A stretch of 64,000 bases of DNA, from NCBI RefSeq assembly GCF_013112485.1, contig NZ_JABFHG010000003.1, positions 1 through 64,000 of the forward strand, given 5' to 3'. The notes beneath the pieces are model-generated. The model was not told where the DNA came from and ran no database searches. It worked only from the letters and a program-made list of their open reading frames with translations. Positions 1-64,000 of the stretch are shown here, piece after piece (within the stretch, counting starts at the first letter, position 1; each line of letters opens with the position of its first letter). This stretch comes from Roseicella sp. DB1501. GTDB taxonomy: Bacteria > Pseudomonadota > Alphaproteobacteria > Acetobacterales > Acetobacteraceae. Position numbers and translations under genes: made by a program.

Positions 1-128
1 GCGATACCCGACACCCTTCGCGTCGTCGTTAACGCTATCCATAACGTCGACCTGAAGCTCCTCGCTCCAGGCCGACCCAGCACATTCAGGCCTCACCTCG
101 GAAGATGGGCCTCGTCGCCGCGCTTACG

Positions 129-962
129 ATGGATGGGATGTGGACCAAGGAGCACCGTGCGCGGCAGACGGCGTTTGATCGTCGGCGGCGCTATCCGACC
201 GATTTGACGGACGAGGAATGGGCTGCGTTGCAGCCGCTGCTGCCGCCTCCTGCAGGACGTGGCAGGCCGCCGAGCGCGGACATGCGGGAGATGCTGAACG
301 CAATCCGCTACCTGGCCCGCGCGGGCTGCGGCTGGCGGATGCTGCCGGTGCATTTCGGGCCGTGGCAGACGGTGTACTGGTGGTTCCGACGCTTCGCCCG
401 GCGCCTGTTGTTCCAGACCATCCACGACATTGCGCTGATGCTGGACCGCGAGCGACAAGGCCGGGAGGCCAGCCCAAGCGGAGGCGTGCTCGACAGCCAG
501 ACGGTGAAGGCGCCGCACGCGCCTGACGGCGGGGGCTACGACGCCGCCAAGCGGATCAAGGGGCGCAAGCGGCATGTCGCCGTGGATACGGATGGGCGCC
601 TGCTGATGGTCAACCTGACCCCAGCTGACATCCAGGACGCGGCCGGGGCGGAGCGGATCATCGAGGCGGTGCGTAAGCGCTGGCCTTGGCTGAAGCATCT
701 GTTTGCTGACGGCGCCTACGATCGGGGCAAGCTGATGAGCCGGGCCGCCTACCGCGACTTCATCATCGAGATCGTCCGCAAGCTGGCCGACCAGAAGGGC
801 TTCCATGTCCTGTCCAGACGCTGGGTGGTCGAGCGGACCTTCGGCTGGATGACGCGCTGGCGCCGCCTCGTCCGTGACTACGAGCGCCGCTGCGACGTCA
901 GCGAAGCCATGATCCGCGTCAGTCTCGGCGCGCTCCTGCTCCGGCGCGTCGCTCACCCGTAG
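129..962 (+). CDS. IS5-family transposase
   Basis: This is a DDE transposase that would cut and paste its own insertion sequence. It has the IS5-type order: an N-terminal DUF4096-like region (YPTDLTDEEW, then RYLARAGCGWRMLP), a first Asp in LDSQTVKAP, a second in FADGAYDRG, and the C-terminal Glu in WVVERTFGWMTRWRRL. Three in-frame ATGs lie close together (105, 129, 138). I chose 129 because the conserved part begins soon after it; it gives 277 residues. The frame is intact, so the element may be active. A right terminus is plausible near 970-985 (TTCTCAAACGGGGTCT), but I found no matching inverted copy in the 128 bases to the left. The left end may therefore lie outside the window or be degraded. 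Confidence 0.88.
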   Translation: MDGMWTKEHRARQTAFDRRRRYPTDLTDEEWAALQPLLPPPAGRGRPPSADMREMLNAIRYLARAGCGWRMLPVHFGPWQTVYWWFRRFARRLLFQTIHDIALMLDRERQGREASPSGGVLDSQTVKAPHAPDGGGYDAAKRIKGRKRHVAVDTDGRLLMVNLTPADIQDAAGAERIIEAVRKRWPWLKHLFADGAYDRGKLMSRAAYRDFIIEIVRKLADQKGFHVLSRRWVVERTFGWMTRWRRLVRDYERRCDVSEAMIRVSLGALLLRRVAHP

Positions 963-1175
963 CCATTCTCAAACGGGGTCTAACAGCCGAACCACGGGGA
1001 GGTATCTGCATGTAGCGCCAGAGCGGCTTGCTATCGCCCGCAGGTCGCTTGACGACCTCGCAAACGAAATCGGCCGGGCAGCAACCCGGCCAATGATACC
1101 TAACCATGTGCGTGCTAGCTGCGTGCTAGTGCCTGGGCAGCTCGATGGCGGATCGGCTGCTAAGTCCCTGAAGAC
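963..1175. other. Gap between transposase and tRNA-Gly with a truncated reading frame
   Basis: No complete gene is seen. On the minus strand a frame opens with ATG at 1107 (MVRYHWPGCCPADF...) and runs toward the insertion sequence without a natural end. It could be a gene cut by the IS, but another minus-strand frame over the same bases is also open, so the call is weak. A 10-bp direct repeat TGCGTGCTAG occurs at 1109-1118 and 1120-1129. This stretch lies directly downstream of the tRNA 3' end, where integrated elements commonly sit, but no integrase is visible. Confidence 0.35.
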
Positions 1176-1250
1176 TGGAGCGGGCGAAGGGATTCGAACC
1201 CTCGACCCCAACCTTGGCAAGGTTGTGCTCTACCCCTGAGCTACGCCCGC
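1176..1250 (-). tRNA. tRNA-Gly (anticodon GCC)
   Basis: Read on the minus strand, this folds as a full cloverleaf. The acceptor stem GCGGGCG pairs with CGCCCGC. The anticodon arm is CAACC-TTGCCAA-GGTTG, giving anticodon GCC for GGC codons. The T arm is GAGGG-TTCGAAT-CCCTT. The discriminator base is T and CCA is encoded at 1178-1176. The total is 75 nt with CCA. Confidence 0.95.
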
Positions 1251-1333
1251 GCCCCGTCGTCGGTGGAGGAGCTTTTAACAGGCGGCGCCGGCAATGCAAG
1301 CGCCCGGGCCCCGGAATTTTCACCCCTCGCCGC

Positions 1334-1813
1334 CTACCGCTTGATATCCGCCTCCACCACCACCTGGTGCCCGGCCGGACCCAGCAGGCCCCGCAGAGCC
1401 TCCAGCCCGGCGAGCCCGCAGGCGATGTCCTGCTCCCCGGTCCCGCCGGATAGGCCGATGCCGCCCACCACCGCCCCATCCACCACGATCGGGAAGCCGC
1501 CGACGAAGACCGAGAAGCGCCCCTCGAAGCTCCACTGGATGCCAAAGGCCTCGTTGCCGGGCAAAGCCGGCCCGTTCGGCGGCGCATTGAACAGATGGGT
1601 CGAACGCCGGTGGCAGGCCGCGGTGAAGGCCTTGTTCCAGGCGATCTGCGGCCCCGTCACCCGCGCCCCATCCATCCGCTCGAGCGCGAGCGGATGGCCG
1701 CCCTCGTCGCAGATGCAGACCGTCTCCGGCACCGCGATCGCCGCCGCCCTGGCCAGGGCACCCGCCACCATGGCGCGCGCCTCGGCCAGCTCCAGCTTGA
1801 AGGCCTGCCTCAT
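1334..1813 (-). CDS. GlcG/HbpS-family (DUF336) heme-binding-like protein
   Basis: A 159-residue protein of the GlcG/HbpS/PduO C-terminal family, small alpha/beta proteins some of which bind heme or corrinoids. Family features seen are an early VCICDEGGHPLALERMDGA stretch, a PALPGNEAFGIQ loop, and the Gly-rich GGFPIVVDGAVVGGIGLSGG followed by a long helix. There is no signal peptide, so it is probably cytosolic. It is the last gene of the operon that begins at 5166; its ATG overlaps the stop of the upstream ferredoxin by 4 bases. A cofactor-binding or redox role beside the di-iron protein is an inference. No enzymatic activity can be assigned from sequence alone. Confidence 0.8.
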   Translation of the reverse strand: MRQAFKLELAEARAMVAGALARAAAIAVPETVCICDEGGHPLALERMDGARVTGPQIAWNKAFTAACHRRSTHLFNAPPNGPALPGNEAFGIQWSFEGRFSVFVGGFPIVVDGAVVGGIGLSGGTGEQDIACGLAGLEALRGLLGPAGHQVVVEADIKR

Positions 1814-2142
1814 GGCTCGCGCACTCCCGTCGATGCCGCGGGACGCGCCCGCGCCACCGGGGGCGGCCAGGAGACGCTGACATCGCCCTTGAGGAAGGTC
1901 TGGCAGGCCATGCGCCAGCCCTCGGCGAATTCCGCTTCCGTCAGGTGCTTGCGCTCCTTCGGCTTGATCGCATCGGTGTTCTCGATCCCCTGCTCGATCC
2001 GGCACTTGCATGTGCCGCAGATGCCGCCGCCGCATTTGAAGGGAATGCCGCCCTTCTCGCGCAAGGACACGCGCAGCAGGTTGCTGTCCTCCGGCGCCTC
2101 CGCAGTCTTGCCGTCATTCGAGAGGAAGGTGACGGTGATCAT
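1810..2142 (-). CDS. 2Fe-2S ferredoxin (second of the operon)
   Basis: A 110-residue plant-type [2Fe-2S] ferredoxin. The cluster-binding loop reads CGGGICGTCKC (C-x4-C-x2-C) and a fourth Cys lies about 36 residues later in MACQTF, the usual spacing. It has no other domain, so it should act as a soluble one-electron carrier, presumably for an oxygenase. The gene overlaps its neighbours by 4 bases at each end (103-aa gene upstream, GlcG-like gene downstream), a sign of translational coupling. It is a clear paralogue of the ferredoxin at 2459-2788 but diverged outside the Cys loop, so the two probably have different partners or potentials. Confidence 0.9.
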   Translation of the reverse strand: MITVTFLSNDGKTAEAPEDSNLLRVSLREKGGIPFKCGGGICGTCKCRIEQGIENTDAIKPKERKHLTEAEFAEGWRMACQTFLKGDVSVSWPPPVARARPAASTGVREP

Positions 2143-2450
2143 GCCGCGGCGGCCACGGGCACGGGGCGCAGCGCGGCCCGGACGCTGCCGAAGGCGATGA
2201 GGTGCTCGAGCTCGTGGCGCGCCGCCTCCAGGCTCTCGAAACGTGGCAGGAATTTTGAGGGCACGAGGTTGAGCACCGGCGGCTCCGCCTCGTCGATGAC
2301 GCGGATCTTGGTCTCGCGCTCCAGCGCGGCGATGACGAAGCGCGCCTTCGCCGTGCCGCCGAACAGGTAGTCATAGGCCTCGACCGCCCGGATGCCGTCC
2401 ACCGGCTCGGTGCGGAACTGGCCGGGCTTGCTGGTCAGGATGACGAACAT
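2139..2450 (-). CDS. Unknown 103-aa protein between two ferredoxin genes
   Basis: I do not recognise this family. The product begins MFVILTSKPGQFRTEP and looks like a small alpha/beta protein. It has no signal peptide, membrane segment or Cys cluster; the charged middle (ALERETKIRVIDEAEPP) is followed by a helix (FESLEAARHELEHLIAFG). It sits between two ferredoxin genes, with a gap of 8 bases upstream and a 4-base overlap downstream, so it should be made together with the di-iron protein and the ferredoxins. A role as a small subunit, assembly factor or ferredoxin adaptor would fit the position, but nothing in the sequence shows it. Confidence 0.75.
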   Translation of the reverse strand: MFVILTSKPGQFRTEPVDGIRAVEAYDYLFGGTAKARFVIAALERETKIRVIDEAEPPVLNLVPSKFLPRFESLEAARHELEHLIAFGSVRAALRPVPVAAAA

Positions 2451-2458
2451 GGCGGGCC

Positions 2459-2788
2459 TCAGCGCTTCGGGAGGGCGGGCGCCGGCAGCGGCACGCCATC
2501 CTGGGTGAGCGTGACATCATGGTGCAGCCAGAGCTGGCAGGCGAGGCGAAGGCCCTGGCCGAGCTTCTCCTCGCCCAGCACCTTCTGCTCCTTCCAATTG
2601 GGCTCGGGCAATGCCGTGGCGCCTTGCAGGACCCGGCAGGTGCATTTGCCGCATTTGCCCATGCCGCAGCCGTAGCGGAGATGCGGCCAGGGAAACTTCC
2701 TGATGCCCGCGCGGACGACGAGGTTGGTGTTCTCCGGCATGTCCTCGGAGAAGGTCTCCTCGCCCTTGCGGAAGGTGACGATCGGCAT
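2459..2788 (-). CDS. 2Fe-2S ferredoxin (first of the operon)
   Basis: A 109-residue plant-type [2Fe-2S] ferredoxin with the loop YGCGMGKCGKCTC (C-x4-C-x2-C) and a fourth Cys in LACQLWLHHD. It follows the di-iron protein gene after 23 bases and is 8 bases ahead of the unknown 103-aa gene. Being immediately downstream of the oxygenase-like gene, it is the best candidate for its direct electron donor. No ferredoxin reductase gene is present in the cluster, so a housekeeping reductase elsewhere would be needed. Gene boundaries are clear; the partner is inferred from position. Confidence 0.9.
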   Translation of the reverse strand: MPIVTFRKGEETFSEDMPENTNLVVRAGIRKFPWPHLRYGCGMGKCGKCTCRVLQGATALPEPNWKEQKVLGEEKLGQGLRLACQLWLHHDVTLTQDGVPLPAPALPKR

Positions 2789-2811
2789 GCGGCGCCCTGC
2801 GCGGCCCCGCC

Positions 2812-3555
2812 TCAGGCGGCGAGCGGCATGTCGAGACCGAGCGCCGAGAGCGGCAGGTCCTTCTCGACATAGTCGCGGTAAAGCGCGGTGGTGTAGAGCA
2901 GCCGCATCTCGGCGCCGATCTCGCAGATCCTGAGGCAGCGCTGCTGCAGCTCCACCGTGTTCGCATGCTCCAGCACGATCTGGTAGCCGCGCTCGCCATG
3001 GATCTCGTCGGAGACGATGTGCAGGTCGAAGAACTCGACCTCCTCATCGGTGAAACCATAGGTCTCGCGCAGCGTCGGGGTCTGCCGGCGATAGATGCTC
3101 GGCACCTGGCTCTCGAGCCCGACGACGAGGCCCGCCACGGCGACGATCGGGTCCTCGCGCATTGCCACCGCATAGCACCAGGACTGCAAGGCGCGCGTGG
3201 TCGCCGACATGTTGTCCTCGTCCTCGACCCGCTCGCGCGTCGTGCCGCAGGATTCGGCGAAGCGGATCAGCAGGTCGGTGTGCCGGTCGCCGCCAATTTC
3301 CTCCTCGTACATGTTGGCGAGCAGGAAGTCCTTCGCCTCCACATACTTCGCCGGCATGCGAGCATAGACATAGCCGAGATAGTCGGCGAAGGGCCCGACA
3401 TAGTGGTAGTGGTTCTCCGCCCAGCGGGCGAGATGCGCGCGCGTCAGCTTGCCGGTCGCCCAGGCGACGCTGAAGGGCGACTTGTTGGCGCTCTTGCCCT
3501 TGATGGCGTTCTCGAGCGCGGTGCGGAACTCGTCGTGGTTCATCAGCTCGGGCAT
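2812..3555 (-). CDS. Heme-oxygenase-like di-iron oxidase/oxygenase (HDO/CADD-type)
   Basis: A 247-residue all-helical protein of the PqqC/TenA/CADD fold, usually annotated as iron-containing redox enzyme. From the chosen start, the expected di-iron ligands are all present: E85 and H92 (EEIGGDRH), E148 (GLESQVP), and H179, D183, H186 (HIVSDEIH). The E-x6-H and H-x3-D-x2-H spacings match those of CADD and other heme-oxygenase-like di-iron oxidases, and argue against cofactorless PqqC or thiaminase TenA. An in-frame GTG/ATG extension exists upstream (to 3591), but ATG 3555 has a GAGGAG ribosome site about 7 bases before it. The gene lies between a permease and a ferredoxin gene, so it probably oxidises or cleaves an imported small molecule. 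The substrate is unknown. Confidence 0.85.
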   Translation of the reverse strand: MPELMNHDEFRTALENAIKGKSANKSPFSVAWATGKLTRAHLARWAENHYHYVGPFADYLGYVYARMPAKYVEAKDFLLANMYEEEIGGDRHTDLLIRFAESCGTTRERVEDEDNMSATTRALQSWCYAVAMREDPIVAVAGLVVGLESQVPSIYRRQTPTLRETYGFTDEEVEFFDLHIVSDEIHGERGYQIVLEHANTVELQQRCLRICEIGAEMRLLYTTALYRDYVEKDLPLSALGLDMPLAA

Positions 3556-3603
3556 GACGGGTCTCCTCGGGGGGTCAGGACAGGCAGGCACGTCGCCGCG
3601 GGC

Positions 3604-5166
3604 TCACCAGAGCAGCACGGCGAGAAGGGTGGACAGGACAAGGCCGCCGCAGACCGGCAGGAACAGCATCCGCACCAGTTCCAGCACCGGCACGCGACAG
3701 AAGCCCGCGACCGCGATGAGCGAGGACCAGGCGATCAGCGTCCCGCCGCCGGTCCATACCGCGCCCATCTGCCCGACCGCGGCCAGCGTCGTCGGATGAA
3801 TGCCCGCGACCGGCCCGAGCGCGCCCGACAGCGCACCGGTCAGCGGCAGCCCGGCGAAGCCGGAGCCGTCGATGCCGGTGATCATGCCGACCAGCAGCAC
3901 GCCGAAGGCGACCACGGCCGGGCTGTGCGGGATCAGGTGGTCGACGGCGCGGATCACCTCGAAGAGCAGGTCGGGCGCCGCCGCCCCAGCCGGCAGGCCG
4001 AGGATGGCGCCTGCCGTCTCGCCGGCGCCGAGGAAGAAGAAGCCTGCGATCGGCAGCACCGTGCCCATGGCGCGGAAGGAGAAGACCAGGCCGTCAATGA
4101 TGTGGTCGGCCGCCGTGTGCATGGCCTTGGCGCCGTCGGCGGCGAAGCTGGCGATCAGCATCATCAGCGCCGCGGTGCCGCCGACCAGCGCCGCGGCATC
4201 ACCGCCCTTCAGCTCCGGCAGGCCGGGGATCAGCTTCGGCGCCAGCATGAAGAGGATGAGGCTGCCGAAGACCAGCGGCGTGGCGATCGCCAGCACCTGC
4301 CCCCAGCGGGCCGGGGCCGCGGCGGCGAGGGTCCCGCCGCCGGCCAGCGCCGCCTCGCCCGCAGCCGGCGGGTCGACCTCCAGGCCCTCCGCGGCCTGCA
4401 GCGCCAGGACGGACTTGTCGAAGGAGCCGATATTGGGCGCCACCTGCTCGCGCTGCGCGGCGAGGCCTTCCGCCAGGGAGGCGCCGGACTGCCAGCGATC
4501 CAGGTGGATCTGGCCCGGCCGCCGGATCTGCTGGCGGATGGCGAGATAGCCGAGCAGCAGCGCCACCGCGCCGGTGACGAGGGAAAGGACGAGCGCCTTG
4601 TCGGCGATCGCCGCCGCCGCCTCGGGCATGCCGGCGGCGCGCGCGCTGATGCCGGGCGCGACGCGGATCACGTAGTCGGAGGAGAGCGCCATGCCCTGGC
4701 CGGCGATGGCGATGGCCATGGCGGCGCCCATCGGCGGCAGGCCGGCGACGATCGCCGCCGGCAGCAGCGTCGCCGCCACCAGCGGCACGGCGGGGGTCGG
4801 CCAGAAGAACAGCGAGATCACGTAGGTGACCGCGACAATGACCGCGAAGGCGACATGGCCGCTGGTCATCACCCGGCGGAATGGGCGCACCATCAACTGG
4901 TCGGCGCCGAGGGCGCGCAGCGCGTTCAGCAGCGCGGTCATCAGCGCGATGACGAGGAAGATGCTGAACAGCTCCTTCGCCGCGACGAGGGAGCCGTTGA
5001 AGACCGCGATGGTGGCGCCGATCAGGCTGCCGGAGTAGGTGGCGGCGACGGCGAAGGTGGCGATGATCGCGGGGACGACAACATTGGCGCGCAGCGCCAT
5101 GGACAGCACGATGGCGGCGACGCCGAAGAGATAGACGGTATGCACCGAATCGAGCTGGACCTGCAT
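3604..5166 (-). CDS. Polytopic permease, ion-transporter superfamily (GntP/DcuC/CitMHS-like)
   Basis: A 520-residue membrane protein with about twelve hydrophobic segments in two halves, separated by a hydrophilic, Ala/Gly-rich loop around residues 225-300. The paired inverted hairpin regions with short Gly/Pro motifs (WPTPAVPLVAATLLPA in the first half, HSPAVVAFGVLLVGMITGIDGSG in the second) suggest the IT superfamily of organic-anion or proton symporters. I cannot name the subfamily or substrate. The start is ATG 5166 (MQVQLDSVH); the frame is open further upstream but that part looks non-coding. It is the first gene of the operon and divergent from the GntR regulator. It probably imports the substrate of the di-iron protein. 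Confidence 0.8.
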   Translation of the reverse strand: MQVQLDSVHTVYLFGVAAIVLSMALRANVVVPAIIATFAVAATYSGSLIGATIAVFNGSLVAAKELFSIFLVIALMTALLNALRALGADQLMVRPFRRVMTSGHVAFAVIVAVTYVISLFFWPTPAVPLVAATLLPAAIVAGLPPMGAAMAIAIAGQGMALSSDYVIRVAPGISARAAGMPEAAAAIADKALVLSLVTGAVALLLGYLAIRQQIRRPGQIHLDRWQSGASLAEGLAAQREQVAPNIGSFDKSVLALQAAEGLEVDPPAAGEAALAGGGTLAAAAPARWGQVLAIATPLVFGSLILFMLAPKLIPGLPELKGGDAAALVGGTAALMMLIASFAADGAKAMHTAADHIIDGLVFSFRAMGTVLPIAGFFFLGAGETAGAILGLPAGAAAPDLLFEVIRAVDHLIPHSPAVVAFGVLLVGMITGIDGSGFAGLPLTGALSGALGPVAGIHPTTLAAVGQMGAVWTGGGTLIAWSSLIAVAGFCRVPVLELVRMLFLPVCGGLVLSTLLAVLLW

Positions 5167-5237
5167 GCTCAGCGCATCCCGAACCCGGCGCCCGGCGCGG
5201 CGCCCACGGACCGCCCCGGCGGCGGATGGCGCATTCT

Positions 5238-5245
5238 CGTATACG
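5238..5245. promoter_or_regulatory. Putative GntR operator, copy 1
   Basis: The palindrome CGTATACG (flanks TCT and GCA) lies 72 bases upstream of the permease start, in the divergent region. Its GTATAC core fits the GT-n-AC dyads typical of FadR-subfamily GntR regulators. A second identical 8-mer occurs at 5396-5403. Confidence 0.5.
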
Positions 5246-5395
5246 GCAAATCCGCCTGTCAACGAGATTGCGCGTGCCTCCAGGCTGGAAAGCCGCATTC
5301 ATTGCATGGTTTTCGCGCATATATGCCAATATCAGGTGCAAATTGTGCCGATTTAGGGCATCAATCGGCAACGGCGTTCCGGCCTGGACGATTTC

Positions 5396-5403
5396 CGTAT
5401 ACG
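5396..5403. promoter_or_regulatory. Putative GntR operator, copy 2
   Basis: CGTATACG here is the centre of a 10-bp perfect palindrome, CCGTATACGG, 45 bases upstream of the GntR start codon. Position and identity to copy 1 suggest binding by the adjacent GntR protein, with autoregulation and control of the divergent operon. Confidence 0.55.
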
Positions 5404-5447
5404 GTATAGTCGCGGCAGAGCCACACTGGAGCCATGGTCAGGACCGG

Positions 5448-6149
5448 ATGAGCAGACGTCTCCCCCTCCCCCGTCCCATCAGGACCGGCAGCGCGCCGCT
5501 CAGCCAGCAGGCGCTGCAAAGCCTGCGCGAGGCGATCCTGGCCGGCCGCCTCGCCCCGGGCGAGCGGCTGGTCGAGGAGCGGCTCTCGACCGAGCTCGGC
5601 ATGTCCCGGGTGCCGATCCGCGAGGCGATCAAGCAACTCGTGGTCGAAGGCCTGGCGGTGCCGGCGGCGGATGCCCCAGGCGGCCGCGGCGCCCAGGTGG
5701 CGACCCTCTCCGCCGATGCCGCGGCGGAGCTGATCGAGGTGCGGGCGGTCCTCGAAGGGCTGAATGCCCGCCTCGCCGCCCGCAACCAGGCGCCGGACAA
5801 GCTCTCACGGATCGCGGCGCTGCTGGCCCGCGGCCGGACCTTGCCGGAGGAGGGCGCGGCCGAGGCGCGGGCGGAGCTGAACGCCGACTACCATGCGCTG
5901 CTGGCGGAGGCCGGCGCCAACCGCGTGCTGCAGGAACTGATGCGCCCCCTGCGCGAGCGGACGGAGATGGTGTTCCGCCGCAACAGCACCGAGCGCGCCG
6001 CGCTGGACTGGCAGGAACATGCGCTCATCCTGACGGCGGTCGCCGAGGGCGACGAGGAGCTGGCGGCGCTGCTCGCCGCCCGCCATGTCCGTCGGGCGGC
6101 GCGAGCGCCCCAAGCTCAGACCACCCAGGTTCAGGCCGCTAGATCATGA
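5448..6149 (+). CDS. GntR-family regulator, FadR/FCD subfamily
   Basis: A 233-residue transcription regulator. The N-terminal winged helix is clear (LREAILAGRLAPGERL, then LSTELGMSRVPIREAIKQLVVEGL). It is followed by an all-helical FCD-type ligand-binding domain from about residue 85 (AAAELIEVRAVLEGLNARLAA, and later DYHALLAEAGANRVL and DWQEHALILTAVAEGDEELAALLAARHV). ATG 5448 is used because it is the first start close to the conserved domain; the frame is open upstream. It is divergent from the permease/di-iron operon, and two CGTATACG palindromes lie between them. FCD regulators usually sense a small acid that is the substrate or an intermediate of the pathway they control. Confidence 0.88.
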   Translation: MSRRLPLPRPIRTGSAPLSQQALQSLREAILAGRLAPGERLVEERLSTELGMSRVPIREAIKQLVVEGLAVPAADAPGGRGAQVATLSADAAAELIEVRAVLEGLNARLAARNQAPDKLSRIAALLARGRTLPEEGAAEARAELNADYHALLAEAGANRVLQELMRPLRERTEMVFRRNSTERAALDWQEHALILTAVAEGDEELAALLAARHVRRAARAPQAQTTQVQAARS

Positions 6150-6179
6150 TCCGCTCACACAGGGTCGCGGATCATGGTC
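6142..6179. terminator. Hairpin at the 3' end of the gntR gene
   Basis: CATGATCCGC at 6145-6154 is perfectly complementary to GCGGATCATG at 6167-6176, with a 12-base loop. The stem extends outward to 6142/6179 with one wobble pair and overlaps the gntR stop codon. It lies between convergent genes and is probably a terminator, although no clear T-run follows it. Confidence 0.5.
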
Positions 6180-6241
6180 CAGGCCGTTGCTTGACCGCGT
6201 GAGTCACGCTTCTCGGTGAGTCCACCTCAAGCGATCACGCT

Positions 6242-7201
6242 CTAGTTCGCGCGAAGATTGACCGCGCGGATCACCCCCAGCCAGAGCGCGCGGTCCTTCG
6301 CCAGGCGCCGCGTGATGGTCGCTCGATCCTCGAAGCGCGGCGTCAGGCCGCCCTCCGCCATGCGATGGACCAGCGCCGGGTCGCTCATCGCCTGCCGCAC
6401 CGCCGCCTCGAGCTGATCGACCAGCGCCGGCGTCATGCCCTTCTGGCCGCAGAGTGCGAACCAGCCGACGACGTTGAAGCCCAGCACCAGCCGCGACAGC
6501 GGCGGCACTTCGGGGAAGAGCGGGAAGGGCTCATCGTCGGAGATCGCCAGCAGCCGCAGCGCACCTTCCTGCACCTGGCGGGTCACGTCGGCCATGTTGG
6601 TGATCATGAAATCGGTGCGGCCGCCGAGGATGTCGACGATGGCCGGGCTCGCCCCGCGATAGGGCACGTGCACCATGTCGAGGCCGGCCTTCTGCTTCAG
6701 CAGCTCGCCCTGCAGGTGCTGCGCCGAGCCGACGCCGGCCGAGCCGAAGGTCACCTGGCCGGGCCGCGCCTTCGCCGCCGCCAGAACGTCCTGCACGCTG
6801 CGATAGGGCCCGTTCGCCGCGACGACGAAGCCGTAGGAGGACAGCGCGACATTGGCGATGGGCAGCAGCTCGGCGCCCGGATCGAGCGGCAGGTTGGCGT
6901 TGATGAGCTGCGGCGTGATGGACATGGTGCTCATCGGGCAGACGAAGAGCGTCGTGCCGTCCGGCGCGCTGCGCGCCGTCTCCTGCGCCGCGACCACGCC
7001 ATTGGCGCCGGTGCGGTTCTCCACCACGGCGCGCGCGCCGATGATCGGCCCGATGGCCTCGGCGAGGAGCCGGGTGGCGAAATCCGAGGAGCCGCCGGCC
7101 GAGGCGCCGCTCAGGATCCGCACCGTGCGGTCCTGCGCCATTGCCGGCAGCGCGGCGAGCATGAGGACGAGCAGGGTCGTGACGAAGGGGCGTCGCCTCA
7201 T
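6242..7201 (-). CDS. TctC/Bug-family periplasmic substrate-binding protein
   Basis: A 319-residue periplasmic receptor of the tripartite tricarboxylate transporter family. A signal peptide is visible (VTTLLVLMLAALPAMAQ). The mature part has the family pattern: RTVRILSGASAGGSSDFATRLLAE, then VVENRTGANGVVAAQ, FGSAGVGSAQHLQGELL and VHVPYRGASPAIVDILGG. These receptors bind small carboxylates or related compounds. The start is ATG 7201, preceded by GGGAGGAG at a suitable distance; the frame is open back to 7228. No TctA/TctB membrane genes are near, which is common for this family, so it may serve a distant transporter or act as a sensor receptor. Confidence 0.88.
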   Translation of the reverse strand: MRRRPFVTTLLVLMLAALPAMAQDRTVRILSGASAGGSSDFATRLLAEAIGPIIGARAVVENRTGANGVVAAQETARSAPDGTTLFVCPMSTMSITPQLINANLPLDPGAELLPIANVALSSYGFVVAANGPYRSVQDVLAAAKARPGQVTFGSAGVGSAQHLQGELLKQKAGLDMVHVPYRGASPAIVDILGGRTDFMITNMADVTRQVQEGALRLLAISDDEPFPLFPEVPPLSRLVLGFNVVGWFALCGQKGMTPALVDQLEAAVRQAMSDPALVHRMAEGGLTPRFEDRATITRRLAKDRALWLGVIRAVNLRAN

Positions 7202-7320
7202 GGGTCTTGTCTCCTCCCGGCGGCGCACCTGGCGCCATGATTATGGAGTCTGTATGGGCATGGGTCCCGGCCGGCAAGGCCGGGATGCCGCGCACCGGCC
7301 GGCGGCCTATGCTGGCGCGC

Positions 7321-8064
7321 ATGGACATCGCCATCATCGCGGATATCCACGGCAACCTCCCGGCGCTGGAGGCGGTGCTGGCGGATATCGAGAGGCGCGG
7401 CCTGCGCCGCATCGTCAATCTCGGCGACAGCGTCTCCGGGCCGCTCTGGCCGCGGGAATGCCTCGAGCGTCTGCAGGCGGCCGGCATCCCGAGCCTGCGC
7501 GGCAACCACGACCGCTGGGTGGCCGAAGGCGGTAAAGGCGCGTCCGACGTCTTCGCGCGGCAGCGCCTCGACCCGGCGCAGATCGCCTGGCTCGGGGACC
7601 TGCCCGCCCATCTGGCGCCGCTGCCCGGGGTGCTCGCCTTCCATGCCCGGCCGGATGACGACAATGCCTATCTGCTCGAGGAGGTCGCCGGCGGCCGTCT
7701 CGTCGCCTCGGCGCCGGCCGCGATCGCAACCCGCCTCGGCCCCACCGAGGCCACGGTCCTGCTCTGCGCCCATAGCCACCAGTCCGGCCTGGTCAGCCTG
7801 CCCGATGGCCGCGCCGTGCTGAATCCCGGCAGCGTCGGCTGCCCCGCCTATATCGACCCGACGGCGCCGGCGCATGTCTCGGAGACCGGCACGCCGCTCG
7901 CCTGCTATGCCATCGCCGATATCGCGGAGGGCCGCCTCCGGCAGGCCGCGACGATCCGTCTCGCCTACGACCACGCGCACTCTGCCGCCGCGGCCGAGGC
8001 GCAGGGTTTCGCCGACTGGGCGCTCGCCCTCCGCACCGGCCTGGCCCGGCCGGCAACCGAATAG
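7321..8064 (+). CDS. Calcineurin-like metallophosphoesterase (YfcE-type)
   Basis: A 247-residue metal-dependent phosphoesterase. All sequence blocks of the fold are seen: ADIHGN near the N-terminus, NLGDSVSGP, RGNHDR, the His block CAHSHQSG, and NPGSVGCP near the end. These bind two metal ions that attack a phosphodiester or phosphomonoester. The short single-domain form resembles the YfcE/MJ0936 group, whose natural substrates are mostly unknown. The ATG at 7321 begins MDIAIIADIHGN, matching the family N-terminus; the frame is open further upstream to 7207. It is divergent from the TctC gene and convergent with the dehydrogenase gene at 8155. Confidence 0.88.
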   Translation: MDIAIIADIHGNLPALEAVLADIERRGLRRIVNLGDSVSGPLWPRECLERLQAAGIPSLRGNHDRWVAEGGKGASDVFARQRLDPAQIAWLGDLPAHLAPLPGVLAFHARPDDDNAYLLEEVAGGRLVASAPAAIATRLGPTEATVLLCAHSHQSGLVSLPDGRAVLNPGSVGCPAYIDPTAPAHVSETGTPLACYAIADIAEGRLRQAATIRLAYDHAHSAAAAEAQGFADWALALRTGLARPATE

Positions 8065-8090
8065 CCTGCCTCGCCCCCGTCGCCCTGCCG

Positions 8091-8124
8091 CGGCTTCGGG
8101 CCCAAGGCGAAGCCGGGGGCCCCC
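8091..8124. terminator. Bidirectional hairpin between convergent genes
   Basis: CGGCTTCG (8091-8098) pairs with CGAAGCCG (8108-8115) around a 9-base loop, and a GGGGGCCCCC palindrome follows immediately. It sits between the ends of the phosphoesterase and the dehydrogenase genes, so a shared terminator is likely. Confidence 0.5.
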
Positions 8125-8154
8125 GAGACGACGCGCAGCGACGTCGTGGGGAGT

Positions 8155-9033
8155 TTAAAGGCGCGCCTCCTGCCCCAGGATGCGCTCGTACACCTTCAGC
8201 ATGGCGCTGGTATCCTCCTGCCCGAGCCCCATGCCGCGCGCCATGCGCAGCAGCGCCAGGGCCTGCGGCGCCATCAGCCCGGGCACGCCGTGCTCGGCCG
8301 CCAGCTCGACCGCGAGGGCGAGGTCCTTATGCGCGAGGTCGAGGGCGAAGCTCGGCGCGAATTGCCCGTGCAGCGCCCGCGCCTGCAAGCCGCGGAAGCC
8401 GAAGCTGTCGCCCGAGCCATTGCCTATGATCTCGACCAGCTTGCCGAGATCGATGCCGGCCATGCGGCCGATCATCATCCCCTCGGAGGCGACGGCCATG
8501 TTGCACAGCACGAGCATGTTGTTGACGAGCTTGGCGACCGAGGCGCTGCCCACCGGCCCGACATGCACCTGCGTGCCGCTGAAGCTCGCCAGGATGGCGC
8601 GATGCTGCTCGAACAGCGCCTCCTCGCCGCCGACCATGACGACGATGCTGGCATCCGTCGCCCGCGCCACGCCGCCGGTGACCGGCGCATCGAGGAAGGC
8701 GATGCCCCGCCCCGACAGCGATTCCTGCAGCCGCTTGACCACCGCCGGGGCATTGGTGCTGAGGTCGAAGAGCACGGTGCCCGGCCGCGCCCGCGGCACG
8801 ATCTCCGCCACCACGGCCTCGACATGCCGCGGCGTCGGCAGGGAGGTGAAGATCACCTCGCACCCCTCGGCGAGCGCGGCGAGGCTGCCCGCCTCCCGCG
8901 CCCCCTCGGCGGTGCAGGCGCGCACAGCCTCGGCATTCAGGTCGTGCACCAGCACCTCGTGGTTCACGCCCTTCACCAGGTTGCGGCACATCGGGCCGCC
9001 CATATTGCCAAGGCCGACGAAGCCGATCCGCAT
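8155..9033 (-). CDS. NAD(P)-dependent 3-hydroxyisobutyrate dehydrogenase-family oxidoreductase
   Basis: A 292-residue beta-hydroxyacid dehydrogenase of the MmsB/GarR type. The N-terminal Rossmann motif is GFVGLGNMGGPM, the substrate loop is DAPVTGGVARA, and the catalytic Lys lies in the family motif SVAKLVNNML, before a C-terminal all-alpha domain. Likely substrates are 3-hydroxyisobutyrate, tartronate semialdehyde or a related 3-hydroxy acid; the sequence does not decide. The start at ATG 9033 sits exactly before the Rossmann motif. It appears monocistronic and is divergent from the methyltransferase-HNH gene. Confidence 0.88.
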   Translation of the reverse strand: MRIGFVGLGNMGGPMCRNLVKGVNHEVLVHDLNAEAVRACTAEGAREAGSLAALAEGCEVIFTSLPTPRHVEAVVAEIVPRARPGTVLFDLSTNAPAVVKRLQESLSGRGIAFLDAPVTGGVARATDASIVVMVGGEEALFEQHRAILASFSGTQVHVGPVGSASVAKLVNNMLVLCNMAVASEGMMIGRMAGIDLGKLVEIIGNGSGDSFGFRGLQARALHGQFAPSFALDLAHKDLALAVELAAEHGVPGLMAPQALALLRMARGMGLGQEDTSAMLKVYERILGQEARL

Positions 9034-9132
9034 GGCGCGTTTCCTCCTTTTTCCTTGCCTGGCATCAGGGCATCGCGGCGCGGCGCAGGCAAGCCTTCCG
9101 GCCCGGGCCGCCGGGGGGATAGCCTTCGCCGC

Positions 9133-10878
9133 GTGAGTGAGGATCTCCCATCCCGGGCCTGGGATACCGTGACGCCCTATCATCGCGGCTTCCGGGAGAT
9201 CGCCGAGGCCTATGAGGGGCAGGGCTTCGAGGCGATCCATGCCGATGCCTTGCCCTTCCTGCCCGCCTCTCCCGGCCTGGTGCTGGATGTCGGCGCCGGC
9301 AGCGGCCGCGATGCCGCCTGGTTCGCCGCCCGCGGCTGGGAGGTCGTGGCCGCCGAGCCGGCGGATGCCCTGCGGCGGGAGGCGGCGCGGCGGCACCCCT
9401 CGCCGCGGATCCGCTGGCTCGACGACCGGCTGCCGGCCCTCGCCACGCTGCACCGGCTCGGCCTCGGCTTCGACCTCGTCTGGCTCAGCGGCGTCTGGCA
9501 GCACCTGCCGCCGGAGGAGCGGCCGAGGGCCATGCGCAAGCTGGCGACGCTGCTGAAGCCGGGCGGGCGGATGGTGCTGACGCTGCGCCATGGCCCGGCC
9601 CCGGCGGACCGGCCGATGTGGCCGGTGGATGCGCATGAGGTGGCGCGTCTCGGCCTCGACCATGGCCTGGCCCTGCGGGTGGCGACGGCGCGCCGCCCGA
9701 GCGCGCTCGGCCTGCCGGACGTCACCTGGCAGACCGTCATCCTCGACCTGCCCGATGACGGCGCCGGCGCGCTGCCCCTGCTGCGCGGCGTGATCCTGCG
9801 GCAAGAGAAGTCGGCGACCTACAAGTTGGCGCTGCTGCGCTGCATCGCCCGCATCGCGGATCTCTCGCCGAATGTCGCGGAGGAGACGGAGAGCGGCGTG
9901 GTCCTGCCGCTCGGCCTGGTCGCGCTCTATTGGATCCGCCTGTTCAAGCCGCTCGTCGCGCTCGGCCTGCCGCAGACGCCGGATGGCCGCATGGGTTTCC
10001 TGACCGCGGCCTTCCGGGCGCTGGGGAGCATCTTGCCCCCCATGCTGCGCCCAGGCCGCGCCTTCGCCGGCGCCGAGGCCATGGCGCTGCGCCAGGCGCT
10101 GGCCGATGCGGCGCAGCTCATCCGCGCCATGCCGGCGACCCACCTGACCTATGCCGATGGCCGCACCCCGGTCTTCCCGGCGGAATACGGCCGCATGCCT
10201 GCCATGGCCGCCGAGCTGCGGCTCGACCGGGCGCTGCTGCGCAGCTACGGCACCATCGGGGTGCCGCTGCCTGTCTGGCAGGCACTGCGCCGCATGGCCG
10301 CCTGGATCGAGCCGATGCTGGTGGCCGAATGGGCGCGCCTCACCCTCGGCTATGCCGCCCGCAGGGGGCAGCCCCTCCTCGCAGACACGGTGCTGCAGGC
10401 GCTGCGCTGGCAGGAGCCGGAGCGCGACACGCTCGTCGTCCGCGAGCTCGCCGCGCAACGCCTGGCGGCGGGGCAGAGGTTGGCCTGCGTCTGGTCCGGC
10501 CGGCCGCTCGCCGCCGGCACGGTCGAGATCGACCACTGCCTGCCCTGGTCCGCCTGGGCCTGCAACGACCTGTGGAACCTGCTGCCCGCCTCGCGCGAGG
10601 CGAACCGGCGCAAGGCCGGGCAGATCATCGGCGCCGCGGCGCTGGCCGAGGCCCGGCCTCGCATCCTCGCCTGGTGGGACGCGGCCTATCTCGGTGGGGA
10701 TCCGGCGATCCGGGCCCGTTTCGCCGAGGAGGCGCGCACCACCCTGCCGCTGCCGCCGGAGCGCGACCCCTTGCCGGAGGAGCTGTTCGCGGCGCTGGAT
10801 TTCCGCCGCCTGCGGCTGCTGCAGGAGACGCAGCTGCCGGAATGGCCGGGCGCCCGGGCCGGCGGACCGGTTCCCTGA
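9133..10878 (+). CDS. SAM-dependent methyltransferase fused to an HNH-type nuclease domain
   Basis: A 581-residue two-domain protein starting at GTG 9133 (VSEDLPSRAW). Residues about 10-190 form a class I methyltransferase: motif I VLDVGAGSGRDAAWFA at 50-65, then LVWLSGVWQHLPPEERPRAM and LLKPGGRMVLTLRHGP. No NPPY or DPPY motif of DNA amino-methyltransferases is seen, so it looks like a small-molecule or protein methyltransferase. A long helical region of unknown role follows. At about 452-494 there is an HNH-like motif: CVWSGRPL, then EIDHC (H468), NDLWNL (N482) and EANRRK (N491), an HNN triad. The frame is continuous with no sign of a sequencing join. It stands alone, divergent from a dehydrogenase and convergent with nth. 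Function is unknown; a defence or DNA-processing role is only a possibility. Confidence 0.8.
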   Translation: MSEDLPSRAWDTVTPYHRGFREIAEAYEGQGFEAIHADALPFLPASPGLVLDVGAGSGRDAAWFAARGWEVVAAEPADALRREAARRHPSPRIRWLDDRLPALATLHRLGLGFDLVWLSGVWQHLPPEERPRAMRKLATLLKPGGRMVLTLRHGPAPADRPMWPVDAHEVARLGLDHGLALRVATARRPSALGLPDVTWQTVILDLPDDGAGALPLLRGVILRQEKSATYKLALLRCIARIADLSPNVAEETESGVVLPLGLVALYWIRLFKPLVALGLPQTPDGRMGFLTAAFRALGSILPPMLRPGRAFAGAEAMALRQALADAAQLIRAMPATHLTYADGRTPVFPAEYGRMPAMAAELRLDRALLRSYGTIGVPLPVWQALRRMAAWIEPMLVAEWARLTLGYAARRGQPLLADTVLQALRWQEPERDTLVVRELAAQRLAAGQRLACVWSGRPLAAGTVEIDHCLPWSAWACNDLWNLLPASREANRRKAGQIIGAAALAEARPRILAWWDAAYLGGDPAIRARFAEEARTTLPLPPERDPLPEELFAALDFRRLRLLQETQLPEWPGARAGGPVP

Positions 10879-10892
10879 CCGATCCGCCAGCG

Positions 10893-11606
10893 TCAGGCCG
10901 GCGCCAGCACCTTGTCGCGGTAGTTGCAATGCGCGATGGCGACGCAGCGCCAGCATTCCGGCCGCCGCGCCTTGCAGACATAGCGCCCGTGCAGGATCAG
11001 CCAGTGATGCGCGTCCCGCAGCAGCTCCGGCGGGCAGCGCTTCACCAGCATGTCCTCCACCTCCCGCGGCGTCCGGCCCGGCGCTAGGCCGGTGCGGTTG
11101 CCGAGACGGAAGATGTGGGTGTCCACCGCCATGGTGCTCTCGCCGAAGGCGACGTTGAGCACGACATTGGCGGTCTTGCGGCCGACGCCCGGCAGCGCCT
11201 CCAGCGCGGCGCGGTCGGCCGGCACCGTGCCGCCATGCCGCTCCACCAGCAGGGCGGCCAGCGCCGCCACGTTGCGCGCCTTGCCCTGCCAGAGCCCGAT
11301 GCGGCGGATGAAGGGGGCGATGCCCTCGGCCCCAAGCGCCGCCATGGCCGCCGGCGTCGGCGCCGCGGCGAAGAGGGCGGGCGTGCAGCGGTTCACCGCC
11401 GCATCGGTGGTCTGGGCCGAAAGCACCACCGCGACCAGCAGGGAGAAGGGGTCCTGATAGGCCAGCTCGGTCTCCGGCACCGGGTTGGCGACGGCCAGCG
11501 CCCGCAGGAAGGCGGCCGCCTGCTCGCGCGACATCAGCCGCGCCCGCCGTGGCGCGCGCGCGGAGCCGTGCAGCGGCGAGGGCTCCCGGACGGGTTGACG
11601 CGGCAT
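10893..11606 (-). CDS. nth: Endonuclease III (DNA glycosylase/AP lyase)
   Basis: Removes oxidised pyrimidines from DNA and nicks the abasic site, in base-excision repair. The helix-hairpin-helix is LPGVGRKTANVVLN with the catalytic Lys, and the catalytic Asp follows in VDTHIFRLGNR. The C-terminal Cys cluster C-x6-C-x2-C-x5-C (CKARRPEC, WRC, VAIAHC) holds a 4Fe-4S cluster. From ATG 11606 it has 237 residues. A start at 11534 (MSREQAAAFL) would give 213, nearer the E. coli enzyme; the extra part is Pro/Arg-rich, so the start is uncertain. It is divergent from the DUF2244 gene. Confidence 0.93.
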   Translation of the reverse strand: MPRQPVREPSPLHGSARAPRRARLMSREQAAAFLRALAVANPVPETELAYQDPFSLLVAVVLSAQTTDAAVNRCTPALFAAAPTPAAMAALGAEGIAPFIRRIGLWQGKARNVAALAALLVERHGGTVPADRAALEALPGVGRKTANVVLNVAFGESTMAVDTHIFRLGNRTGLAPGRTPREVEDMLVKRCPPELLRDAHHWLILHGRYVCKARRPECWRCVAIAHCNYRDKVLAPA

Positions 11607-11660
11607 CCTCACTGCTCCGACGGTGACAGCACCCTTCGTCCTACCCATCTCCCGCATCCG

Positions 11661-12170
11661 ATGTCAGCCCAGACGGACCCTATCCTGTTCGAGGCGATCT
11701 GCACCCCGGCCCGCAGCCTGGGGCGGCGCGGCATGTTCGCCGTGGCGGGCGGGGTGCTGGCCGGCTCGCTGACGATCGGCGGCATCTTCTCGCTCTTCGG
11801 CGCTTGGCCGGTGCTCGGCTTCACCGGCCTCGAATCGGTGCTCGTCCTCAGCCTGCTGGCCCTGCACCGGCGCTGGTCGGCGCGCAGCATGGAGATGCTG
11901 GTGCTGACCGAGGGGCGGCTGACCATTCGCCGCACCGATGCCCATGGCCGGCAGGAGGCGCTGACCCTCGACCCCTATTGGGCGCGGCTGCGGCTGGAGG
12001 AGCGGCCCGGCCGGGTCAGCCTGCTGGTGCTGCAGCAGCGGCAGCGGCGGGTGGAGATCGGGCAGCTTCTCGGCGAGGACCAGAAGCGCGACCTGGCAGA
12101 GGCGTTGGAGGCCGCACTCCGGCGCTATCGCGAGCCAGTCTTCGACAACCCACAGTTGCGCGAGGACTGA
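11661..12170 (+). CDS. DUF2244 integral membrane protein
   Basis: A 169-residue protein of the DUF2244 family, common in alphaproteobacteria and of unknown function. After an N-terminal ICTPARSLGRRGM segment there are two close transmembrane helices (FAVAGGVLAGSLTIGGIFSLFG and VLGFTGLESVLVLSLLALH), then a soluble beta-rich domain ending in a basic helix (KRDLAEALEAALRRYREP). The start is ATG 11661, 54 bases from the divergent nth start. Members of the family are often found near respiratory or endonuclease III genes, as here, but no mechanism is established. Confidence 0.82.
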   Translation: MSAQTDPILFEAICTPARSLGRRGMFAVAGGVLAGSLTIGGIFSLFGAWPVLGFTGLESVLVLSLLALHRRWSARSMEMLVLTEGRLTIRRTDAHGRQEALTLDPYWARLRLEERPGRVSLLVLQQRQRRVEIGQLLGEDQKRDLAEALEAALRRYREPVFDNPQLRED

Positions 12171-12187
12171 AGCGCCGCCCCCGGTCG

Positions 12188-12652
12188 CTACTCGGTTGGC
12201 GTCAGGCTCTTGATCAACTCGAAGACACGCTTGCGCACCGAGGCGTCGTTGATCCGGTAATAGGCGCGGACCAGCTCCAGCGTCTCGCGCCGGTGCAGCG
12301 TGTCGTCGTCGAAGCCTTCCTGCTGCTCGGCGAGGCCGAAGCTCCGCCGCGTTGCCATGCTGCCGCCACCGCCGCCGAGTGCATCCGGCATGTCGTCGAA
12401 GAAGAAGCCGATCGGCACGTCGAGCACGCGCGAGAGGTCGAAGAGCCGGCTGGCGCCGATGCGGTTCACGCCGCGCTCGTATTTCTGCACCTGCTGGAAG
12501 GTGAGGCCGAGGGCGTCGCCGAGCTTTTCCTGGCTCATGCCGAGGAGCGTGCGCCGCAGCCGCACCCGGCCGCCCACATGCACGTCGATTGGGCTGGGCC
12601 GATGCTCTCGCTCGCTGCGTTCGCCGGTTTCGTCGCTCGGCATGGCGTCCAT
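12188..12652 (-). CDS. Cro/CI-type helix-turn-helix transcriptional regulator
   Basis: A 154-residue regulator with one XRE domain at residues 20-85 (IDVHVGGRVRLRRTLLGMSQEKLGDAL, then TFQQVQKYERGVNRIGASRLFDLSRVL). The C-terminal part ends in a helix pair (ETLELVRAYYRI and RKRVFELIKSL). This architecture is typical of a regulator conserved across alphaproteobacteria, usually of unassigned role. ATG 12652 is preferred over 12643; both are in frame. A strong sigma70-type promoter lies upstream at 12723-12751. The gene lies between the DUF2244 gene (convergent) and lnt (same strand, upstream), but with its own promoter. Confidence 0.87.
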   Translation of the reverse strand: MDAMPSDETGERSEREHRPSPIDVHVGGRVRLRRTLLGMSQEKLGDALGLTFQQVQKYERGVNRIGASRLFDLSRVLDVPIGFFFDDMPDALGGGGGSMATRRSFGLAEQQEGFDDDTLHRRETLELVRAYYRINDASVRKRVFELIKSLTPTE

Positions 12653-12722
12653 CCTGCTCGCGGGCCGCGTCTGGTTACGGAAAGCACTCAACGTGCCGAC
12701 GCTGCGCAACCCATCAACACCC

Positions 12723-12751
12723 GCTATACGGGAGGATTACCAACTCGTCAA
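12723..12751 (-). promoter_or_regulatory. Sigma70-type promoter of the Cro/CI regulator
   Basis: On the minus strand a -35 box TTGACG (12751-12746) and a -10 box TATAGC (12728-12723) are separated by exactly 17 bases. They lie 71 bases before the regulator start codon, in a locally AT-rich stretch. A small inverted repeat (TTCTC/GAGAA at 12764-12779) lies just upstream. Confidence 0.6.
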
Positions 12752-12766
12752 TACCATAGAGTTTTC

Positions 12767-14359
12767 TCAAAAACGAGAATCTCGCCCCGCTACCCCTCGT
12801 CCGGGACGCTGCACGCCCCTGCGGGTTCCCCATCCGATCCCGAGCAGCAGGCAGATCGCCGCCGCGAGGCCGGGCAGCGCCAGCCCGAAGCGGGCGAAGG
12901 GCGTCGGCGGCTCCGCCCCCGGCAGCGGCAGGGTCAGGGTGCCGGTCTCCCCGGTCGGCAGCATGGCCAGCCGCCGCCCCTTCGCGTCGAACAGGGCCGA
13001 GATGCCGGTCTGCGCGGCACGCGCCAGCGGCAGCCCCTCCTCCACCGCCCGCAGCCGCGCCGCGGCGAGATGCTGCCAGGGGCCGGAGGAGACGCCGAAC
13101 CAGGCATCGTTGGTGATGTTGACCAGCCAGTCCGGCCGAGGCCGAGGCACCACCGCGCCGGGGAAGATCACCTCATAGCAGATGAGCGCGCCGAAGGGCG
13201 GCAGACCGGGCGCCTGCAGTGTCACCGGGCCGGGACCGGCGGAGAAGTCCATGCTCCCCGCCACCAGCCGGATCGGCAGGATGCCAGCGAGCGGCATGTA
13301 CTCGCCGAAGGGTACGAGATGCGATTTGTCGTAGACCGCCGCCACCTCGCCCGAGGCATCGAGGACGGCGAGGCTGTTCCAGACCGCGCTCAGCCGGCCC
13401 TGCGGGTCCCAGGCGGCGCGGACGGTGCCGGCGAGCAGCGTTGCAGTCTCGGGCAGGGCGGCGGCCACCATGCGCCGCGCCTCGGGATCCTGGGTGAGCA
13501 GGAAGGGGCTCGCGGTCTCCGACCAGATGACGGCGATGTGCCGCCCCGGCGCCGCCGCGCGGGCGGCCCGCGCCGCCGCCTCGGTCATCGCCAGGTAGTG
13601 CTGGAAGATCGGCATGCGGCGGTCCTGCCGCCACTTCACCTCCTGCGCGACATTGCCCTGGACCAGGACGAGTTCCACCGGCTGGTCGGGCGGCGCCGGC
13701 TGCGCCAGCCGCCAGGCACCGAAGCCGGCGAAGCCCGCCAGCACCAGCCCGCCCAGCGCCCAGACGCGCCAGCCACGCAACAGCGGCAGCCCGGCGAGCA
13801 GCATGGTGACGAGCGAGAGCCCGTGCACGCCGATGAGCGCGGCACCCTGCACCGGCAGCGCCGCGAAGGCCCAGACCGTGCCGGTCAGGTTCCACGGGAA
13901 GCCGGTGGCAAGCCAGCCGCGCGCCATCTCCCCCAGCACCCAGAGGCCGGCGAAGGCGGCGAGGCGCGGCCAGCCCGGCGGCAGCGCCCGCGCCACCAAT
14001 ACCGGCGGAATGGCGAAGAGCGCCAGCCCGGCCGCCAGCGCCGGCGCCGCCAGCGGCACCAGCCACCACCAGGTGGCGGCATCCATCAGGATCGCCTCGG
14101 TGACCCACCAGATGCCGGCGACCCCCTGGCCCCAGCCCCAGAGGAAGCCGATCCAGGCGGCCCGCTGCCAGCGCGGCTGCGCCGCCGCGAGGACCAGCAG
14201 GCCAGGCACCGAGAGCAGCAGCACCGGCACCAGATGCAGCGGCGGCAGGGCCAGGGCCGAGAGCAGGCCGAGGCCGAGCGCCGCCAGGAGCTGCCGCCGC
14301 CAGGACAGCGCCACCAGCCAGGCGAACAGGGCCTGGACGCCGGATCGGGGCCGCCTCAC
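12767..14359 (-). CDS. lnt: Apolipoprotein N-acyltransferase
   Basis: Adds the third acyl chain to the N-terminal Cys of lipoproteins, in the inner membrane. The N-terminal part has six or seven membrane segments, followed by a periplasmic nitrilase-like domain with the Glu-Lys-Cys triad: Glu in VIWSETASPFLL, Lys in YDKSHLVPFGEYMPL and Cys in LICYEVIFPG. A final membrane helix ends the protein. Length is 530 residues, normal for Lnt. The start is GTG 14359, giving a 4-base GTGA overlap with the end of hpnN; the longer open frame upstream is antisense noise. It is the last gene of copC-copD-hpnN-lnt. Confidence 0.93.
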   Translation of the reverse strand: MRRPRSGVQALFAWLVALSWRRQLLAALGLGLLSALALPPLHLVPVLLLSVPGLLVLAAAQPRWQRAAWIGFLWGWGQGVAGIWWVTEAILMDAATWWWLVPLAAPALAAGLALFAIPPVLVARALPPGWPRLAAFAGLWVLGEMARGWLATGFPWNLTGTVWAFAALPVQGAALIGVHGLSLVTMLLAGLPLLRGWRVWALGGLVLAGFAGFGAWRLAQPAPPDQPVELVLVQGNVAQEVKWRQDRRMPIFQHYLAMTEAAARAARAAAPGRHIAVIWSETASPFLLTQDPEARRMVAAALPETATLLAGTVRAAWDPQGRLSAVWNSLAVLDASGEVAAVYDKSHLVPFGEYMPLAGILPIRLVAGSMDFSAGPGPVTLQAPGLPPFGALICYEVIFPGAVVPRPRPDWLVNITNDAWFGVSSGPWQHLAAARLRAVEEGLPLARAAQTGISALFDAKGRRLAMLPTGETGTLTLPLPGAEPPTPFARFGLALPGLAAAICLLLGIGWGTRRGVQRPGRGVAGRDSRF

Positions 14360-17016
14360 CCCCTGCCCTCCGCCGGCGCCGGCTGGCTGGGCGCGAAGAG
14401 CGGCAGCAGTGCTGGCAGGGTCAGCATCACCGCCGTGAGGGCGAAGAGCAGGCTCAGCATCAGCAGCAGCCCCATGCTCGCCGTGCCCGGATGCGCCGAG
14501 ACGGCGAGGGAGCCGAAGGCGGTGCCGTTGGTCAACGCGCTGTAGAGCACCGCCCGGGTGAGCGGCGAGGCGAGCAGCGAGCGCTCGCCATGCTGCCAGG
14601 TGACGACGTAGTAGATCTTGAAGGCGACCCCCTGCGCGAAGAGCAGCGGCAGGGCGATGATATTGGCAAGATTGAGCGGCTGGCCGATGGCGACGCAGGT
14701 GGCGAGCGTCAGCAGCCCGGCCAGCGTCAGCGGCGCCAGCGCCAGCAGGGCCAGACGCAGCGACCCCAGCGCCAGCAGCAGCAGCAGCACCGTCGCCCCG
14801 GTGGCGATCAGCCCGGCCTGGAAGAAGGCGGTCTCGATGGTGCGGGAGCTCGCCTGGATCGAGATGGCCGGGCCGCTCGCCGCCGGCGCGACGGTCTGCA
14901 CCGCCCGGGCGAAACGGGCCATAACGGCGTAGTCGTCGGACAGGTCCTGCGGCCGCACCTCGATCCGCGCCTGGCCGCCGGGCGCGATCCAATCCCGCTT
15001 CAGCGCATCCGGCAGGGTCTCGAGCGTCACCTTGCGGGCGCCGAGCGCCAGCCGCAGGTCGCCGAGCACCGTCTCCAGCCCGGGGATGAGCGCGGCGCGC
15101 AGCCGCTCCCGCCCCTCTTCCCCCTTTGGTGGGCCGGCGGCGAGCGCCTGCAGCGCGGCGGAGAGCCGCGCGGCCTCGGCGGCGAGCCCGCCCCGAATCC
15201 CCCCCAGCGCCGTCGCCGCCTTGGCAAGGGCGTTGGCGATCGTCGGATCGTCGGGCGGCGGCGAAGTCTCGCCTGGCTCCAGGGTGACGCCGAGCAGGTC
15301 GGCGGCGTCCTGGATCAGGGCCAGCTTCGCCTCCTGCCCTTCGGGCACGAAGCTCGCCAGCGTCACCGTGCCATGAACCTCCGGCAGGGCGGCGAGGCGA
15401 TGCGCCAGGGCCTCGGCGGCCGGCAGGTCGGGGGCGAGCACGTCGATGGTGTTCGGCGTGGTGTCGCGATTGTGCATCAGCTCGCGGAAGGTCGAGACCG
15501 CCTCGGTATGCGGATCCCGCAAGTCGAGCGGGTTGGTGTCGAAGCGCAGCCAGGCGAGGCTGATGCCGCAGCCGATGGCGAGCACCAGCAGCAGCGCCGC
15601 GACCGGCCGGGCATGGCGGGCGAGGAAGCGGTCGAGCGGGGCGAGCGCGGCATAACCGACCGGCTCCCGCTCCGGCCGCGGCCGGGTGAAGGTCAGCCAG
15701 GCGGGGAGCGCGGTCAGGCTCAGCACCACGGCGACCAGCATGCCGGCCGCGGCGATCAGCCCGAGTTCGGAGACGCCACGATAGTTGGTCGGCAGGAAGG
15801 CGAGGAAGCCGCAGCCGAGCGCCATGGCGGCAAGCGCGATCGCCTCGCCGGCATGATGCCCGGCCGCGACCAGCGCCTCCGGCAGGGGCCGGTCGGCCAG
15901 CTCGTAGCGCTGTTCCCGGAGCGAGACGGCGAATTGGATGCCGAAATCGACGCCGAAGCCGATGAAGAGCACGGCGAAGGCGATGGAGAGCGGGTTGAAG
16001 GGCCCGACCACCAGCAGCCCGAAGGCGGCGGTGATCGGCAGGCCGAGCACCAGCGTGCCGAGGATGGGGAAGATCAGCCGCCCCGAGCGTAGGCCGAGCC
16101 AGAGCAGGAAGGCGACGGCGGTGAAGGAGAGGATGTTCTCGGTGATTGCCCCGCCGAAGACGGTCGAGAACTCCTCGTCGCCCATCACCAGGTCGCCGGT
16201 CAGCCGCACCCGGACCCCGTGCTCAGGCGTCAGGCCGAGCCGCGCCGCCGCCGCCCGGACCGCCGAGGTCGCCGCCGCCACCGGCGCCAGCGCGCCATAG
16301 TCCGGCACCGGCTGCACCAGCACGAAGCGGCGCAGCGCCAGCGGGTCGGGGGGCTTGCCGGTGAAGAGGCGGCTCCAGTCGAGCGGCGCGAAGCGCCCCG
16401 CCGCCGTCCCCTCGACCGTCGTCGCCAGCGCCTCGAGCGCCGGCCGCAGGACGGCTGGATCGCCCTCGCCGCGCTGCAGCCCCTCGGCCAGCAGCTCGAG
16501 GGTGCGGGCGACGCCGCGCAGGCTGGGATCGGCGGCGAGCGTCCCGAGCAGCGGCTGCGCCGCGATGATGCGCTCGGTGGTGGCGCGGAGCTCGGCCTCG
16601 TCCTGGAACAGCAGGGCGGCGCGCCGGAAGAAGGGATCGGCATCCGGGCGGGTGACGGTGTGGAACAGCGCCGGTTGCGCTTCCAGCGCCCCGGCCAGGG
16701 CGGCGGCGGCGCGGTCGGCGATGTCGGGCGTCGCGCCGTCCACCACCACGGCGATCAGGTCGGTGCGCTGCGGGAAGGCGCGGTCCATCGCCTCCTCGGT
16801 CTGCCGCCAGGGCAGGTCCTCGGGGAAGAGCGCGACGACGTCGGTGTTGAGGGCGAAGCGGGTGGCGACCACCCAGCAGCCGGCCAGCCCGGCCAGCAGC
16901 GCCAGCGCCAGCACGAGGCGCGGCCGGCGGATGCTCCAGCCAACCAGGATGGAGGCGAGGCGGGAGGCGAGGGCGATGCGCCGCCCGCCTCCCGCGGCCG
17001 GGGTCTCAGGCTTCAC
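14356..17016 (-). CDS. hpnN: Hopanoid-associated RND/MMPL transporter HpnN
   Basis: An 886-residue RND-superfamily transporter, of the type that moves hopanoids to the outer membrane in other hopanoid producers. It has the MMPL layout: one N-terminal helix (PRLVLALALLAGLAGCWVVA), a large periplasmic loop, five helices around residues 270-430 (including GFGVDFGIQFAVSLREQR), a second loop, and five more helices at the end. The motif ALNTDVVALFPEDLPWR early in the first loop is typical of HpnN. It starts with GTG 17016, overlapping copD by 11 bases. hpnH and ispH lie close by on the opposite strand, supporting the hopanoid link. Confidence 0.87.
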   Translation of the reverse strand: MKPETPAAGGGRRIALASRLASILVGWSIRRPRLVLALALLAGLAGCWVVATRFALNTDVVALFPEDLPWRQTEEAMDRAFPQRTDLIAVVVDGATPDIADRAAAALAGALEAQPALFHTVTRPDADPFFRRAALLFQDEAELRATTERIIAAQPLLGTLAADPSLRGVARTLELLAEGLQRGEGDPAVLRPALEALATTVEGTAAGRFAPLDWSRLFTGKPPDPLALRRFVLVQPVPDYGALAPVAAATSAVRAAAARLGLTPEHGVRVRLTGDLVMGDEEFSTVFGGAITENILSFTAVAFLLWLGLRSGRLIFPILGTLVLGLPITAAFGLLVVGPFNPLSIAFAVLFIGFGVDFGIQFAVSLREQRYELADRPLPEALVAAGHHAGEAIALAAMALGCGFLAFLPTNYRGVSELGLIAAAGMLVAVVLSLTALPAWLTFTRPRPEREPVGYAALAPLDRFLARHARPVAALLLVLAIGCGISLAWLRFDTNPLDLRDPHTEAVSTFRELMHNRDTTPNTIDVLAPDLPAAEALAHRLAALPEVHGTVTLASFVPEGQEAKLALIQDAADLLGVTLEPGETSPPPDDPTIANALAKAATALGGIRGGLAAEAARLSAALQALAAGPPKGEEGRERLRAALIPGLETVLGDLRLALGARKVTLETLPDALKRDWIAPGGQARIEVRPQDLSDDYAVMARFARAVQTVAPAASGPAISIQASSRTIETAFFQAGLIATGATVLLLLLALGSLRLALLALAPLTLAGLLTLATCVAIGQPLNLANIIALPLLFAQGVAFKIYYVVTWQHGERSLLASPLTRAVLYSALTNGTAFGSLAVSAHPGTASMGLLLMLSLLFALTAVMLTLPALLPLFAPSQPAPAEGRG

Positions 17017-18667
17017 GATAGAGGATCAGGACGACGCTGATGAGGATGAGGCAGACCGGCCAGACCCAGCGGGCGATGCGCGAGACCTCCGCCGGCCCCC
17101 GCAGTTCGGCGAAGCGGGCGCAGCCGCCGATGACCGCCAGCACCGCCAGCGGCAGGTGCGACAGCTCCACCAGGAGCTGCTCCTTCACATTGGAGATGGC
17201 ATGGGTATGGGCGAGCAGCAGCACGCCGCCGGCGACCATGGCGAGTGGAAAGACGTAGCGCGCCCGCCCCCGGATGCGGCCGAGGCGCACCCACCATTCG
17301 GTGACGGCGAAGCCCACCACCAGCAGGCCAGCCAGCTTGTGCTGCACCACCTCCGGGTCCCGCAGGCTCTCCAGCAGGCCGATCTCGCCGAGCGGCCAGG
17401 CCTCCGGGTCGGAGCGGAGGAAGATGAAGCCGGCAAGGCCGATGAAGACCAGCGGCCAGTGCCGGGCGAGCGGCACCCGGCCGGTGGCGTCCAGCAGGGC
17501 GGCGAGGCCGACCAGCAGCACCATGATGCCGGCCCAGTGGTGGTTGTACTCGCTCCAGGCGATGTCCTGGGCATTGCGCGGCGGCAGCAGCCCCTCGCCG
17601 GGGGTGAAGGCCTCGGGCTTGCGCGCCTGGGCCGCCTGGCGCTGCTGCCACTCGGCATCGAGCTGCGCCTGCAGGCGGGGAATCGCCAGGTCGGCATGGC
17701 TCGGGCTCTCCAGCCGCGGCCAGGCCGGGGTGAAGCGCTCCACCACCTCGGCCCAGCTCACCCGGTCATCCGGCAGGTCGGCCGCGGGCGGAACCGAGGT
17801 GAGGGAGGCGGCGACCGCGAGCACGGCGATGCCGATCGCGATCTCCGCCTCGATGAAGCGGCGCACCCGCAGCAGCCCCTCCTCCCCCGTGGTCAGCCGG
17901 TGCAGCAGCAGCCAATTGGCGCCGCCGAGCAGCAGCAGCAGGCCGAGCAGGACCCCCTTGGTCGCGGACATCGCGCCATAGGCGGTGCCGTAGACCGCCT
18001 CGACGCTGCCGATGAAACCGATCCAGTAGCCAAGGATGCCGAGCAGGATCAGCCCGACCCCGGCCGCGGCGAAGCGGGAATAGCGGCGCCCGACCCGGCG
18101 GCCCGAGGCGGGGGTCAGGCGAAAGCTGGCGAGCAGCGCCGGCAGCCCGCCGATCCAGAGCGCGGCGCCGAGCTGGTGCAGGGCCGTCGCGGCGAGGAGC
18201 ATCGGCCGCTCCTCGGTGCGGGCGATGGCATGGCTGCCCGCTGTCGCGCCGATCAGCACGGCGAGCGCGGCCGCCAGCAGGCCCCAGCGCCGCACCGGGG
18301 AGGCCTGGTCGGGGCCGAGCGCCAGGGCCAGGACCAGCAGCGTGGCGATGAAGGTGACGGCCGCGGCCCGCATGAAATCCGCCCCGAGCAGGGAGGCGAC
18401 GGGCATGTCGAGCGAGGCCGCGAGGGCACCGAGGGAGAGCGCGGTGTTGAGGAGGATGGCCAGCAGGCTCGCGGCCACCGCCCAGAGCACGGCACCGCGC
18501 CCGATCCGCCGCAGCCCCGTGGCGTCGCCGGGCGGCAACAGGCGGGACAGCGGCATGGCGAGCGCCACCCAGAAGACCACGCCGCCGATCAGGGCGGTCC
18601 GCGCCAGCAGCTCGACCGCGTGCAGCACCACGCTGGCGAAGCCGTAGAGGTCCAGGAGTTGTTCCAC
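17006..18667 (-). CDS. copD: CopD-family copper resistance/uptake membrane protein
   Basis: A 553-residue inner-membrane protein of the CopD family, which takes copper from periplasmic CopC across the membrane. The first half carries the CopD domain with about eight helices and the His motif ALHQLGAALWIGGLPALL. The second half has several more helices (YNHHWAGIMVLLVGLAALL and VQHKLAGLLVVGFAVTEWW) with further His residues, so it is longer than a minimal CopD. It starts with GTG 18667, 7 bases after copC, and runs 11 bases into hpnN. It probably supplies copper for the caa3 oxidase or protects from excess copper; direction cannot be told. Confidence 0.85.
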   Translation of the reverse strand: MEQLLDLYGFASVVLHAVELLARTALIGGVVFWVALAMPLSRLLPPGDATGLRRIGRGAVLWAVAASLLAILLNTALSLGALAASLDMPVASLLGADFMRAAAVTFIATLLVLALALGPDQASPVRRWGLLAAALAVLIGATAGSHAIARTEERPMLLAATALHQLGAALWIGGLPALLASFRLTPASGRRVGRRYSRFAAAGVGLILLGILGYWIGFIGSVEAVYGTAYGAMSATKGVLLGLLLLLGGANWLLLHRLTTGEEGLLRVRRFIEAEIAIGIAVLAVAASLTSVPPAADLPDDRVSWAEVVERFTPAWPRLESPSHADLAIPRLQAQLDAEWQQRQAAQARKPEAFTPGEGLLPPRNAQDIAWSEYNHHWAGIMVLLVGLAALLDATGRVPLARHWPLVFIGLAGFIFLRSDPEAWPLGEIGLLESLRDPEVVQHKLAGLLVVGFAVTEWWVRLGRIRGRARYVFPLAMVAGGVLLLAHTHAISNVKEQLLVELSHLPLAVLAVIGGCARFAELRGPAEVSRIARWVWPVCLILISVVLILYREA

Positions 18668-18674
18668 GTGGAAC

Positions 18675-19085
18675 TCAGCGAGACTTCAGGGTGAAGGGAA
18701 TATCCCCACGGGTGATATGCCCATCGACCGCCAGCACCTGCCAGCGAATGCGCCAGGCCCCTGGGGCCGATCCCGCACCGGCCGAGGGCACCGCTTCGAG
18801 CAGGGTCGGCTCCAACTCCGGCGCCAGGTCGAGCGCCTTCTGCGCGCCGTCCGGCCCGACCAGCACCAGGCGGCTGCGGGCATGGTCGATGCGGCTGTTG
18901 AAATGGATCACGAACCGCTTCGGCAGGGCGGCAAGCTCCGCGCCGGCGGTCGGCTCGGAACTGACGACCACCGCATGGGCCGCGGCGGCGCCCGGCCAGA
19001 GCAGGGACAGCCAGAGCAGGGGCAGGGCAAGGAAGCCGAGCAGCAGGTGCCGGCCGGATCGGGCCGGAAGGGTGGGAGACGTCAC
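18675..19085 (-). CDS. copC: CopC-family periplasmic copper-binding protein
   Basis: A 136-residue protein with a signal peptide (LLLGFLALPLLWLSLLWPGAAAA). The mature form would start at or near AHAVVVSSEPTAGA; an N-terminal His is a known copper ligand of CopC. Later motifs are FVIHFNSRIDHARSRLVL and YxxxxxDGHITRGDI-like VDGHITRGDIPF, both typical of the family. GTG 19085 is chosen because a GAGGAGG site lies 7 bases upstream; the frame is open further but has no better start. It is the first gene of copC-copD-hpnN-lnt and is divergent from ispH. Confidence 0.87.
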   Translation of the reverse strand: MTSPTLPARSGRHLLLGFLALPLLWLSLLWPGAAAAHAVVVSSEPTAGAELAALPKRFVIHFNSRIDHARSRLVLVGPDGAQKALDLAPELEPTLLEAVPSAGAGSAPGAWRIRWQVLAVDGHITRGDIPFTLKSR

Positions 19086-19233
19086 GCTGTAGACCTCCTC
19101 GGGAAGGGCTGCCGCCTCCCGCGGTTGCAAGGGCGCCGCAAGGTGCAGCAAAATTCGCGCGGTGCAAGATGCCGGCATGTACCTTCCCCAGCGCCATGGC
19201 ATTAAGGAGGCGCATCTATACGAGGGCGAGGAG

Positions 19234-20178
19234 ATGCGCATTCTGCTGGCGCAGCCCCGGGGATTTTGTGCGGGCGTTGTCAGGGCCGTGGATATCGTCG
19301 AGCGTGCCCTGCAACGATATGGTCGGCCCGTCTATGTCCGGCACGAGATCGTTCACAATCGCCGCGTCGTCGAATCGCTGGAAGCGAAGGGCGCCCGGTT
19401 CGTCAAGGAGCTGGATGAGGTGCCGCCCGGCGCGGTGACGGTCTTCTCGGCCCATGGCGTCTCCCGCGCCGTGGAGGCGGAGGCGGATGCCCGTGGCCTG
19501 CCGGTGCTCGACGCCACCTGCCCCCTCGTCTCGAAGGTGCACAGCGAGGGCCGGCGCTACGTGGCGGCGGGCCGGACGCTCATCCTCATCGGCCATGCCG
19601 GGCATCCGGAAGTCGAGGGCACGCTCGGCCAGATCCGCGGCGAGGTGCATCTCGTCGCCTCCGCCGCCGAGGTCGAGCGACTGCCCATCCCGGTCGACCG
19701 TCCCGTTGCCTATGTCACCCAGACCACGCTCTCGGTGGATGACACGCGGGCAACGATCGCGGCGCTGCGCCGCCGCTTCCGCGACATCCAGGGCCCGGAC
19801 ACGCGCGATATCTGCTACGCCACGCAGAATCGGCAATCGGCCGTGCGGGAACTGGCGCGGCTGGTGGACGTGCTGCTGGTTGTCGGCGCGGCCAACAGTT
19901 CCAATTCCAACAGGCTGCGCGAAATCGGGGCGGAGCAGGGCGTGCCCTGCCACCTGATCCCGGATGCGGCGGCGCTGCGGCCGGACTGGCTGCAAGGGGC
20001 GGAGACGGTGGGGATCACGGCCGGGGCCTCCGCCCCGGAGACCCTGGTGCAGGAAGTGATCGCGGCGATCGCCCGGCTCGTGCCGGTCGAGGTCTCGGCC
20101 ATGCCCGGCATCGTCGAGGATGTGCAGTTCAAGCTGCCGGCGGCTCTGCTGGAACCGCAGGCGAGCGCCGCCTCCTGA
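19234..20178 (+). CDS. ispH: 4-hydroxy-3-methylbut-2-enyl diphosphate reductase
   Basis: Last enzyme of the MEP isoprenoid pathway; it makes IPP and DMAPP with a 4Fe-4S cluster. The three cluster Cys are visible in [22 protein letters not shown] and [11 protein letters not shown]. The diphosphate-binding His residues ([33 protein letters not shown]) and the [10 protein letters not shown] motif are present. Length is 314 residues from ATG 19234 ([14 protein letters not shown]), which aligns with the usual N-terminus; the frame is open upstream to 19162. The gene is followed by hpnH, so here isoprenoid supply is tied to hopanoid synthesis. Confidence 0.95.
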
Positions 20179-20361
20179 GCGGGAGGCGCAGGGCGCGGGA
20201 AGAATGCAAGGGATCCGGCAAGCAGGCCGCCGCCAGGCGCGACCCTGCCTTGCCCGGATCGGTCTGGTTCCGGCCACGGGCACTATGCCATGGATGGCGC
20301 AGGATCGCGGGAAGGCCGCGCCGCTCGCACGGCGCGCCGCCCGAGGAGGAGTGGAAGGCGT

Positions 20362-21543
20362 ATGGGTATCCCGCTGCGGCAGCAGATCAAGGTCGGCGCC
20401 TATATCCTGAGACAGCATCTGGCCGGGCGGAAACGCTACCCGTTGGTCCTGATGTTGGAGCCGCTGTTCAAGTGCAACCTGGCCTGCGCGGGCTGCGGCA
20501 AGATCGACTACCCGGATCCCATCCTGAACAAGCGCCTCTCGGTCGAGGACTGCCTGCAGGCGGTCGATGAGTGCGGCGCGCCGGTCGTCGCCATCGCCGG
20601 CGGCGAGCCGCTGCTGCACAAGGAGATGCCGGAGATCGTCGAGAAGATCCTGGCGCGCGGCAAGATCATCATCCTCTGCACCAATGCCCTGCTGCTGGAG
20701 AAGCGGATCGAGCAGTACAAGCCGCATCCGCGCTTCACCTGGGACATCCACCTGGATGGCGACCGCGAGCAGCATGATTGGGCGGTGAGCCAGAAGGGCG
20801 TCTACGACCGCGCGGTGAAGGCGCTGAAGCTGGCGAAGGAGAAGGGCTTCCGCGTCGCCATCAACGCCACCCTCTTCAACAATGCCGAGCCGGAGCGCAT
20901 GGCGCGCTTCTTCGACGACGTCACCGCCATGGGCGTCGACGCCATCATGGTCTCGCCCGGCTATGCCTATGAGCGGGCGCCAGATCAGCAGCACTTCCTC
21001 AACCGGCGCAAGACCAAGGAGCTGTTCCGCGGCATCTTCGCCCGCGGCAAGGGCAAGGGCTGGAAGATGGGCAACAGCCCGCTCTTCCTCGATTTCCTCG
21101 CCGGCAACCAGAGCTACCACTGCACGCCCTGGGGCAACCCGACGCGCAACATCTTCGGCTGGCAGCGCCCCTGCTACCTGCTCGGCGAGGGCTACGCCAA
21201 GACCTACCGCGAGCTGATGGACACCACCGACTGGGACAAGTACGGCACCGGCAATTACGAGAAATGCGCCGATTGCATGGTCCATAGCGGCTTCGAGGCG
21301 ACGGCGGTGGTCGATGCGGTGAAGCGCCCCTGGAAGGCGATGGCGGTGCAGATGCGCGGCCCGCGCACGACGGGCGAGATGGCGCCCGAGATCGACCTCT
21401 CGCGGCAGCGGCCGGCGGAATACGTCTTCAGCCGGCACGTCCAGAAGGCCATGTCCGAAATGGCGCATGAGCCACCGAAGGGCGCGAAGCGCGGCGCCAA
21501 GCATGGCGGCTCGGGCGAGTCGCCGGCGGTCGCGGCCGAGTAG
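20362..21543 (+). CDS. hpnH: Adenosyl-hopene transferase HpnH (radical SAM)
   Basis: Adds adenosine to diploptene to give adenosylhopane, the first step in making extended hopanoids. The radical SAM motif is CNLACAGCGKI (C-x3-C-x2-C), followed by the AIAGGEPLLHKEM block. The C-terminal region has the characteristic CADCMVHSGFEATAV and TPWGNPTRNIFGWQRPCYLL segments. Length is 393 residues, near the family norm, with a basic low-complexity tail. The start is ATG 20362 (MGIPLRQQIKVG) with a GAGGAG site 14-20 bases upstream. It lies 183 bases after ispH. Other hpn genes are not in this window. Confidence 0.95.
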   Translation: MGIPLRQQIKVGAYILRQHLAGRKRYPLVLMLEPLFKCNLACAGCGKIDYPDPILNKRLSVEDCLQAVDECGAPVVAIAGGEPLLHKEMPEIVEKILARGKIIILCTNALLLEKRIEQYKPHPRFTWDIHLDGDREQHDWAVSQKGVYDRAVKALKLAKEKGFRVAINATLFNNAEPERMARFFDDVTAMGVDAIMVSPGYAYERAPDQQHFLNRRKTKELFRGIFARGKGKGWKMGNSPLFLDFLAGNQSYHCTPWGNPTRNIFGWQRPCYLLGEGYAKTYRELMDTTDWDKYGTGNYEKCADCMVHSGFEATAVVDAVKRPWKAMAVQMRGPRTTGEMAPEIDLSRQRPAEYVFSRHVQKAMSEMAHEPPKGAKRGAKHGGSGESPAVAAE

Positions 21544-21646
21544 CCTGATCCGGCCGGGCTGCCGGCTCCGAGCCGCACCCCTTCTCGGCCACGGTCGGAA
21601 GGCCGCAGAATACCGCCGGACATGATAATCCGGGAGGAAGGGACAC

Positions 21647-22414
21647 ATGCGGTACCAGGATCGCGCCGTGCTGGTCACGGGTGGTGGCAGCGGCATCGGC
21701 CGGCAGGTCTGCCTCATGGCGGCGGCGGAGGGCGCCCGCGTCGCGGTCGGCGACCTCGATCTCGAGCGCGCCGAGACGGTGGCGGCGGAGATTGGCCAGG
21801 GGAAGGGCAAAGGCGAGGCGCAGGCCTTCCGCATCGACGTCACCGAGCCCGCCTCGGTGAACGCCTTCGTCGAGGGCGCCGAGACGACGCTCGGCCGCCT
21901 CGACGTGCTGGTGAACTCCGCCGGCATCCGCGAGATCGTCTCGGTGCTCGACCTCTCCCCGGAGGAATGGCAGCGGGTGATCGCCGTGAACCTGACCGGC
22001 ACCTTCCTGCCGAGCCAGGCCTTCGCGCGGCGGCTGATCGCGGCCGGGAAGCCCGGGCAGATCGTCAACCTCGCCTCGACTCTCGGCATCATGGCGGCGC
22101 CGAACCGCGCCGCCTATGTCGCCTCGAAGCACGGCGTGGTCGGGCTGACCAAGGAGATGGCGCTCGAGCTCGGCGAGAAGGGCATCCGGGTGAACGCGGT
22201 CGCGCCCGGCGTCATCCGCACCCCGATGACCGAGCGCTACTTCCAGGACCCGGAGATGTCGGCGACCATCCGCGGCATCCATGCGATGAACCGCTGGGGC
22301 GAGCCGGCCGACATCGCCCGCGCCATCCTCTTCCTCGGGGCCGAGGAGAACGGCTTCATGACTGGCAGCCTGCTCACCGTGGATGGCGGCTGGACCACCG
22401 GCAAGAAGATGTAG
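21647..22414 (+). CDS. SDR-family oxidoreductase
   Basis: A 255-residue short-chain dehydrogenase. It has the cofactor motif TGGGSGIGRQV, the NSAG motif, the catalytic Ser in NLASTLG and Tyr-x3-Lys in YVASKHGV, and the C-terminal GSLLTVDGGW. An Asp at the end of the second strand (VAVGDLDLE) suggests NAD rather than NADP. A strong ribosome site (GGGAGGAAGGG) precedes ATG 21647. The substrate is not evident. It follows hpnH by about 100 bases in the same direction but has no known link to hopanoids. Confidence 0.9.
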   Translation: MRYQDRAVLVTGGGSGIGRQVCLMAAAEGARVAVGDLDLERAETVAAEIGQGKGKGEAQAFRIDVTEPASVNAFVEGAETTLGRLDVLVNSAGIREIVSVLDLSPEEWQRVIAVNLTGTFLPSQAFARRLIAAGKPGQIVNLASTLGIMAAPNRAAYVASKHGVVGLTKEMALELGEKGIRVNAVAPGVIRTPMTERYFQDPEMSATIRGIHAMNRWGEPADIARAILFLGAEENGFMTGSLLTVDGGWTTGKKM

Positions 22415-22454
22415 CCCCGATGGCCGCGGCGGAGGCGCCGCGTCCCCGGTCCGC

Positions 22455-22790
22455 TCAGGCCGCCTCCGGATAGGGCGCGGCGCGGCCTTCCAGCGCCCAC
22501 CAGTAGCGCGGCGGCGGCGGCTCCAGAGGCGGCGCCGTGTCGGCTGCCCGCCGCGGGCGCGCCGCCGGTGCGGTGCTGACCTCGACCGGCCAACCCTCGG
22601 CGCGCGCATGCGCCAGCGCAGCATCGAGGCTGTGGAAGCGGAGCACGACCGCGCAGCGCGGCTCCGTGCCACCGGGCGGCGGGCGCCAGGAGAGGAGCCA
22701 TTCGCGGCGCCTGGCGCCGCAGCGCGAGGGATCGGCCGGCCGGATCAGCGCCACCGACCCGCCGAACCCCATGGGCTCCGGATTGGCCAT
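22455..22790 (-). CDS. NDUFS4-like (ETC complex I accessory subunit) protein
   Basis: A 111-residue protein that resembles the NDUFS4 family of accessory subunits of alphaproteobacterial and mitochondrial complex I. Matching features are ALIRPADPS near the start, REWLLSWRP, and the conserved VVLRFHSLDAALAHARAEGWPVEV segment. The C-terminus is Pro-rich and diverged, and the middle is shorter than in standard NDUFS4, so it may be a paralogue rather than the complex I subunit. It is convergent with the SDR gene and lies 18 bases downstream of hsp20 on the same strand. No nuo genes are in the window. Confidence 0.6.
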   Translation of the reverse strand: MANPEPMGFGGSVALIRPADPSRCGARRREWLLSWRPPPGGTEPRCAVVLRFHSLDAALAHARAEGWPVEVSTAPAARPRRAADTAPPLEPPPPRYWWALEGRAAPYPEAA

Positions 22791-22808
22791 GGTGCCGTCC
22801 TCCCTGCC

Positions 22809-23297
22809 TCAGGCCGCGGTGCGCGGCTCCTCCCGGTAGCCCTCGATCCGCGGCGGCGCGGAGGTGCCGGCCTGGCGGATCTCGATGCGGCGCGGCCGCA
22901 TCGCCGCGGGCAGGTCGCGCTCGAGCTCGATGGTCAGCAACCCGTTCTCCAGATGCGCGCCCGTCACCCGGACATGGTCGGCCAGGTCGAAACGCTGCTC
23001 GAAGGCGCGCGTGGCGATCCCGCTGTGCAGGACCTGCCGCGCCTGCCTCTCGGCCTGGCGGTGCTGCTCGCCCGCGATGACCAGGAGATTGGGCTGCACC
23101 GTGACCGCCACCTCCTCGGGCGAGAAGCCGGCGACGGCCAGGGTGATGCGGTAGCGGTCCTCGCCGATGCGCTCGATGTCGTAGGGCGGAAAGCCATCCG
23201 GCTGCCCGGCCTGCATGGCGGCGCGCAGCGCGTCCAGCATGCGGTCGAAGCCCACTGTGGCACGGAACAGCGGCTCGAAATCGAATTCGGTCCTCAT
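22809..23297 (-). CDS. Small heat-shock protein, Hsp20/IbpA family
   Basis: A 162-residue ATP-independent chaperone that holds unfolded proteins. The alpha-crystallin domain runs from about residue 35 to 135: PPYDIERIGEDRYRITLAVAGFSPEEV, LVIAGEQ, RAFEQRFDLADHVRVTGAHLENGLLTIELERDLP. The N-terminal part is of the IbpA type (FEPLFRATVGFDRML). ATG 23297 is set by an AAGGAGG site 8 bases before it. That site is buried in a hairpin with a UUGCU motif, so translation is probably temperature-controlled, and a sigma32-like promoter lies about 100 bases upstream. Confidence 0.93.
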   Translation of the reverse strand: MRTEFDFEPLFRATVGFDRMLDALRAAMQAGQPDGFPPYDIERIGEDRYRITLAVAGFSPEEVAVTVQPNLLVIAGEQHRQAERQARQVLHSGIATRAFEQRFDLADHVRVTGAHLENGLLTIELERDLPAAMRPRRIEIRQAGTSAPPRIEGYREEPRTAA

Positions 23298-23368
23298 CTC
23301 CACATCCTCCTTGCGAAGCAACATGGACAAGGGCGGCGCCGGACCTCGGCGCCGTCGGCTTTCGCCGG
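23298..23368 (-). ncRNA. ROSE-like RNA thermometer of hsp20
   Basis: Read on the minus strand, the leader has two upstream hairpins (CGGC-GAAA-GCCG at 23356-23367; GGCGCC stems at 23335-23353). A last hairpin masks the ribosome site: UCCAUGUU pairs through one bulged G with CUUC, a GCAA tetraloop, then GGAGGAUGUGGA. The UUGCU element (23317-23321) opposite the Shine-Dalgarno AAGGAGG (23306-23312), with its bulged G, is the hallmark of ROSE elements. The pairing was worked out by hand. Confidence 0.7.
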
Positions 23369-23394
23369 CCCCGGAATGGGCGCCGGCAGGGATC

Positions 23395-23423
23395 GAATGG
23401 TGTCTGCGATGCGCTTGGTCAAG
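23395..23423 (-). promoter_or_regulatory. Sigma32-like promoter of hsp20
   Basis: On the minus strand CTTGACC (23423-23417) is followed after 14 bases by CACCATTC (23402-23395), close to the heat-shock consensus CTTGAAA-N13-15-CCCCATnT. The predicted start lies near 23388, giving a leader of about 90 nt that ends in the ROSE-like hairpin. Confidence 0.55.
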
Positions 23424-23460
23424 TCCCTGCAACGATTGGCGCGGCGCTGGCTGCCCTGCC

Positions 23461-23661
23461 TCATCGCAGCTCGGCCAGGCCGAGCATCTGCAGCAGGCCG
23501 GCCATGGCGAGCACGGTGACCGCCAGGCGCAGCGCCATCTCGCCCCACTCGCCGAGCGGCGGGAAGGAGCGGCGTGGCGGCCGACGCTTCGGCCGAGGGG
23601 CTGACCGGGGGGCCGGAGAGGGAAAGGCGGGAATACCGGATGCAAGGCGCCTGGTCGTCAT
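23461..23661 (-). CDS. Small single-pass membrane peptide with a thermometer leader
   Basis: A 66-residue product with no recognised family. The first half is basic and Pro-rich (PRPKRRPPRRSFPP); the second half is one hydrophobic helix (MALRLAVTVLAMAGLLQMLGLAEL), so it is probably a membrane peptide with the basic end in the cytoplasm. ATG 23661 has a GAGGAGG site 8 bases upstream. This site lies in a leader nearly identical in plan and partly in sequence to that of hsp20 (UCGCU motif plus a SD-masking hairpin), with a sigma32-like promoter before it. That shared leader is the main reason to believe the gene is real. It lies directly upstream of hsp20, in the same direction. Confidence 0.6.
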   Translation of the reverse strand: MTTRRLASGIPAFPSPAPRSAPRPKRRPPRRSFPPLGEWGEMALRLAVTVLAMAGLLQMLGLAELR

Positions 23662-23720
23662 GACCACATCCTCCTCGGAGCGACATGGAAGTGACGGTCC
23701 GCCCGGCTATGCCCGGGCGG
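23662..23720 (-). ncRNA. ROSE-like RNA thermometer, second copy
   Basis: On the minus strand CCAUGUC, a bulged G, CUC, a four-base loop and GAGGAUGUGG form a hairpin that covers the ribosome site of the small membrane peptide. The UCGCU element matches the ROSE consensus UYGCU. A second hairpin (CCGCCCG/CGGGCGG, 23699-23720) lies upstream. The stem differs from the hsp20 copy by paired changes (U-G to C-G). Confidence 0.62.
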
Positions 23721-23758
23721 CTCCAGGCCGGGCCGCGACGCGCACCCGGCCGGGCGCG

Positions 23759-23788
23759 AATCTGGGCCGCGCCAACCTTGCCATCAAG
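23759..23788 (-). promoter_or_regulatory. Sigma32-like promoter of the small membrane peptide
   Basis: CTTGATG (23788-23782) and CCCAGATT (23766-23759) on the minus strand, 15 bases apart, resemble a heat-shock promoter. The distance to the start codon is almost the same as for hsp20. Confidence 0.45.
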
Positions 23789-23794
23789 GGGATC

Positions 23795-24778
23795 TCAGCC
23801 GCCCGGCGCCCCCTGGGTGTTGACGTAGAGCGCGTAGAGCGACTGCGCCGCCGCCATGAACAGGCGGTTGCGGTGGCGGCCGCCGAAGCAGACATTGGCG
23901 CAGCGCTCCGGCAGGTGGACATGCCCGATCGGCGTGCCGCCGCGGTCGAGCACGCGGATGCCGTCGTATTCCGGCGTCATGCCCCAGCCGCACCAGAGAT
24001 TGCCGTCGATGTCGACGCGGAAGCCGTCCGGCGTCTCGCCTGGCTTGCAGCCGTAGAAGACCCGCCGCTTGGTCAGCGTCTTCCCGCCCGCGACATCGAA
24101 GGCGAGGATGTTGCGCGGCTCGCTGCGGCTCTCGATGATGTAGAGGATGTTCTCGTCCGGGCTGAAGGCAAGGCCGTTCGGGTGGTCGATGTCGTCGGCC
24201 ACCAGCGAGATCTCGCCGCTCTGGCCGTCGATGCGGTAGACATGGGTGTGCGGCAGCTCGGCCTCCACCTTGAGGCCCTCGTAGAAGGCATAGGTGCCGA
24301 AGGGCGGGTCGGTGAACCAGATGCTGCCATCCGATTTCACCACCACGTCGTTCGGGCTGTTCAGCCGCTTGCCCTGGTAGCTGTCGGCCAGCACGGTGAT
24401 GCTGCCGTCATACTCGAAGCGCACCACGCGCCGCCCCTCATGCTCGCAGGCGATGATGCGCCCCTGGCGGTCGCGGGTATGGCCATTGGCATTGTTGGAG
24501 GGCTTGCGCCAGATGGAGACGGCGCCCGTCTCCTCCTCCCATTTCAGCACCCGGTTGTTCGGGATGTCGGACCAGAGCAGGCAGCGCACGTCGCCGAGCC
24601 AGACCGGCCCTTCTCCCCAGCGGCTGCCGGTCCAGAGCCGCTCCACCGCCGAGAGTGCCAGGTGGTGCTTCTTGAAGGCCGGGTCGAGCGCCTCGATCGA
24701 AGGATCGGGATAGCGCGCGCTGGGCTGCCATTGGGAGGATGTCTGGGGGGGGGCCTGGGTGGGGCTCGGCATCGGCAT
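23795..24778 (-). CDS. SMP-30/gluconolactonase-family protein (cytosolic paralogue)
   Basis: A 327-residue six-bladed beta-propeller of the SMP-30/gluconolactonase/LRE family. Members open sugar lactones or related esters with a divalent metal. Key motifs are EGPVWLGD (metal Glu), NSPNDVVVKSDGSIWFTDPPFG (Asn and Asp), and HPNGLAFSPDENILYI. There is no signal peptide, unlike the tandem paralogue at 24841. The two are strongly similar over their whole length, so they are a duplication. Two in-frame ATGs lie at 24778 and 24772. It lies 62 bases downstream of its paralogue, on the same strand. Confidence 0.87.
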   Translation of the reverse strand: MPMPSPTQAPPQTSSQWQPSARYPDPSIEALDPAFKKHHLALSAVERLWTGSRWGEGPVWLGDVRCLLWSDIPNNRVLKWEEETGAVSIWRKPSNNANGHTRDRQGRIIACEHEGRRVVRFEYDGSITVLADSYQGKRLNSPNDVVVKSDGSIWFTDPPFGTYAFYEGLKVEAELPHTHVYRIDGQSGEISLVADDIDHPNGLAFSPDENILYIIESRSEPRNILAFDVAGGKTLTKRRVFYGCKPGETPDGFRVDIDGNLWCGWGMTPEYDGIRVLDRGGTPIGHVHLPERCANVCFGGRHRNRLFMAAAQSLYALYVNTQGAPGG

Positions 24779-24840
24779 TTCCTCTCCGTGTCTCCGCCGA
24801 TCCTGCCGGGCTGGCGCGGCGGGTCAAGCGCGCGCGGCAC

Positions 24841-25845
24841 TCATGCCGCCCCGGTGGCGCCGACATAGAGGCTGTAGACCGCCCGCCCCGTCAGCATGAA
24901 CAACCGGTTCCGCTTGCGGCCGCCGAAGGCGAGGTTGGGGCAGCGGTCGGGCAGCGCGATGAAGCCGATCGGCTTGCCTTCCGGATCCAGCACCCGCACC
25001 CCGTCCAGCCCCTCGCCGGTGCCCCAGCCGCACCAGAGATTGCCGTCGGTATCGACGCGGAACCCGTCCGGCGCCTCGCCCGGCTTGCACTGGTGGAAGA
25101 CGCGGCCCCGGGCGAGCTTCGTGCCGTTCTCCACCACGTCGAAGACGTGGATGACGCGCGGGGCGACGCCGCTCTCGACGATGTAGAGCCGGCTTTCATC
25201 CGGGCTGAAGGCGAGCCCGTTCGGGCGGTTGATGTCGCCCGTTACCACGCTGACCGCGCCGCTCTGGCCGTCGATGCGATAGACATTGGTCGGCAGCTCT
25301 GGTGTCGCGCGGTCGCCCTCGTACTCACCGAGGATGCCGAAGGGTGGGTCGGTGAACCAGATGCTGCCATCCGACTTCACCACCACGTCGTTCGGGCTGT
25401 TCAGCCGCTTGCCCTGGTAGCTGTCGCAGAGCGTGATCACGCGCCCGTCCCATTCGGTGCGGGAGACGCGGCGGCCGGCATGCTCGCAGGTGACGAGGCG
25501 GCCCTGCCGGTCGCGCGTATTGCCGTTCGACTGGCCGGAGGGCTTGCGGAACTCGTCCACCCGGCCGGTGGTCTCGCTCCAGCGCAGCATGCGGTTGTTG
25601 GGGATGTCGCTCCAGATGAGGCTGCGCGCATCGCCGAACCAGACCGGCCCCTCGTTCCAGCGCGAATCCCCGGCCCAGATCTGTTCCACCGCCGCGTTGA
25701 ACAGCCGGTAGCGGGCGAAGGCGGGATCGAGATCCTGGATCCGCGGGTCGGGATAGCGCTCGGCGGGCTGCCAGGCGGCGAAGGCGGGCGCGGCGGCAAG
25801 CGCCCCAACCCCGGCCAGCAGGCCGCGACGGGTTGTCGGATGCAT
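24841..25845 (-). CDS. SMP-30/gluconolactonase-family protein (exported paralogue)
   Basis: A 334-residue beta-propeller with the same motifs as its neighbour (EGPVWFGD, NSPNDVVVKSDGSIWFTD, RPNGLAFSPDESRLYI). Here an N-terminal signal is present: TTRRGLLAGVGALAAAPAFAA, with twin Arg, probably a Tat signal, so this copy should act in the periplasm. ATG 25845 is preferred over 25851 because GGAGG then lies 7 bases upstream. The pair could hydrolyse a lactone both outside and inside the cell. The substrate is not shown by the sequence. It is divergent from the acyl-CoA dehydrogenase gene. Confidence 0.87.
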   Translation of the reverse strand: MHPTTRRGLLAGVGALAAAPAFAAWQPAERYPDPRIQDLDPAFARYRLFNAAVEQIWAGDSRWNEGPVWFGDARSLIWSDIPNNRMLRWSETTGRVDEFRKPSGQSNGNTRDRQGRLVTCEHAGRRVSRTEWDGRVITLCDSYQGKRLNSPNDVVVKSDGSIWFTDPPFGILGEYEGDRATPELPTNVYRIDGQSGAVSVVTGDINRPNGLAFSPDESRLYIVESGVAPRVIHVFDVVENGTKLARGRVFHQCKPGEAPDGFRVDTDGNLWCGWGTGEGLDGVRVLDPEGKPIGFIALPDRCPNLAFGGRKRNRLFMLTGRAVYSLYVGATGAA

Positions 25846-25909
25846 TGGCATTCCTCCCCAAGGCCCGCCTCAGGCGCTACCCTGCCGGGCCTCGGGGAGG
25901 ATACCGGCC

Positions 25910-27604
25910 ATGCACATCCGCGCAACAGAACCGCCCACCGCGGCCCCCTCGGGGGCCGAGGCCGTGCCGGACAGCCGCGGGCTCAACCTCTACCGCGCCG
26001 ATCCCTGGGCGGCGCCGCTCTTCGGCCTCTACCTGCCGCCCGACCTCTTCGCGCATCTCGCGCCGCATCTCGACCGCATGGGCGCGCTCGCCGGCGGCCG
26101 GCTCGACGAGTTCGCCGGCATCGCCGACCGCAACCCGCCGGTGCTGCGCCATCGCACCCGCCGCGGCGAGGATGCGCAATCCATCGACTACCATCCGGCC
26201 TACCGCGCGCTGGAGCAGGTGGCCTTCGGCGAGTACGGGCTGGCCGCCATGTCGCACCGGGGCGGCGTGCTCGGCTGGCCCGATCCGATGCCGCCGGCCG
26301 CCAAATACGCGCTCACCTACCTGTTCGTGCAGGCGGAATTCGGCCTCTGCTGCCCGCTCTCGATGACCGATGCGCTGGCCCGCACGCTGCGCCGCTTCGG
26401 CGATCCGGCGCTGGTCGCGCGCTACCTGCCGGCGCTGACCGAGACCGACCTGGACGCGCTGCGCCAGGGCGCGATGTTCATGACCGAGCAGGGCGCCGGC
26501 TCGGACATCTCGGCGACCGCCGTGCTGGCGGAGGAGGCCGAGGACGGCACCTGGCGCCTGACCGGCGACAAGTGGTTCTGCAGCAATGCCGATGCCGGCA
26601 TGGCGCTGGTGCTGGCGCGCCGCCGGGGCGGGCCGGCCGGGCTGCGCGGCGTCTCGCTCTTCCTGCTGCCGCGCGAGCGGCCCGATGGCAGCCCCAACGC
26701 CTACCGGATCGTACGGCTGAAGGACAAGCTCGGCACGAAGAGCATGGCCTCGGGCGAGGTGCGGCTGGAGGGCGCGACCGCCTTTCTGGTCGGCAATCCG
26801 GAGGCCGGCTTCAAGCAGATGGCCGATATGGTCAACGCTTCGCGCCTCTCGAACGGCATGCGCGCCGCCGGGCTGATGCGTCGGGCGGTGACGGAGGCGA
26901 TGTTCGTCGCCCGCCACCGCATCGCCTTCGGCAAGCGGCTGGTCGAGATGCCGCTGATGCGCCGCCAGCTCCTCAAGCTGGTCCTGCCGATGGAGCAGGC
27001 CCGCAGCATGGTCTTCCAGGCGGCCGAGGCGCTGCGGCGTAGCGATGCCGGGGAGGAGGGCGCCTTTGCGCTGCTCCGCATCCTGACGCCGCTGCTGAAA
27101 TTCCGCGCCTGCCGCGACGCCCGCAAGGTGACGGGCGACGCCATGGAGGTCCGCGGCGGCTGCGGCTACATCGAGGAATGGCCCGACTCGCGGCTTCTGC
27201 GCGACAGCCATCTCGGCAGCATCTGGGAGGGGACGAGCAACATCGTCGCGCTCGACGTGCTGCGGGCGGCGCAGCGCGAGGGTTCGCTGCCGGTGCTGCG
27301 GGCGCATGTCGCGACCCTGCTCGGCAACGGCGCGCGGCTGCCGGAGGCGCTGCCGCTGCTGGACCGTGCCGCCGCCCTCGCCATGCGGGCGCAGGAGAAC
27401 CCAGCCCTGGCGCGGCAGGCGGCGAGCGCGCTCTATCACCTGACCAGCGCCGCGGCGATGGCCTGGGAGGCGGCGCGGCTCGAGGATGCGGAGCGGCTCG
27501 ATCTGGCGCGGCTGGTGATCCGGCATCGCGTGCTGCCGCGCGACCCGCTGGCCGAGGCGGACGAGCCGGTGCCGGAGGCGCTGCTGGCCAAGATCCTCGC
27601 CTGA
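25910..27604 (+). CDS. AidB-like acyl-CoA dehydrogenase
   Basis: A 564-residue FAD-dependent acyl-CoA dehydrogenase of the AidB branch (most other ACADs have about 380 residues). Family features are AEFGLCCPLSMTDALARTLRRFG, MTEQGAGSDISAT (FAD and substrate loop), RLTGDKWFCSNADA, KLGTKSMASGEVRLEGA, and the AidB-like end GGCGYIEEWPDSRLLRDSH, GSIWEGTSNIVALDVLRA. E. coli AidB is linked to protection from alkylation and has weak isovaleryl-CoA activity. Other members may be true dehydrogenases, and I cannot tell which applies. A TetR regulator follows after 5 bases, probably in the same transcript. Confidence 0.87.
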   Translation: MHIRATEPPTAAPSGAEAVPDSRGLNLYRADPWAAPLFGLYLPPDLFAHLAPHLDRMGALAGGRLDEFAGIADRNPPVLRHRTRRGEDAQSIDYHPAYRALEQVAFGEYGLAAMSHRGGVLGWPDPMPPAAKYALTYLFVQAEFGLCCPLSMTDALARTLRRFGDPALVARYLPALTETDLDALRQGAMFMTEQGAGSDISATAVLAEEAEDGTWRLTGDKWFCSNADAGMALVLARRRGGPAGLRGVSLFLLPRERPDGSPNAYRIVRLKDKLGTKSMASGEVRLEGATAFLVGNPEAGFKQMADMVNASRLSNGMRAAGLMRRAVTEAMFVARHRIAFGKRLVEMPLMRRQLLKLVLPMEQARSMVFQAAEALRRSDAGEEGAFALLRILTPLLKFRACRDARKVTGDAMEVRGGCGYIEEWPDSRLLRDSHLGSIWEGTSNIVALDVLRAAQREGSLPVLRAHVATLLGNGARLPEALPLLDRAAALAMRAQENPALARQAASALYHLTSAAAMAWEAARLEDAERLDLARLVIRHRVLPRDPLAEADEPVPEALLAKILA

Positions 27605-27609
27605 CGCCG

Positions 27610-28239
27610 ATGGACGGGACCGCCCTCTCGCCGCGCGCGGCGGCGACGCGCCGGCGCATCCTCGAGGCGGCGACCGCGGAATTCGCCGCCAAGGGCCTCG
27701 CCGGCGCGCGGGTGGACGAGATCGCGGCCCGCGCCGGCGCCAACAAGCGCATGATCTACGCCTATTTCGGCAGCAAGGAGGAGCTCTGGCTGGCGGTGCT
27801 GGAGAGCGCCTATGCCGCCAAGCGCACGGAGGAGCGGGCGCTCGAGGTGGAGGCGCTGCCGCCGGCCGAGGCCATGCGCCGCCTCGTCGCCTTCAACCTG
27901 CACTACACAGCGGCGCATCCGGAATTCGTCGCGCTGCTGAACCAGGAGAACATCCACCAGGCCGCCTATCTCCGCCGCAGCGGCCAGGTGCCGGCGCTCT
28001 ACTCGCCGCTGCTCGAGCAGCTCCGCGCCGTGCTCGCGCGCGGCGAGGCGGCGGGCGTCTTCCGTACTGGCGTCGATCCGGTGCAGCTCTACATCACCAT
28101 CGTCTCGCTCGGGCATTTCTACCTGGCGAACCGGCACACCCTCTCCACGATCTTCGGCAGCGACCTCGGCGCGGCGCCCGCCCTGTGGGCGCGCGAGGCG
28201 CATTGCGTGGAGGTGGTGCTCGGCTATCTGCGGCCCTGA
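27610..28239 (+). CDS. TetR/AcrR-family transcriptional regulator
   Basis: A 209-residue regulator. The N-terminal helix-turn-helix is standard: AATRRRILEAATAEFAAKGL, ARVDEIAARAGANKRMIYAYFGSKEELW. The C-terminal ligand domain resembles the RutR/YsiA-type TetR_C (FNLHYTAAHPEFVALLNQENIHQAAYLRRS). It is co-directional with and 5 bases after the acyl-CoA dehydrogenase gene, so it likely controls that gene and perhaps the divergent SMP-30 pair. No clear operator was found in the 25846-25909 gap. Confidence 0.88.
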   Translation: MDGTALSPRAAATRRRILEAATAEFAAKGLAGARVDEIAARAGANKRMIYAYFGSKEELWLAVLESAYAAKRTEERALEVEALPPAEAMRRLVAFNLHYTAAHPEFVALLNQENIHQAAYLRRSGQVPALYSPLLEQLRAVLARGEAAGVFRTGVDPVQLYITIVSLGHFYLANRHTLSTIFGSDLGAAPALWAREAHCVEVVLGYLRP

Positions 28240-28270
28240 TGCCTACGGCCTATACTGACGCCCTCAACGG

Positions 28271-28380
28271 CCGGGCGCGAACCTCCGTTCGCTTGGCTTC
28301 GCCGCGTCGCGCCGTCAGGCGCGCCGAAAGGCGCGACTGGCGGGCCCCATCCGGGGCCTCGGGCCGGTCAGTGACCGGCC
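28271..28380. repeat. Hairpin-rich intergenic repeat, copy 1
   Basis: Between the convergent TetR and oxidase subunit IV genes. It holds a chain of hairpins: GCGAAC/GTTCGC (28277-28292), CGCGCC/GGCGCG (28320-28335) and GGCCGGTC/GACCGGCC (28362-28380). The first is followed by CTTGGCTTCGCCGC, which recurs at 53683-53747. The last hairpin is a likely terminator for both genes. Confidence 0.6.
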
Positions 28381-28388
28381 TGCCAACA

Positions 28389-28763
28389 TCAAAATGCGCG
28401 CCGGCCCATCGCCGGCAGGTCCGGGCCGCTGCGCGGCAGCACGGTCCCGGCCTGGGTCGGCGCCGCGCGGGTCAGCACGTCGGCGAAGGTCAGGATCAGC
28501 ATGAAGGCGACGAAGAGCAGGGAGGCGAAGGCGGTCAGCCGCAGCAGCGGGTCCGGCTTGCGGAGCTGCATGAACAGCAGCACGACCAGCAGCGCCTTCG
28601 CCACGGCGATGCCGAGCGCGACGACGAGGCTGAAGCGACCGAGTGGGGCATAGGCGAGCGCGAGGGTGGCGCCGAGCAGCGCCAGCAGCGCCGCCCAGAC
28701 CGGCAGCAACCGGCGCCAGATCGCCATGGCCCCGGCCGGGGCGGCCTCGCCGAGCCCGGTCAC
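28389..28763 (-). CDS. Cytochrome c oxidase subunit IV (small membrane subunit)
   Basis: A 124-residue protein with three membrane helices ([67 protein letters not shown]). The helix with LxVxxxIAxxKALLVxxxFM-type spacing is typical of prokaryotic subunit IV (CyoD/CtaF), which stabilises the oxidase. The start is GTG 28763, overlapping the subunit III stop by 4 bases. It is the last gene of the respiratory operon that begins at actA. The C-terminal tail carries several Pro/Gly residues and has no recognised motif. Confidence 0.82.
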
Positions 28764-29397
28764 GACCGTCCCGCGAGGTAGAGCAGCGGATAGAGGAAGA
28801 TCCAGACGATATCCACGAAATGCCAGTACAGCCCGGCCGCCTCGAAGGCCGGGCTGCGCAGCGGCCGGCGGCGGCGCCAGGCCTGCCAGAGCAGCGTGCC
28901 GGTGACGCCGAGCCCGATGCTCATATGCAGGGCGTGCACCCCGGTCAGCAGCCAGTAGAAGGCGAAGAAGACCTGCGCCGCCGCGGCCTCCAACGCGAAG
29001 CCGGGACCGGGGACGAGATGCTTCTCGATATCCTCGCGGTACTCGAAGCCCTTGACGACGAGGAAGGCGAGGCCGAAGGCGATGGTCGCGGCGAGGCAGG
29101 CCAGCGTCAGCCGCCGCAGCCCGGCCCGCGCGCCCTCGGCCGCCGCCGCCATGGTCAGGCTGCTGGTCAGCAGGATGGCGGTGTTGAGGGTGCCGTAGAC
29201 CACATTGGTCTCCCGCGCCGCGGCGGCGAAATCCTCGCTCCAGAGCGTGCGGTACACCGCATAGCCGGTCAGCGCGCAGGCGAAGAACATCACCTCGCTG
29301 CCGAGGAAGACCCAGAGCCCGAAGCCGGCCGCCTCCCGCTGCCGCCGCAGGCTGCGCCAGGGCTTGCGCAGCGCGGCGCCCGGCATGGCGGCGTCGC

Positions 29398-29401
<4 letters not shown>
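28760..29401 (-). CDS. ctaE: Cytochrome c oxidase subunit III
   Basis: A 213-residue membrane protein of the heme-copper oxidase subunit III family. The conserved stretch [24 protein letters not shown] marks its start. Later come [35 protein letters not shown] and the C-terminal [21 protein letters not shown]. It has five helices, the short form found in bacterial caa3 and related oxidases. ATG 29401 overlaps the end of subunit I by 4 bases. It supports proton uptake and stability of subunit I and carries no metal itself. Confidence 0.92.
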
Positions 29402-31076
<1,675 letters not shown>

Positions 31077-31080
<4 letters not shown>

Positions 31081-32015
31081 CGCGCCGCCTCCCCAAGGGA
31101 TTGGATATAGGCGACCAGGCGCTGCAGGTCGGCCTCGTCCACCACCCCCTCGAAGGAGGGCATGATCGGCTCGTAGCCCGCCACCACCGCGCGCTTCGGC
31201 TGCAGGATGGAATCCCGCAGATAGGCCGCATCCGCCTGCACCCGGCTGCCATCGGCGAGCGGCACGCTGCGGCCGTAGAGGCCTTCCAGCCGCGGCGCAT
31301 GCACCGCCGCCGAGGGCGCGTGGCAGCCGGCGCAGCCGAGGGCGGTGAAGAGCGCGGCGCCCTCCCCTGCCAGGTCCTGCTCCCGCGGCTGGACGGCGGC
31401 CCAGCGGGTATAATCCTCGGGCTCCATTACCGTCACCATGCCGCCCATATGCGAATGCTGGGTGCCGCAAAACTCGGCGCAGAACAGCCGGTAGTCGCCG
31501 GTCCGCGTCGCCCGGAACCACATCTCGGTGAAGCGGCCGGGCAGCACGTCCTGCTTCAGCCGGAAGGCCGGCACGTAGAAGCTGTGGATCACGTCCTGCG
31601 CTGTCATCACCAGCCGCACGGCCTCGCCACGCGGCACATGCAGCGCGTCGATCTCCCGCGCGCCGCCGGGGTGCCGGACCTTCCACATCCACTGCTTGGC
31701 GAGGACATGGATCTCGAGCGCATCCGGCGGCGCCGCATTGCCCCGGAGCGCGAGGGTGCTTGCCCACCAGAACAGGAAGAGGGCGAGGAACAGCGTCCCC
31801 GCCGTCCAGCCGATCTCGACGTCGCGGCGCAGGAATCCGGGCAGCTCGCCGCGCCGGACATGCGAGCCGCGGCGGTAGCGGGCGCCGAAGGCCAGCAGCA
31901 ACCCGCCGACCAGCAGCAGGATGGCGCCGGAAAGGACCAGCAGACCGGCGAAGAGGGTATCGATGCGCGCCGCCTGTTCGGAGGCCGCGACGGGCCAGAG
32001 CGTGAGAGGGTTCAT
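31077..32015 (-). CDS. ctaC: Cytochrome c oxidase subunit II with fused cytochrome c (caa3 type)
   Basis: A 312-residue subunit that takes electrons into the oxidase. Two membrane helices are followed by the CuA domain, whose ligands are in [14 protein letters not shown] (C-x3-C-x3-H-x2-M), with the upstream His in [10 protein letters not shown]. The C-terminal 85 residues form a cytochrome c domain with CAGCH and a distal Met in IMPSFEG. This fusion marks a caa3-type cytochrome c oxidase rather than a quinol oxidase. ATG 32015 overlaps the end of the SCO gene. The likely electron donor is ActE or ActA of the ACIII encoded upstream. Confidence 0.94.
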
Positions 32016-32755
32016 GCCCGACGCTCCTGTCGCCGCAGCAGCCACAACCCGCCGCCGAGAAGCGCGACCGTCGTCGCCCCGCCGAAGGCGAGGGCCACGC
32101 GCAACACCCCGGCACGGCTGGAGGCGATGCCCTGGCACAGCAGCCCGACCCGCTCGACAAGACCCGGCCCCTCCGGTTCCGCCGCCGCCAGCAGCGCGGC
32201 GCGCAACTCCTCGGGCGCCGCGCCGAGCGCCGGCAGCATGGCGGCGAGCCGGCCATCCGCCCGCAGCGCGAAGAGCACGAGGGGATGCACGAAGCCCTCT
32301 CCCTGTCGCAGGGCCTGGTAGCCGAGCGCCGCCTCCGCCCGCGCCAGCGCCGGCGCGTCGCCGGTCAGGAAGCGCGCGCTGCGGGCCAGCGGCGTGTCCT
32401 CGCCCAGCCAGGCGCGCCGCATCGCCGCGGCCTTGGCCGGGCCGTCGCCGGGATCGAGGCCGAGCACCACCAGCCGGTAATCCGCGCCGGGTCGCAGCCC
32501 GGTGCCCGGCAGAGTCGCGGCGGCGAGGCCGAGCGCGGTGCCGCAGAGCGCGGCGCAGTCGTAATCGGCGAAGGCGAAGAGGGCAGGTAGGCCGCCCAGC
32601 GCCGCGCTCAGGGTCAGGCGCCGGCCCGATGCGTCGCGCAGCGGCAGGTCCATCGGTAGGGCGGCACCGGGCGGCGGCGCGGCGGCGGGGGCCTCCGCCC
32701 GCGCGGCCGCGACAGGTGCCAGCGCGGTCAGCGCCAGGAGGCTGCGCCGCCTCAT
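32012..32755 (-). CDS. SCO1/SenC-family copper chaperone
   Basis: A 247-residue protein of the SCO family, which delivers copper to the CuA site of subunit II. It has an N-terminal signal ([15 protein letters not shown]), a thioredoxin-like fold with the C-x3-C motif DCAALCG, and the third ligand His in [13 protein letters not shown]-terminal membrane helix ([21 protein letters not shown]) anchors it. The N-terminal part is shorter than usual. ATG 32755 overlaps the preceding small gene by 4 bases, so it is part of the oxidase operon. Confidence 0.87.
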
Positions 32756-33138
32756 CGCCGCGGATCCGGCATCTGCGGCGGATCGAGCGGGTCGAATGCG
32801 GCGGCGCCGCGCGTGGCAAGCAGCGTCATGGCGCGCGCGACCGGAATGCGGACACGGCCGGCCTCGCGGTCCGCCCAGGCATAGCCCTCCAGCCGCGCCC
32901 GCTGCGCCGCCTGGTAGTCCCGCAGTTCGCCGGCCGGGTCGCTCTGCAGCGCCGGCGGCGGGAAGGCGGTGGGCGGCAGCGCGCTCGGACCTGCGATGCC
33001 CATGAAGCGGGCGAAGAGCCAGGCGAGACCGAGCGTGGCCAGCACGAGGCCCAGCGTGCCGAGGCCGATCCCGACCACGATCCAGGAGCGGACATCCCGT
33101 GGCTGGCGCCGCACCCTCGGTGTCGCCTCAGGCGCCAT
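32752..33138 (-). CDS. Small membrane protein between actF and the SCO gene
   Basis: A 128-residue protein with one membrane helix near the N-terminus (SWIVVGIGLGTLGLVLATLGLAWLFARF), then a soluble stretch: DPAGELRDYQAAQRARLEGYAWADREAGRVRIPVARAMTLLATRG. This soluble motif (a tyrosine- and Arg-rich YxW.DRExGxVRIPxxxAM pattern) is seen in proteins encoded in ACIII-oxidase clusters, where its job is unknown. It overlaps actF by 11 bases and the SCO gene by 4. A structural or assembly role in the ACIII-caa3 supercomplex is a guess from position. Confidence 0.75.
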   Translation of the reverse strand: MAPEATPRVRRQPRDVRSWIVVGIGLGTLGLVLATLGLAWLFARFMGIAGPSALPPTAFPPPALQSDPAGELRDYQAAQRARLEGYAWADREAGRVRIPVARAMTLLATRGAAAFDPLDPPQMPDPRR

Positions 33139-34189
33139 GCGGCACCTCGCGGCGCAGCCGGGTGGCGAAGGGCCCGCCGGCGAGGCCGGCCCAGAGCCCG
33201 CCAAGGGCCAGGCAGCCGAGCAGGCCGGTGAGCAGCGCCCAGGGGCCGAAGGGCGGCCCGACGAGCCAGAGGATGTGCAGCAGGACGCCCAGCAGCGCCA
33301 CCGCCCCGACCCAGGCGAGGCGGCGTGGACTGCGGCGGCCGGCGCTGGAGAGCAGCGCCAGCACCGGCAGGATGGCGGCGAGGCCGAGCGAGCCGGCCTC
33401 GACCAGCGGCCAGGGCCATGCCTCGCGCCGCAGGTACCAGGCGGCTTTCTCTGGCAGGTTGCCGTACCAGGCGACCAGATACTGGGCGAAGCCGAGATAG
33501 GCGGCCCCGAGCGCGGCGGCGAGCAGCAGCCGGGCGAGGTCCCCGGCCCGCCCCGCATCGCCCGCCGGTGCCGCCCGCAGCAGCGCGCACCAGGCGAGGG
33601 CGGAGAGGATTTGCAGCACCCCGAGCCACATGCCGAAGGCGCTGGAACGGAAGCCCGGATCGAGCGCCAGCACCCAGTCGAGGCCGAGCAGGCTCACCGC
33701 GCCGCCATGGAAGATCAGCGCCGCCGCACCCAGCCCCGGGCGCGGCGCGGCGCGGCCGGCGAGCAGCAGGCCGAACAGGCTCCAGCCGGCGAGCGCGACA
33801 GCGCTGCGCAGGGCGAGGCCGGGCAGGTTGAGATACCAGCGCGCCACATCCGGCTGCGGCGCGGCGCCCGGATCGGCGATCCAGGGCCAGATCGCGCCCG
33901 GCGCCAGCAGCAGCGGCAACGCGGCGAGGGCCAGCAGCGGCAGGGTCGCCGCCGCCGGGGCCAGCACGCCATGGCAGGGCGCCAGCCAGCGCCCGCCGGT
34001 CAGGGCATGCACCGCCAGCAGCGCATAGGCGCCGAGGGCGAGGCCGAGCCAGAACAGCCATCCTGCCAACAACCCGGCAAGGGCGAGGCGCGGCGCGGCG
34101 AGTCCCCAGGCGGCGAGCAGCGCCGCCGCGACGAGGCCGGCGAGGACAAGGCGCCCGGCGCGGGCCTGAAGCCAGTTGAGCGGGGTCAT
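33128..34189 (-). CDS. actF: Alternative complex III subunit ActF
   Basis: A 353-residue membrane protein with about ten helices, related to NrfD/ActC but shorter at the N-terminus. ActF is a membrane subunit of alternative complex III, which oxidises quinol and reduces cytochrome c or the oxidase directly. Typical stretches are WYLNLPGLALRSAVAL, LDWVLALDPGFRSSAFGMW, and LLGFAQYLVAWYGNLPEKAAWYL-like LGFAQYLVAWYGNLPEK. ATG 34189 overlaps actE by 4 bases. Long open frames upstream and on the other strand are not coding. Confidence 0.87.
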   Translation of the reverse strand: MTPLNWLQARAGRLVLAGLVAAALLAAWGLAAPRLALAGLLAGWLFWLGLALGAYALLAVHALTGGRWLAPCHGVLAPAAATLPLLALAALPLLLAPGAIWPWIADPGAAPQPDVARWYLNLPGLALRSAVALAGWSLFGLLLAGRAAPRPGLGAAALIFHGGAVSLLGLDWVLALDPGFRSSAFGMWLGVLQILSALAWCALLRAAPAGDAGRAGDLARLLLAAALGAAYLGFAQYLVAWYGNLPEKAAWYLRREAWPWPLVEAGSLGLAAILPVLALLSSAGRRSPRRLAWVGAVALLGVLLHILWLVGPPFGPWALLTGLLGCLALGGLWAGLAGGPFATRLRREVPHGA

Positions 34190-34704
34190 GGCAGGTGCTC
34201 CCGCGCATCCGGCACCGCCGCGAGCGGCGCCGACTGCGCCAGCTGCAACGCGCGGATATAGGCGATGATCGCCCAGCGATCGGCCGGCGCCACGCGCGCC
34301 GCATAGCCGTACATCACGCCATAGCCCTGGGTGATGACGCGGAAGAAATACGGGGCGGGCGCGGCCCGCAGTCGCACGGAATGGTAGCTCGGCGGGCGCG
34401 GGAAGCCGCGGCGCGGCACCATGCCGTCGCCATCCCCAACCGGCCCGTGGCAGGGGGCGCAGAAGATGCCGTAGCGCTCCTGCCCGCGCGCGAGCAGGGC
34501 AGGCGTCACCGCTGGCGGCGTCGCAGCCGCGGCCTCGCGCGCCAGGGCGCCGCGGGCGACGGTGCCCGCCGGCGGCAGCCGCGCCGCCGCGCCGTCCGGC
34601 CAGAGGCTCGACCGGCCCTCGGTGTCGAGCCGGCGCTGCTGCGCCATCTCCTGCCGGCATGCGACGAGGGCGAGCGGCAGCAGCAGGATCGCCGCGCGCC
34701 TCAT
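34186..34704 (-). CDS. actE: Alternative complex III monoheme cytochrome c ActE
   Basis: A 172-residue lipoprotein cytochrome. The signal and lipobox (LLPLALVACRQ) anchor it to the membrane on the periplasmic side. The single heme site is CAPCH in GIFCAPCHGPVGDGDGM, followed by a Met-containing segment (VITQGYGVMYGYAARV) as the likely sixth ligand. It is preceded by actD and followed by actF with 4-base overlaps at both ends. It should pass electrons from the pentaheme ActA to the oxidase. Confidence 0.9.
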   Translation of the reverse strand: MRRAAILLLPLALVACRQEMAQQRRLDTEGRSSLWPDGAAARLPPAGTVARGALAREAAAATPPAVTPALLARGQERYGIFCAPCHGPVGDGDGMVPRRGFPRPPSYHSVRLRAAPAPYFFRVITQGYGVMYGYAARVAPADRWAIIAYIRALQLAQSAPLAAVPDAREHLP

Positions 34705-35222
34705 CCCACCTCGCGGATCGAGAGCGGCCCGAGGCCATCGAGCGCCGCGGCAAGGCGGGCGGCATCCACGGCCGGATCGGCGACGGCGAGGAAGAAGCGG
34801 TCCTGGCTGGCGCGTTCGAAGCCATGCGCGGCGAAGGCAGGGTGGTGCAGCCGCGGCAGGCCGGTGGCGACGAGGAAGCCAAGGATGCCGGCGAGGACGG
34901 CACCGAGCACGACCGCCTCGAAGGTCGGCACCAGGAAGGCAGGCCAGCTATGCAGCGGCCTGCCGCCGGAATCGAGCGGATAGGCCAGGGCCGCGCTGTA
35001 CCATTGCAGGCCATAGGTAATGAGGCCGCCGGCGAGGCCGCCCGCGAGCATGACGCGGCGCAACCGGGTCGGGCGCAGGCCGAGCGCCTCGGGCAGCCCT
35101 TCCACCGCGAAGGGCACATGCGCGTCGAGCCCCTGCCAGCCGGCATCCCGGGCGCGCCGCGCGGCATCGAGCAACGTCGCCGGGTCGCGGAATTCGGCCA
35201 GCAGCAGCGGCGCCGCGCTCAT
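34701..35222 (-). CDS. actD: Alternative complex III subunit ActD (DUF3341)
   Basis: A 173-residue protein with the DUF3341 pattern: a soluble N-terminal part (LLLAEFRDPATLLDAARRARDAG, LDAHVPFAVEGLPEALGL) and two membrane helices (LAGGLAGGLITYGLQWYSA, FLVPTFEAVVLGAVLAGILGFLVATG), then FFLAVAD near the end. In ACIII this subunit holds the peripheral module against the membrane part. It overlaps actC and actE by 4 bases each. Confidence 0.9.
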   Translation of the reverse strand: MSAAPLLLAEFRDPATLLDAARRARDAGWQGLDAHVPFAVEGLPEALGLRPTRLRRVMLAGGLAGGLITYGLQWYSAALAYPLDSGGRPLHSWPAFLVPTFEAVVLGAVLAGILGFLVATGLPRLHHPAFAAHGFERASQDRFFLAVADPAVDAARLAAALDGLGPLSIREVG

Positions 35223-36567
35223 GCAGCCCCTCCCTGCTCGTGCCGCTGCTTGTTCACGTCATGCATCGCCACCGCCGGCAGCAGCCGTACGAAGCACAGG
35301 AACAGGCAGGCGAAGACGCCGAAGGAGGTGGCGAGGGTCAGCCAGTCCCACAGCGTCGGCTGGAAGACGCGCCGCATGCTGGGAAGGTAGCCATGCGAGA
35401 GCGTGTTCCAGATGGTGAGGATACGCTCCAGCCACATGCCTATGTTGACCAGCACGGCGACGCCGAGGATGACGGGCAGGTTGGTGCGCAGCCGCCGCCA
35501 CCAGAGAAGCTGCGGCGCCAGCAGGTTGCAGGCGAGCATCGCCGCATAGAGCGGCGCATAGGGGCCGCCGAATTCGAAGCGCAGCACGCCGCGCTCGGCG
35601 CTGTCGCCGCCATACCAGGCCATGAACCACTCGGTCAGGTAGGAGAGTCCCATCACCCAGGCGGCGGCGAGGATGATCTTCCCCATGGCATCGAAATGCC
35701 GATCGGTGATCAGCGCCTGCAGGCCGAGGCCCCAGCGCAGGATCACCGCCAGCGTCACCACCATGGCGAAGCCGGAGAACAGCGCGCCGACCACGAAATA
35801 GGGCGGGAAGATCGATTCCTGCCAGCCCGGCATCAGGCTCGCGGCGAAGTCGAGCCCGACCACGCTGTGCACCGAGACGACGAGCGGCACGGCCAGCGCG
35901 GCCATCGCCCGGTAGACCGCATCGTGCCGCTGCCAATGCCGCGCCGAGCCGCGCCAGCCGAAGGCGAGGACGCCATAGGCGAGGCGCGCGCCACGGGACC
36001 GCGCGCGGTCCCGCAAGGTGGCGAGGTCGGGGATCAGGCCGAGATACCAGAAGAGGAAGGAGAAGATCAGGTAGGTGGCGATCGCCGCGAAGTCCCAGAC
36101 CAGCGCGCTCCGCCATTGCGGCCAGAGCTCCATGCTGTTCGGGTAGGGCGCCAGCCAGTAGGCGCGATAGGGTCGGCCGAGATGCAGGATCGGGAAGAGG
36201 CCGGCGATGCTGGCGGCGAACAGCGTCATCGCCTCGGCGAAGCGGTTGATGGCAGCGCGCCAGGGCTGGCGCGTCAGCAGCAGCAGGGCGGAGATCAGCG
36301 TTCCCGCATTGCCGATGCCGATCCACCAGACATAGTTGGCGATCGGGAAGCCCCAGACCACGGTGGTGTTGTTGCCGTAGATGCCGATCCCGGCGACCAG
36401 CAGCCAGGTGACGCAGCCGAGGAAGCCGAGCGTGACGAGGCCGGCGAGGAGGAAGGCGATCCACCAGCGCCGGCCGGCGCGACGTTCCAGCACCGTGTCG
36501 GCGACCAGGCCGATCACCGCGGCGGGGTGGGGGTCCGGCGGCAAGGCGGGCTGCGTCGCCGCGCCGC

Positions 36568-36571
<4 letters not shown>
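35219..36571 (-). CDS. actC: Alternative complex III NrfD-like subunit ActC
   Basis: A 450-residue NrfD/PsrC-family protein with ten predicted helices, the main membrane subunit and probable quinol site of ACIII. Recognisable segments are GFPIANYVWWIGIGNAGTLISALLLL, FPILHLGRPYRAYWLAPYPNSMELWPQW, SVHSVVGLDFAASLMPGWQESIFPPYFVVGA and YLTEWFMAWYGG. ATG 36571 overlaps the end of actB by 4 bases. The gene order actABCDEF is the canonical one. Confidence 0.93.
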
Positions 36572-39383
<2,812 letters not shown>

Positions 39384-39387
<4 letters not shown>

Positions 39388-40085
39388 CGGTGGCATACCG
39401 AGCAATCCGTCAGATGCGCGGTGCGGATGCCGTAATGCCGGAGCAGCGCCGCGCCGCGCGCCGCCTGGTCGGCCGGCGGCATCCAGTGGCCGGCATAGAT
39501 CTCCGCCTCGGGCCGCAGATGCGGCGCCGGGTCACGATGGCAATCGAGGCACCAGCCCATGGTGAGCGGCGCCGCCTGACGCATCAGCGGCATGCTGTCC
39601 ACCGGCCCGTGGCAGCTCGTGCAGCCGACGCCGTTGCGCACATGCACGCTGTGATCGAAATACACGTAATCGGGCAGGGCGTTCACCCGCCGCCAGCGGA
39701 TCGGCCGGTCCTCCGCCAGGCTCTGCCGCACCGGGGCGAGCATCCCGGCATTGGTCCAAAGCTGGGAATGGCAGGTCATGCAGGTATGGGTCGGCGGCAG
39801 CCCGGCGAAGCGCGAGGTCTCGACGCCGCCATGGCAATAGCGACACTCGATGCCGAGGCCGCCGACATGGTGCTCATGGCTGAAGGGCACGGGCTGGTCG
39901 GGGGTGATGCCCTGGCCGGTGACATAGGGCGTGTACTGCAATGCCATCAGCATGCCGAGAAGGCCGAGCGGCACCAGCACCAGGGCGAACAGGGCGAGGC
40001 GCGCCACCAGTGTCGACCAGCGTGGGAAAAGCTGCGCATGCACCGAGTCGCGTGGCGACCGGAGATCATCGGGATCACCCTGCAC
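39384..40085 (-). CDS. actA: Alternative complex III pentaheme cytochrome c ActA
   Basis: A 233-residue cytochrome with one N-terminal membrane helix (LVARLALFALVLVPLGLLGML) and five heme sites: CRYCH, CMTCH, CTSCH, CLDCH and CSVCH. The FSHEHHVGGLGIECRYCH stretch with extra His ligands is typical of ActA. The start is taken as GTG 40085; a second GTG at 40040 is possible. It is the first gene of the 12-gene respiratory operon, and the 140 bases before it should hold the promoter, although no clear boxes were found. Confidence 0.9.
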
Positions 40086-40224
40086 CGCTCATCTGTCCCA
40101 CCCCTGGCTGCAGGCGCTTCGCCCCCGGCCCGGCTGCGCGGGGTGCCAACGCCGGCAGCAGGGAACGGTTTGCTCTCGACGCCGCGCAATCAGGGGCGTG
40201 GCGGGAAGGGCACGGCGCCGCCGG

Positions 40225-41916
40225 TCAGTCGTCGTAGTCGCGCGCCGCGGTCTCGGGCGTTACATAGCCATCCAGCACGTCCTCGCGCAGCGCGGCCCGG
40301 TCGCGTCCGGCGGGCGGGCCGAAGCCGCCCGAGCCCGGCGCTTCCACTGTCACCAGCGCGCCCGGCGGCGCGGTGAAGGCGCCCTTGCCGGTGAGCGTCC
40401 GCCGCGTGCCGTCGGGCAGGGTGATCCAGAGCCGCGCCTGGCTGCCCGGCAGGCCGCCGGCCTGGCCGAAGGGCGGCGTCACCTGCCGCTCGAAGCACAT
40501 GGCGCCGCGCAGCTCACGGCCGAGCACCCGCCAGGAGCGCCGCACGCCGAGACCGCCGCGCCAGGTGCCGGCACCGCCGCTGTCCGGCACCAGCGCGTAT
40601 TCCTCGACGCGCAGCGGCGCGCTCATCTCCAGCACCTCGACCGGCGTGTTCAGCATGTTGCTGATCACCGCCGAGACGGCGTTGATGCCATCCTTCACCG
40701 GCCGCGCGCCGAAGCCGCCCTTGGTGCTCTCATAGCTGACGAAGCGCTCACCACTGCGGTAGTCGATGCCGCCGAAGGTGGTGATGCCGCTGGTGCCCTG
40801 CGAGCCGGCGAGCACGCGGTCCGGCGTGATGCCGTACATGGCGGCGAAGACCATCTCGGAGATGCGGTGCGACATCTCGTGATTGGCATAGACCACCGGC
40901 GCCGGCTCCTGCGCGTTCACCACGCTGCCCGGCGGCGCCGTCACCGTCACCGGCCGCCAGCAGCCGGAATTCGGCGGGATCAGGCTGTCCGGGTCGACGA
41001 TCATCTTCAGCGCCGCGAAGACGCCGGAGGCGGTGACGCTGAGCGGCGCGTTCATCGGTCCCGGCACCTGCGGGTCGGAGCCGGCGAAATCGGCGGTGAT
41101 CGTGTCGCTGCGCTTGCGCAGTGCCAGCCGCAGGCGGAAGGGCCGGTCGGCCTCCTCCCCCGGCTCGAGGATGCCGTCGCCGTCGATGATGTCCTCGAAG
41201 CCGGCATCGCCATCCGGCAGCGCCGCCAGCGCCCGCCGCATCATCGCCTCGGAATAGTCGAGCACGGCATCCATGATGCCGAGCAGCGTGTCGGTGCCGT
41301 ATTTCCGCGCCAGCCCGGCCATCCGTTCCGCCGCGCGGCGGTTGGCGGCAACCTGGGCACGGATATCGCCGAGCCGCTCCTCCGGCGTGCGGACATTGGC
41401 CAGGATGATGGCCTCGACCGAAGGATCCGGCTTGCCGTCGCGGTAGAGGCGGACCGGCGGCAGGCGTAGCCCCTCGCCATAGATCTCGGTCACCGCGCCG
41501 TAGCTGCCCGGCGTGGCGCTGCCGATATCCGGCCAATGGGCGCGGACGCAGCCGAAGCCGAGCAGCCGCCCCTCATGGAAGGCCGGCATCACCACATTGA
41601 CATCCGGCAGGTGCGAGCCGCCGCGATAGGGATCGTTGTGGATGAACACGTCGCCCGGCGCGACATCCGGGAAGGCGCGCGCCACGCTGCCGACCGCATC
41701 GGGCATGGAGCCGAGATGGATCGGCAGGTCGGGTCCCTGCGCCACCATCTCGCCGCGGGCATTGAAGATGCCGCAGGAATAGTCGCCCGCCACCTTCAGC
41801 AGCGGCGAATAGGCGGTCTTCGCCAGGACGATCTTCATCTCCTCGGCGGCGGAGAGCAGCGCGTTCTTCACCACCTCGAAGCGGGCGGGGTCGATGCCGT
41901 GCAACGGGTCGGTCAT
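40225..41916 (-). CDS. hyuB: Hydantoinase B/oxoprolinase family protein
   Basis: A 563-residue subunit of the ATP-dependent hydantoinase/5-oxoprolinase family. Typical blocks are ALLSAAEEMKIVLAKTAYSP, DVFIHNDPYRGGSHLPDVNVV, VRAHWPDIGSATPGSYGAVTE, and GSQGTSGITTFGG near the end. With HyuA it opens a cyclic amide such as a hydantoin or 5-oxoproline at the cost of ATP; the exact substrate is not evident. ATG 41916 touches the hyuA stop (TGATG), so the two are coupled. The frame is open to 42063 but that part lies inside hyuA. Confidence 0.93.
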   Translation of the reverse strand: MTDPLHGIDPARFEVVKNALLSAAEEMKIVLAKTAYSPLLKVAGDYSCGIFNARGEMVAQGPDLPIHLGSMPDAVGSVARAFPDVAPGDVFIHNDPYRGGSHLPDVNVVMPAFHEGRLLGFGCVRAHWPDIGSATPGSYGAVTEIYGEGLRLPPVRLYRDGKPDPSVEAIILANVRTPEERLGDIRAQVAANRRAAERMAGLARKYGTDTLLGIMDAVLDYSEAMMRRALAALPDGDAGFEDIIDGDGILEPGEEADRPFRLRLALRKRSDTITADFAGSDPQVPGPMNAPLSVTASGVFAALKMIVDPDSLIPPNSGCWRPVTVTAPPGSVVNAQEPAPVVYANHEMSHRISEMVFAAMYGITPDRVLAGSQGTSGITTFGGIDYRSGERFVSYESTKGGFGARPVKDGINAVSAVISNMLNTPVEVLEMSAPLRVEEYALVPDSGGAGTWRGGLGVRRSWRVLGRELRGAMCFERQVTPPFGQAGGLPGSQARLWITLPDGTRRTLTGKGAFTAPPGALVTVEAPGSGGFGPPAGRDRAALREDVLDGYVTPETAARDYDD

Positions 41917-43994
41917 CAGCGATCGCCTCCACGGGTCATGCGCAGCAGGCCCTGCGCCGCCACCGCCGCGCGCCAGCCCGGCGGCACCACGATGGTGGAA
42001 TCGAGCGCCTCGATCACCGCCGGGCCCGGCACCGCATCGCCGGGCGCCAGCCCCTCGCGCCACAGCACCCGCGTCGGCCGCAGGGCGCCGTCGAACCAGG
42101 CGGGCCGCTCCGTCTCGCGCGCGGCGCCGGCGCGGGAGGGCTGCGCGAGGGTGAGCGGCGGCTGCCGTCCGAGCGCGCTCAGCCGCAGGTTCACGAGCTG
42201 CACCGGCTCCCGCTCATTGGCATGGCCGTAGGTCTGGGCATGCCGGGCATGGAAGGCGGCGGCGAGGGCGGCGAGGGTTTCCGCCGTCACCGGCCCGTCC
42301 TGCATCGGCACCGTCAGCTCATAGGCCTGCCGGCGATAGCGGCAATCCGCCTGGCGCAGCAGGGCGCGGCGATCCGCCGGCACGCCGGCCGCCTCCAGCA
42401 TGGCGAGCCCCTCCGCCTCCATCGCTTCCACCACCTCGGCGAGGCGCGCCGGATCGGCGGCATCGAGCGTGGCGTAGAGGGTGCGGGAATAGTCGCGCCG
42501 CAGATCGGTCGCCACCAGGCCGAGCGCCGAGAAGGCGCCGGGGCCGGGCGGCACCACCACCTCCGGCACGGCCAGCTCCTCGGCCAGGAAGGCGGCATGC
42601 ACCGGCCCGGCGCCGCCGAAGGCCATCAGGCTGAACTCCCGCGCATCATGGCCGCGCTCGACGGAGACGATGCGCAGCGCGTCGCACATATTGGCGTTCA
42701 CCACCTCGACGATGCGGGCCGCGGCCTCGAGCACCGTGAGGCCGAGCGGCCCGGCGACATGCTCGGCGACCGCACGCTCGGCGGCGGCGCGGTCGATCCG
42801 CAGCCGGCCGTCGAGCAGCGCCGTCGCGTCCAGATAGCCGAGCAGGATGTTGGCATCAGTCACCGTCGGCCGGGTGCCGCCGCGTCCATAGGCGGCGGGG
42901 CCGGGCATGGCGCCGGCGCTGTGCGGGCCGACCTTCAGCGCGCCGCCCGGATCGACCCAGGCGATGCTGCCGCCGCCGGCGCTCACCTCGGCGAGGTCCA
43001 CCACCGGCACCCGGATCGGATGGCCGGTGCCGGCAACGAAGCGCTTGCCGTTGACGCTGCCGCCCACCTCGTATTCCGCGGTGACCGTCACCGCGCCATC
43101 GACGACGACGCTGGCCTTCGTCGTGGTGCCGCCCATGTCGAAGGAGAGGAGGTTCGGCAGGCCGAGCTGCCGGCCGACCAGCGCAGCCGCGACGACGCCG
43201 GCGGCCGGGCCGCTCTCGACGATCGCCGCCGGCATGCGCAGGCATTCCGCCACATCCAGCACGCCGCCGCCACTGCCCATGACATGCAGCGGCGGCAGGC
43301 CGAGCTGGCCGGTCGCCGCCTGCAGCCGCGCCAGATAGCCATCCAGCAGCGGCCCGACATAGGCGCAGACCGCCGTGGTGCTGGCGCGCTCGTATTCCCG
43401 GATCTCGGGCAGCACCTCGGAGGAGAGGAAGACCTGTACCCCCGGCAGGGCGGCGCGCAGCAGCGCGCCCAGCCGCCGCTCATGATCGTCGTTGAGGAAG
43501 GAGAACAGCAGCGAGACGCCGACCGTCTCGGCGCCCGAGGCCCGGATCGCCTCGACCAGCGCCGGCACCTCCGCCTCGGCGAGCGGCGTGACCACCTCGC
43601 CCTGGGCGTCGATCCGTTCGGTGACCTCGAAGCGGCGCCGGCGCGGGACCAGCACGCCCGGCCCGTCCTGGAACAGGTCGTAGAGATCGGCCCGGGCGCT
43701 GCGCCGCAGCTCCAGCAGGTCGCGGAAGCCGCGCGTCGAGACGAAGGCGGCGTTGGCGCCCTTCCGCTCCAGCAGCGCATTGGTGACGATGGTCGTCGCA
43801 TGCGCCAGCAGCGACACTTCGCCGGCCGCGATGTCATTCGCGGCGAGCGCCTGCTGCAAGCCCTCCAGCACGCCCTGGCCGAAATCCGGCGGCGTGGTCA
43901 GCACCTTGGCGACGGCGATGCGCCCCGTGCCCTCCTCGACCAGCGCCACATCCGTGAAGGTGCCGCCGATATCGACGCCGATGCGCCAGGCCAT
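41916..43994 (-). CDS. hyuA: Hydantoinase A/oxoprolinase family protein
   Basis: A 692-residue ATP-binding subunit of the actin/ASKHA fold. Blocks seen are MAWRIGVDIGGTFTDVAL (phosphate 1), HATTIVTNALLERKGANAAFVSTRGFRD, NLLSFDMGGTTTKASVV (phosphate 2), and AYGRGGTRPTVTDANILLGYL. A C-terminal region ends in VIEALDSTIVVPPGWRA, typical of N-methylhydantoinase A. ATG 43994 aligns with the family start. It forms an operon with hyuB. No binding protein or regulator is adjacent, so its role in uptake and catabolism is open. Confidence 0.93.
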   Translation of the reverse strand: MAWRIGVDIGGTFTDVALVEEGTGRIAVAKVLTTPPDFGQGVLEGLQQALAANDIAAGEVSLLAHATTIVTNALLERKGANAAFVSTRGFRDLLELRRSARADLYDLFQDGPGVLVPRRRRFEVTERIDAQGEVVTPLAEAEVPALVEAIRASGAETVGVSLLFSFLNDDHERRLGALLRAALPGVQVFLSSEVLPEIREYERASTTAVCAYVGPLLDGYLARLQAATGQLGLPPLHVMGSGGGVLDVAECLRMPAAIVESGPAAGVVAAALVGRQLGLPNLLSFDMGGTTTKASVVVDGAVTVTAEYEVGGSVNGKRFVAGTGHPIRVPVVDLAEVSAGGGSIAWVDPGGALKVGPHSAGAMPGPAAYGRGGTRPTVTDANILLGYLDATALLDGRLRIDRAAAERAVAEHVAGPLGLTVLEAAARIVEVVNANMCDALRIVSVERGHDAREFSLMAFGGAGPVHAAFLAEELAVPEVVVPPGPGAFSALGLVATDLRRDYSRTLYATLDAADPARLAEVVEAMEAEGLAMLEAAGVPADRRALLRQADCRYRRQAYELTVPMQDGPVTAETLAALAAAFHARHAQTYGHANEREPVQLVNLRLSALGRQPPLTLAQPSRAGAARETERPAWFDGALRPTRVLWREGLAPGDAVPGPAVIEALDSTIVVPPGWRAAVAAQGLLRMTRGGDR

Positions 43995-44199
43995 GCTCAG
44001 CCGCGCCAGCGGGGCGAGGGGCGGGCGTGCGGTGGCGTCATGGGCCGGTCCTCCATCCATCGCGGTCGCGCCATCAAACCGGCGATGCCGGCCGCTGGGA
44101 AGCACCCATCGGGACACGGAGAGCGGAAGATAAGGCCGTTGCGACGCTGGTTGCCCGGCAGGCCGGCAGCGCTGCCCAGGCGAGCGGCAGGGATGCCGC

Positions 44200-46347
44200 C
44201 TACAGCGTCTTGGACAGGCTGACGAAGACCGCGCGCCGCAGCCCGTACTGCTCCGCGCTGACGCCGATGCCGGTGCCGTCGCGGAGCTGGTAGATCCGGT
44301 CGCCGATATTCATCACGTCGAGCCGCGCCGTCCAGCGCCCGATGCGCGGCAGCTCGAATTGCTGCGCGATGCCGAGATTGGCGGTCAGGTAGGGCGTCAC
44401 ATGCTCGCTATTGGCGAAGCCCTTGCGCAGCCCGCCGGCATAGATGAGCGTGCCGCCGACCGTGCCGCCAGGCCAGGGCCGGTAGCTCAGCCCCGCCGAG
44501 CCCGAGATGGTCTGCAGGTGATCGAGGCGGACATACTTGCCCCGCGCATAGGCGTATTCCTCGGCGTCGAGCAGGTACTGGTTGGAGACCGGGTCGCGGC
44601 CCTCGGCCCGGCCATAGGCGAGGTTGCCATAGGCGAGCCACGGGCCGTCACGATAGCTCGCCGTCAGCTCCACCCCATAGAGCCGGCCGTCGCGGTAGTT
44701 GTAGGGCGAGAAGATGTAGGCCGAGCCGAACTGGCCGAGATCCTGCAGGTTCCGCGACTGCCGGTAATAGGCCTCGGCGCCGAGCGTCAGCGCCTCGCCG
44801 ACGGATTGCCGGATGCCGAGGTTGAAATAATGCGCGCTCTCCGGCAGCACGGCGCCGATCGCCGGCACGGCGGGCGCGGCCGTCGTGCCGGCATAGAGGG
44901 CGAGGTCCGGCCGGGCAAGCAGCTCGGCCGGGGGCGGCGTGAAGTAGCGGGCATAGCCGAGGGAGAGGGTTGTCCTGTCGGTGGCCCGCCAGACCAGGTT
45001 GGCGCGCGGGCTGAGCTGCGATCCATCGGCCGGTCCCTGCAGGATGTCGAAGCGGGCGCCGAGATTGGCGGTCAGCCGTTCGGTGAGGCGCCACTCGTCC
45101 TGCAGGTAGAGGCCATAGAGCTGCTGCGTGAGCGTGGCGCGATCGGCGATGGTGAAGGGCGCGTCGATCGTGCCGCCGACGGCGTCGAGCGGCAGCACGG
45201 TGGTCGCCATCCGGTTGCGGGTGGTGTCGGTCGAGGCCAGGAGGCCGAAGCGCAGCGTGTGGTCCTCGGCGGCCCGCCAGGTGGCATCCGCCTGCAGGCC
45301 GAGGGAGAGGCTGGCCTTGCGCGTCTCGGCGGCGACGCCGTTCACCAGCATCTCGCCGAGCAGGTCGGGCAGGTAGTTCACCGAGCTCTGCCGCGCATAG
45401 ACCGAGAGCTGGGTGTCCAGCGCGCCCGCGGCATGCTGCAGCGCCAGCACGCCGAAGCTGCCGCGCTGCCATTGCCGGGCGCGCAGATCGGCGCTGTCCA
45501 GGCTGCTCTGGCCGAAGGCCGTGAAGCGGGCAGGCTGGCCCGGCACGGCGGGGACCTGGAAGCGGGACTGGCTGGTCCCGGCGATGAGGGCGAGCCGCGT
45601 CCGGTCGTCGAGACGGTAGCCGAAGCTGCCGAGGCCGCGGAGCTGCTCCGTCTCGTTGTTCCGGGCGGTGTAGGCCGGCGTCGGGTTCTCGAAGCCGCGA
45701 TCGCTGCGGAGGAAGCTTCCAGTCACGTAGTATTCGAAGGGGCCGATGGCCGCGCCATAGGACAGGAAGGGCTGCACGGTGCCGTAGCTGCCGCCGCTGA
45801 GCCCGGCCGAACCGCCGGGGCTCTCGGCGCCGGAGCGGAGCTGCAGGTCGATGATGCCGGCGGTGCGGAAGCCGAATTGCGCCGGCAGGGCGCCGGTGAT
45901 CAGGCTGACCGAGCTCAGCCCGCGCGCCTCGAAGAGCGGCGCGAAACCGCCGATGGCTTCCGGGATCGTCACGCCGTTGATGCGGTATTGCAGGTTGCGA
46001 TGGTCGCCGCGGACATGGATGTCGCCCTGGGCATCGCCGGCGACGCCGGGCGCCTGCAGCAGCACCTGGTTGAGCGGGGCCGAATCGCCCAGCGGCAGGC
46101 GCTCGATCGCCTCGCGGTCGATCTCGGTGACGCTGGCGCCGAGGGCGGGGGCGATGCGGCTGCGCGCCGTCTCGGCGCGACCGGCCTCGACGACCATCTC
46201 GGGCAACTCGGTCACCATATCGGCCTCGCCTTCGGCCCTGGCTTCCGGGGCGATCGGCAGGCCGCCGCCGGCGAGGAGCAGCAGGCAGCAGGGGATACGG
46301 TGCCGCCACCCATGCGATGGCCTCCTGCGATCGATCCAGCCCGGCAT
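44200..46347 (-). CDS. TonB-dependent outer-membrane receptor
   Basis: A 715-residue TonB-dependent receptor. There is a signal peptide (CCLLLLAGGGLPIAPEARA), a short TonB-box-like region, and a plug domain with IERLPLGDSAPLNQVLLQAPGV and HVRGDHRNLQYRINGVTIP. A 22-strand barrel ends in the typical aromatic terminus (RRAVFVSLSKTL). The divergent neighbour is an MntR-type regulator, and two 16-bp sites resembling its operator lie between the genes, one 16 bases before this start codon. That points to a metal, most simply manganese or iron, as substrate. Vitamin B12 or a siderophore cannot be excluded from sequence. Confidence 0.9.
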   Translation of the reverse strand: MPGWIDRRRPSHGWRHRIPCCLLLLAGGGLPIAPEARAEGEADMVTELPEMVVEAGRAETARSRIAPALGASVTEIDREAIERLPLGDSAPLNQVLLQAPGVAGDAQGDIHVRGDHRNLQYRINGVTIPEAIGGFAPLFEARGLSSVSLITGALPAQFGFRTAGIIDLQLRSGAESPGGSAGLSGGSYGTVQPFLSYGAAIGPFEYYVTGSFLRSDRGFENPTPAYTARNNETEQLRGLGSFGYRLDDRTRLALIAGTSQSRFQVPAVPGQPARFTAFGQSSLDSADLRARQWQRGSFGVLALQHAAGALDTQLSVYARQSSVNYLPDLLGEMLVNGVAAETRKASLSLGLQADATWRAAEDHTLRFGLLASTDTTRNRMATTVLPLDAVGGTIDAPFTIADRATLTQQLYGLYLQDEWRLTERLTANLGARFDILQGPADGSQLSPRANLVWRATDRTTLSLGYARYFTPPPAELLARPDLALYAGTTAAPAVPAIGAVLPESAHYFNLGIRQSVGEALTLGAEAYYRQSRNLQDLGQFGSAYIFSPYNYRDGRLYGVELTASYRDGPWLAYGNLAYGRAEGRDPVSNQYLLDAEEYAYARGKYVRLDHLQTISGSAGLSYRPWPGGTVGGTLIYAGGLRKGFANSEHVTPYLTANLGIAQQFELPRIGRWTARLDVMNIGDRIYQLRDGTGIGVSAEQYGLRRAVFVSLSKTL

Positions 46348-46362
46348 GCCTCACCCCCATAA

Positions 46363-46378
46363 TGTAGCCTATGGAACA
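46363..46378. promoter_or_regulatory. Putative MntR-box, weaker copy
   Basis: TGTAGC-CTAT-GGAACA has the same 6-4-6 layout as the perfect box at 46448-46463, with one complete half-site and four of six matches in the other. It lies 16 bases before the receptor start codon, where a bound repressor would block transcription. Confidence 0.5.
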
Positions 46379-46447
46379 CTATAGAGCGGTGCCTGCATGG
46401 CAAGGTCGGTGATCGTCACACCCGATCTCCATGGTTGGATTGGATAG

Positions 46448-46463
46448 TGTAGCTTTGGCTACA
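46448..46463. promoter_or_regulatory. Putative MntR-box, perfect palindrome
   Basis: TGTAGC-TTTG-GCTACA is a perfect 6-4-6 inverted repeat, 38 bases before the GTG of the MntR-like gene. It probably serves for autoregulation and for joint control of the divergent receptor. Confidence 0.6.
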
Positions 46464-46500
46464 AATTGACCCAGGCCGGTAGAAATGCTGATCTCAGACG

Positions 46501-46989
46501 GTGAGTTCGCCCCCAGACGCCAGGACAGTCGGCCCGCCGGCCGAGGCCATGCGGCACGCTTCCGCCCGGTCGGCCCGGGCCAGCGCGTTGGCCGAGGATT
46601 ATGTCGAGATCATCGCCGATCTGCTGAACACGGAGGGCGAGGCGCGGGCGACCGACATCGCCCGCCGCCTCGGCGTGACGCATGCCACCGCCATTAAGAC
46701 GATCGGCCGGCTGAAGCGCGACGGGCTCGCCAATGGCAAGCCCTATCGCGGCGTCTTCCTCACCGAGGCCGGCCATGCCCTGGCTCGCCGGGTGCGGGCG
46801 CGGCACCAGACAGTGGTCGATGTCCTGCAGGCGCTCGGCGTGCCGCCGGAGGTGGCCGAGCTCGATGCCGAGGGGATCGAGCATCATGTGAGCGGCCCGA
46901 CCCTGGCGGCCTTCGAGCGCTTCCTTGCCGGGTCGTCGGCGACAGGTGCGGCGCGCATTCCGGCCGCCATGCCGCCCGCGGAAGAGTGA
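46501..46989 (+). CDS. mntR: DtxR/MntR-family metal-dependent regulator
   Basis: A 162-residue manganese-sensing-type regulator. The winged helix is LAEDYVEIIADLLNTEGEARATDIARRLGVTHATAIKTIGRLKRDGL. The dimerisation and metal domain follows with RARHQTVVDVLQALGVPPEVAELDAEGIEHHVS, which has the E-x2-H-H pattern used for metal binding in MntR. No C-terminal SH3 domain is present, as in MntR rather than DtxR. The start is GTG 46501; ATG 46549 would still include the whole DNA-binding domain. It is divergent from the TonB-dependent receptor. Confidence 0.88.
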   Translation: MSSPPDARTVGPPAEAMRHASARSARASALAEDYVEIIADLLNTEGEARATDIARRLGVTHATAIKTIGRLKRDGLANGKPYRGVFLTEAGHALARRVRARHQTVVDVLQALGVPPEVAELDAEGIEHHVSGPTLAAFERFLAGSSATGAARIPAAMPPAEE

Positions 46990-47065
46990 CCTGACCCTGT
47001 ATCAAACCGCCACCCAAGTAACGCCGTTGTAGCGCTGGGCCTGACCACAGCAAGGGAAGGGCAGA

Positions 47066-47389
47066 ATGCTTCGATCGGTTCTCTTTGGTACGGTTGCTCT
47101 CGGCCTGGCGCTCGGTACGGCCCAGGCGCAGGTTTCAGGGACAAATCTCGGCACGCCGCAGACCCAGCCGCAGCCCGGTGGCGGCGTGGTCAGCGGGCCG
47201 GGCGCACCCAGCTCGGCCACCAACAGCGCCGCCGGCAGCAGCATGGTCGCGCCGCGCGGTGCGCCGCCGGCCGGCGGCGGCAGCGCGATACCGGGCGGAG
47301 CCACCGGCACCGGCACGACCACGCTGACCCCGAACGGCGCCATCCAGCCCGGCAAGTCGCCGACGGCGGGCAGCAACAGCGGCGGCTGA
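47066..47389 (+). CDS. Secreted low-complexity Gly/Pro/Ser-rich protein
   Basis: A 107-residue product of unknown function. The first 22 residues are a clear signal peptide (MLRSVLFGTVALGLALGTAQA). The rest is low-complexity, rich in Gly, Ser, Pro and Thr, with few charges and no Cys (for example TQPQPGGGVVSGPGAP). It is likely disordered and periplasmic or secreted. A GGGAAGGGCAG ribosome site precedes ATG 47066. Similar short secreted Gly/Pro-rich proteins are common in this family of bacteria, so it may be taxon-restricted. Confidence 0.75.
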   Translation: MLRSVLFGTVALGLALGTAQAQVSGTNLGTPQTQPQPGGGVVSGPGAPSSATNSAAGSSMVAPRGAPPAGGGSAIPGGATGTGTTTLTPNGAIQPGKSPTAGSNSGG

Positions 47390-47502
47390 GGGAGCGTCCT
47401 CGAGCCTGCAGCCGCGGCGGCTGCCGGTGCGGGCGATCATCAGCCTATCCTCGCCCGGTCCGGCAGCTTCGCCGGGTCGGGCGATATGCGTATCGCGGGA
47501 TC

Positions 47503-48009
47503 TCAGCGCGCCTTGCTGGGATCGTCCTTCGGGTTGACGTAGAGCAGGCTGAAGGGCCCGGTGCCGGTCACCTGCAGGACAGCCTCGCCGGTCGTCGTCC
47601 AGACGGCATGCGGCATCATGGCCGGAAGGAAGACGAAGCCGCCCGGCGCCAGGCGTTCGCCGCGCTTCCAGTCCAGCGTCTCGCCCATGCCGTGATGCAC
47701 CTCGCCCACGAGGATGGTCAGATTCTCCGCCGTCGCATGGCGATGCGGTCCGACCACAGTATCGGGCAGGAATTTGACGCGCAGCACGAAGGGGGCGGGC
47801 TTTGCCGGATCGCCGACCAGCACGGCGATCTGCGTGCCCTTCGGTAGATCGGCAGGGCCAGGCTGCCAGGCGATGGCGGTCCCGGCCGGTATCAGGACCA
47901 TGGATCCGTGCTCCTCGGCGAGGCCATTCGCCCCGAGGACCGTGGCGCCGAGAACGGCCAGGCCCCGTGCTTCGCATGCTGCACGTCCCCCCTCCTGCTC
48001 GTTCGGCAT
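47503..48009 (-). CDS. Cupin-domain protein
   Basis: A 168-residue protein with one cupin barrel. Metal-binding motif 1 is PHRHATAENLTILVGEVHHG (His-x-His and Glu) and motif 2 contains PHAVWTTTGEA. Cupins of this size include sugar-binding, quercetinase-like and ChrR-type proteins; the exact role is not evident. The start at ATG 48009 is the best available, but no clear ribosome site is seen and the first 25 residues (PNEQEGGRAACEARGLAVLGA) look unusual, so the true start may differ. It is convergent with the secreted low-complexity gene. Confidence 0.78.
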   Translation of the reverse strand: MPNEQEGGRAACEARGLAVLGATVLGANGLAEEHGSMVLIPAGTAIAWQPGPADLPKGTQIAVLVGDPAKPAPFVLRVKFLPDTVVGPHRHATAENLTILVGEVHHGMGETLDWKRGERLAPGGFVFLPAMMPHAVWTTTGEAVLQVTGTGPFSLLYVNPKDDPSKAR

Positions 48010-48155
48010 GCCCTGGCCCGAAGCGCAGCGGCGCCGGGGCCACGGACTATGACTTGCGGCACAGCGCGGCCGGCCGCGGGGAGAGCAGACATTACGGCCG
48101 ATCCAGCGGATGGCCCGATAATGCGCATCGCCCCACCGACAGGCAGGCCCGGCCC

Positions 48156-48635
48156 ATGACGCGGCCGTCCCACATCCCCGGCGGCTGGCGGGACGTCGCA
48201 TGCCGGCTGCGCGAGCAGGACCCCGCGGCCTGGGCGCGATGCGACGACTACGTGCGGCGCACATGGTCCATCGCGCCGGTGGACCGCATCAGCTTCGACG
48301 ACCTGCCCTGGGCCGGGCATCCCTTGCTGTGGGAGCGCCTGCAGCGCGCGGCAGCCACGCAGCCCGGCGGCGATGGTGGCGAGATCGCCATCGCCTTCCT
48401 CGAGGAATGCCGAGACCTGCCGGTCTCGATGGCCAGGGTCACCTTCGCCAATCGCCGGCTCGCCGTCGTCATACCCTACACGCTGTGGTGGCAGCCGAAT
48501 CCGGATGCGCCGCAATACGAGATCTTTGGTCTCGGACCCGAGGGGAAGCGCGGCGACGCGGCCCGGATGCAGTGCCTCCTCGATCGCATCGCGGCGCATC
48601 CCTATCCTGTCCCACCAGGGCCTGGCCCGGCCTGA
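48156..48635 (+). CDS. Uncharacterised 159-aa protein
   Basis: I do not recognise this family. The product is soluble, without signal peptide or membrane helix. It has several Trp and charged helices (GGWRDVACRLREQDPAAWARCDDYVRRTW) and a later strand-rich part (MARVTFANRRLAVVIPYTLWWQPN). A tail near the end is FGLGPEGKRGDAARM. Codon use is normal for the region, with high GC at third positions, which supports a real gene. It is divergent from the cupin gene and convergent with the permease gene at 48654. Confidence 0.65.
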   Translation: MTRPSHIPGGWRDVACRLREQDPAAWARCDDYVRRTWSIAPVDRISFDDLPWAGHPLLWERLQRAAATQPGGDGGEIAIAFLEECRDLPVSMARVTFANRRLAVVIPYTLWWQPNPDAPQYEIFGLGPEGKRGDAARMQCLLDRIAAHPYPVPPGPGPA

Positions 48636-48653
48636 CGGCGCGGCCGGCCGCTG

Positions 48654-49919
48654 TCAGCCCAGCGTCGCGCCGGCGATCGCCAGCAGCAGGGCCGGCGGCA
48701 TCACCACCAGGCCGAGCCGGAGGAAGGTCCAGGCCCCGACGGCCTGCCCGTCGCGCCGCAGCGCGACCAGCCAGAGCAACGTCGCCAGCGAGCCGGTCAC
48801 CGACAGGTTGGGACCGAGATCGACGCCGATCAGCAGCGCCGCGCGCACCGGCTCCGGCACCGCGGCAAGCTCCACCACGCGCCCGGCCACCAGGCCCGCC
48901 GGCAAGTTGTTCACCAGGTTGCTGCCGAGCGCGAGCAGGCCGCCCGCGATCCAGGGCGCAAGATCGGGCTGGGTGCGCACCAGGTTGCGCAGCAGGGCGG
49001 CCAGGGCATCGGTGACGCCGGTCTTCTCCAGCGCCTCGACCACCACGAAGAGGCCGGCGACGAGCGGCAGCACGCCCCAGGCGATGCCGGCGACCACCGC
49101 CCGCAAGCCGCGGCGCGCCCGCAGCAGCACCGGCAGCGTGGTGGCGAGGCCGGCCAGGAAGGTCGGCAGCCCCAGCCGCAGGTCGAGCGCCGAGGCGGCG
49201 AGCAGCACCGCCGCCGTCGCCGCGATGCCGGTGGCGGCGAGGCGGCCGCCGCCGGACAGATGCGGGAGGGCGATGTCGGAAGCGACGCTCTCGCGCAGCC
49301 GGTGCCGCTGCGTCCAGCGCAGCGCCAGATAGGTGGCGCCGATGGCGAGTGCCGAGGGCAGCGCGTAGCGCGGCAGCCATTCCAGCAGGGAGGGCATGCG
49401 GCTGCCGTAGAGCACGAGATTGGCCGGGTTCGAGATCGGCAGGACGAAGCTCGCGGCATTGGCGACGAAGGCGCAGGCGAAGAGATAGGGCAGCTTGTCC
49501 TGCACCCGCGCGGCCCGGGCCGCGGCCGCGACGGCAGGCGTCAGCACAACGGCCGTCGCGTCGTTCGAGAGGAAGACCGTCACCAGCACGCCGACGCCGT
49601 AGACCAGCGTGAAGAGCCGCGTGGCGGAATCGCGCGCCAGGCGCACGGCCCGCGCCGCCAGCCAGTCGAACAGCCCTTCCAGCCGCGCCAGCTCGGCCAG
49701 CAGCATCATGCCGAGGAGGAAGAGGTAGACATCCGTGCCGCGGGCGATCCCCTCCCAGGCCGCCAGCGGCGGGAGCAGGCCGAGCGCGACCAGCAACGCG
49801 GCGCCGGTCGTGGCCCAGATCCATTCCGGCCAGGCGAAGGGACGTAGGATCACGCCCGCCGTCGCCAGGCCGATGATGCTCCAGGCCGGCCAGGATTGCG
49901 CGGCCAGCGTGCCGCCCAT
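48654..49919 (-). CDS. ArsB/NhaD-family (SLC13-like) permease
   Basis: A 421-residue membrane transporter with about eleven helices in an inverted two-fold arrangement. Each half has a hairpin motif: LVTVFLSNDATAVVLTPAV in the first and LALGSNLVNNLPAGLV in the second, plus SNPANLVLYG. These are marks of the ion-transporter superfamily that includes arsenite pumps (ArsB) and Na+/H+ antiporters (NhaD). Anion or arsenite export is possible, but no ars genes are near. ATG 49919 overlaps the upstream MFS gene by one base (TGATG), suggesting a shared transcript. Confidence 0.83.
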   Translation of the reverse strand: MGGTLAAQSWPAWSIIGLATAGVILRPFAWPEWIWATTGAALLVALGLLPPLAAWEGIARGTDVYLFLLGMMLLAELARLEGLFDWLAARAVRLARDSATRLFTLVYGVGVLVTVFLSNDATAVVLTPAVAAAARAARVQDKLPYLFACAFVANAASFVLPISNPANLVLYGSRMPSLLEWLPRYALPSALAIGATYLALRWTQRHRLRESVASDIALPHLSGGGRLAATGIAATAAVLLAASALDLRLGLPTFLAGLATTLPVLLRARRGLRAVVAGIAWGVLPLVAGLFVVVEALEKTGVTDALAALLRNLVRTQPDLAPWIAGGLLALGSNLVNNLPAGLVAGRVVELAAVPEPVRAALLIGVDLGPNLSVTGSLATLLWLVALRRDGQAVGAWTFLRLGLVVMPPALLLAIAGATLG

Positions 49920-51142
49920 CAGGCTGCGACCGTCTCCGCGCCGCGCCGTGCCGGAACGCGGCTTTCCGGCATGGCCCACCAGAAGAGCAGGCCGGCGATG
50001 GCGGCGATCGCGGCGAGGGTGAGGAAGGCGGCGTCGTAGCCCGCCTCCACCACGACCAGCCCGGCCGCGGCGTTGCTGAGCGAGGCGCCGATGCCCTGGG
50101 CGGTCGCCACCGCGCCGAGGCTGACGTTGAAATGCCCGGTGCCGCGCGTCAGATCGGCGATGATGATGGGGAAGAGCGCGCCGAAGAGCCCGGCCCCGAC
50201 CCCGTCCATCGCCTGCACGGCGAGCAGCCAGTACGGGTCGTCGGAGAGGGTATAGAGGGCGCCGCGCGCCGCCAGCACGACGAAGCCGGCGAGGAAGAGC
50301 GGCTTGCGGCCCCAGGCATCGGCGCGCGCGCCGACCAGCCAGGCCATCGGGACCATGACGATCTGCGCCGCCACGATGCAGGCCGACATCAGCGCGGTGC
50401 CGCGGTTGAGATCCTGCTGCGCCAGCTTCTGCCCGACCAGCGGCAGCATCGCCGCATTGGCGAAGTGGAACAGCGCCACGCAGAGCGCGAAGACCAGCGG
50501 CGGCCGGCAGGTCAGCAGCACGCGCCAGCCCGAGGGCTGCTCCGCCCCGCCGCCCGTGGCCCCGTGGTCGAGCCCGCGGGCAAGGTCGTGGTCGATGGCA
50601 TGGCCCGGGATGGCGAAGACCGCGGCGAGGCTCGCCAACGCCATGGCGCCGAGCAGCCGGAACACCGCGATCGGCCCCCACCAGAGCGAGAGCGCGCCGG
50701 CCGCGAGGGCGGCGAAGGCGTTGCCGGCATGGTTCCAGGCCTCGTTGCGGCCGGTTCGGCGGGTGAAGGCGGCATGGCCGACGAGGCCGAGGGTGACGGC
50801 GGCGATCACCGGCGGGAACACCGCGGAGGCAGCACCGCTCGCCAGCTGGGCCAGGGCGACCGGCCAGAAGCTCGGCCAGAGCGGGATCACCAGGCAGACC
50901 AGCGTGACGGTGACGGCCGCCGCGGCGATCAGCCCGCGCTTGGCGCGACTGTGGTCCACCAGCGCCCCGGCCGGCGTCTGGGCGACGAGCCCGGCGATGC
51001 CGGCGAGCGACAGCACCAGCCCCGTCGCGGCCTGGTCCCAGTGATGCACCGCCAGCAGGTAGACGGCGAGATAGGGGCCGAGCCCGTCCCGCACATCGGC
51101 CAGGAAGAAGTTCAGCGCATCGAGGCTGCGGGCGGTGCGCAT
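49919..51142 (-). CDS. MFS transporter
   Basis: A 407-residue major facilitator with twelve helices. Recognisable features are LVDHSRAKRGL after helix 2, a variant of the GxLaDrxGrr loop, and LVGARADAWGRKPLFLAGF in the second half. A Pro/Gly-rich loop (HDLARGLDHGATGGGAEQPSG) divides the halves. The substrate is unknown. ATG 51142 (MRTARSLDALNFF) is chosen since the protein becomes hydrophobic right after it; the open frame to 51355 lacks a good ribosome site. It is coupled to the permease at 48654 and divergent from the FAD oxidoreductase. Confidence 0.85.
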   Translation of the reverse strand: MRTARSLDALNFFLADVRDGLGPYLAVYLLAVHHWDQAATGLVLSLAGIAGLVAQTPAGALVDHSRAKRGLIAAAAVTVTLVCLVIPLWPSFWPVALAQLASGAASAVFPPVIAAVTLGLVGHAAFTRRTGRNEAWNHAGNAFAALAAGALSLWWGPIAVFRLLGAMALASLAAVFAIPGHAIDHDLARGLDHGATGGGAEQPSGWRVLLTCRPPLVFALCVALFHFANAAMLPLVGQKLAQQDLNRGTALMSACIVAAQIVMVPMAWLVGARADAWGRKPLFLAGFVVLAARGALYTLSDDPYWLLAVQAMDGVGAGLFGALFPIIIADLTRGTGHFNVSLGAVATAQGIGASLSNAAAGLVVVEAGYDAAFLTLAAIAAIAGLLFWWAMPESRVPARRGAETVAA

Positions 51143-51326
51143 GCGGAGGGATTCCGGATCGGCGGGAGGGCGCAAGGCCGCGCGCGGCCATGGCATGCGC
51201 AAGCGGCCATCGCCGCTGCCGGTTGCCATGAAGCTTGCGCAACCTTCCCTGATGGTCGCCGGGTTGGAGCACCCGGCGGGAGGGCGTAGCGTCCGCCACC
51301 GGATCGGGCGGCTGCGGGGGCATGGC

Positions 51327-52469
51327 ATGCGAGTGGCAATCATCGGCGCGGGCATCCTCGGGGCGAGCGCCGCCTATCATCTGGCGCTCGCAGGGGCCGA
51401 GGTTGTGGTGGCGGATGCGGCGCATCCCGGCCGCGCCACCGCTGCCGGGGCGGGTATCGTCTCCCCCTGGTCCTCCGGCCGGACCGATGCCGGCTGGCGC
51501 CGCATCGCCGAGGCGGGCGCCCGTTACTACCCAAGGCTGATCGACCGCCTCGCCGCGGATGGCGAGACCGAGACCGGCTATCGCCGCGTCGGCGCCCTTT
51601 CCGTCGCCGCCGAGGATGCCGAGCTCGACGCGCTGGAAGCGGCGATCCGGCCGCGACAGCAGGCGGCGCCGGAGGCGGGCGAGCTCACCCGCCTCTCGCC
51701 CGCCGAGGCGCGCGCCCTGTTCCCACCGCTGCACCCGGCGCTCGGCGGCGTCTTCCTCTCCGGCGGGGCGCGGGTGGATGGCCGGCTGCTCACCGCCGCG
51801 CTGCGCCGTGCCGCCGAGCGGCATGGCGTGCACTTCGTCGCGGGCGAGGCGGGGCTGCTGACCGGCGCGGACCGGGTGACCGGCATCCGCCTGGCCGGGG
51901 AGAGCATCGCGGCCGATTGCGTCATCGCCGCCGCCGGGGCCTGGGCGCCCGAGTTGCTGCGGCCGCTCGGCCTCGCCCTGCCGGTCGCGCCGCAGCGCGG
52001 ACAGATCACGCATCTGCGGCTCGAGGGCACGGCGACGGAGGCCTGGCCGGTGGTGCTGCCGCAGAGCAGCCACTACCTGCTGGCCTTCGGCGACTCGCGC
52101 ATCGTGGTTGGGGCGACGCGCGAGACCGGCTCGGGCTTCGACCACCGCGTCACCGCCGCCGGCCAGACCGAGGTGCTGAACGAGGCGCTGGCCGTTGCGC
52201 CCGGGCTCGGCCGCGCCACCCTGCTGGAGACGCGCATCGGCTTCCGCCCGGCCGGGCCGGATCTGCAGCCCCTGCTCGGCCGCGCCGGAACGGAGGGGCT
52301 GATCATCGGCAACGGCCTCGGCCCCTCGGGCCTGACGATCGGCCCCTTCGCCGGGCAGGTCCTGGCGCAGCTCGCCCTCGGCGAGGCGCCGGCCATCGAC
52401 CTCGCCGACTATGCGCCGCTGCGGCCCGTCCCGGATGCGCCGAGCGGGGAGATGGACCGCATCCGCTGA
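51327..52469 (+). CDS. FAD-dependent oxidoreductase (DAO/DadA family)
   Basis: A 380-residue D-amino-acid-oxidase-type flavoprotein. It starts right at the FAD motif VAIIGAGILGASAAYHLALAG, followed by AGAGIVSPWSSGR, VDGRLLTAALRRAAERHG, VIAAGAWAPELLRPLGLALPVAPQRGQI and the C-terminal IIGNGLGPSGLTIGPFAG. Members oxidise amino acids, sarcosine or related amines. The gene is followed after 29 bases by an enolase-superfamily gene, so the two may work on a hydroxy- or amino-acid in one pathway. The electron acceptor (oxygen or quinone) is not evident. Confidence 0.88.
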   Translation: MRVAIIGAGILGASAAYHLALAGAEVVVADAAHPGRATAAGAGIVSPWSSGRTDAGWRRIAEAGARYYPRLIDRLAADGETETGYRRVGALSVAAEDAELDALEAAIRPRQQAAPEAGELTRLSPAEARALFPPLHPALGGVFLSGGARVDGRLLTAALRRAAERHGVHFVAGEAGLLTGADRVTGIRLAGESIAADCVIAAAGAWAPELLRPLGLALPVAPQRGQITHLRLEGTATEAWPVVLPQSSHYLLAFGDSRIVVGATRETGSGFDHRVTAAGQTEVLNEALAVAPGLGRATLLETRIGFRPAGPDLQPLLGRAGTEGLIIGNGLGPSGLTIGPFAGQVLAQLALGEAPAIDLADYAPLRPVPDAPSGEMDRIR

Positions 52470-52498
52470 CCGCCGGGATCCGACAGGGGGAAAACGCC

Positions 52499-53644
52499 AT
52501 GACCGAGCACATCGTCCGCGCCGAGGCCTTCGTCTGCCGCGCGCCCATCGCGGTTCCGGTCGTCAACGCCTTCGGTGCGATGGCCGAGCGCGTCGCCGTC
52601 TTCCTGCGGCTGACGGATGCGGCGGGCGTCAGCGGCTGGGGCGAGATCTGGTCGAATTTCCCGACCCTCGGCGCCGAGCACCGGGCGCGGCTCTTCGATG
52701 CCTTCATCGCGCCGCGGCTGCTCGGCCGCGCCATCGCCGATCCCGCCGGTTTCTGGGCCGAGACGGATCGCGCGCTGCATCTCTGGGGGCTGCAGGCGGG
52801 CGAGCCGGGGGCCTTCGCCGCCGCCCTGGCCGGGGCTGACCTGGCGCTGCACGACCTCTGCGCCCGCCGCGCCCGGCTGCCGCTCTGGCGCTGGTTCGGC
52901 GGCGCCGATGACGCCCCGGTGCCGGTCTATGCCAGCGGCCTCAACCCCGATGCGCAGGCCCTGGCGCAGGTGGAGCAGGCCCGGGCCGCCGGGCACCGCG
53001 CCTTCAAGATCAAGATCGGCTTCGGCGAGACGCGCGACCTCGCCACCCTGCGCCCGGTCTTCGCCGGGCTGCGGGCCGGCGAGCGGGTGATGGTGGACAT
53101 CAACCAGGGCTGGGCGCTGCGCACCGCCGCGCAGATGGTGCAGCGGCTGGCGGAGTTCCCGCTCGACTGGATCGAGGAGCCGCTGGCCGCCGACCGGCCG
53201 GCCTGGGAATGGGCGCAGGTCGCCGGCGCCAGCGCGGCGCCGCTGGCGGCCGGCGAGAATCTGCGCGGTACGCTGGAATTCCATCAGGCCCTGGCGCAGT
53301 GCCATCTCGGCGTGGTGCAGCCGGATTGCTGCAAGTGGGGTGGCGCCTCGGCCACCCTGCCGGTGGCGCGCGCGATCACCGCTTCCGGCCGGCGCTATTG
53401 CCCGCATTTCCTCGGCGGCGGCGTCGGCCAGCTCGCCTCGCTGCATCTGCTGGCGGCGGTGCGCGGCGAGGGGCTGCTGGAGATGGACGCCAACCCCAAC
53501 CCGCTGCGAAGCCTGGTGATCGACCCCGTCCTACGGGTGGCCGAGGGTCAGGTCGCCCTGCCGGAGGGACCGGGCCTCGGCACCGAGCCGGATCTCGCGG
53601 CGCTCGAACGCTTCCTCGTCCTGCGCACCTGCCGCGACGCTTGA
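52499..53644 (+). CDS. Mandelate racemase/muconate-lactonizing-type enzyme (enolase superfamily)
   Basis: A 381-residue member of the enolase superfamily. The catalytic Lys motif is FKIKIGFGE (K-x-K); metal ligands are D in VMVDINQGW, E in WIEEPLAADR and E in AAGENLRG; the later VVQPDCCKWGG holds the second catalytic Asp/Lys region, with PHFLGGG near the end. It should remove a proton alpha to a carboxylate, to racemise or dehydrate a sugar acid or similar. The start is ATG 52499 with a GACAGGGGG site upstream. It is in one operon with the FAD oxidoreductase. Confidence 0.88.
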   Translation: MTEHIVRAEAFVCRAPIAVPVVNAFGAMAERVAVFLRLTDAAGVSGWGEIWSNFPTLGAEHRARLFDAFIAPRLLGRAIADPAGFWAETDRALHLWGLQAGEPGAFAAALAGADLALHDLCARRARLPLWRWFGGADDAPVPVYASGLNPDAQALAQVEQARAAGHRAFKIKIGFGETRDLATLRPVFAGLRAGERVMVDINQGWALRTAAQMVQRLAEFPLDWIEEPLAADRPAWEWAQVAGASAAPLAAGENLRGTLEFHQALAQCHLGVVQPDCCKWGGASATLPVARAITASGRRYCPHFLGGGVGQLASLHLLAAVRGEGLLEMDANPNPLRSLVIDPVLRVAEGQVALPEGPGLGTEPDLAALERFLVLRTCRDA

Positions 53645-53652
53645 TACCGAAT

Positions 53653-53747
53653 GCACGAAGGTTTCACCTTCGTGCCCCTCCGTCGCCGGGCGCAAACCTC
53701 TGGTTTGCTTGGCTTCGCCGCACACGCGGCGGCGCCCATTCGGGCGC
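53653..53747. repeat. Hairpin-rich intergenic repeat, copy 2
   Basis: Directly after the enolase-superfamily gene and before the convergent Fur-like gene. Hairpins are GCACGAAGGT/ACCTTCGTGC (53653-53675, perfect 10-bp stem), GCAAACC/GGTTTGC (53692-53708), CGCCGC/GCGGCG (53716-53731) and GCGCCC/GGGCGC (53732-53747). The second hairpin and the following CTTGGCTTCGCCGC match the repeat at 28271 with compensatory stem changes. Confidence 0.6.
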
Positions 53748-53781
53748 TCGGCATGAGGCTGCCAGCCGCGGGGGCGCGTGG

Positions 53782-54216
53782 TCAGGGCGACGGGGCCGGG
53801 AGCCGGGCGCCGCGGAAGCGGATGAGGATCTCGACCTCGCCCGGCCGCTCGGCGAGCGCCTGGCGCAGGATGGCGAGCAGGGTCTCGGGCGAGACGTCGA
53901 GATCGATGGTCTGCGCCGTCGCCTCATAGACCAGGTGCGAATGCGGCTCCGGCACGGTGTCGAAGACCGGCTCGGCGGCGGTGCTGGGCAGCCGGCCGAG
54001 CAGCCCGCAGGCGACGAGCGTCTCAAGCTGGCGGAGAAGGTCGCGGGGGGAGGCGGCGAGGCCGGTCCCGGCCACGAGGCGGGTCACCTCGGCAAGGCTG
54101 AGATGCGTATCCGGCGCGGCGCGCAACCGGGCGAGCAGCCGTGCCAGCGGCCCCTGGCCCGGCAGGCCGGCACGACGCATCTCCTCCCGAAACGCGGCGT
54201 CCCTCGCTTGTGGCAT
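53782..54216 (-). CDS. Fur-like protein lacking zinc-binding Cys
   Basis: A 144-residue protein with the Fur-family layout: a winged helix (HLSLAEVTRLVAGTGLAASPRDLLRQLETLVACGLLGRL), then a small dimerisation domain beginning EPHSHLVYEATAQTIDLDVSPETL. In ordinary Fur proteins this last segment is HHDHxxCxxCG; here the Cys pair and most metal-binding His are gone, so it may not sense metal in the usual way. It lies downstream of katG on the same strand, as peroxide-sensing Fur proteins often do. Strong hairpins at 54238-54312 separate it from katG, so it may have its own promoter. Confidence 0.65.
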   Translation of the reverse strand: MPQARDAAFREEMRRAGLPGQGPLARLLARLRAAPDTHLSLAEVTRLVAGTGLAASPRDLLRQLETLVACGLLGRLPSTAAEPVFDTVPEPHSHLVYEATAQTIDLDVSPETLLAILRQALAERPGEVEILIRFRGARLPAPSP

Positions 54217-54237
54217 GCGAGATTTCCCGCCCTGTGC

Positions 54238-54312
54238 GCCGGACCCCGCCGGCCTTCAGAAAGGCCCGGGTCCGGCGGCTGTCATACGGGCGCGGCCGCA
54301 CGGACCGCGCCC
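54238..54312. terminator. Two strong hairpins after katG
   Basis: GCCGGACCC (54238-54246) pairs with GGGTCCGGC (54268-54276), and GGGCGCGG (54288-54295) with CCGCGCCC (54305-54312). They follow the katG stop codon and probably end its transcript. Confidence 0.55.
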
Positions 54313-54328
54313 GCTGCTTCCACCGCCC

Positions 54329-57811
<3,483 letters not shown>

Positions 57812-57817
57812 TCAAGC

Positions 57818-58012
57818 ATGGCATCCGGTGGGAAGAGCACAAGCGCCGCAGGCAAGACGGGCGCGCAGAATCCGGATCACGGCCCGCTGCCGGAACCTGG
57901 CCCAGCGCCGGTGGGACCTGCCGTCCATGGACCGAAGCAGAAGCCGGCCTCGACGCCGCAGGATCCCGGCCCCGCCCCGCCCGGGCCCGCAGTGGAGAAT
58001 GACGACGATTGA
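57818..58012 (+). CDS. Small Pro/Gly-rich protein
   Basis: A 64-residue product with no recognised family. It is hydrophilic, Pro- and Gly-rich, and ends in an acidic tail (AVENDDD), so it is likely disordered. There is no signal peptide or membrane helix. Evidence for a real gene is a strong ribosome site (AGAAGGAG, 7 bases before ATG 57818) and codon use like its neighbours. Two hairpins follow the stop codon (58023-58056 and 58068-58087). Confidence 0.6.
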   Translation: MASGGKSTSAAGKTGAQNPDHGPLPEPGPAPVGPAVHGPKQKPASTPQDPGPAPPGPAVENDDD

Positions 58013-58538
58013 TGTCCCGGCCGCCGCGTTCGTAGGTTCATCCCCGGGAACGCGGCACCTGCCAAGCATCAGGTCCCGTGACCTGATCCGGAAATCAGCG
58101 ATCCCCCATGGATCGCGCGCTGCCCTGGCCGCATAGGCCGGCACCGACAGGGTATCGGCGCATCGACAGGCCCGATGCCCGCCCTGGTGCCCTTCTGGGC
58201 AACCCCCCAGCCACTATCCGCTCCGCTAAACGCTTAGGTTGCACCGGCTTCGTGATCATCACGGCGCCCTTGAGTGTTTCCATGGCCTGATCGCGCCGCT
58301 GCGCTTACGCCCGTGCTGGGCCATCCATGTTCGGATCTCGGTCTGATAGTTGTGGCCGCATTTCTGAAACGCAAATGCCTGCGTTATCATCATCAACGCG
58401 TACATATGGCATAATTTTATCGCCACCATCACGTTACTTTCCCAAATTGCCTGTAGGATATTCACTTTTGTGCATCGCAAAACGGTGCTGGCCGACCGAT
58501 GGGGCACCGCACCGCCGCCGTGACAGGAGGCCCTGCCG
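58013..58538. other. 526-base gap with hairpins and an AT-rich segment
   Basis: No convincing gene is seen. Two hairpins lie at the left: GCCGCGTTC/GAACGCGGC (58023-58056) and ATCAGGTC/GACCTGAT (58068-58087), likely the terminator of the small Pro-rich gene. From about 58310 to 58490 the DNA is far richer in A and T than anywhere else in the window. Short minus-strand frames here (58095-58283; 58259-58831) match no family I know. The AT-rich part ends about 50 bases before the binding-protein gene and may hold its promoter or be foreign DNA. Confidence 0.5.
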
Positions 58539-59822
58539 ATGCCGCACGATCCGCCGCCCGGGACACCGCGCCGCACCCTGATCAAAGCCGCGCTCGGCGC
58601 CGCCGCCGGATCGGGCGCCCTCACCGGCTTCCCCACCATCTGGGCGCAGAACATCAAGGACATCACCCTGCAGCATGCCGGGCCGCCGGTGACGGCGATC
58701 GGGCAGATCGCGGAGCAGGCGAGCAAGGATCTCGGCTTCACCGTCCGCATGCAGGCGGTCGAGGGCGCCGACCTGCTGAACCGCTTCCTGTCGCAGTCGA
58801 GCGCGATCGACGTGGCGGATGTGGCGCTCACCTATCTGCGGTACCTGGTCGGCCGCAACGTGTTGCAGGCGATCCCGCTGGCGAAGATCAAGTACTGGGA
58901 TCAGACCATCCCGCTCTTCACCAAGGGCGAGTACCCGGACGGGCGGCGCGCCTCGACGCAGGGCATCGCGCCCTATGGCGTGCTCTACGTCACCGGCGCC
59001 GATGCCAAGTCCTTCTCCGACGGCCCGAGCGACTGGCTGAGCGGCATCCCCTCCGTCACCAATGCCGACACGCTCGGCATCCGGCCCGATCTCGTCGGGC
59101 GGCCGGTGACGAGCTGGGCCGACCTTCTCGACCCCGCCTTCAAGGGCAAGGCGGCGCTGCAGGACCAGCCGACGATCGGCATCATCGACGTCGCCCTCGC
59201 GGTCGAGGCGCGCGGCGCCGCGACCTATGGCAACAAGGGCAACATGACCAAGGCCGAGATCGACAAGACGATCGGCCTGATGATGGACATCAAGCGCAGC
59301 GGCCAGTTCCGTTCCTTCTGGACCACCTTCGACCAGTCGGTGAACCTGATGGCCTCGGGCGAGGTGGTGATCCAGTCCATGTGGTCGCCGGCCGTCTCGG
59401 CGGTGCGCACCCGCGGCATCCCCTGCACCTTCCAGCCGCTGAAGGAGGGCTATCGCGGCTGGGGCTACACCTTCGGCATGATGAAGCACCTGACCGGGTT
59501 GAAGCGCGACTGCGCCATCGAATACGCCAACTGGTACGCCTCGGGCTTCCAGGGCGCCTTCATCGCCCGGCAGGGCTACTACTCCGCCCAGCCGGAGACC
59601 GCCCGCAAGTACCTCACCCCGGCCGAGTGGGACTACTGGTACGCCGGCAAGCCCGCAGCGACCGACCTGCCGGACCCCTTCGGCAAGCCCTCGATCAAGG
59701 CTGGCGAGCTGCGCGACGGCGGCGCCTTCTGGGAGCGCATGGGCAACATCGCGGTGTGGAATTCGGTGATGGACGAGGACCGCTACCTCACCCGCCGCTG
59801 GAACGAATTCATCTCGTCCTGA
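58539..59822 (+). CDS. ABC transporter substrate-binding protein (PotD-like)
   Basis: A 427-residue periplasmic binding protein of the spermidine/putrescine-type extracellular family. It has a Tat-type signal (TPRRTLIKAALGAAAGSGALTG) and later typical blocks: NADTLGIRPDLVGRPVTSWADLLDPAFKGKAALQD and the C-terminal YLTRRWNEFIS. A CAGGAGG ribosome site precedes ATG 58539. It is the first gene of an operon with a RutA-like monooxygenase, two permeases and an ATPase. The substrate could be a pyrimidine or a related compound if the RutA link holds. Confidence 0.88.
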   Translation: MPHDPPPGTPRRTLIKAALGAAAGSGALTGFPTIWAQNIKDITLQHAGPPVTAIGQIAEQASKDLGFTVRMQAVEGADLLNRFLSQSSAIDVADVALTYLRYLVGRNVLQAIPLAKIKYWDQTIPLFTKGEYPDGRRASTQGIAPYGVLYVTGADAKSFSDGPSDWLSGIPSVTNADTLGIRPDLVGRPVTSWADLLDPAFKGKAALQDQPTIGIIDVALAVEARGAATYGNKGNMTKAEIDKTIGLMMDIKRSGQFRSFWTTFDQSVNLMASGEVVIQSMWSPAVSAVRTRGIPCTFQPLKEGYRGWGYTFGMMKHLTGLKRDCAIEYANWYASGFQGAFIARQGYYSAQPETARKYLTPAEWDYWYAGKPAATDLPDPFGKPSIKAGELRDGGAFWERMGNIAVWNSVMDEDRYLTRRWNEFISS

Positions 59823-59913
59823 AGCCGGCCGCGCCCCGCCCTTTCCTTCGACCGCGTGATCGAGCCCCGCCGGCAGCATCGCCCCGGGTGCTCAGCTCCA
59901 GGAGCGATGTCGC

Positions 59914-60992
<1,079 letters not shown>

Positions 60993-60993
<1 letters not shown>

Positions 60994-61910
60994 TGGAGGC
61001 GGTCGAACAGGCCCCGGCTCTCGCCGCCCCGGCGCGCCCGCGCCGGTCGCTGCGGCTGACGCCGGAGGCGGTCTCCTGGCTGCAGGTCGGGCCGCTGGCC
61101 TTCATCCTCATCGTCTTCTTCGCGCTGCCGACGCTGCTCTTCCTCGTCGTCAGCTTCTTCGATTACGACCGCGTCGGCATCTACCCGGCTTTCATGCTGG
61201 ACAATTACCGCGAGGTGCTGACCACGCCGGCGACGCTGCGCGTCTATCTCAGCTCGCTGAAATTCGCCTTCATCGTCTGGGGCGTCACCCTCCTTCTCGG
61301 CTTCAGCATCGCGCATTTCCTGGTTTTCCATGTCCGCAGTGGGGCGGTGCGAACCATCCTGTTCCTGCTCTGCGCCATTCCCTTCTGGACCTCGGGCATC
61401 ATCCGCACCATCGCCTGGATTCCCTTCCTGGGCCGCAACGGTGCCTTCAACCAGGGGCTGATGGAGCTGCACCTCATCGACCGGCCGCTCGATTTCCTGC
61501 TCTTCTCGCCCTTCGCCGTTTGCGTCACCTATGTGCATCTCTTCACGCTGCTGATGATCGGGCCGATCGCCAATTCGATGGCGAAGATCGACCCGGCCCT
61601 GCTCGAGGCGGCGCGCGATGCCGGGGCCAGCCGCTGGCGCACCATGGTCGACGTGGTGATCCCGCTGTCGAAGACCGGTATCGCCCTTGGCTCGATCCTG
61701 GTCTTCACCCAGGTCATGGGCGACTTCTTTGTCGTCAAGCAGATGAGCGGCGGGCAAAGCGCCTCGATCGTCTCGGCGCTGGCGACCGAGATCCAGGCCA
61801 TGCAGTACCCGCCCGCCGCGGCCAGCGCGATGCTGCTCGTCCTCTTCGTCGCCATCATGGTGGCTGGGATGATGCGCGTGGTCGATGTGCGGCAGGAGTT
61901 GGTGCGGTGA
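60993..61910 (+). CDS. ABC transporter permease (PotB-like)
   Basis: A 305-residue membrane subunit with six helices. The EAA loop that touches the ATPase is EAARDAGASRWRTMVDVVIPLSKTG. Earlier segments (LAFILIVFFALPTLLFLVVSFF, SIAHFLVFHVRSGAVRTILFLLCAIPFWTSGIIR) are typical of PotB-type permeases. The ATG at 60993 overlaps the rutA stop codon, and the stop overlaps the start of the second permease by 4 bases. It pairs with the PotC-like protein at 61907. Confidence 0.9.
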
Positions 61911-62761
61911 TCGCCATCGGCGCCCGCGGCCGGGACCCGCGCGAGAGACGCCCCTGGACCTTCTACGCGCTCGCGGTGCTGATGGGGACCTTCCTGCTCT
62001 TTCTCTACGGCCCGATGTTCGTCATCTACCTGCTGTCCTTCCAGGGGCCGAATGGCGGCGTCACCTTCCCGATGGTCGGGTTCTCGACCGTCTGGTTCGA
62101 GGACATCGTGAAGCCGGGCCAGATGGCGAACATCCCGGTCTCCTTCGGCCGCTCGATCCTGCTCGCCAGCATCGTCAGCCTCATCACCGTCCTGGTCTCG
62201 GTCGCGGCCGGCCTCGGCTTCCGTCGCCGCTTCCGCGGCTCGGGCATCCTCTTCTACCTCGCCGTCGCCAGCCTGGTGATGCCGAGCCTGCTGGTCGGCT
62301 TCGGCATCGGCCTCGGCTTCCAGCTTTTCGGCTGGCAGCCCGACCTGCTGAGCTCGGCCCTCGCCGCGCAGCTCACCTGGACGCTGCCCTTCGGCCTCTT
62401 CGCCATGTTCGCGGTCTTCAATCGCTTCAACCGCTCCTACGAGGAGGCGGCAACGGATCTGGGGGCGAATGCCTGGCAGCGGCTGCGCTGGGTGACGCTG
62501 CCGATCCTGCTGCCCGGCATCCTCGGCGTCGCCATGGGCGCCTTCACCCTGTCCTATGACGAGTATGCCCGCACGACGCTGGTGGCCGGCAACCGCAACA
62601 CCCTGCCGCTCGAGATCTACGCCCTGATCTCGAGCTCCACCTCGCCGACGCTCTTCGCCATCGGCACGCTGACCACCACCGTTTCCTTCGTGGTGATCGG
62701 CATCACCCTGGCGCTGGTGCTGCGGATGCAGCGGCGTCGCGCACTGGCCCGGACGGGCTGA
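61907..62761 (+). CDS. ABC transporter permease (PotC-like)
   Basis: A 284-residue membrane subunit with six helices. The EAA loop is EEAATDLGANAWQRLRWVTLPILLPG. Segments such as YALAVLMGTFLLFLYGPMFVIYLLSFQG and FTLSYDEYARTTLVAGNRNTLPLEIYALIS match PotC-type permeases. It starts with GTG 61907, a GTGA overlap with the previous gene, and ends 10 bases before the ATPase gene. Confidence 0.9.
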   Translation: MIAIGARGRDPRERRPWTFYALAVLMGTFLLFLYGPMFVIYLLSFQGPNGGVTFPMVGFSTVWFEDIVKPGQMANIPVSFGRSILLASIVSLITVLVSVAAGLGFRRRFRGSGILFYLAVASLVMPSLLVGFGIGLGFQLFGWQPDLLSSALAAQLTWTLPFGLFAMFAVFNRFNRSYEEAATDLGANAWQRLRWVTLPILLPGILGVAMGAFTLSYDEYARTTLVAGNRNTLPLEIYALISSSTSPTLFAIGTLTTTVSFVVIGITLALVLRMQRRRALARTG

Positions 62762-62771
62762 GGATCGATCC

Positions 62772-63785
62772 ATGGATACCAGCGGTCTGCGCCTCGAGCA
62801 CCGGTACGATGTCGAGCTGGTCGCGGTCACCAAGCGCTATGGCGGCACCGTCGCGGTGGACGGCATCTCGCTCCGCATCCCCCGCGCCACCTATTGCTGC
62901 CTGCTCGGTCCCAGCGGCTGCGGCAAGACCAGCACGCTCCGCATGATCGCCGGTCACGAGGTGGTCTCCGAAGGCGACGTGCTGATCCACGACACGAACG
63001 TCACCGACCTGCCGCCCGTCCGGCGCGGCACGGCAATGATGTTCCAGAGCTACGCCCTCTTCCCGCATCTGACCTGCCTCGACAACGTCGCTTTCAGCCT
63101 GAAGGCGCGCGGCGTGCCGAAACCCGAGCGGCACCGGCGGGCGCGCGACTACCTGGCGCGGGTGCATCTGCAGGATTATGCGGAGCGGCTGCCGGGCCAG
63201 CTCTCCGGCGGTCAGCAGCAGCGGGTCGCGCTCGCCCGCGCCCTCATCACCGAGCCGCGCATCCTGCTGCTCGATGAGCCGCTCTCGGCGCTCGATCCCT
63301 TTCTGCGCGGCCAGGTGCGGGAGGAGCTGAAGCGGCTGCAGCGCGAGCTCGGCATCACCTTCATCCATGTGACGCACAGCCAGGACGAGGCAATGGCGCT
63401 TGCCGACATGATGGTCATCATGGAGGCCGGCCGCATCCGCCAGGCCGGGCCGCCGCGCGAGGTCTTCGAGCGGCCGGCCGATGCCTTCGTCGCCCGCTTC
63501 ATCGGCGGCCACAACATCCTGCGCGACGATACCGGCATGGTTGCCGTGCGGGCCGACCGCTGCCGGCTCGGCATGGCCGCGGGCGCCCCGCACATCCGCG
63601 GCCGCGTCGCGGCGGTGGAGTATCAGGGCAGCAGCGTGCGTGTCGCCCTCGCGGTGGATGACGGGCCGGCGCTGTCCGTCGTCATGCCGGATGACCGCTT
63701 CTTCGCCGGGCCGGTGCAGCCGGGCGAGGAGGCGGCGCTCAGCTGGTCGGCGCAGGACGCGCACGCCATCCCCGAACGCGCCTGA
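62772..63785 (+). CDS. ABC transporter ATP-binding protein (PotA-like)
   Basis: A 337-residue ATPase that powers the transporter encoded upstream. Motifs are Walker A GPSGCGKTS, the Q-loop in MMFQSYALFPHLT, signature LSGGQQQRVALARAL, Walker B ILLLDEPLSALD and the switch His in VTHSQDEAMALAD. The C-terminal TOBE domain (RVAAVEYQGSSVRVALAV) is typical of PotA and MalK types. It begins 10 bases after the second permease gene. Confidence 0.93.
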   Translation: MDTSGLRLEHRYDVELVAVTKRYGGTVAVDGISLRIPRATYCCLLGPSGCGKTSTLRMIAGHEVVSEGDVLIHDTNVTDLPPVRRGTAMMFQSYALFPHLTCLDNVAFSLKARGVPKPERHRRARDYLARVHLQDYAERLPGQLSGGQQQRVALARALITEPRILLLDEPLSALDPFLRGQVREELKRLQRELGITFIHVTHSQDEAMALADMMVIMEAGRIRQAGPPREVFERPADAFVARFIGGHNILRDDTGMVAVRADRCRLGMAAGAPHIRGRVAAVEYQGSSVRVALAVDDGPALSVVMPDDRFFAGPVQPGEEAALSWSAQDAHAIPERA

Positions 63786-63829
63786 CTCCTTCGCCGGGGT
63801 CCATGGCGACAGATGCCAACCAGGGAAAG

Positions 63830-64000
63830 ATGGGAACCAAGCCCATGCATCGCCGGAGCCTCTTCCTCGCCGCCGCATCCCTGGCCGCGGCGCCGCTTGC
63901 CACGCCCCGCCTTGCGCGCGGCCAAGCGGGCAACGTGCTGAACTTCGTGCCTTATGCCGATGTCGCCGCGACCGATCCCATCTGGAGCAGCACCTATGCG
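63830..64000 (+). CDS. Periplasmic solute-binding protein, N-terminal part (cut by window end)
   Basis: The first 57 residues of an exported binding protein. A twin-Arg signal is visible (MHRRSLFLAAASLAAAPLA), and the mature start GNVLNFVPYADVAATDPIWSS fits the N-terminus of family 5 (peptide/nickel type) binding proteins. The start could be ATG 63830 or 63845. It lies 44 bases after the ATPase gene in the same direction and may belong to a second transporter. The gene continues beyond the window. Confidence 0.7.
   Translation, partial: MGTKPMHRRSLFLAAASLAAAPLATPRLARGQAGNVLNFVPYADVAATDPIWSSTYA

Follow-up and report, generated by a model that had tools for sequence, protein, structure and literature searches.

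We propose, at a probability of about 0.6, that a six-gene operon in the 64,000-nucleotide stretch of DNA analysed here (the window) serves to take up a small carboxylate, probably one that contains nitrogen, and to carry out its first oxidation, with sequence evidence pointing to a multi-component oxygenase built on the heme-oxygenase-like di-iron (HDO) fold as the catalyst. The six genes lie on the minus strand at positions 1334–5166, and the preliminary description of them as same-strand genes with gaps of at most 48 bases or short overlaps is confirmed in coordinates and spacing: gaps of 8, 23, and 48 bases and two 4-base overlaps separate or join them, and they form one operon. They encode a 520-aa membrane permease of no named family (3604–5166), the 247-aa HDO protein (hdo, 2812–3555), a plant-type [2Fe-2S] ferredoxin of 109 aa (FdxA, 2459–2788), a 103-aa protein whose family is unnamed in the libraries searched (ORF103, 2139–2450), a second [2Fe-2S] ferredoxin of 110 aa (FdxB, 1810–2142), and a 159-aa GlcG/HbpS-like (DUF336) protein (1334–1813). 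A GntR-family regulator of the FCD subfamily (233 aa) is encoded divergently on the plus strand at 5448–6149. The operon itself holds no reductase, aldehyde dehydrogenase, hydrolase, or other downstream enzyme. A TctC gene at 6242–7201 was considered as a further member and rejected, as it lies near the set in one related locus (L002) and not near it in three others (L004–L006; L003 is cut too short).

Conservation of the gene set

A single peptide-pattern scan of 84,980 species genomes returned 491 stretches encoding relatives, and since the set is this widespread, the compound it acts on is probably common where the host bacteria live. We compared 79 loci drawn from the best 80 of these candidates, a choice that favours close relatives; contig ends truncate several of these loci, and their genus labels include those of metagenome-assembled genomes (MAGs). 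FdxA, ORF103, and FdxB are encoded near HDO in 78 of the 79 loci. The set thus holds together in distantly related soil bacteria, among them Acetobacteraceae, Bradyrhizobium, Achromobacter, and Cupriavidus. The sole miss (L077) sits on a contig that is cut off 538 bases before hdo, and Cupriavidus relatives carry the missing genes about 4 kb away. By tblastn, the GlcG-like protein is present in 74 loci, the regulator in 71, and the permease in 64. The grouping exceeds chance, with 25 arrangements among the 79 loci as scored by tblastn, although contig ends or a distant paralog are all that sets some of these apart; such paralogs account for two of the six GGT matches and one of the 60 aldehyde dehydrogenase matches (L028, L067, and L074).

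The co-occurrence expected by the preliminary description holds for the pair for which it was run: of 399 genomes from two families, 61 carry both ORF103 and a close HDO (47 of 249 plus 14 of 150), and no genome has one alone, as judged by comparing the two genome lists by eye. One set of 93 loci included 12 picked by hand (L140–L151), for the most part on the basis of weaker matches to ORF103. Even the cluster that diverges most among those seen, L145 (HDO 75%), keeps hdo, fdxA, orf103, and fdxB, with no GlcG, permease, or GntR match within 19.5 kb.

Ferredoxins and ORF103

Both ferredoxins match the Pfam Fer2 family (53.4 and 36 bits). Their CX4CX2C...C pattern, formed by C41, C46, C49, and C84 in FdxA and by C37, C42, C45, and C80 in FdxB, is kept in 80 of 80 and 78 of 78 aligned rows, respectively, where the window is counted twice and copies cut by contig ends are excluded. 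ORF103 reaches no Pfam cut-off and matches no NCBIfam family. Its AlphaFold2 model is confident (pLDDT 90.7), and Foldseek matched it to no PDB fold at E ≤ 0.001, giving only chance-level hits; no credible sequence match appeared among solved structures, and none of these searches detected similarity to MmoB-type or other known effectors. Three ORF103 matches carry one internal TGA (in genomes G389, G609, and G728); we take that in G389 (locus L064) to be the gene's own stop, because the match extends one residue beyond it. ORF103 is a candidate coupling or effector subunit.

It is also conceivable that HDO acts alone or with general reductants, and that the ferredoxins belong, with ORF103, to a second enzyme or to the delivery of iron to HDO. 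Small reductants or mediators support other HDOs, according to the available part of one report (PMC13185094), and the ferredoxin block stands apart from hdo or diverges from it in several lineages. However, no further oxygenase was found among the typed neighbours, the four genes stay together even in L145, and ORF103 and the close HDO share all 61 genomes; we regard this arrangement as unlikely.

Neighbouring genes and the proposed pathway

In the pathway that we favour, the permease would bring the compound in, and the compound or a product of it would lift repression by the GntR regulator at the GTATAC sites. NADH would supply the electrons; a reductase, present in the clusters of many relatives but not in the window's, would hand them to FdxA and FdxB, from which they would reach the di-iron HDO for the activation of O2. 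ORF103 may bind HDO or a ferredoxin and couple or gate electron delivery. The oxygenated product would then give an amide and/or an aldehyde plus an imino acid, to be handled by amide hydrolases, an aldehyde dehydrogenase, and an imino-acid dehydrogenase encoded beside the set in many relatives; the window genome would need to provide them from elsewhere. The GlcG-like protein may bind or process a reactive intermediate. What the sequences show is the gene content, the conserved ligands and cysteines, the co-occurrence, and the common DNA site; the functional steps, the electron path, the roles of ORF103 and the GlcG-like protein, and the kind of substrate are our proposal.

Typing of chosen neighbour genes is consistent with this scheme. 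Hydrolases, aldehyde dehydrogenases, other dehydrogenases, porins, binding proteins, and transporters recur. A reductase with Fer2, FAD, and NAD domains is found in 40 of the 79 loci, an aldehyde dehydrogenase near the set in 60 as scored (that of L074 being a distant 28% match), and an OCD-type dehydrogenase in 16, with an aspartate dehydrogenase in one (L056). Relatives also carry hydrolases that act on amides or esters and fall into several families; they are unrelated and patchy, and the nitrogenous character of the substrate is therefore something that we infer. Within the window genome the path is incomplete, since the best matches to the cluster reductase and aldehyde dehydrogenase are 21% and 41% identical and the operon lacks these enzymes and the hydrolases. 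Overall, the earlier interpretation is supported in part: the suggestion of uptake and oxidative breakdown gains strength from the transporters, aldehyde dehydrogenases, amidases, and imino-acid dehydrogenases of relatives, and the window's own operon is without a reductase or downstream enzymes.

Several observations bear on the substrate. The window permease reaches no Pfam cut-off and does not match DUF969, which 2 of 20 related permeases match weakly; these two matches raise the possibility that the substrate may be related to 5-oxoproline, to which we take DUF969 to be linked. The Cupriavidus aldehyde dehydrogenase has betaine aldehyde dehydrogenases as its nearest solved relatives, so a betaine-like substrate may be considered. 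In one locus (L009), a molybdenum hydroxylase is encoded upstream of hdo, in a region common to four related MAGs; an N-heterocycle may be the substrate on this basis, and because the same region is shared, the MAGs and L009 do not count as independent evidence.

The GlcG-like protein is a clear DUF336 member (PF03928, 115.6 bits against a cut-off of 25), and its nearest solved structures are 2a2l and, second, EfgA (6bws). EfgA binds formaldehyde, according to the part of its description available (PMC8153426), which suggests a variant of our main reading: HDO might remove a methyl or one-carbon group by N- or O-demethylation or C–C cleavage and release formaldehyde, and the GlcG-like protein might sense or bind the aldehyde as EfgA does. 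The aldehyde dehydrogenases of the 60 loci would suit this variant, as would the kinship of the Cupriavidus enzyme with betaine aldehyde dehydrogenases, which belong to methylated-amine metabolism. Against it, the best solved match is 2a2l rather than EfgA, and the same text places close EfgA homologs in a clade of their own, mostly of methylotrophs. Moreover, the four aldehyde dehydrogenases tested against NCBIfam are nearest, below cut-off, to alpha-ketoglutaric semialdehyde or 2,5-dioxovalerate dehydrogenases, and no formaldehyde-handling genes were found among the typed neighbours. We consider release of formaldehyde distinctly improbable.

A candidate operator for the GntR regulator

The regulator exceeds the Pfam cut-offs for both of its domains (GntR, 51.6 against 27 bits; FCD, 75.5 against 24.3 bits). 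The hexamer GTATAC occurs only twice in the window, in both cases within an operator-like site of the region between the operon and gntR. One site, TCGTATACGG (5237–5246), overlaps a promoter-like sequence of the operon on the minus strand, whose first hexamer starts at 5262 and whose second ends at 5233 (one found by the promoter scan, against 0.3 in shuffles). The other, the palindrome CCGTATACGG (5395–5404), ends 43 bases ahead of the gntR start. Across the 79 loci, 78 have an intergenic GTATAC. The hexamer is found at 258 of 101,045 positions between genes and at 39 of 917,944 outside, a 58-fold enrichment that is in part a matter of composition, since the intergenic gaps are richer in A+T than the genes. 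It ranks first by number of loci and third by enrichment ratio, behind TATACT, a hexamer that coincides in part with these sites, and ATTAAA. The longer pattern YCGTATACGG has three forward and two reverse matches in the window's own genome, not above a backwards control (one and three); two of its places are the window sites, and the third lies within a longer open frame. We conclude from these sequences that the neighbouring GntR protein probably controls the set through the GTATAC sites, its putative operators, and the control proposed earlier thereby gains the backing of a conserved operator-like sequence. Since its components and a likely operator are known and hosts can be cultured, the system lends itself to direct testing.

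FCD-GntR regulators are typical of catabolic genes, which argues against a biosynthetic operon in which HDO would make a metabolite, as CADD, UndA, BesC, and MboA do, and the membrane protein would export it. In the same direction, the recurring typed neighbours are of the hydrolase, dehydrogenase, porin, binding-protein, and transporter types, no ligase or carrier protein stands beside the set among them, and the self-sacrificed residues of CADD are absent from HDO (below). The HDO roles covered in the accessible portion of a 2026 review are biosynthetic (PMC13108848), and we nonetheless think a biosynthetic operon quite unlikely.

The HDO protein

By sequence and by model, the 247-aa protein is assigned as a heme-oxygenase-like di-iron oxidase. 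It scores 130.1 bits against Haem_oxygenas_2 in Pfam and, in NCBIfam, 99.9 bits against the CADD model TIGR04305, under its 200-bit cut-off. The six di-iron ligands anticipated by the preliminary description are all present: E85, H92, E148, H179, D183, and H186 align with CADD positions 81, 88, 142, 174, 178, and 181 (counted by hand), and these three histidines and three carboxylates, at recognised positions, are invariant in 81 of 81 alignment rows, which represent 80 genes as the window gene is present twice. The likeness to CADD extends to the ligand spacing but not to the Tyr and Lys that CADD sacrifices, whose positions are taken by Ser29 and Gln158 in all 81 rows; identity as a pABA synthase of the CADD type was rejected on this ground. 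The AlphaFold2 model is all-helical with a pLDDT of 88.2, and its Foldseek matches are PqqC (best), CtCADD, UndA, HrmI, and FlcD. The predicted fold is thus that of an HDO, but the site itself is poorly modelled, as residues 81–90, which contain E85, have a mean pLDDT of 61.

Membership in the PqqC family was likewise rejected (TIGR02111, 48.2 bits against a cut-off of 240). By score the protein falls with HDOs rather than with TenA or PqqC, even though its top fold match is PqqC. That match, and a TENA_THI-4 score above the Pfam cut-off (PF03070, 41.1 against 22 bits), would favour a metal-free TenA or PqqC relative with another function, which the far higher Haem_oxygenas_2 score, the CADD score of twice that for PqqC, and six invariant metal ligands make most improbable.

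Between the window and Cupriavidus, HDO is 88% identical and the five partner proteins 55–71%. Differences at four-fold sites are alike in all six genes in this comparison (0.37–0.44; hdo, 0.39); against Bradyrhizobium they are 0.41 for hdo and 0.50–0.59 for the partners, and against Achromobacter 0.48 and 0.27–0.56. Because hdo thus resembles its partners in two comparisons and is somewhat lower in one, we rejected recent horizontal transfer as the source of the 88% identity.

Comparison with known systems

Word searches of open-licence PubMed Central found no paper on this gene set; nor did we find one that links a DUF336 member to an HDO, and looking into NahX, which is also of the DUF336 family, was of no help here. 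About a dozen HDOs have been functionally validated, and those studied need no protein effector, according to the passages available of the 2026 review, which name one HDO with a redox partner (PMC13108848).

Of the proteins with solved structures, CADD (CT610; PDB 1rcw, 8va9) is the nearest in sequence (E = 9.7e-18), is similar in length, and coincides in its six ligand positions. It differs in its gene neighbours and in Tyr27 and Lys152, the residues that it consumes in its own reaction, as stated in the text available (PMC11965152), and that Ser29 and Gln158 replace here.

A parallel in redox supply is MboA, which has a gene-linked partner in MboB, an NAD(P)H reductase with flavin and Fe2S2 (PMC13185094, available in part). 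Here, too, redox-partner genes are kept with the HDO gene, in the form of the two ferredoxins, and the reductase of 40 of the 79 relatives has the flavin, NAD(P)H, and Fe2S2 parts of MboB. In contrast, MboA and MboB act as acetylenase and reductase on a peptide substrate in mangotoxin biosynthesis, the available text mentions no stand-alone ferredoxin or ORF103-like protein, and in our set the two ferredoxins and ORF103 are constant while the reductase is optional. An HDO redox partner as such has a published precedent in MboB; the dedicated ferredoxin pair, singled out earlier as unusual, does not occur together with ORF103 in the papers found.

A sister cluster (L100) of Rieske, HDO, GlcG, and GntR genes shares an HDO 44–46% identical, GlcG, GntR, and two GTATAC sites near the hdo start; it has the Rieske protein and no match to FdxA, ORF103, or FdxB.

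In its proposed working, the system would resemble soluble methane monooxygenase and its relatives, which likewise combine a di-iron enzyme, a ferredoxin/reductase chain, and a small coupling protein; theirs is a ferritin-like fold, whereas the HDO model is heme-oxygenase-like by Foldseek. We tentatively suggest, at somewhat less than even odds, that the set encodes the first oxygenase of multi-component type to be built on the heme-oxygenase-like fold. Its HDO would be catabolic, would be served by two ferredoxins of its own and by ORF103 as an obligatory effector of new fold, and would probably open or oxidise a nitrogen-containing natural compound in an undescribed pathway. If true, such an HDO, with its ferredoxin pair and conserved small partner, would break the no-effector rule drawn from the available part of the review (PMC13108848), and the multi-component solution would have arisen separately in a second di-iron fold, in convergence with systems of the soluble methane monooxygenase type.

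Organization of the operon

The preliminary description had proposed an operon of six genes, and all six were found on the reverse strand of the window where it had placed them: a glcG-like gene (1334–1813, DUF336), fdxB (1810–2142), orf103 (2139–2450), fdxA (2459–2788), hdo (2812–3555), and a permease gene (3604–5166). Pfam supports the calls for the GlcG-like protein, both [2Fe-2S] ferredoxins, and the heme-oxygenase-like di-iron oxidase (HDO), while ORF103 and the permease reached no family. The genes are separated by two overlaps of 4 bases each and gaps of 8, 23, and 48 bases. A GntR/FCD regulator gene (5448–6149, forward strand), a call also supported by Pfam, lies divergent from the operon across a 281-base gap. 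Close to the operon's downstream end is an IS4/IS5-type DDE transposase gene (105–962, forward strand; Pfam DUF4096 and DDE_Tnp_1), separated from it by a tRNA-Gly (gcc) gene (1176–1250, reverse strand). A TctC-type solute-binding protein gene (6242–7201, reverse strand) adjoins gntR, and two beta-proteobacterial MAGs (L057 and L069) have weakly similar TctC genes inside the cluster.

Ligands, fold, and constraint of the HDO

Among solved structures, the 247-aa protein is closest in sequence to CADD/CT610 and other 4-aminobenzoate synthases (E ∼1e-17 and 6e-15), followed by a PqqC (E 1.5e-9). Counted through the alignment, Glu85, His92, Glu148, His179, Asp183, and His186 correspond to CADD residues 81, 88, 142, 174, 178, and 181, and these six ligands do not vary in any of 81 aligned rows (80 genes, the window's own having entered twice). 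The AlphaFold2 model (28-row alignment) has a pLDDT of 88.2, falling to a low-confidence 61 over residues 81–90, which include Glu85; its best structural match is PqqC, followed by CtCADD, UndA, HrmI, and FlcD. All of the HDO features tested were present, and by its predicted ligands and modeled fold the protein belongs to the HDO superfamily. CADD, a self-sacrificing pABA synthase, sacrifices Tyr27 and Lys152, as described in PMC11965152, whereas these positions are Ser29 and Gln158 in all 81 rows of the present family. Assignment to the CADD or the PqqC family was rejected, as the protein scores below both family cut-offs.

Between the window and a Cupriavidus locus (L041), the HDO is 88% identical, compared with 62% for the permease, 61% for FdxA, 71% for FdxB, 71% for GlcG, and 55% for ORF103, while differences at four-fold degenerate sites are similar across all six genes (0.37–0.44). 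Judged from these sequences, constraint at the protein level is much stronger on the HDO than on its partners, which fits what would be expected of an enzyme with several docking surfaces. At two other loci, hdo occurs twice in one region, with DNA identity between the copies of 98.3% (L031) and 99.2% (L055); in each case, one copy lies close to the ferredoxin block and the second close to GlcG and the reductase.

ORF103 has nine invariant columns among 29 aligned sequences, and its confident AlphaFold2 model (pLDDT 90.7) is mostly beta with one long helix. Its sequence matched no solved structure below E 1.1, and Foldseek returned best E values of 0.3 in the PDB and 0.12 in viral models. Provisionally, ORF103 may represent a new fold relative to these two collections.

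Co-occurrence of the gene set

A scan of genome contigs yielded 491 stretches that encode relatives; the best 80 were kept and represent 79 loci. Each of fdxA, orf103, and fdxB was found in 78 of these 79, glcG in 74, gntR in 71, and the permease gene in 64; further genes scored were those for aldehyde dehydrogenase (60, one a distant paralog), reductase (40), TauE (39), OCD (16), and GGT (6, two of them distant paralogs), giving 25 gene arrangements as scored. The sequence of the sole locus without the ferredoxin block (L077) begins 538 bases before hdo, and in its Cupriavidus relatives that block lies ∼4 kb away from hdo.

The set is patchy in distribution yet kept as a unit, as counts of ORF103 and HDO in independent samples of genomes show. 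In the family of L041's genome, both occur in the same 47 of 249 genomes (HDO counted at E up to 1e-15). Within the window's own family, ORF103 is found in 14 of 150 genomes and HDO in 15, the additional one being a distant homolog (26% identical) in a genome that lacks ORF103. Across a class-wide sample of 385 genomes, ORF103 occurs in the own genome only, and distant HDOs (≤46% identical) occur in 11 further genomes; within the genus, the set is missing from one of two other sampled genomes. Among the clusters found, the most divergent (L145, HDO 75%) retains hdo, fdxA, orf103, and fdxB, and no GlcG, permease, or GntR match was found in its 19.5 kb. These four genes likely form the irreducible core.

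Recruited genes and the substrate

The reductases of relatives contain Fer2, FAD, and NAD domains. In NCBIfam, their aldehyde dehydrogenases come closest to the models for alpha-ketoglutaric semialdehyde or 2,5-dioxovalerate dehydrogenases, with scores under the cut-offs; among solved structures, they are closest to betaine aldehyde dehydrogenases. In the window's own genome, a search for the reductase gave no clear ortholog (best match 21%), and no aldehyde dehydrogenase exceeds 41% identity; general enzymes would therefore have to supply those steps.

The OCD-family gene is nearest to the NCBIfam pyrroline/piperideine-2-carboxylate reductase model (score under the cut-off), and its best solved match is 3hdj, a 'probable ornithine cyclodeaminase'. 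In one locus, fdxB and gntR flank an aspartate dehydrogenase gene (L056:11811–12608, forward strand), in place of which other lineages have an OCD-type gene within the set. An AS amidase is present in 17 of 93 loci examined and an alpha/beta hydrolase in 11 of 93 (one of them 24% identical), with GGT and isochorismatase hydrolases also found beside the set; these amide or ester hydrolases belong to families unrelated to each other. Because C-N hydrolases and imino-acid dehydrogenases have been recruited repeatedly and non-homologously, we infer that the substrate probably contains nitrogen.

One MAG encodes an in-frame fusion of FdxB with an alpha/beta hydrolase (L057:7708–9033, reverse strand); in other lineages, a gene for this type of hydrolase comes after fdxB. 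The transporters of relatives include MFS proteins, NMT1-type ABC parts, and porins. In L009, molybdenum hydroxylase genes lie upstream of hdo (L009:4142–7653), in a region that four related MAGs share with it.

GTATAC sites and proposed regulation

The 64-kb window contains just two copies of GTATAC, the core of an operator-like site, at 5239 and 5397, both within the permease–gntR gap. Across the 79 loci, there are 258 copies in the 101,045 positions that the set's known genes leave uncovered and 39 in the 917,944 positions outside; GTATAC is found in 78 of 79 loci, and no other hexamer reaches as many. Two hexamers have higher enrichment ratios: ATTAAA and TATACT, the latter overlapping the same sites. 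Among the loci listed, GTATAC lies ahead of hdo, fdxA, and gntR as well as the genes for the permease, TauE, and aldehyde dehydrogenase; other lineages have it in front of genes encoding amidases, porins, and ABC transporters. The first window site overlaps a promoter-like sequence for the operon (one match; shuffles averaged 0.3). The longer pattern YCGTATACGG is no more frequent across the own genome than its backwards control, so only its placement is informative. The simplest inference is that the GntR protein would repress the operon.

Comparison with known HDO systems

We found nothing on this gene set in open-licence papers. In one genome, a sister arrangement (L100:7929–10650) comprises a Rieske protein divergent from the HDO (44–46%), together with a GntR regulator and a GlcG-like protein; GTATAC occurs twice close to the hdo start. 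This Rieske arrangement suggests an exchange of electron donors around an HDO-GlcG pair. According to the available part of a 2026 review (PMC13108848), about a dozen HDOs have been validated, those studied need no protein effector, and the roles given are biosynthetic. MboA/MboB, in which MboB is a flavin/Fe2S2 NAD(P)H reductase, is described in the available part of PMC13185094 as possibly the first characterized dedicated HDO-redox partner pair. In its multi-component make-up and apparent catabolic setting, the present set is unlike the characterized HDOs described in those portions of the two sources.
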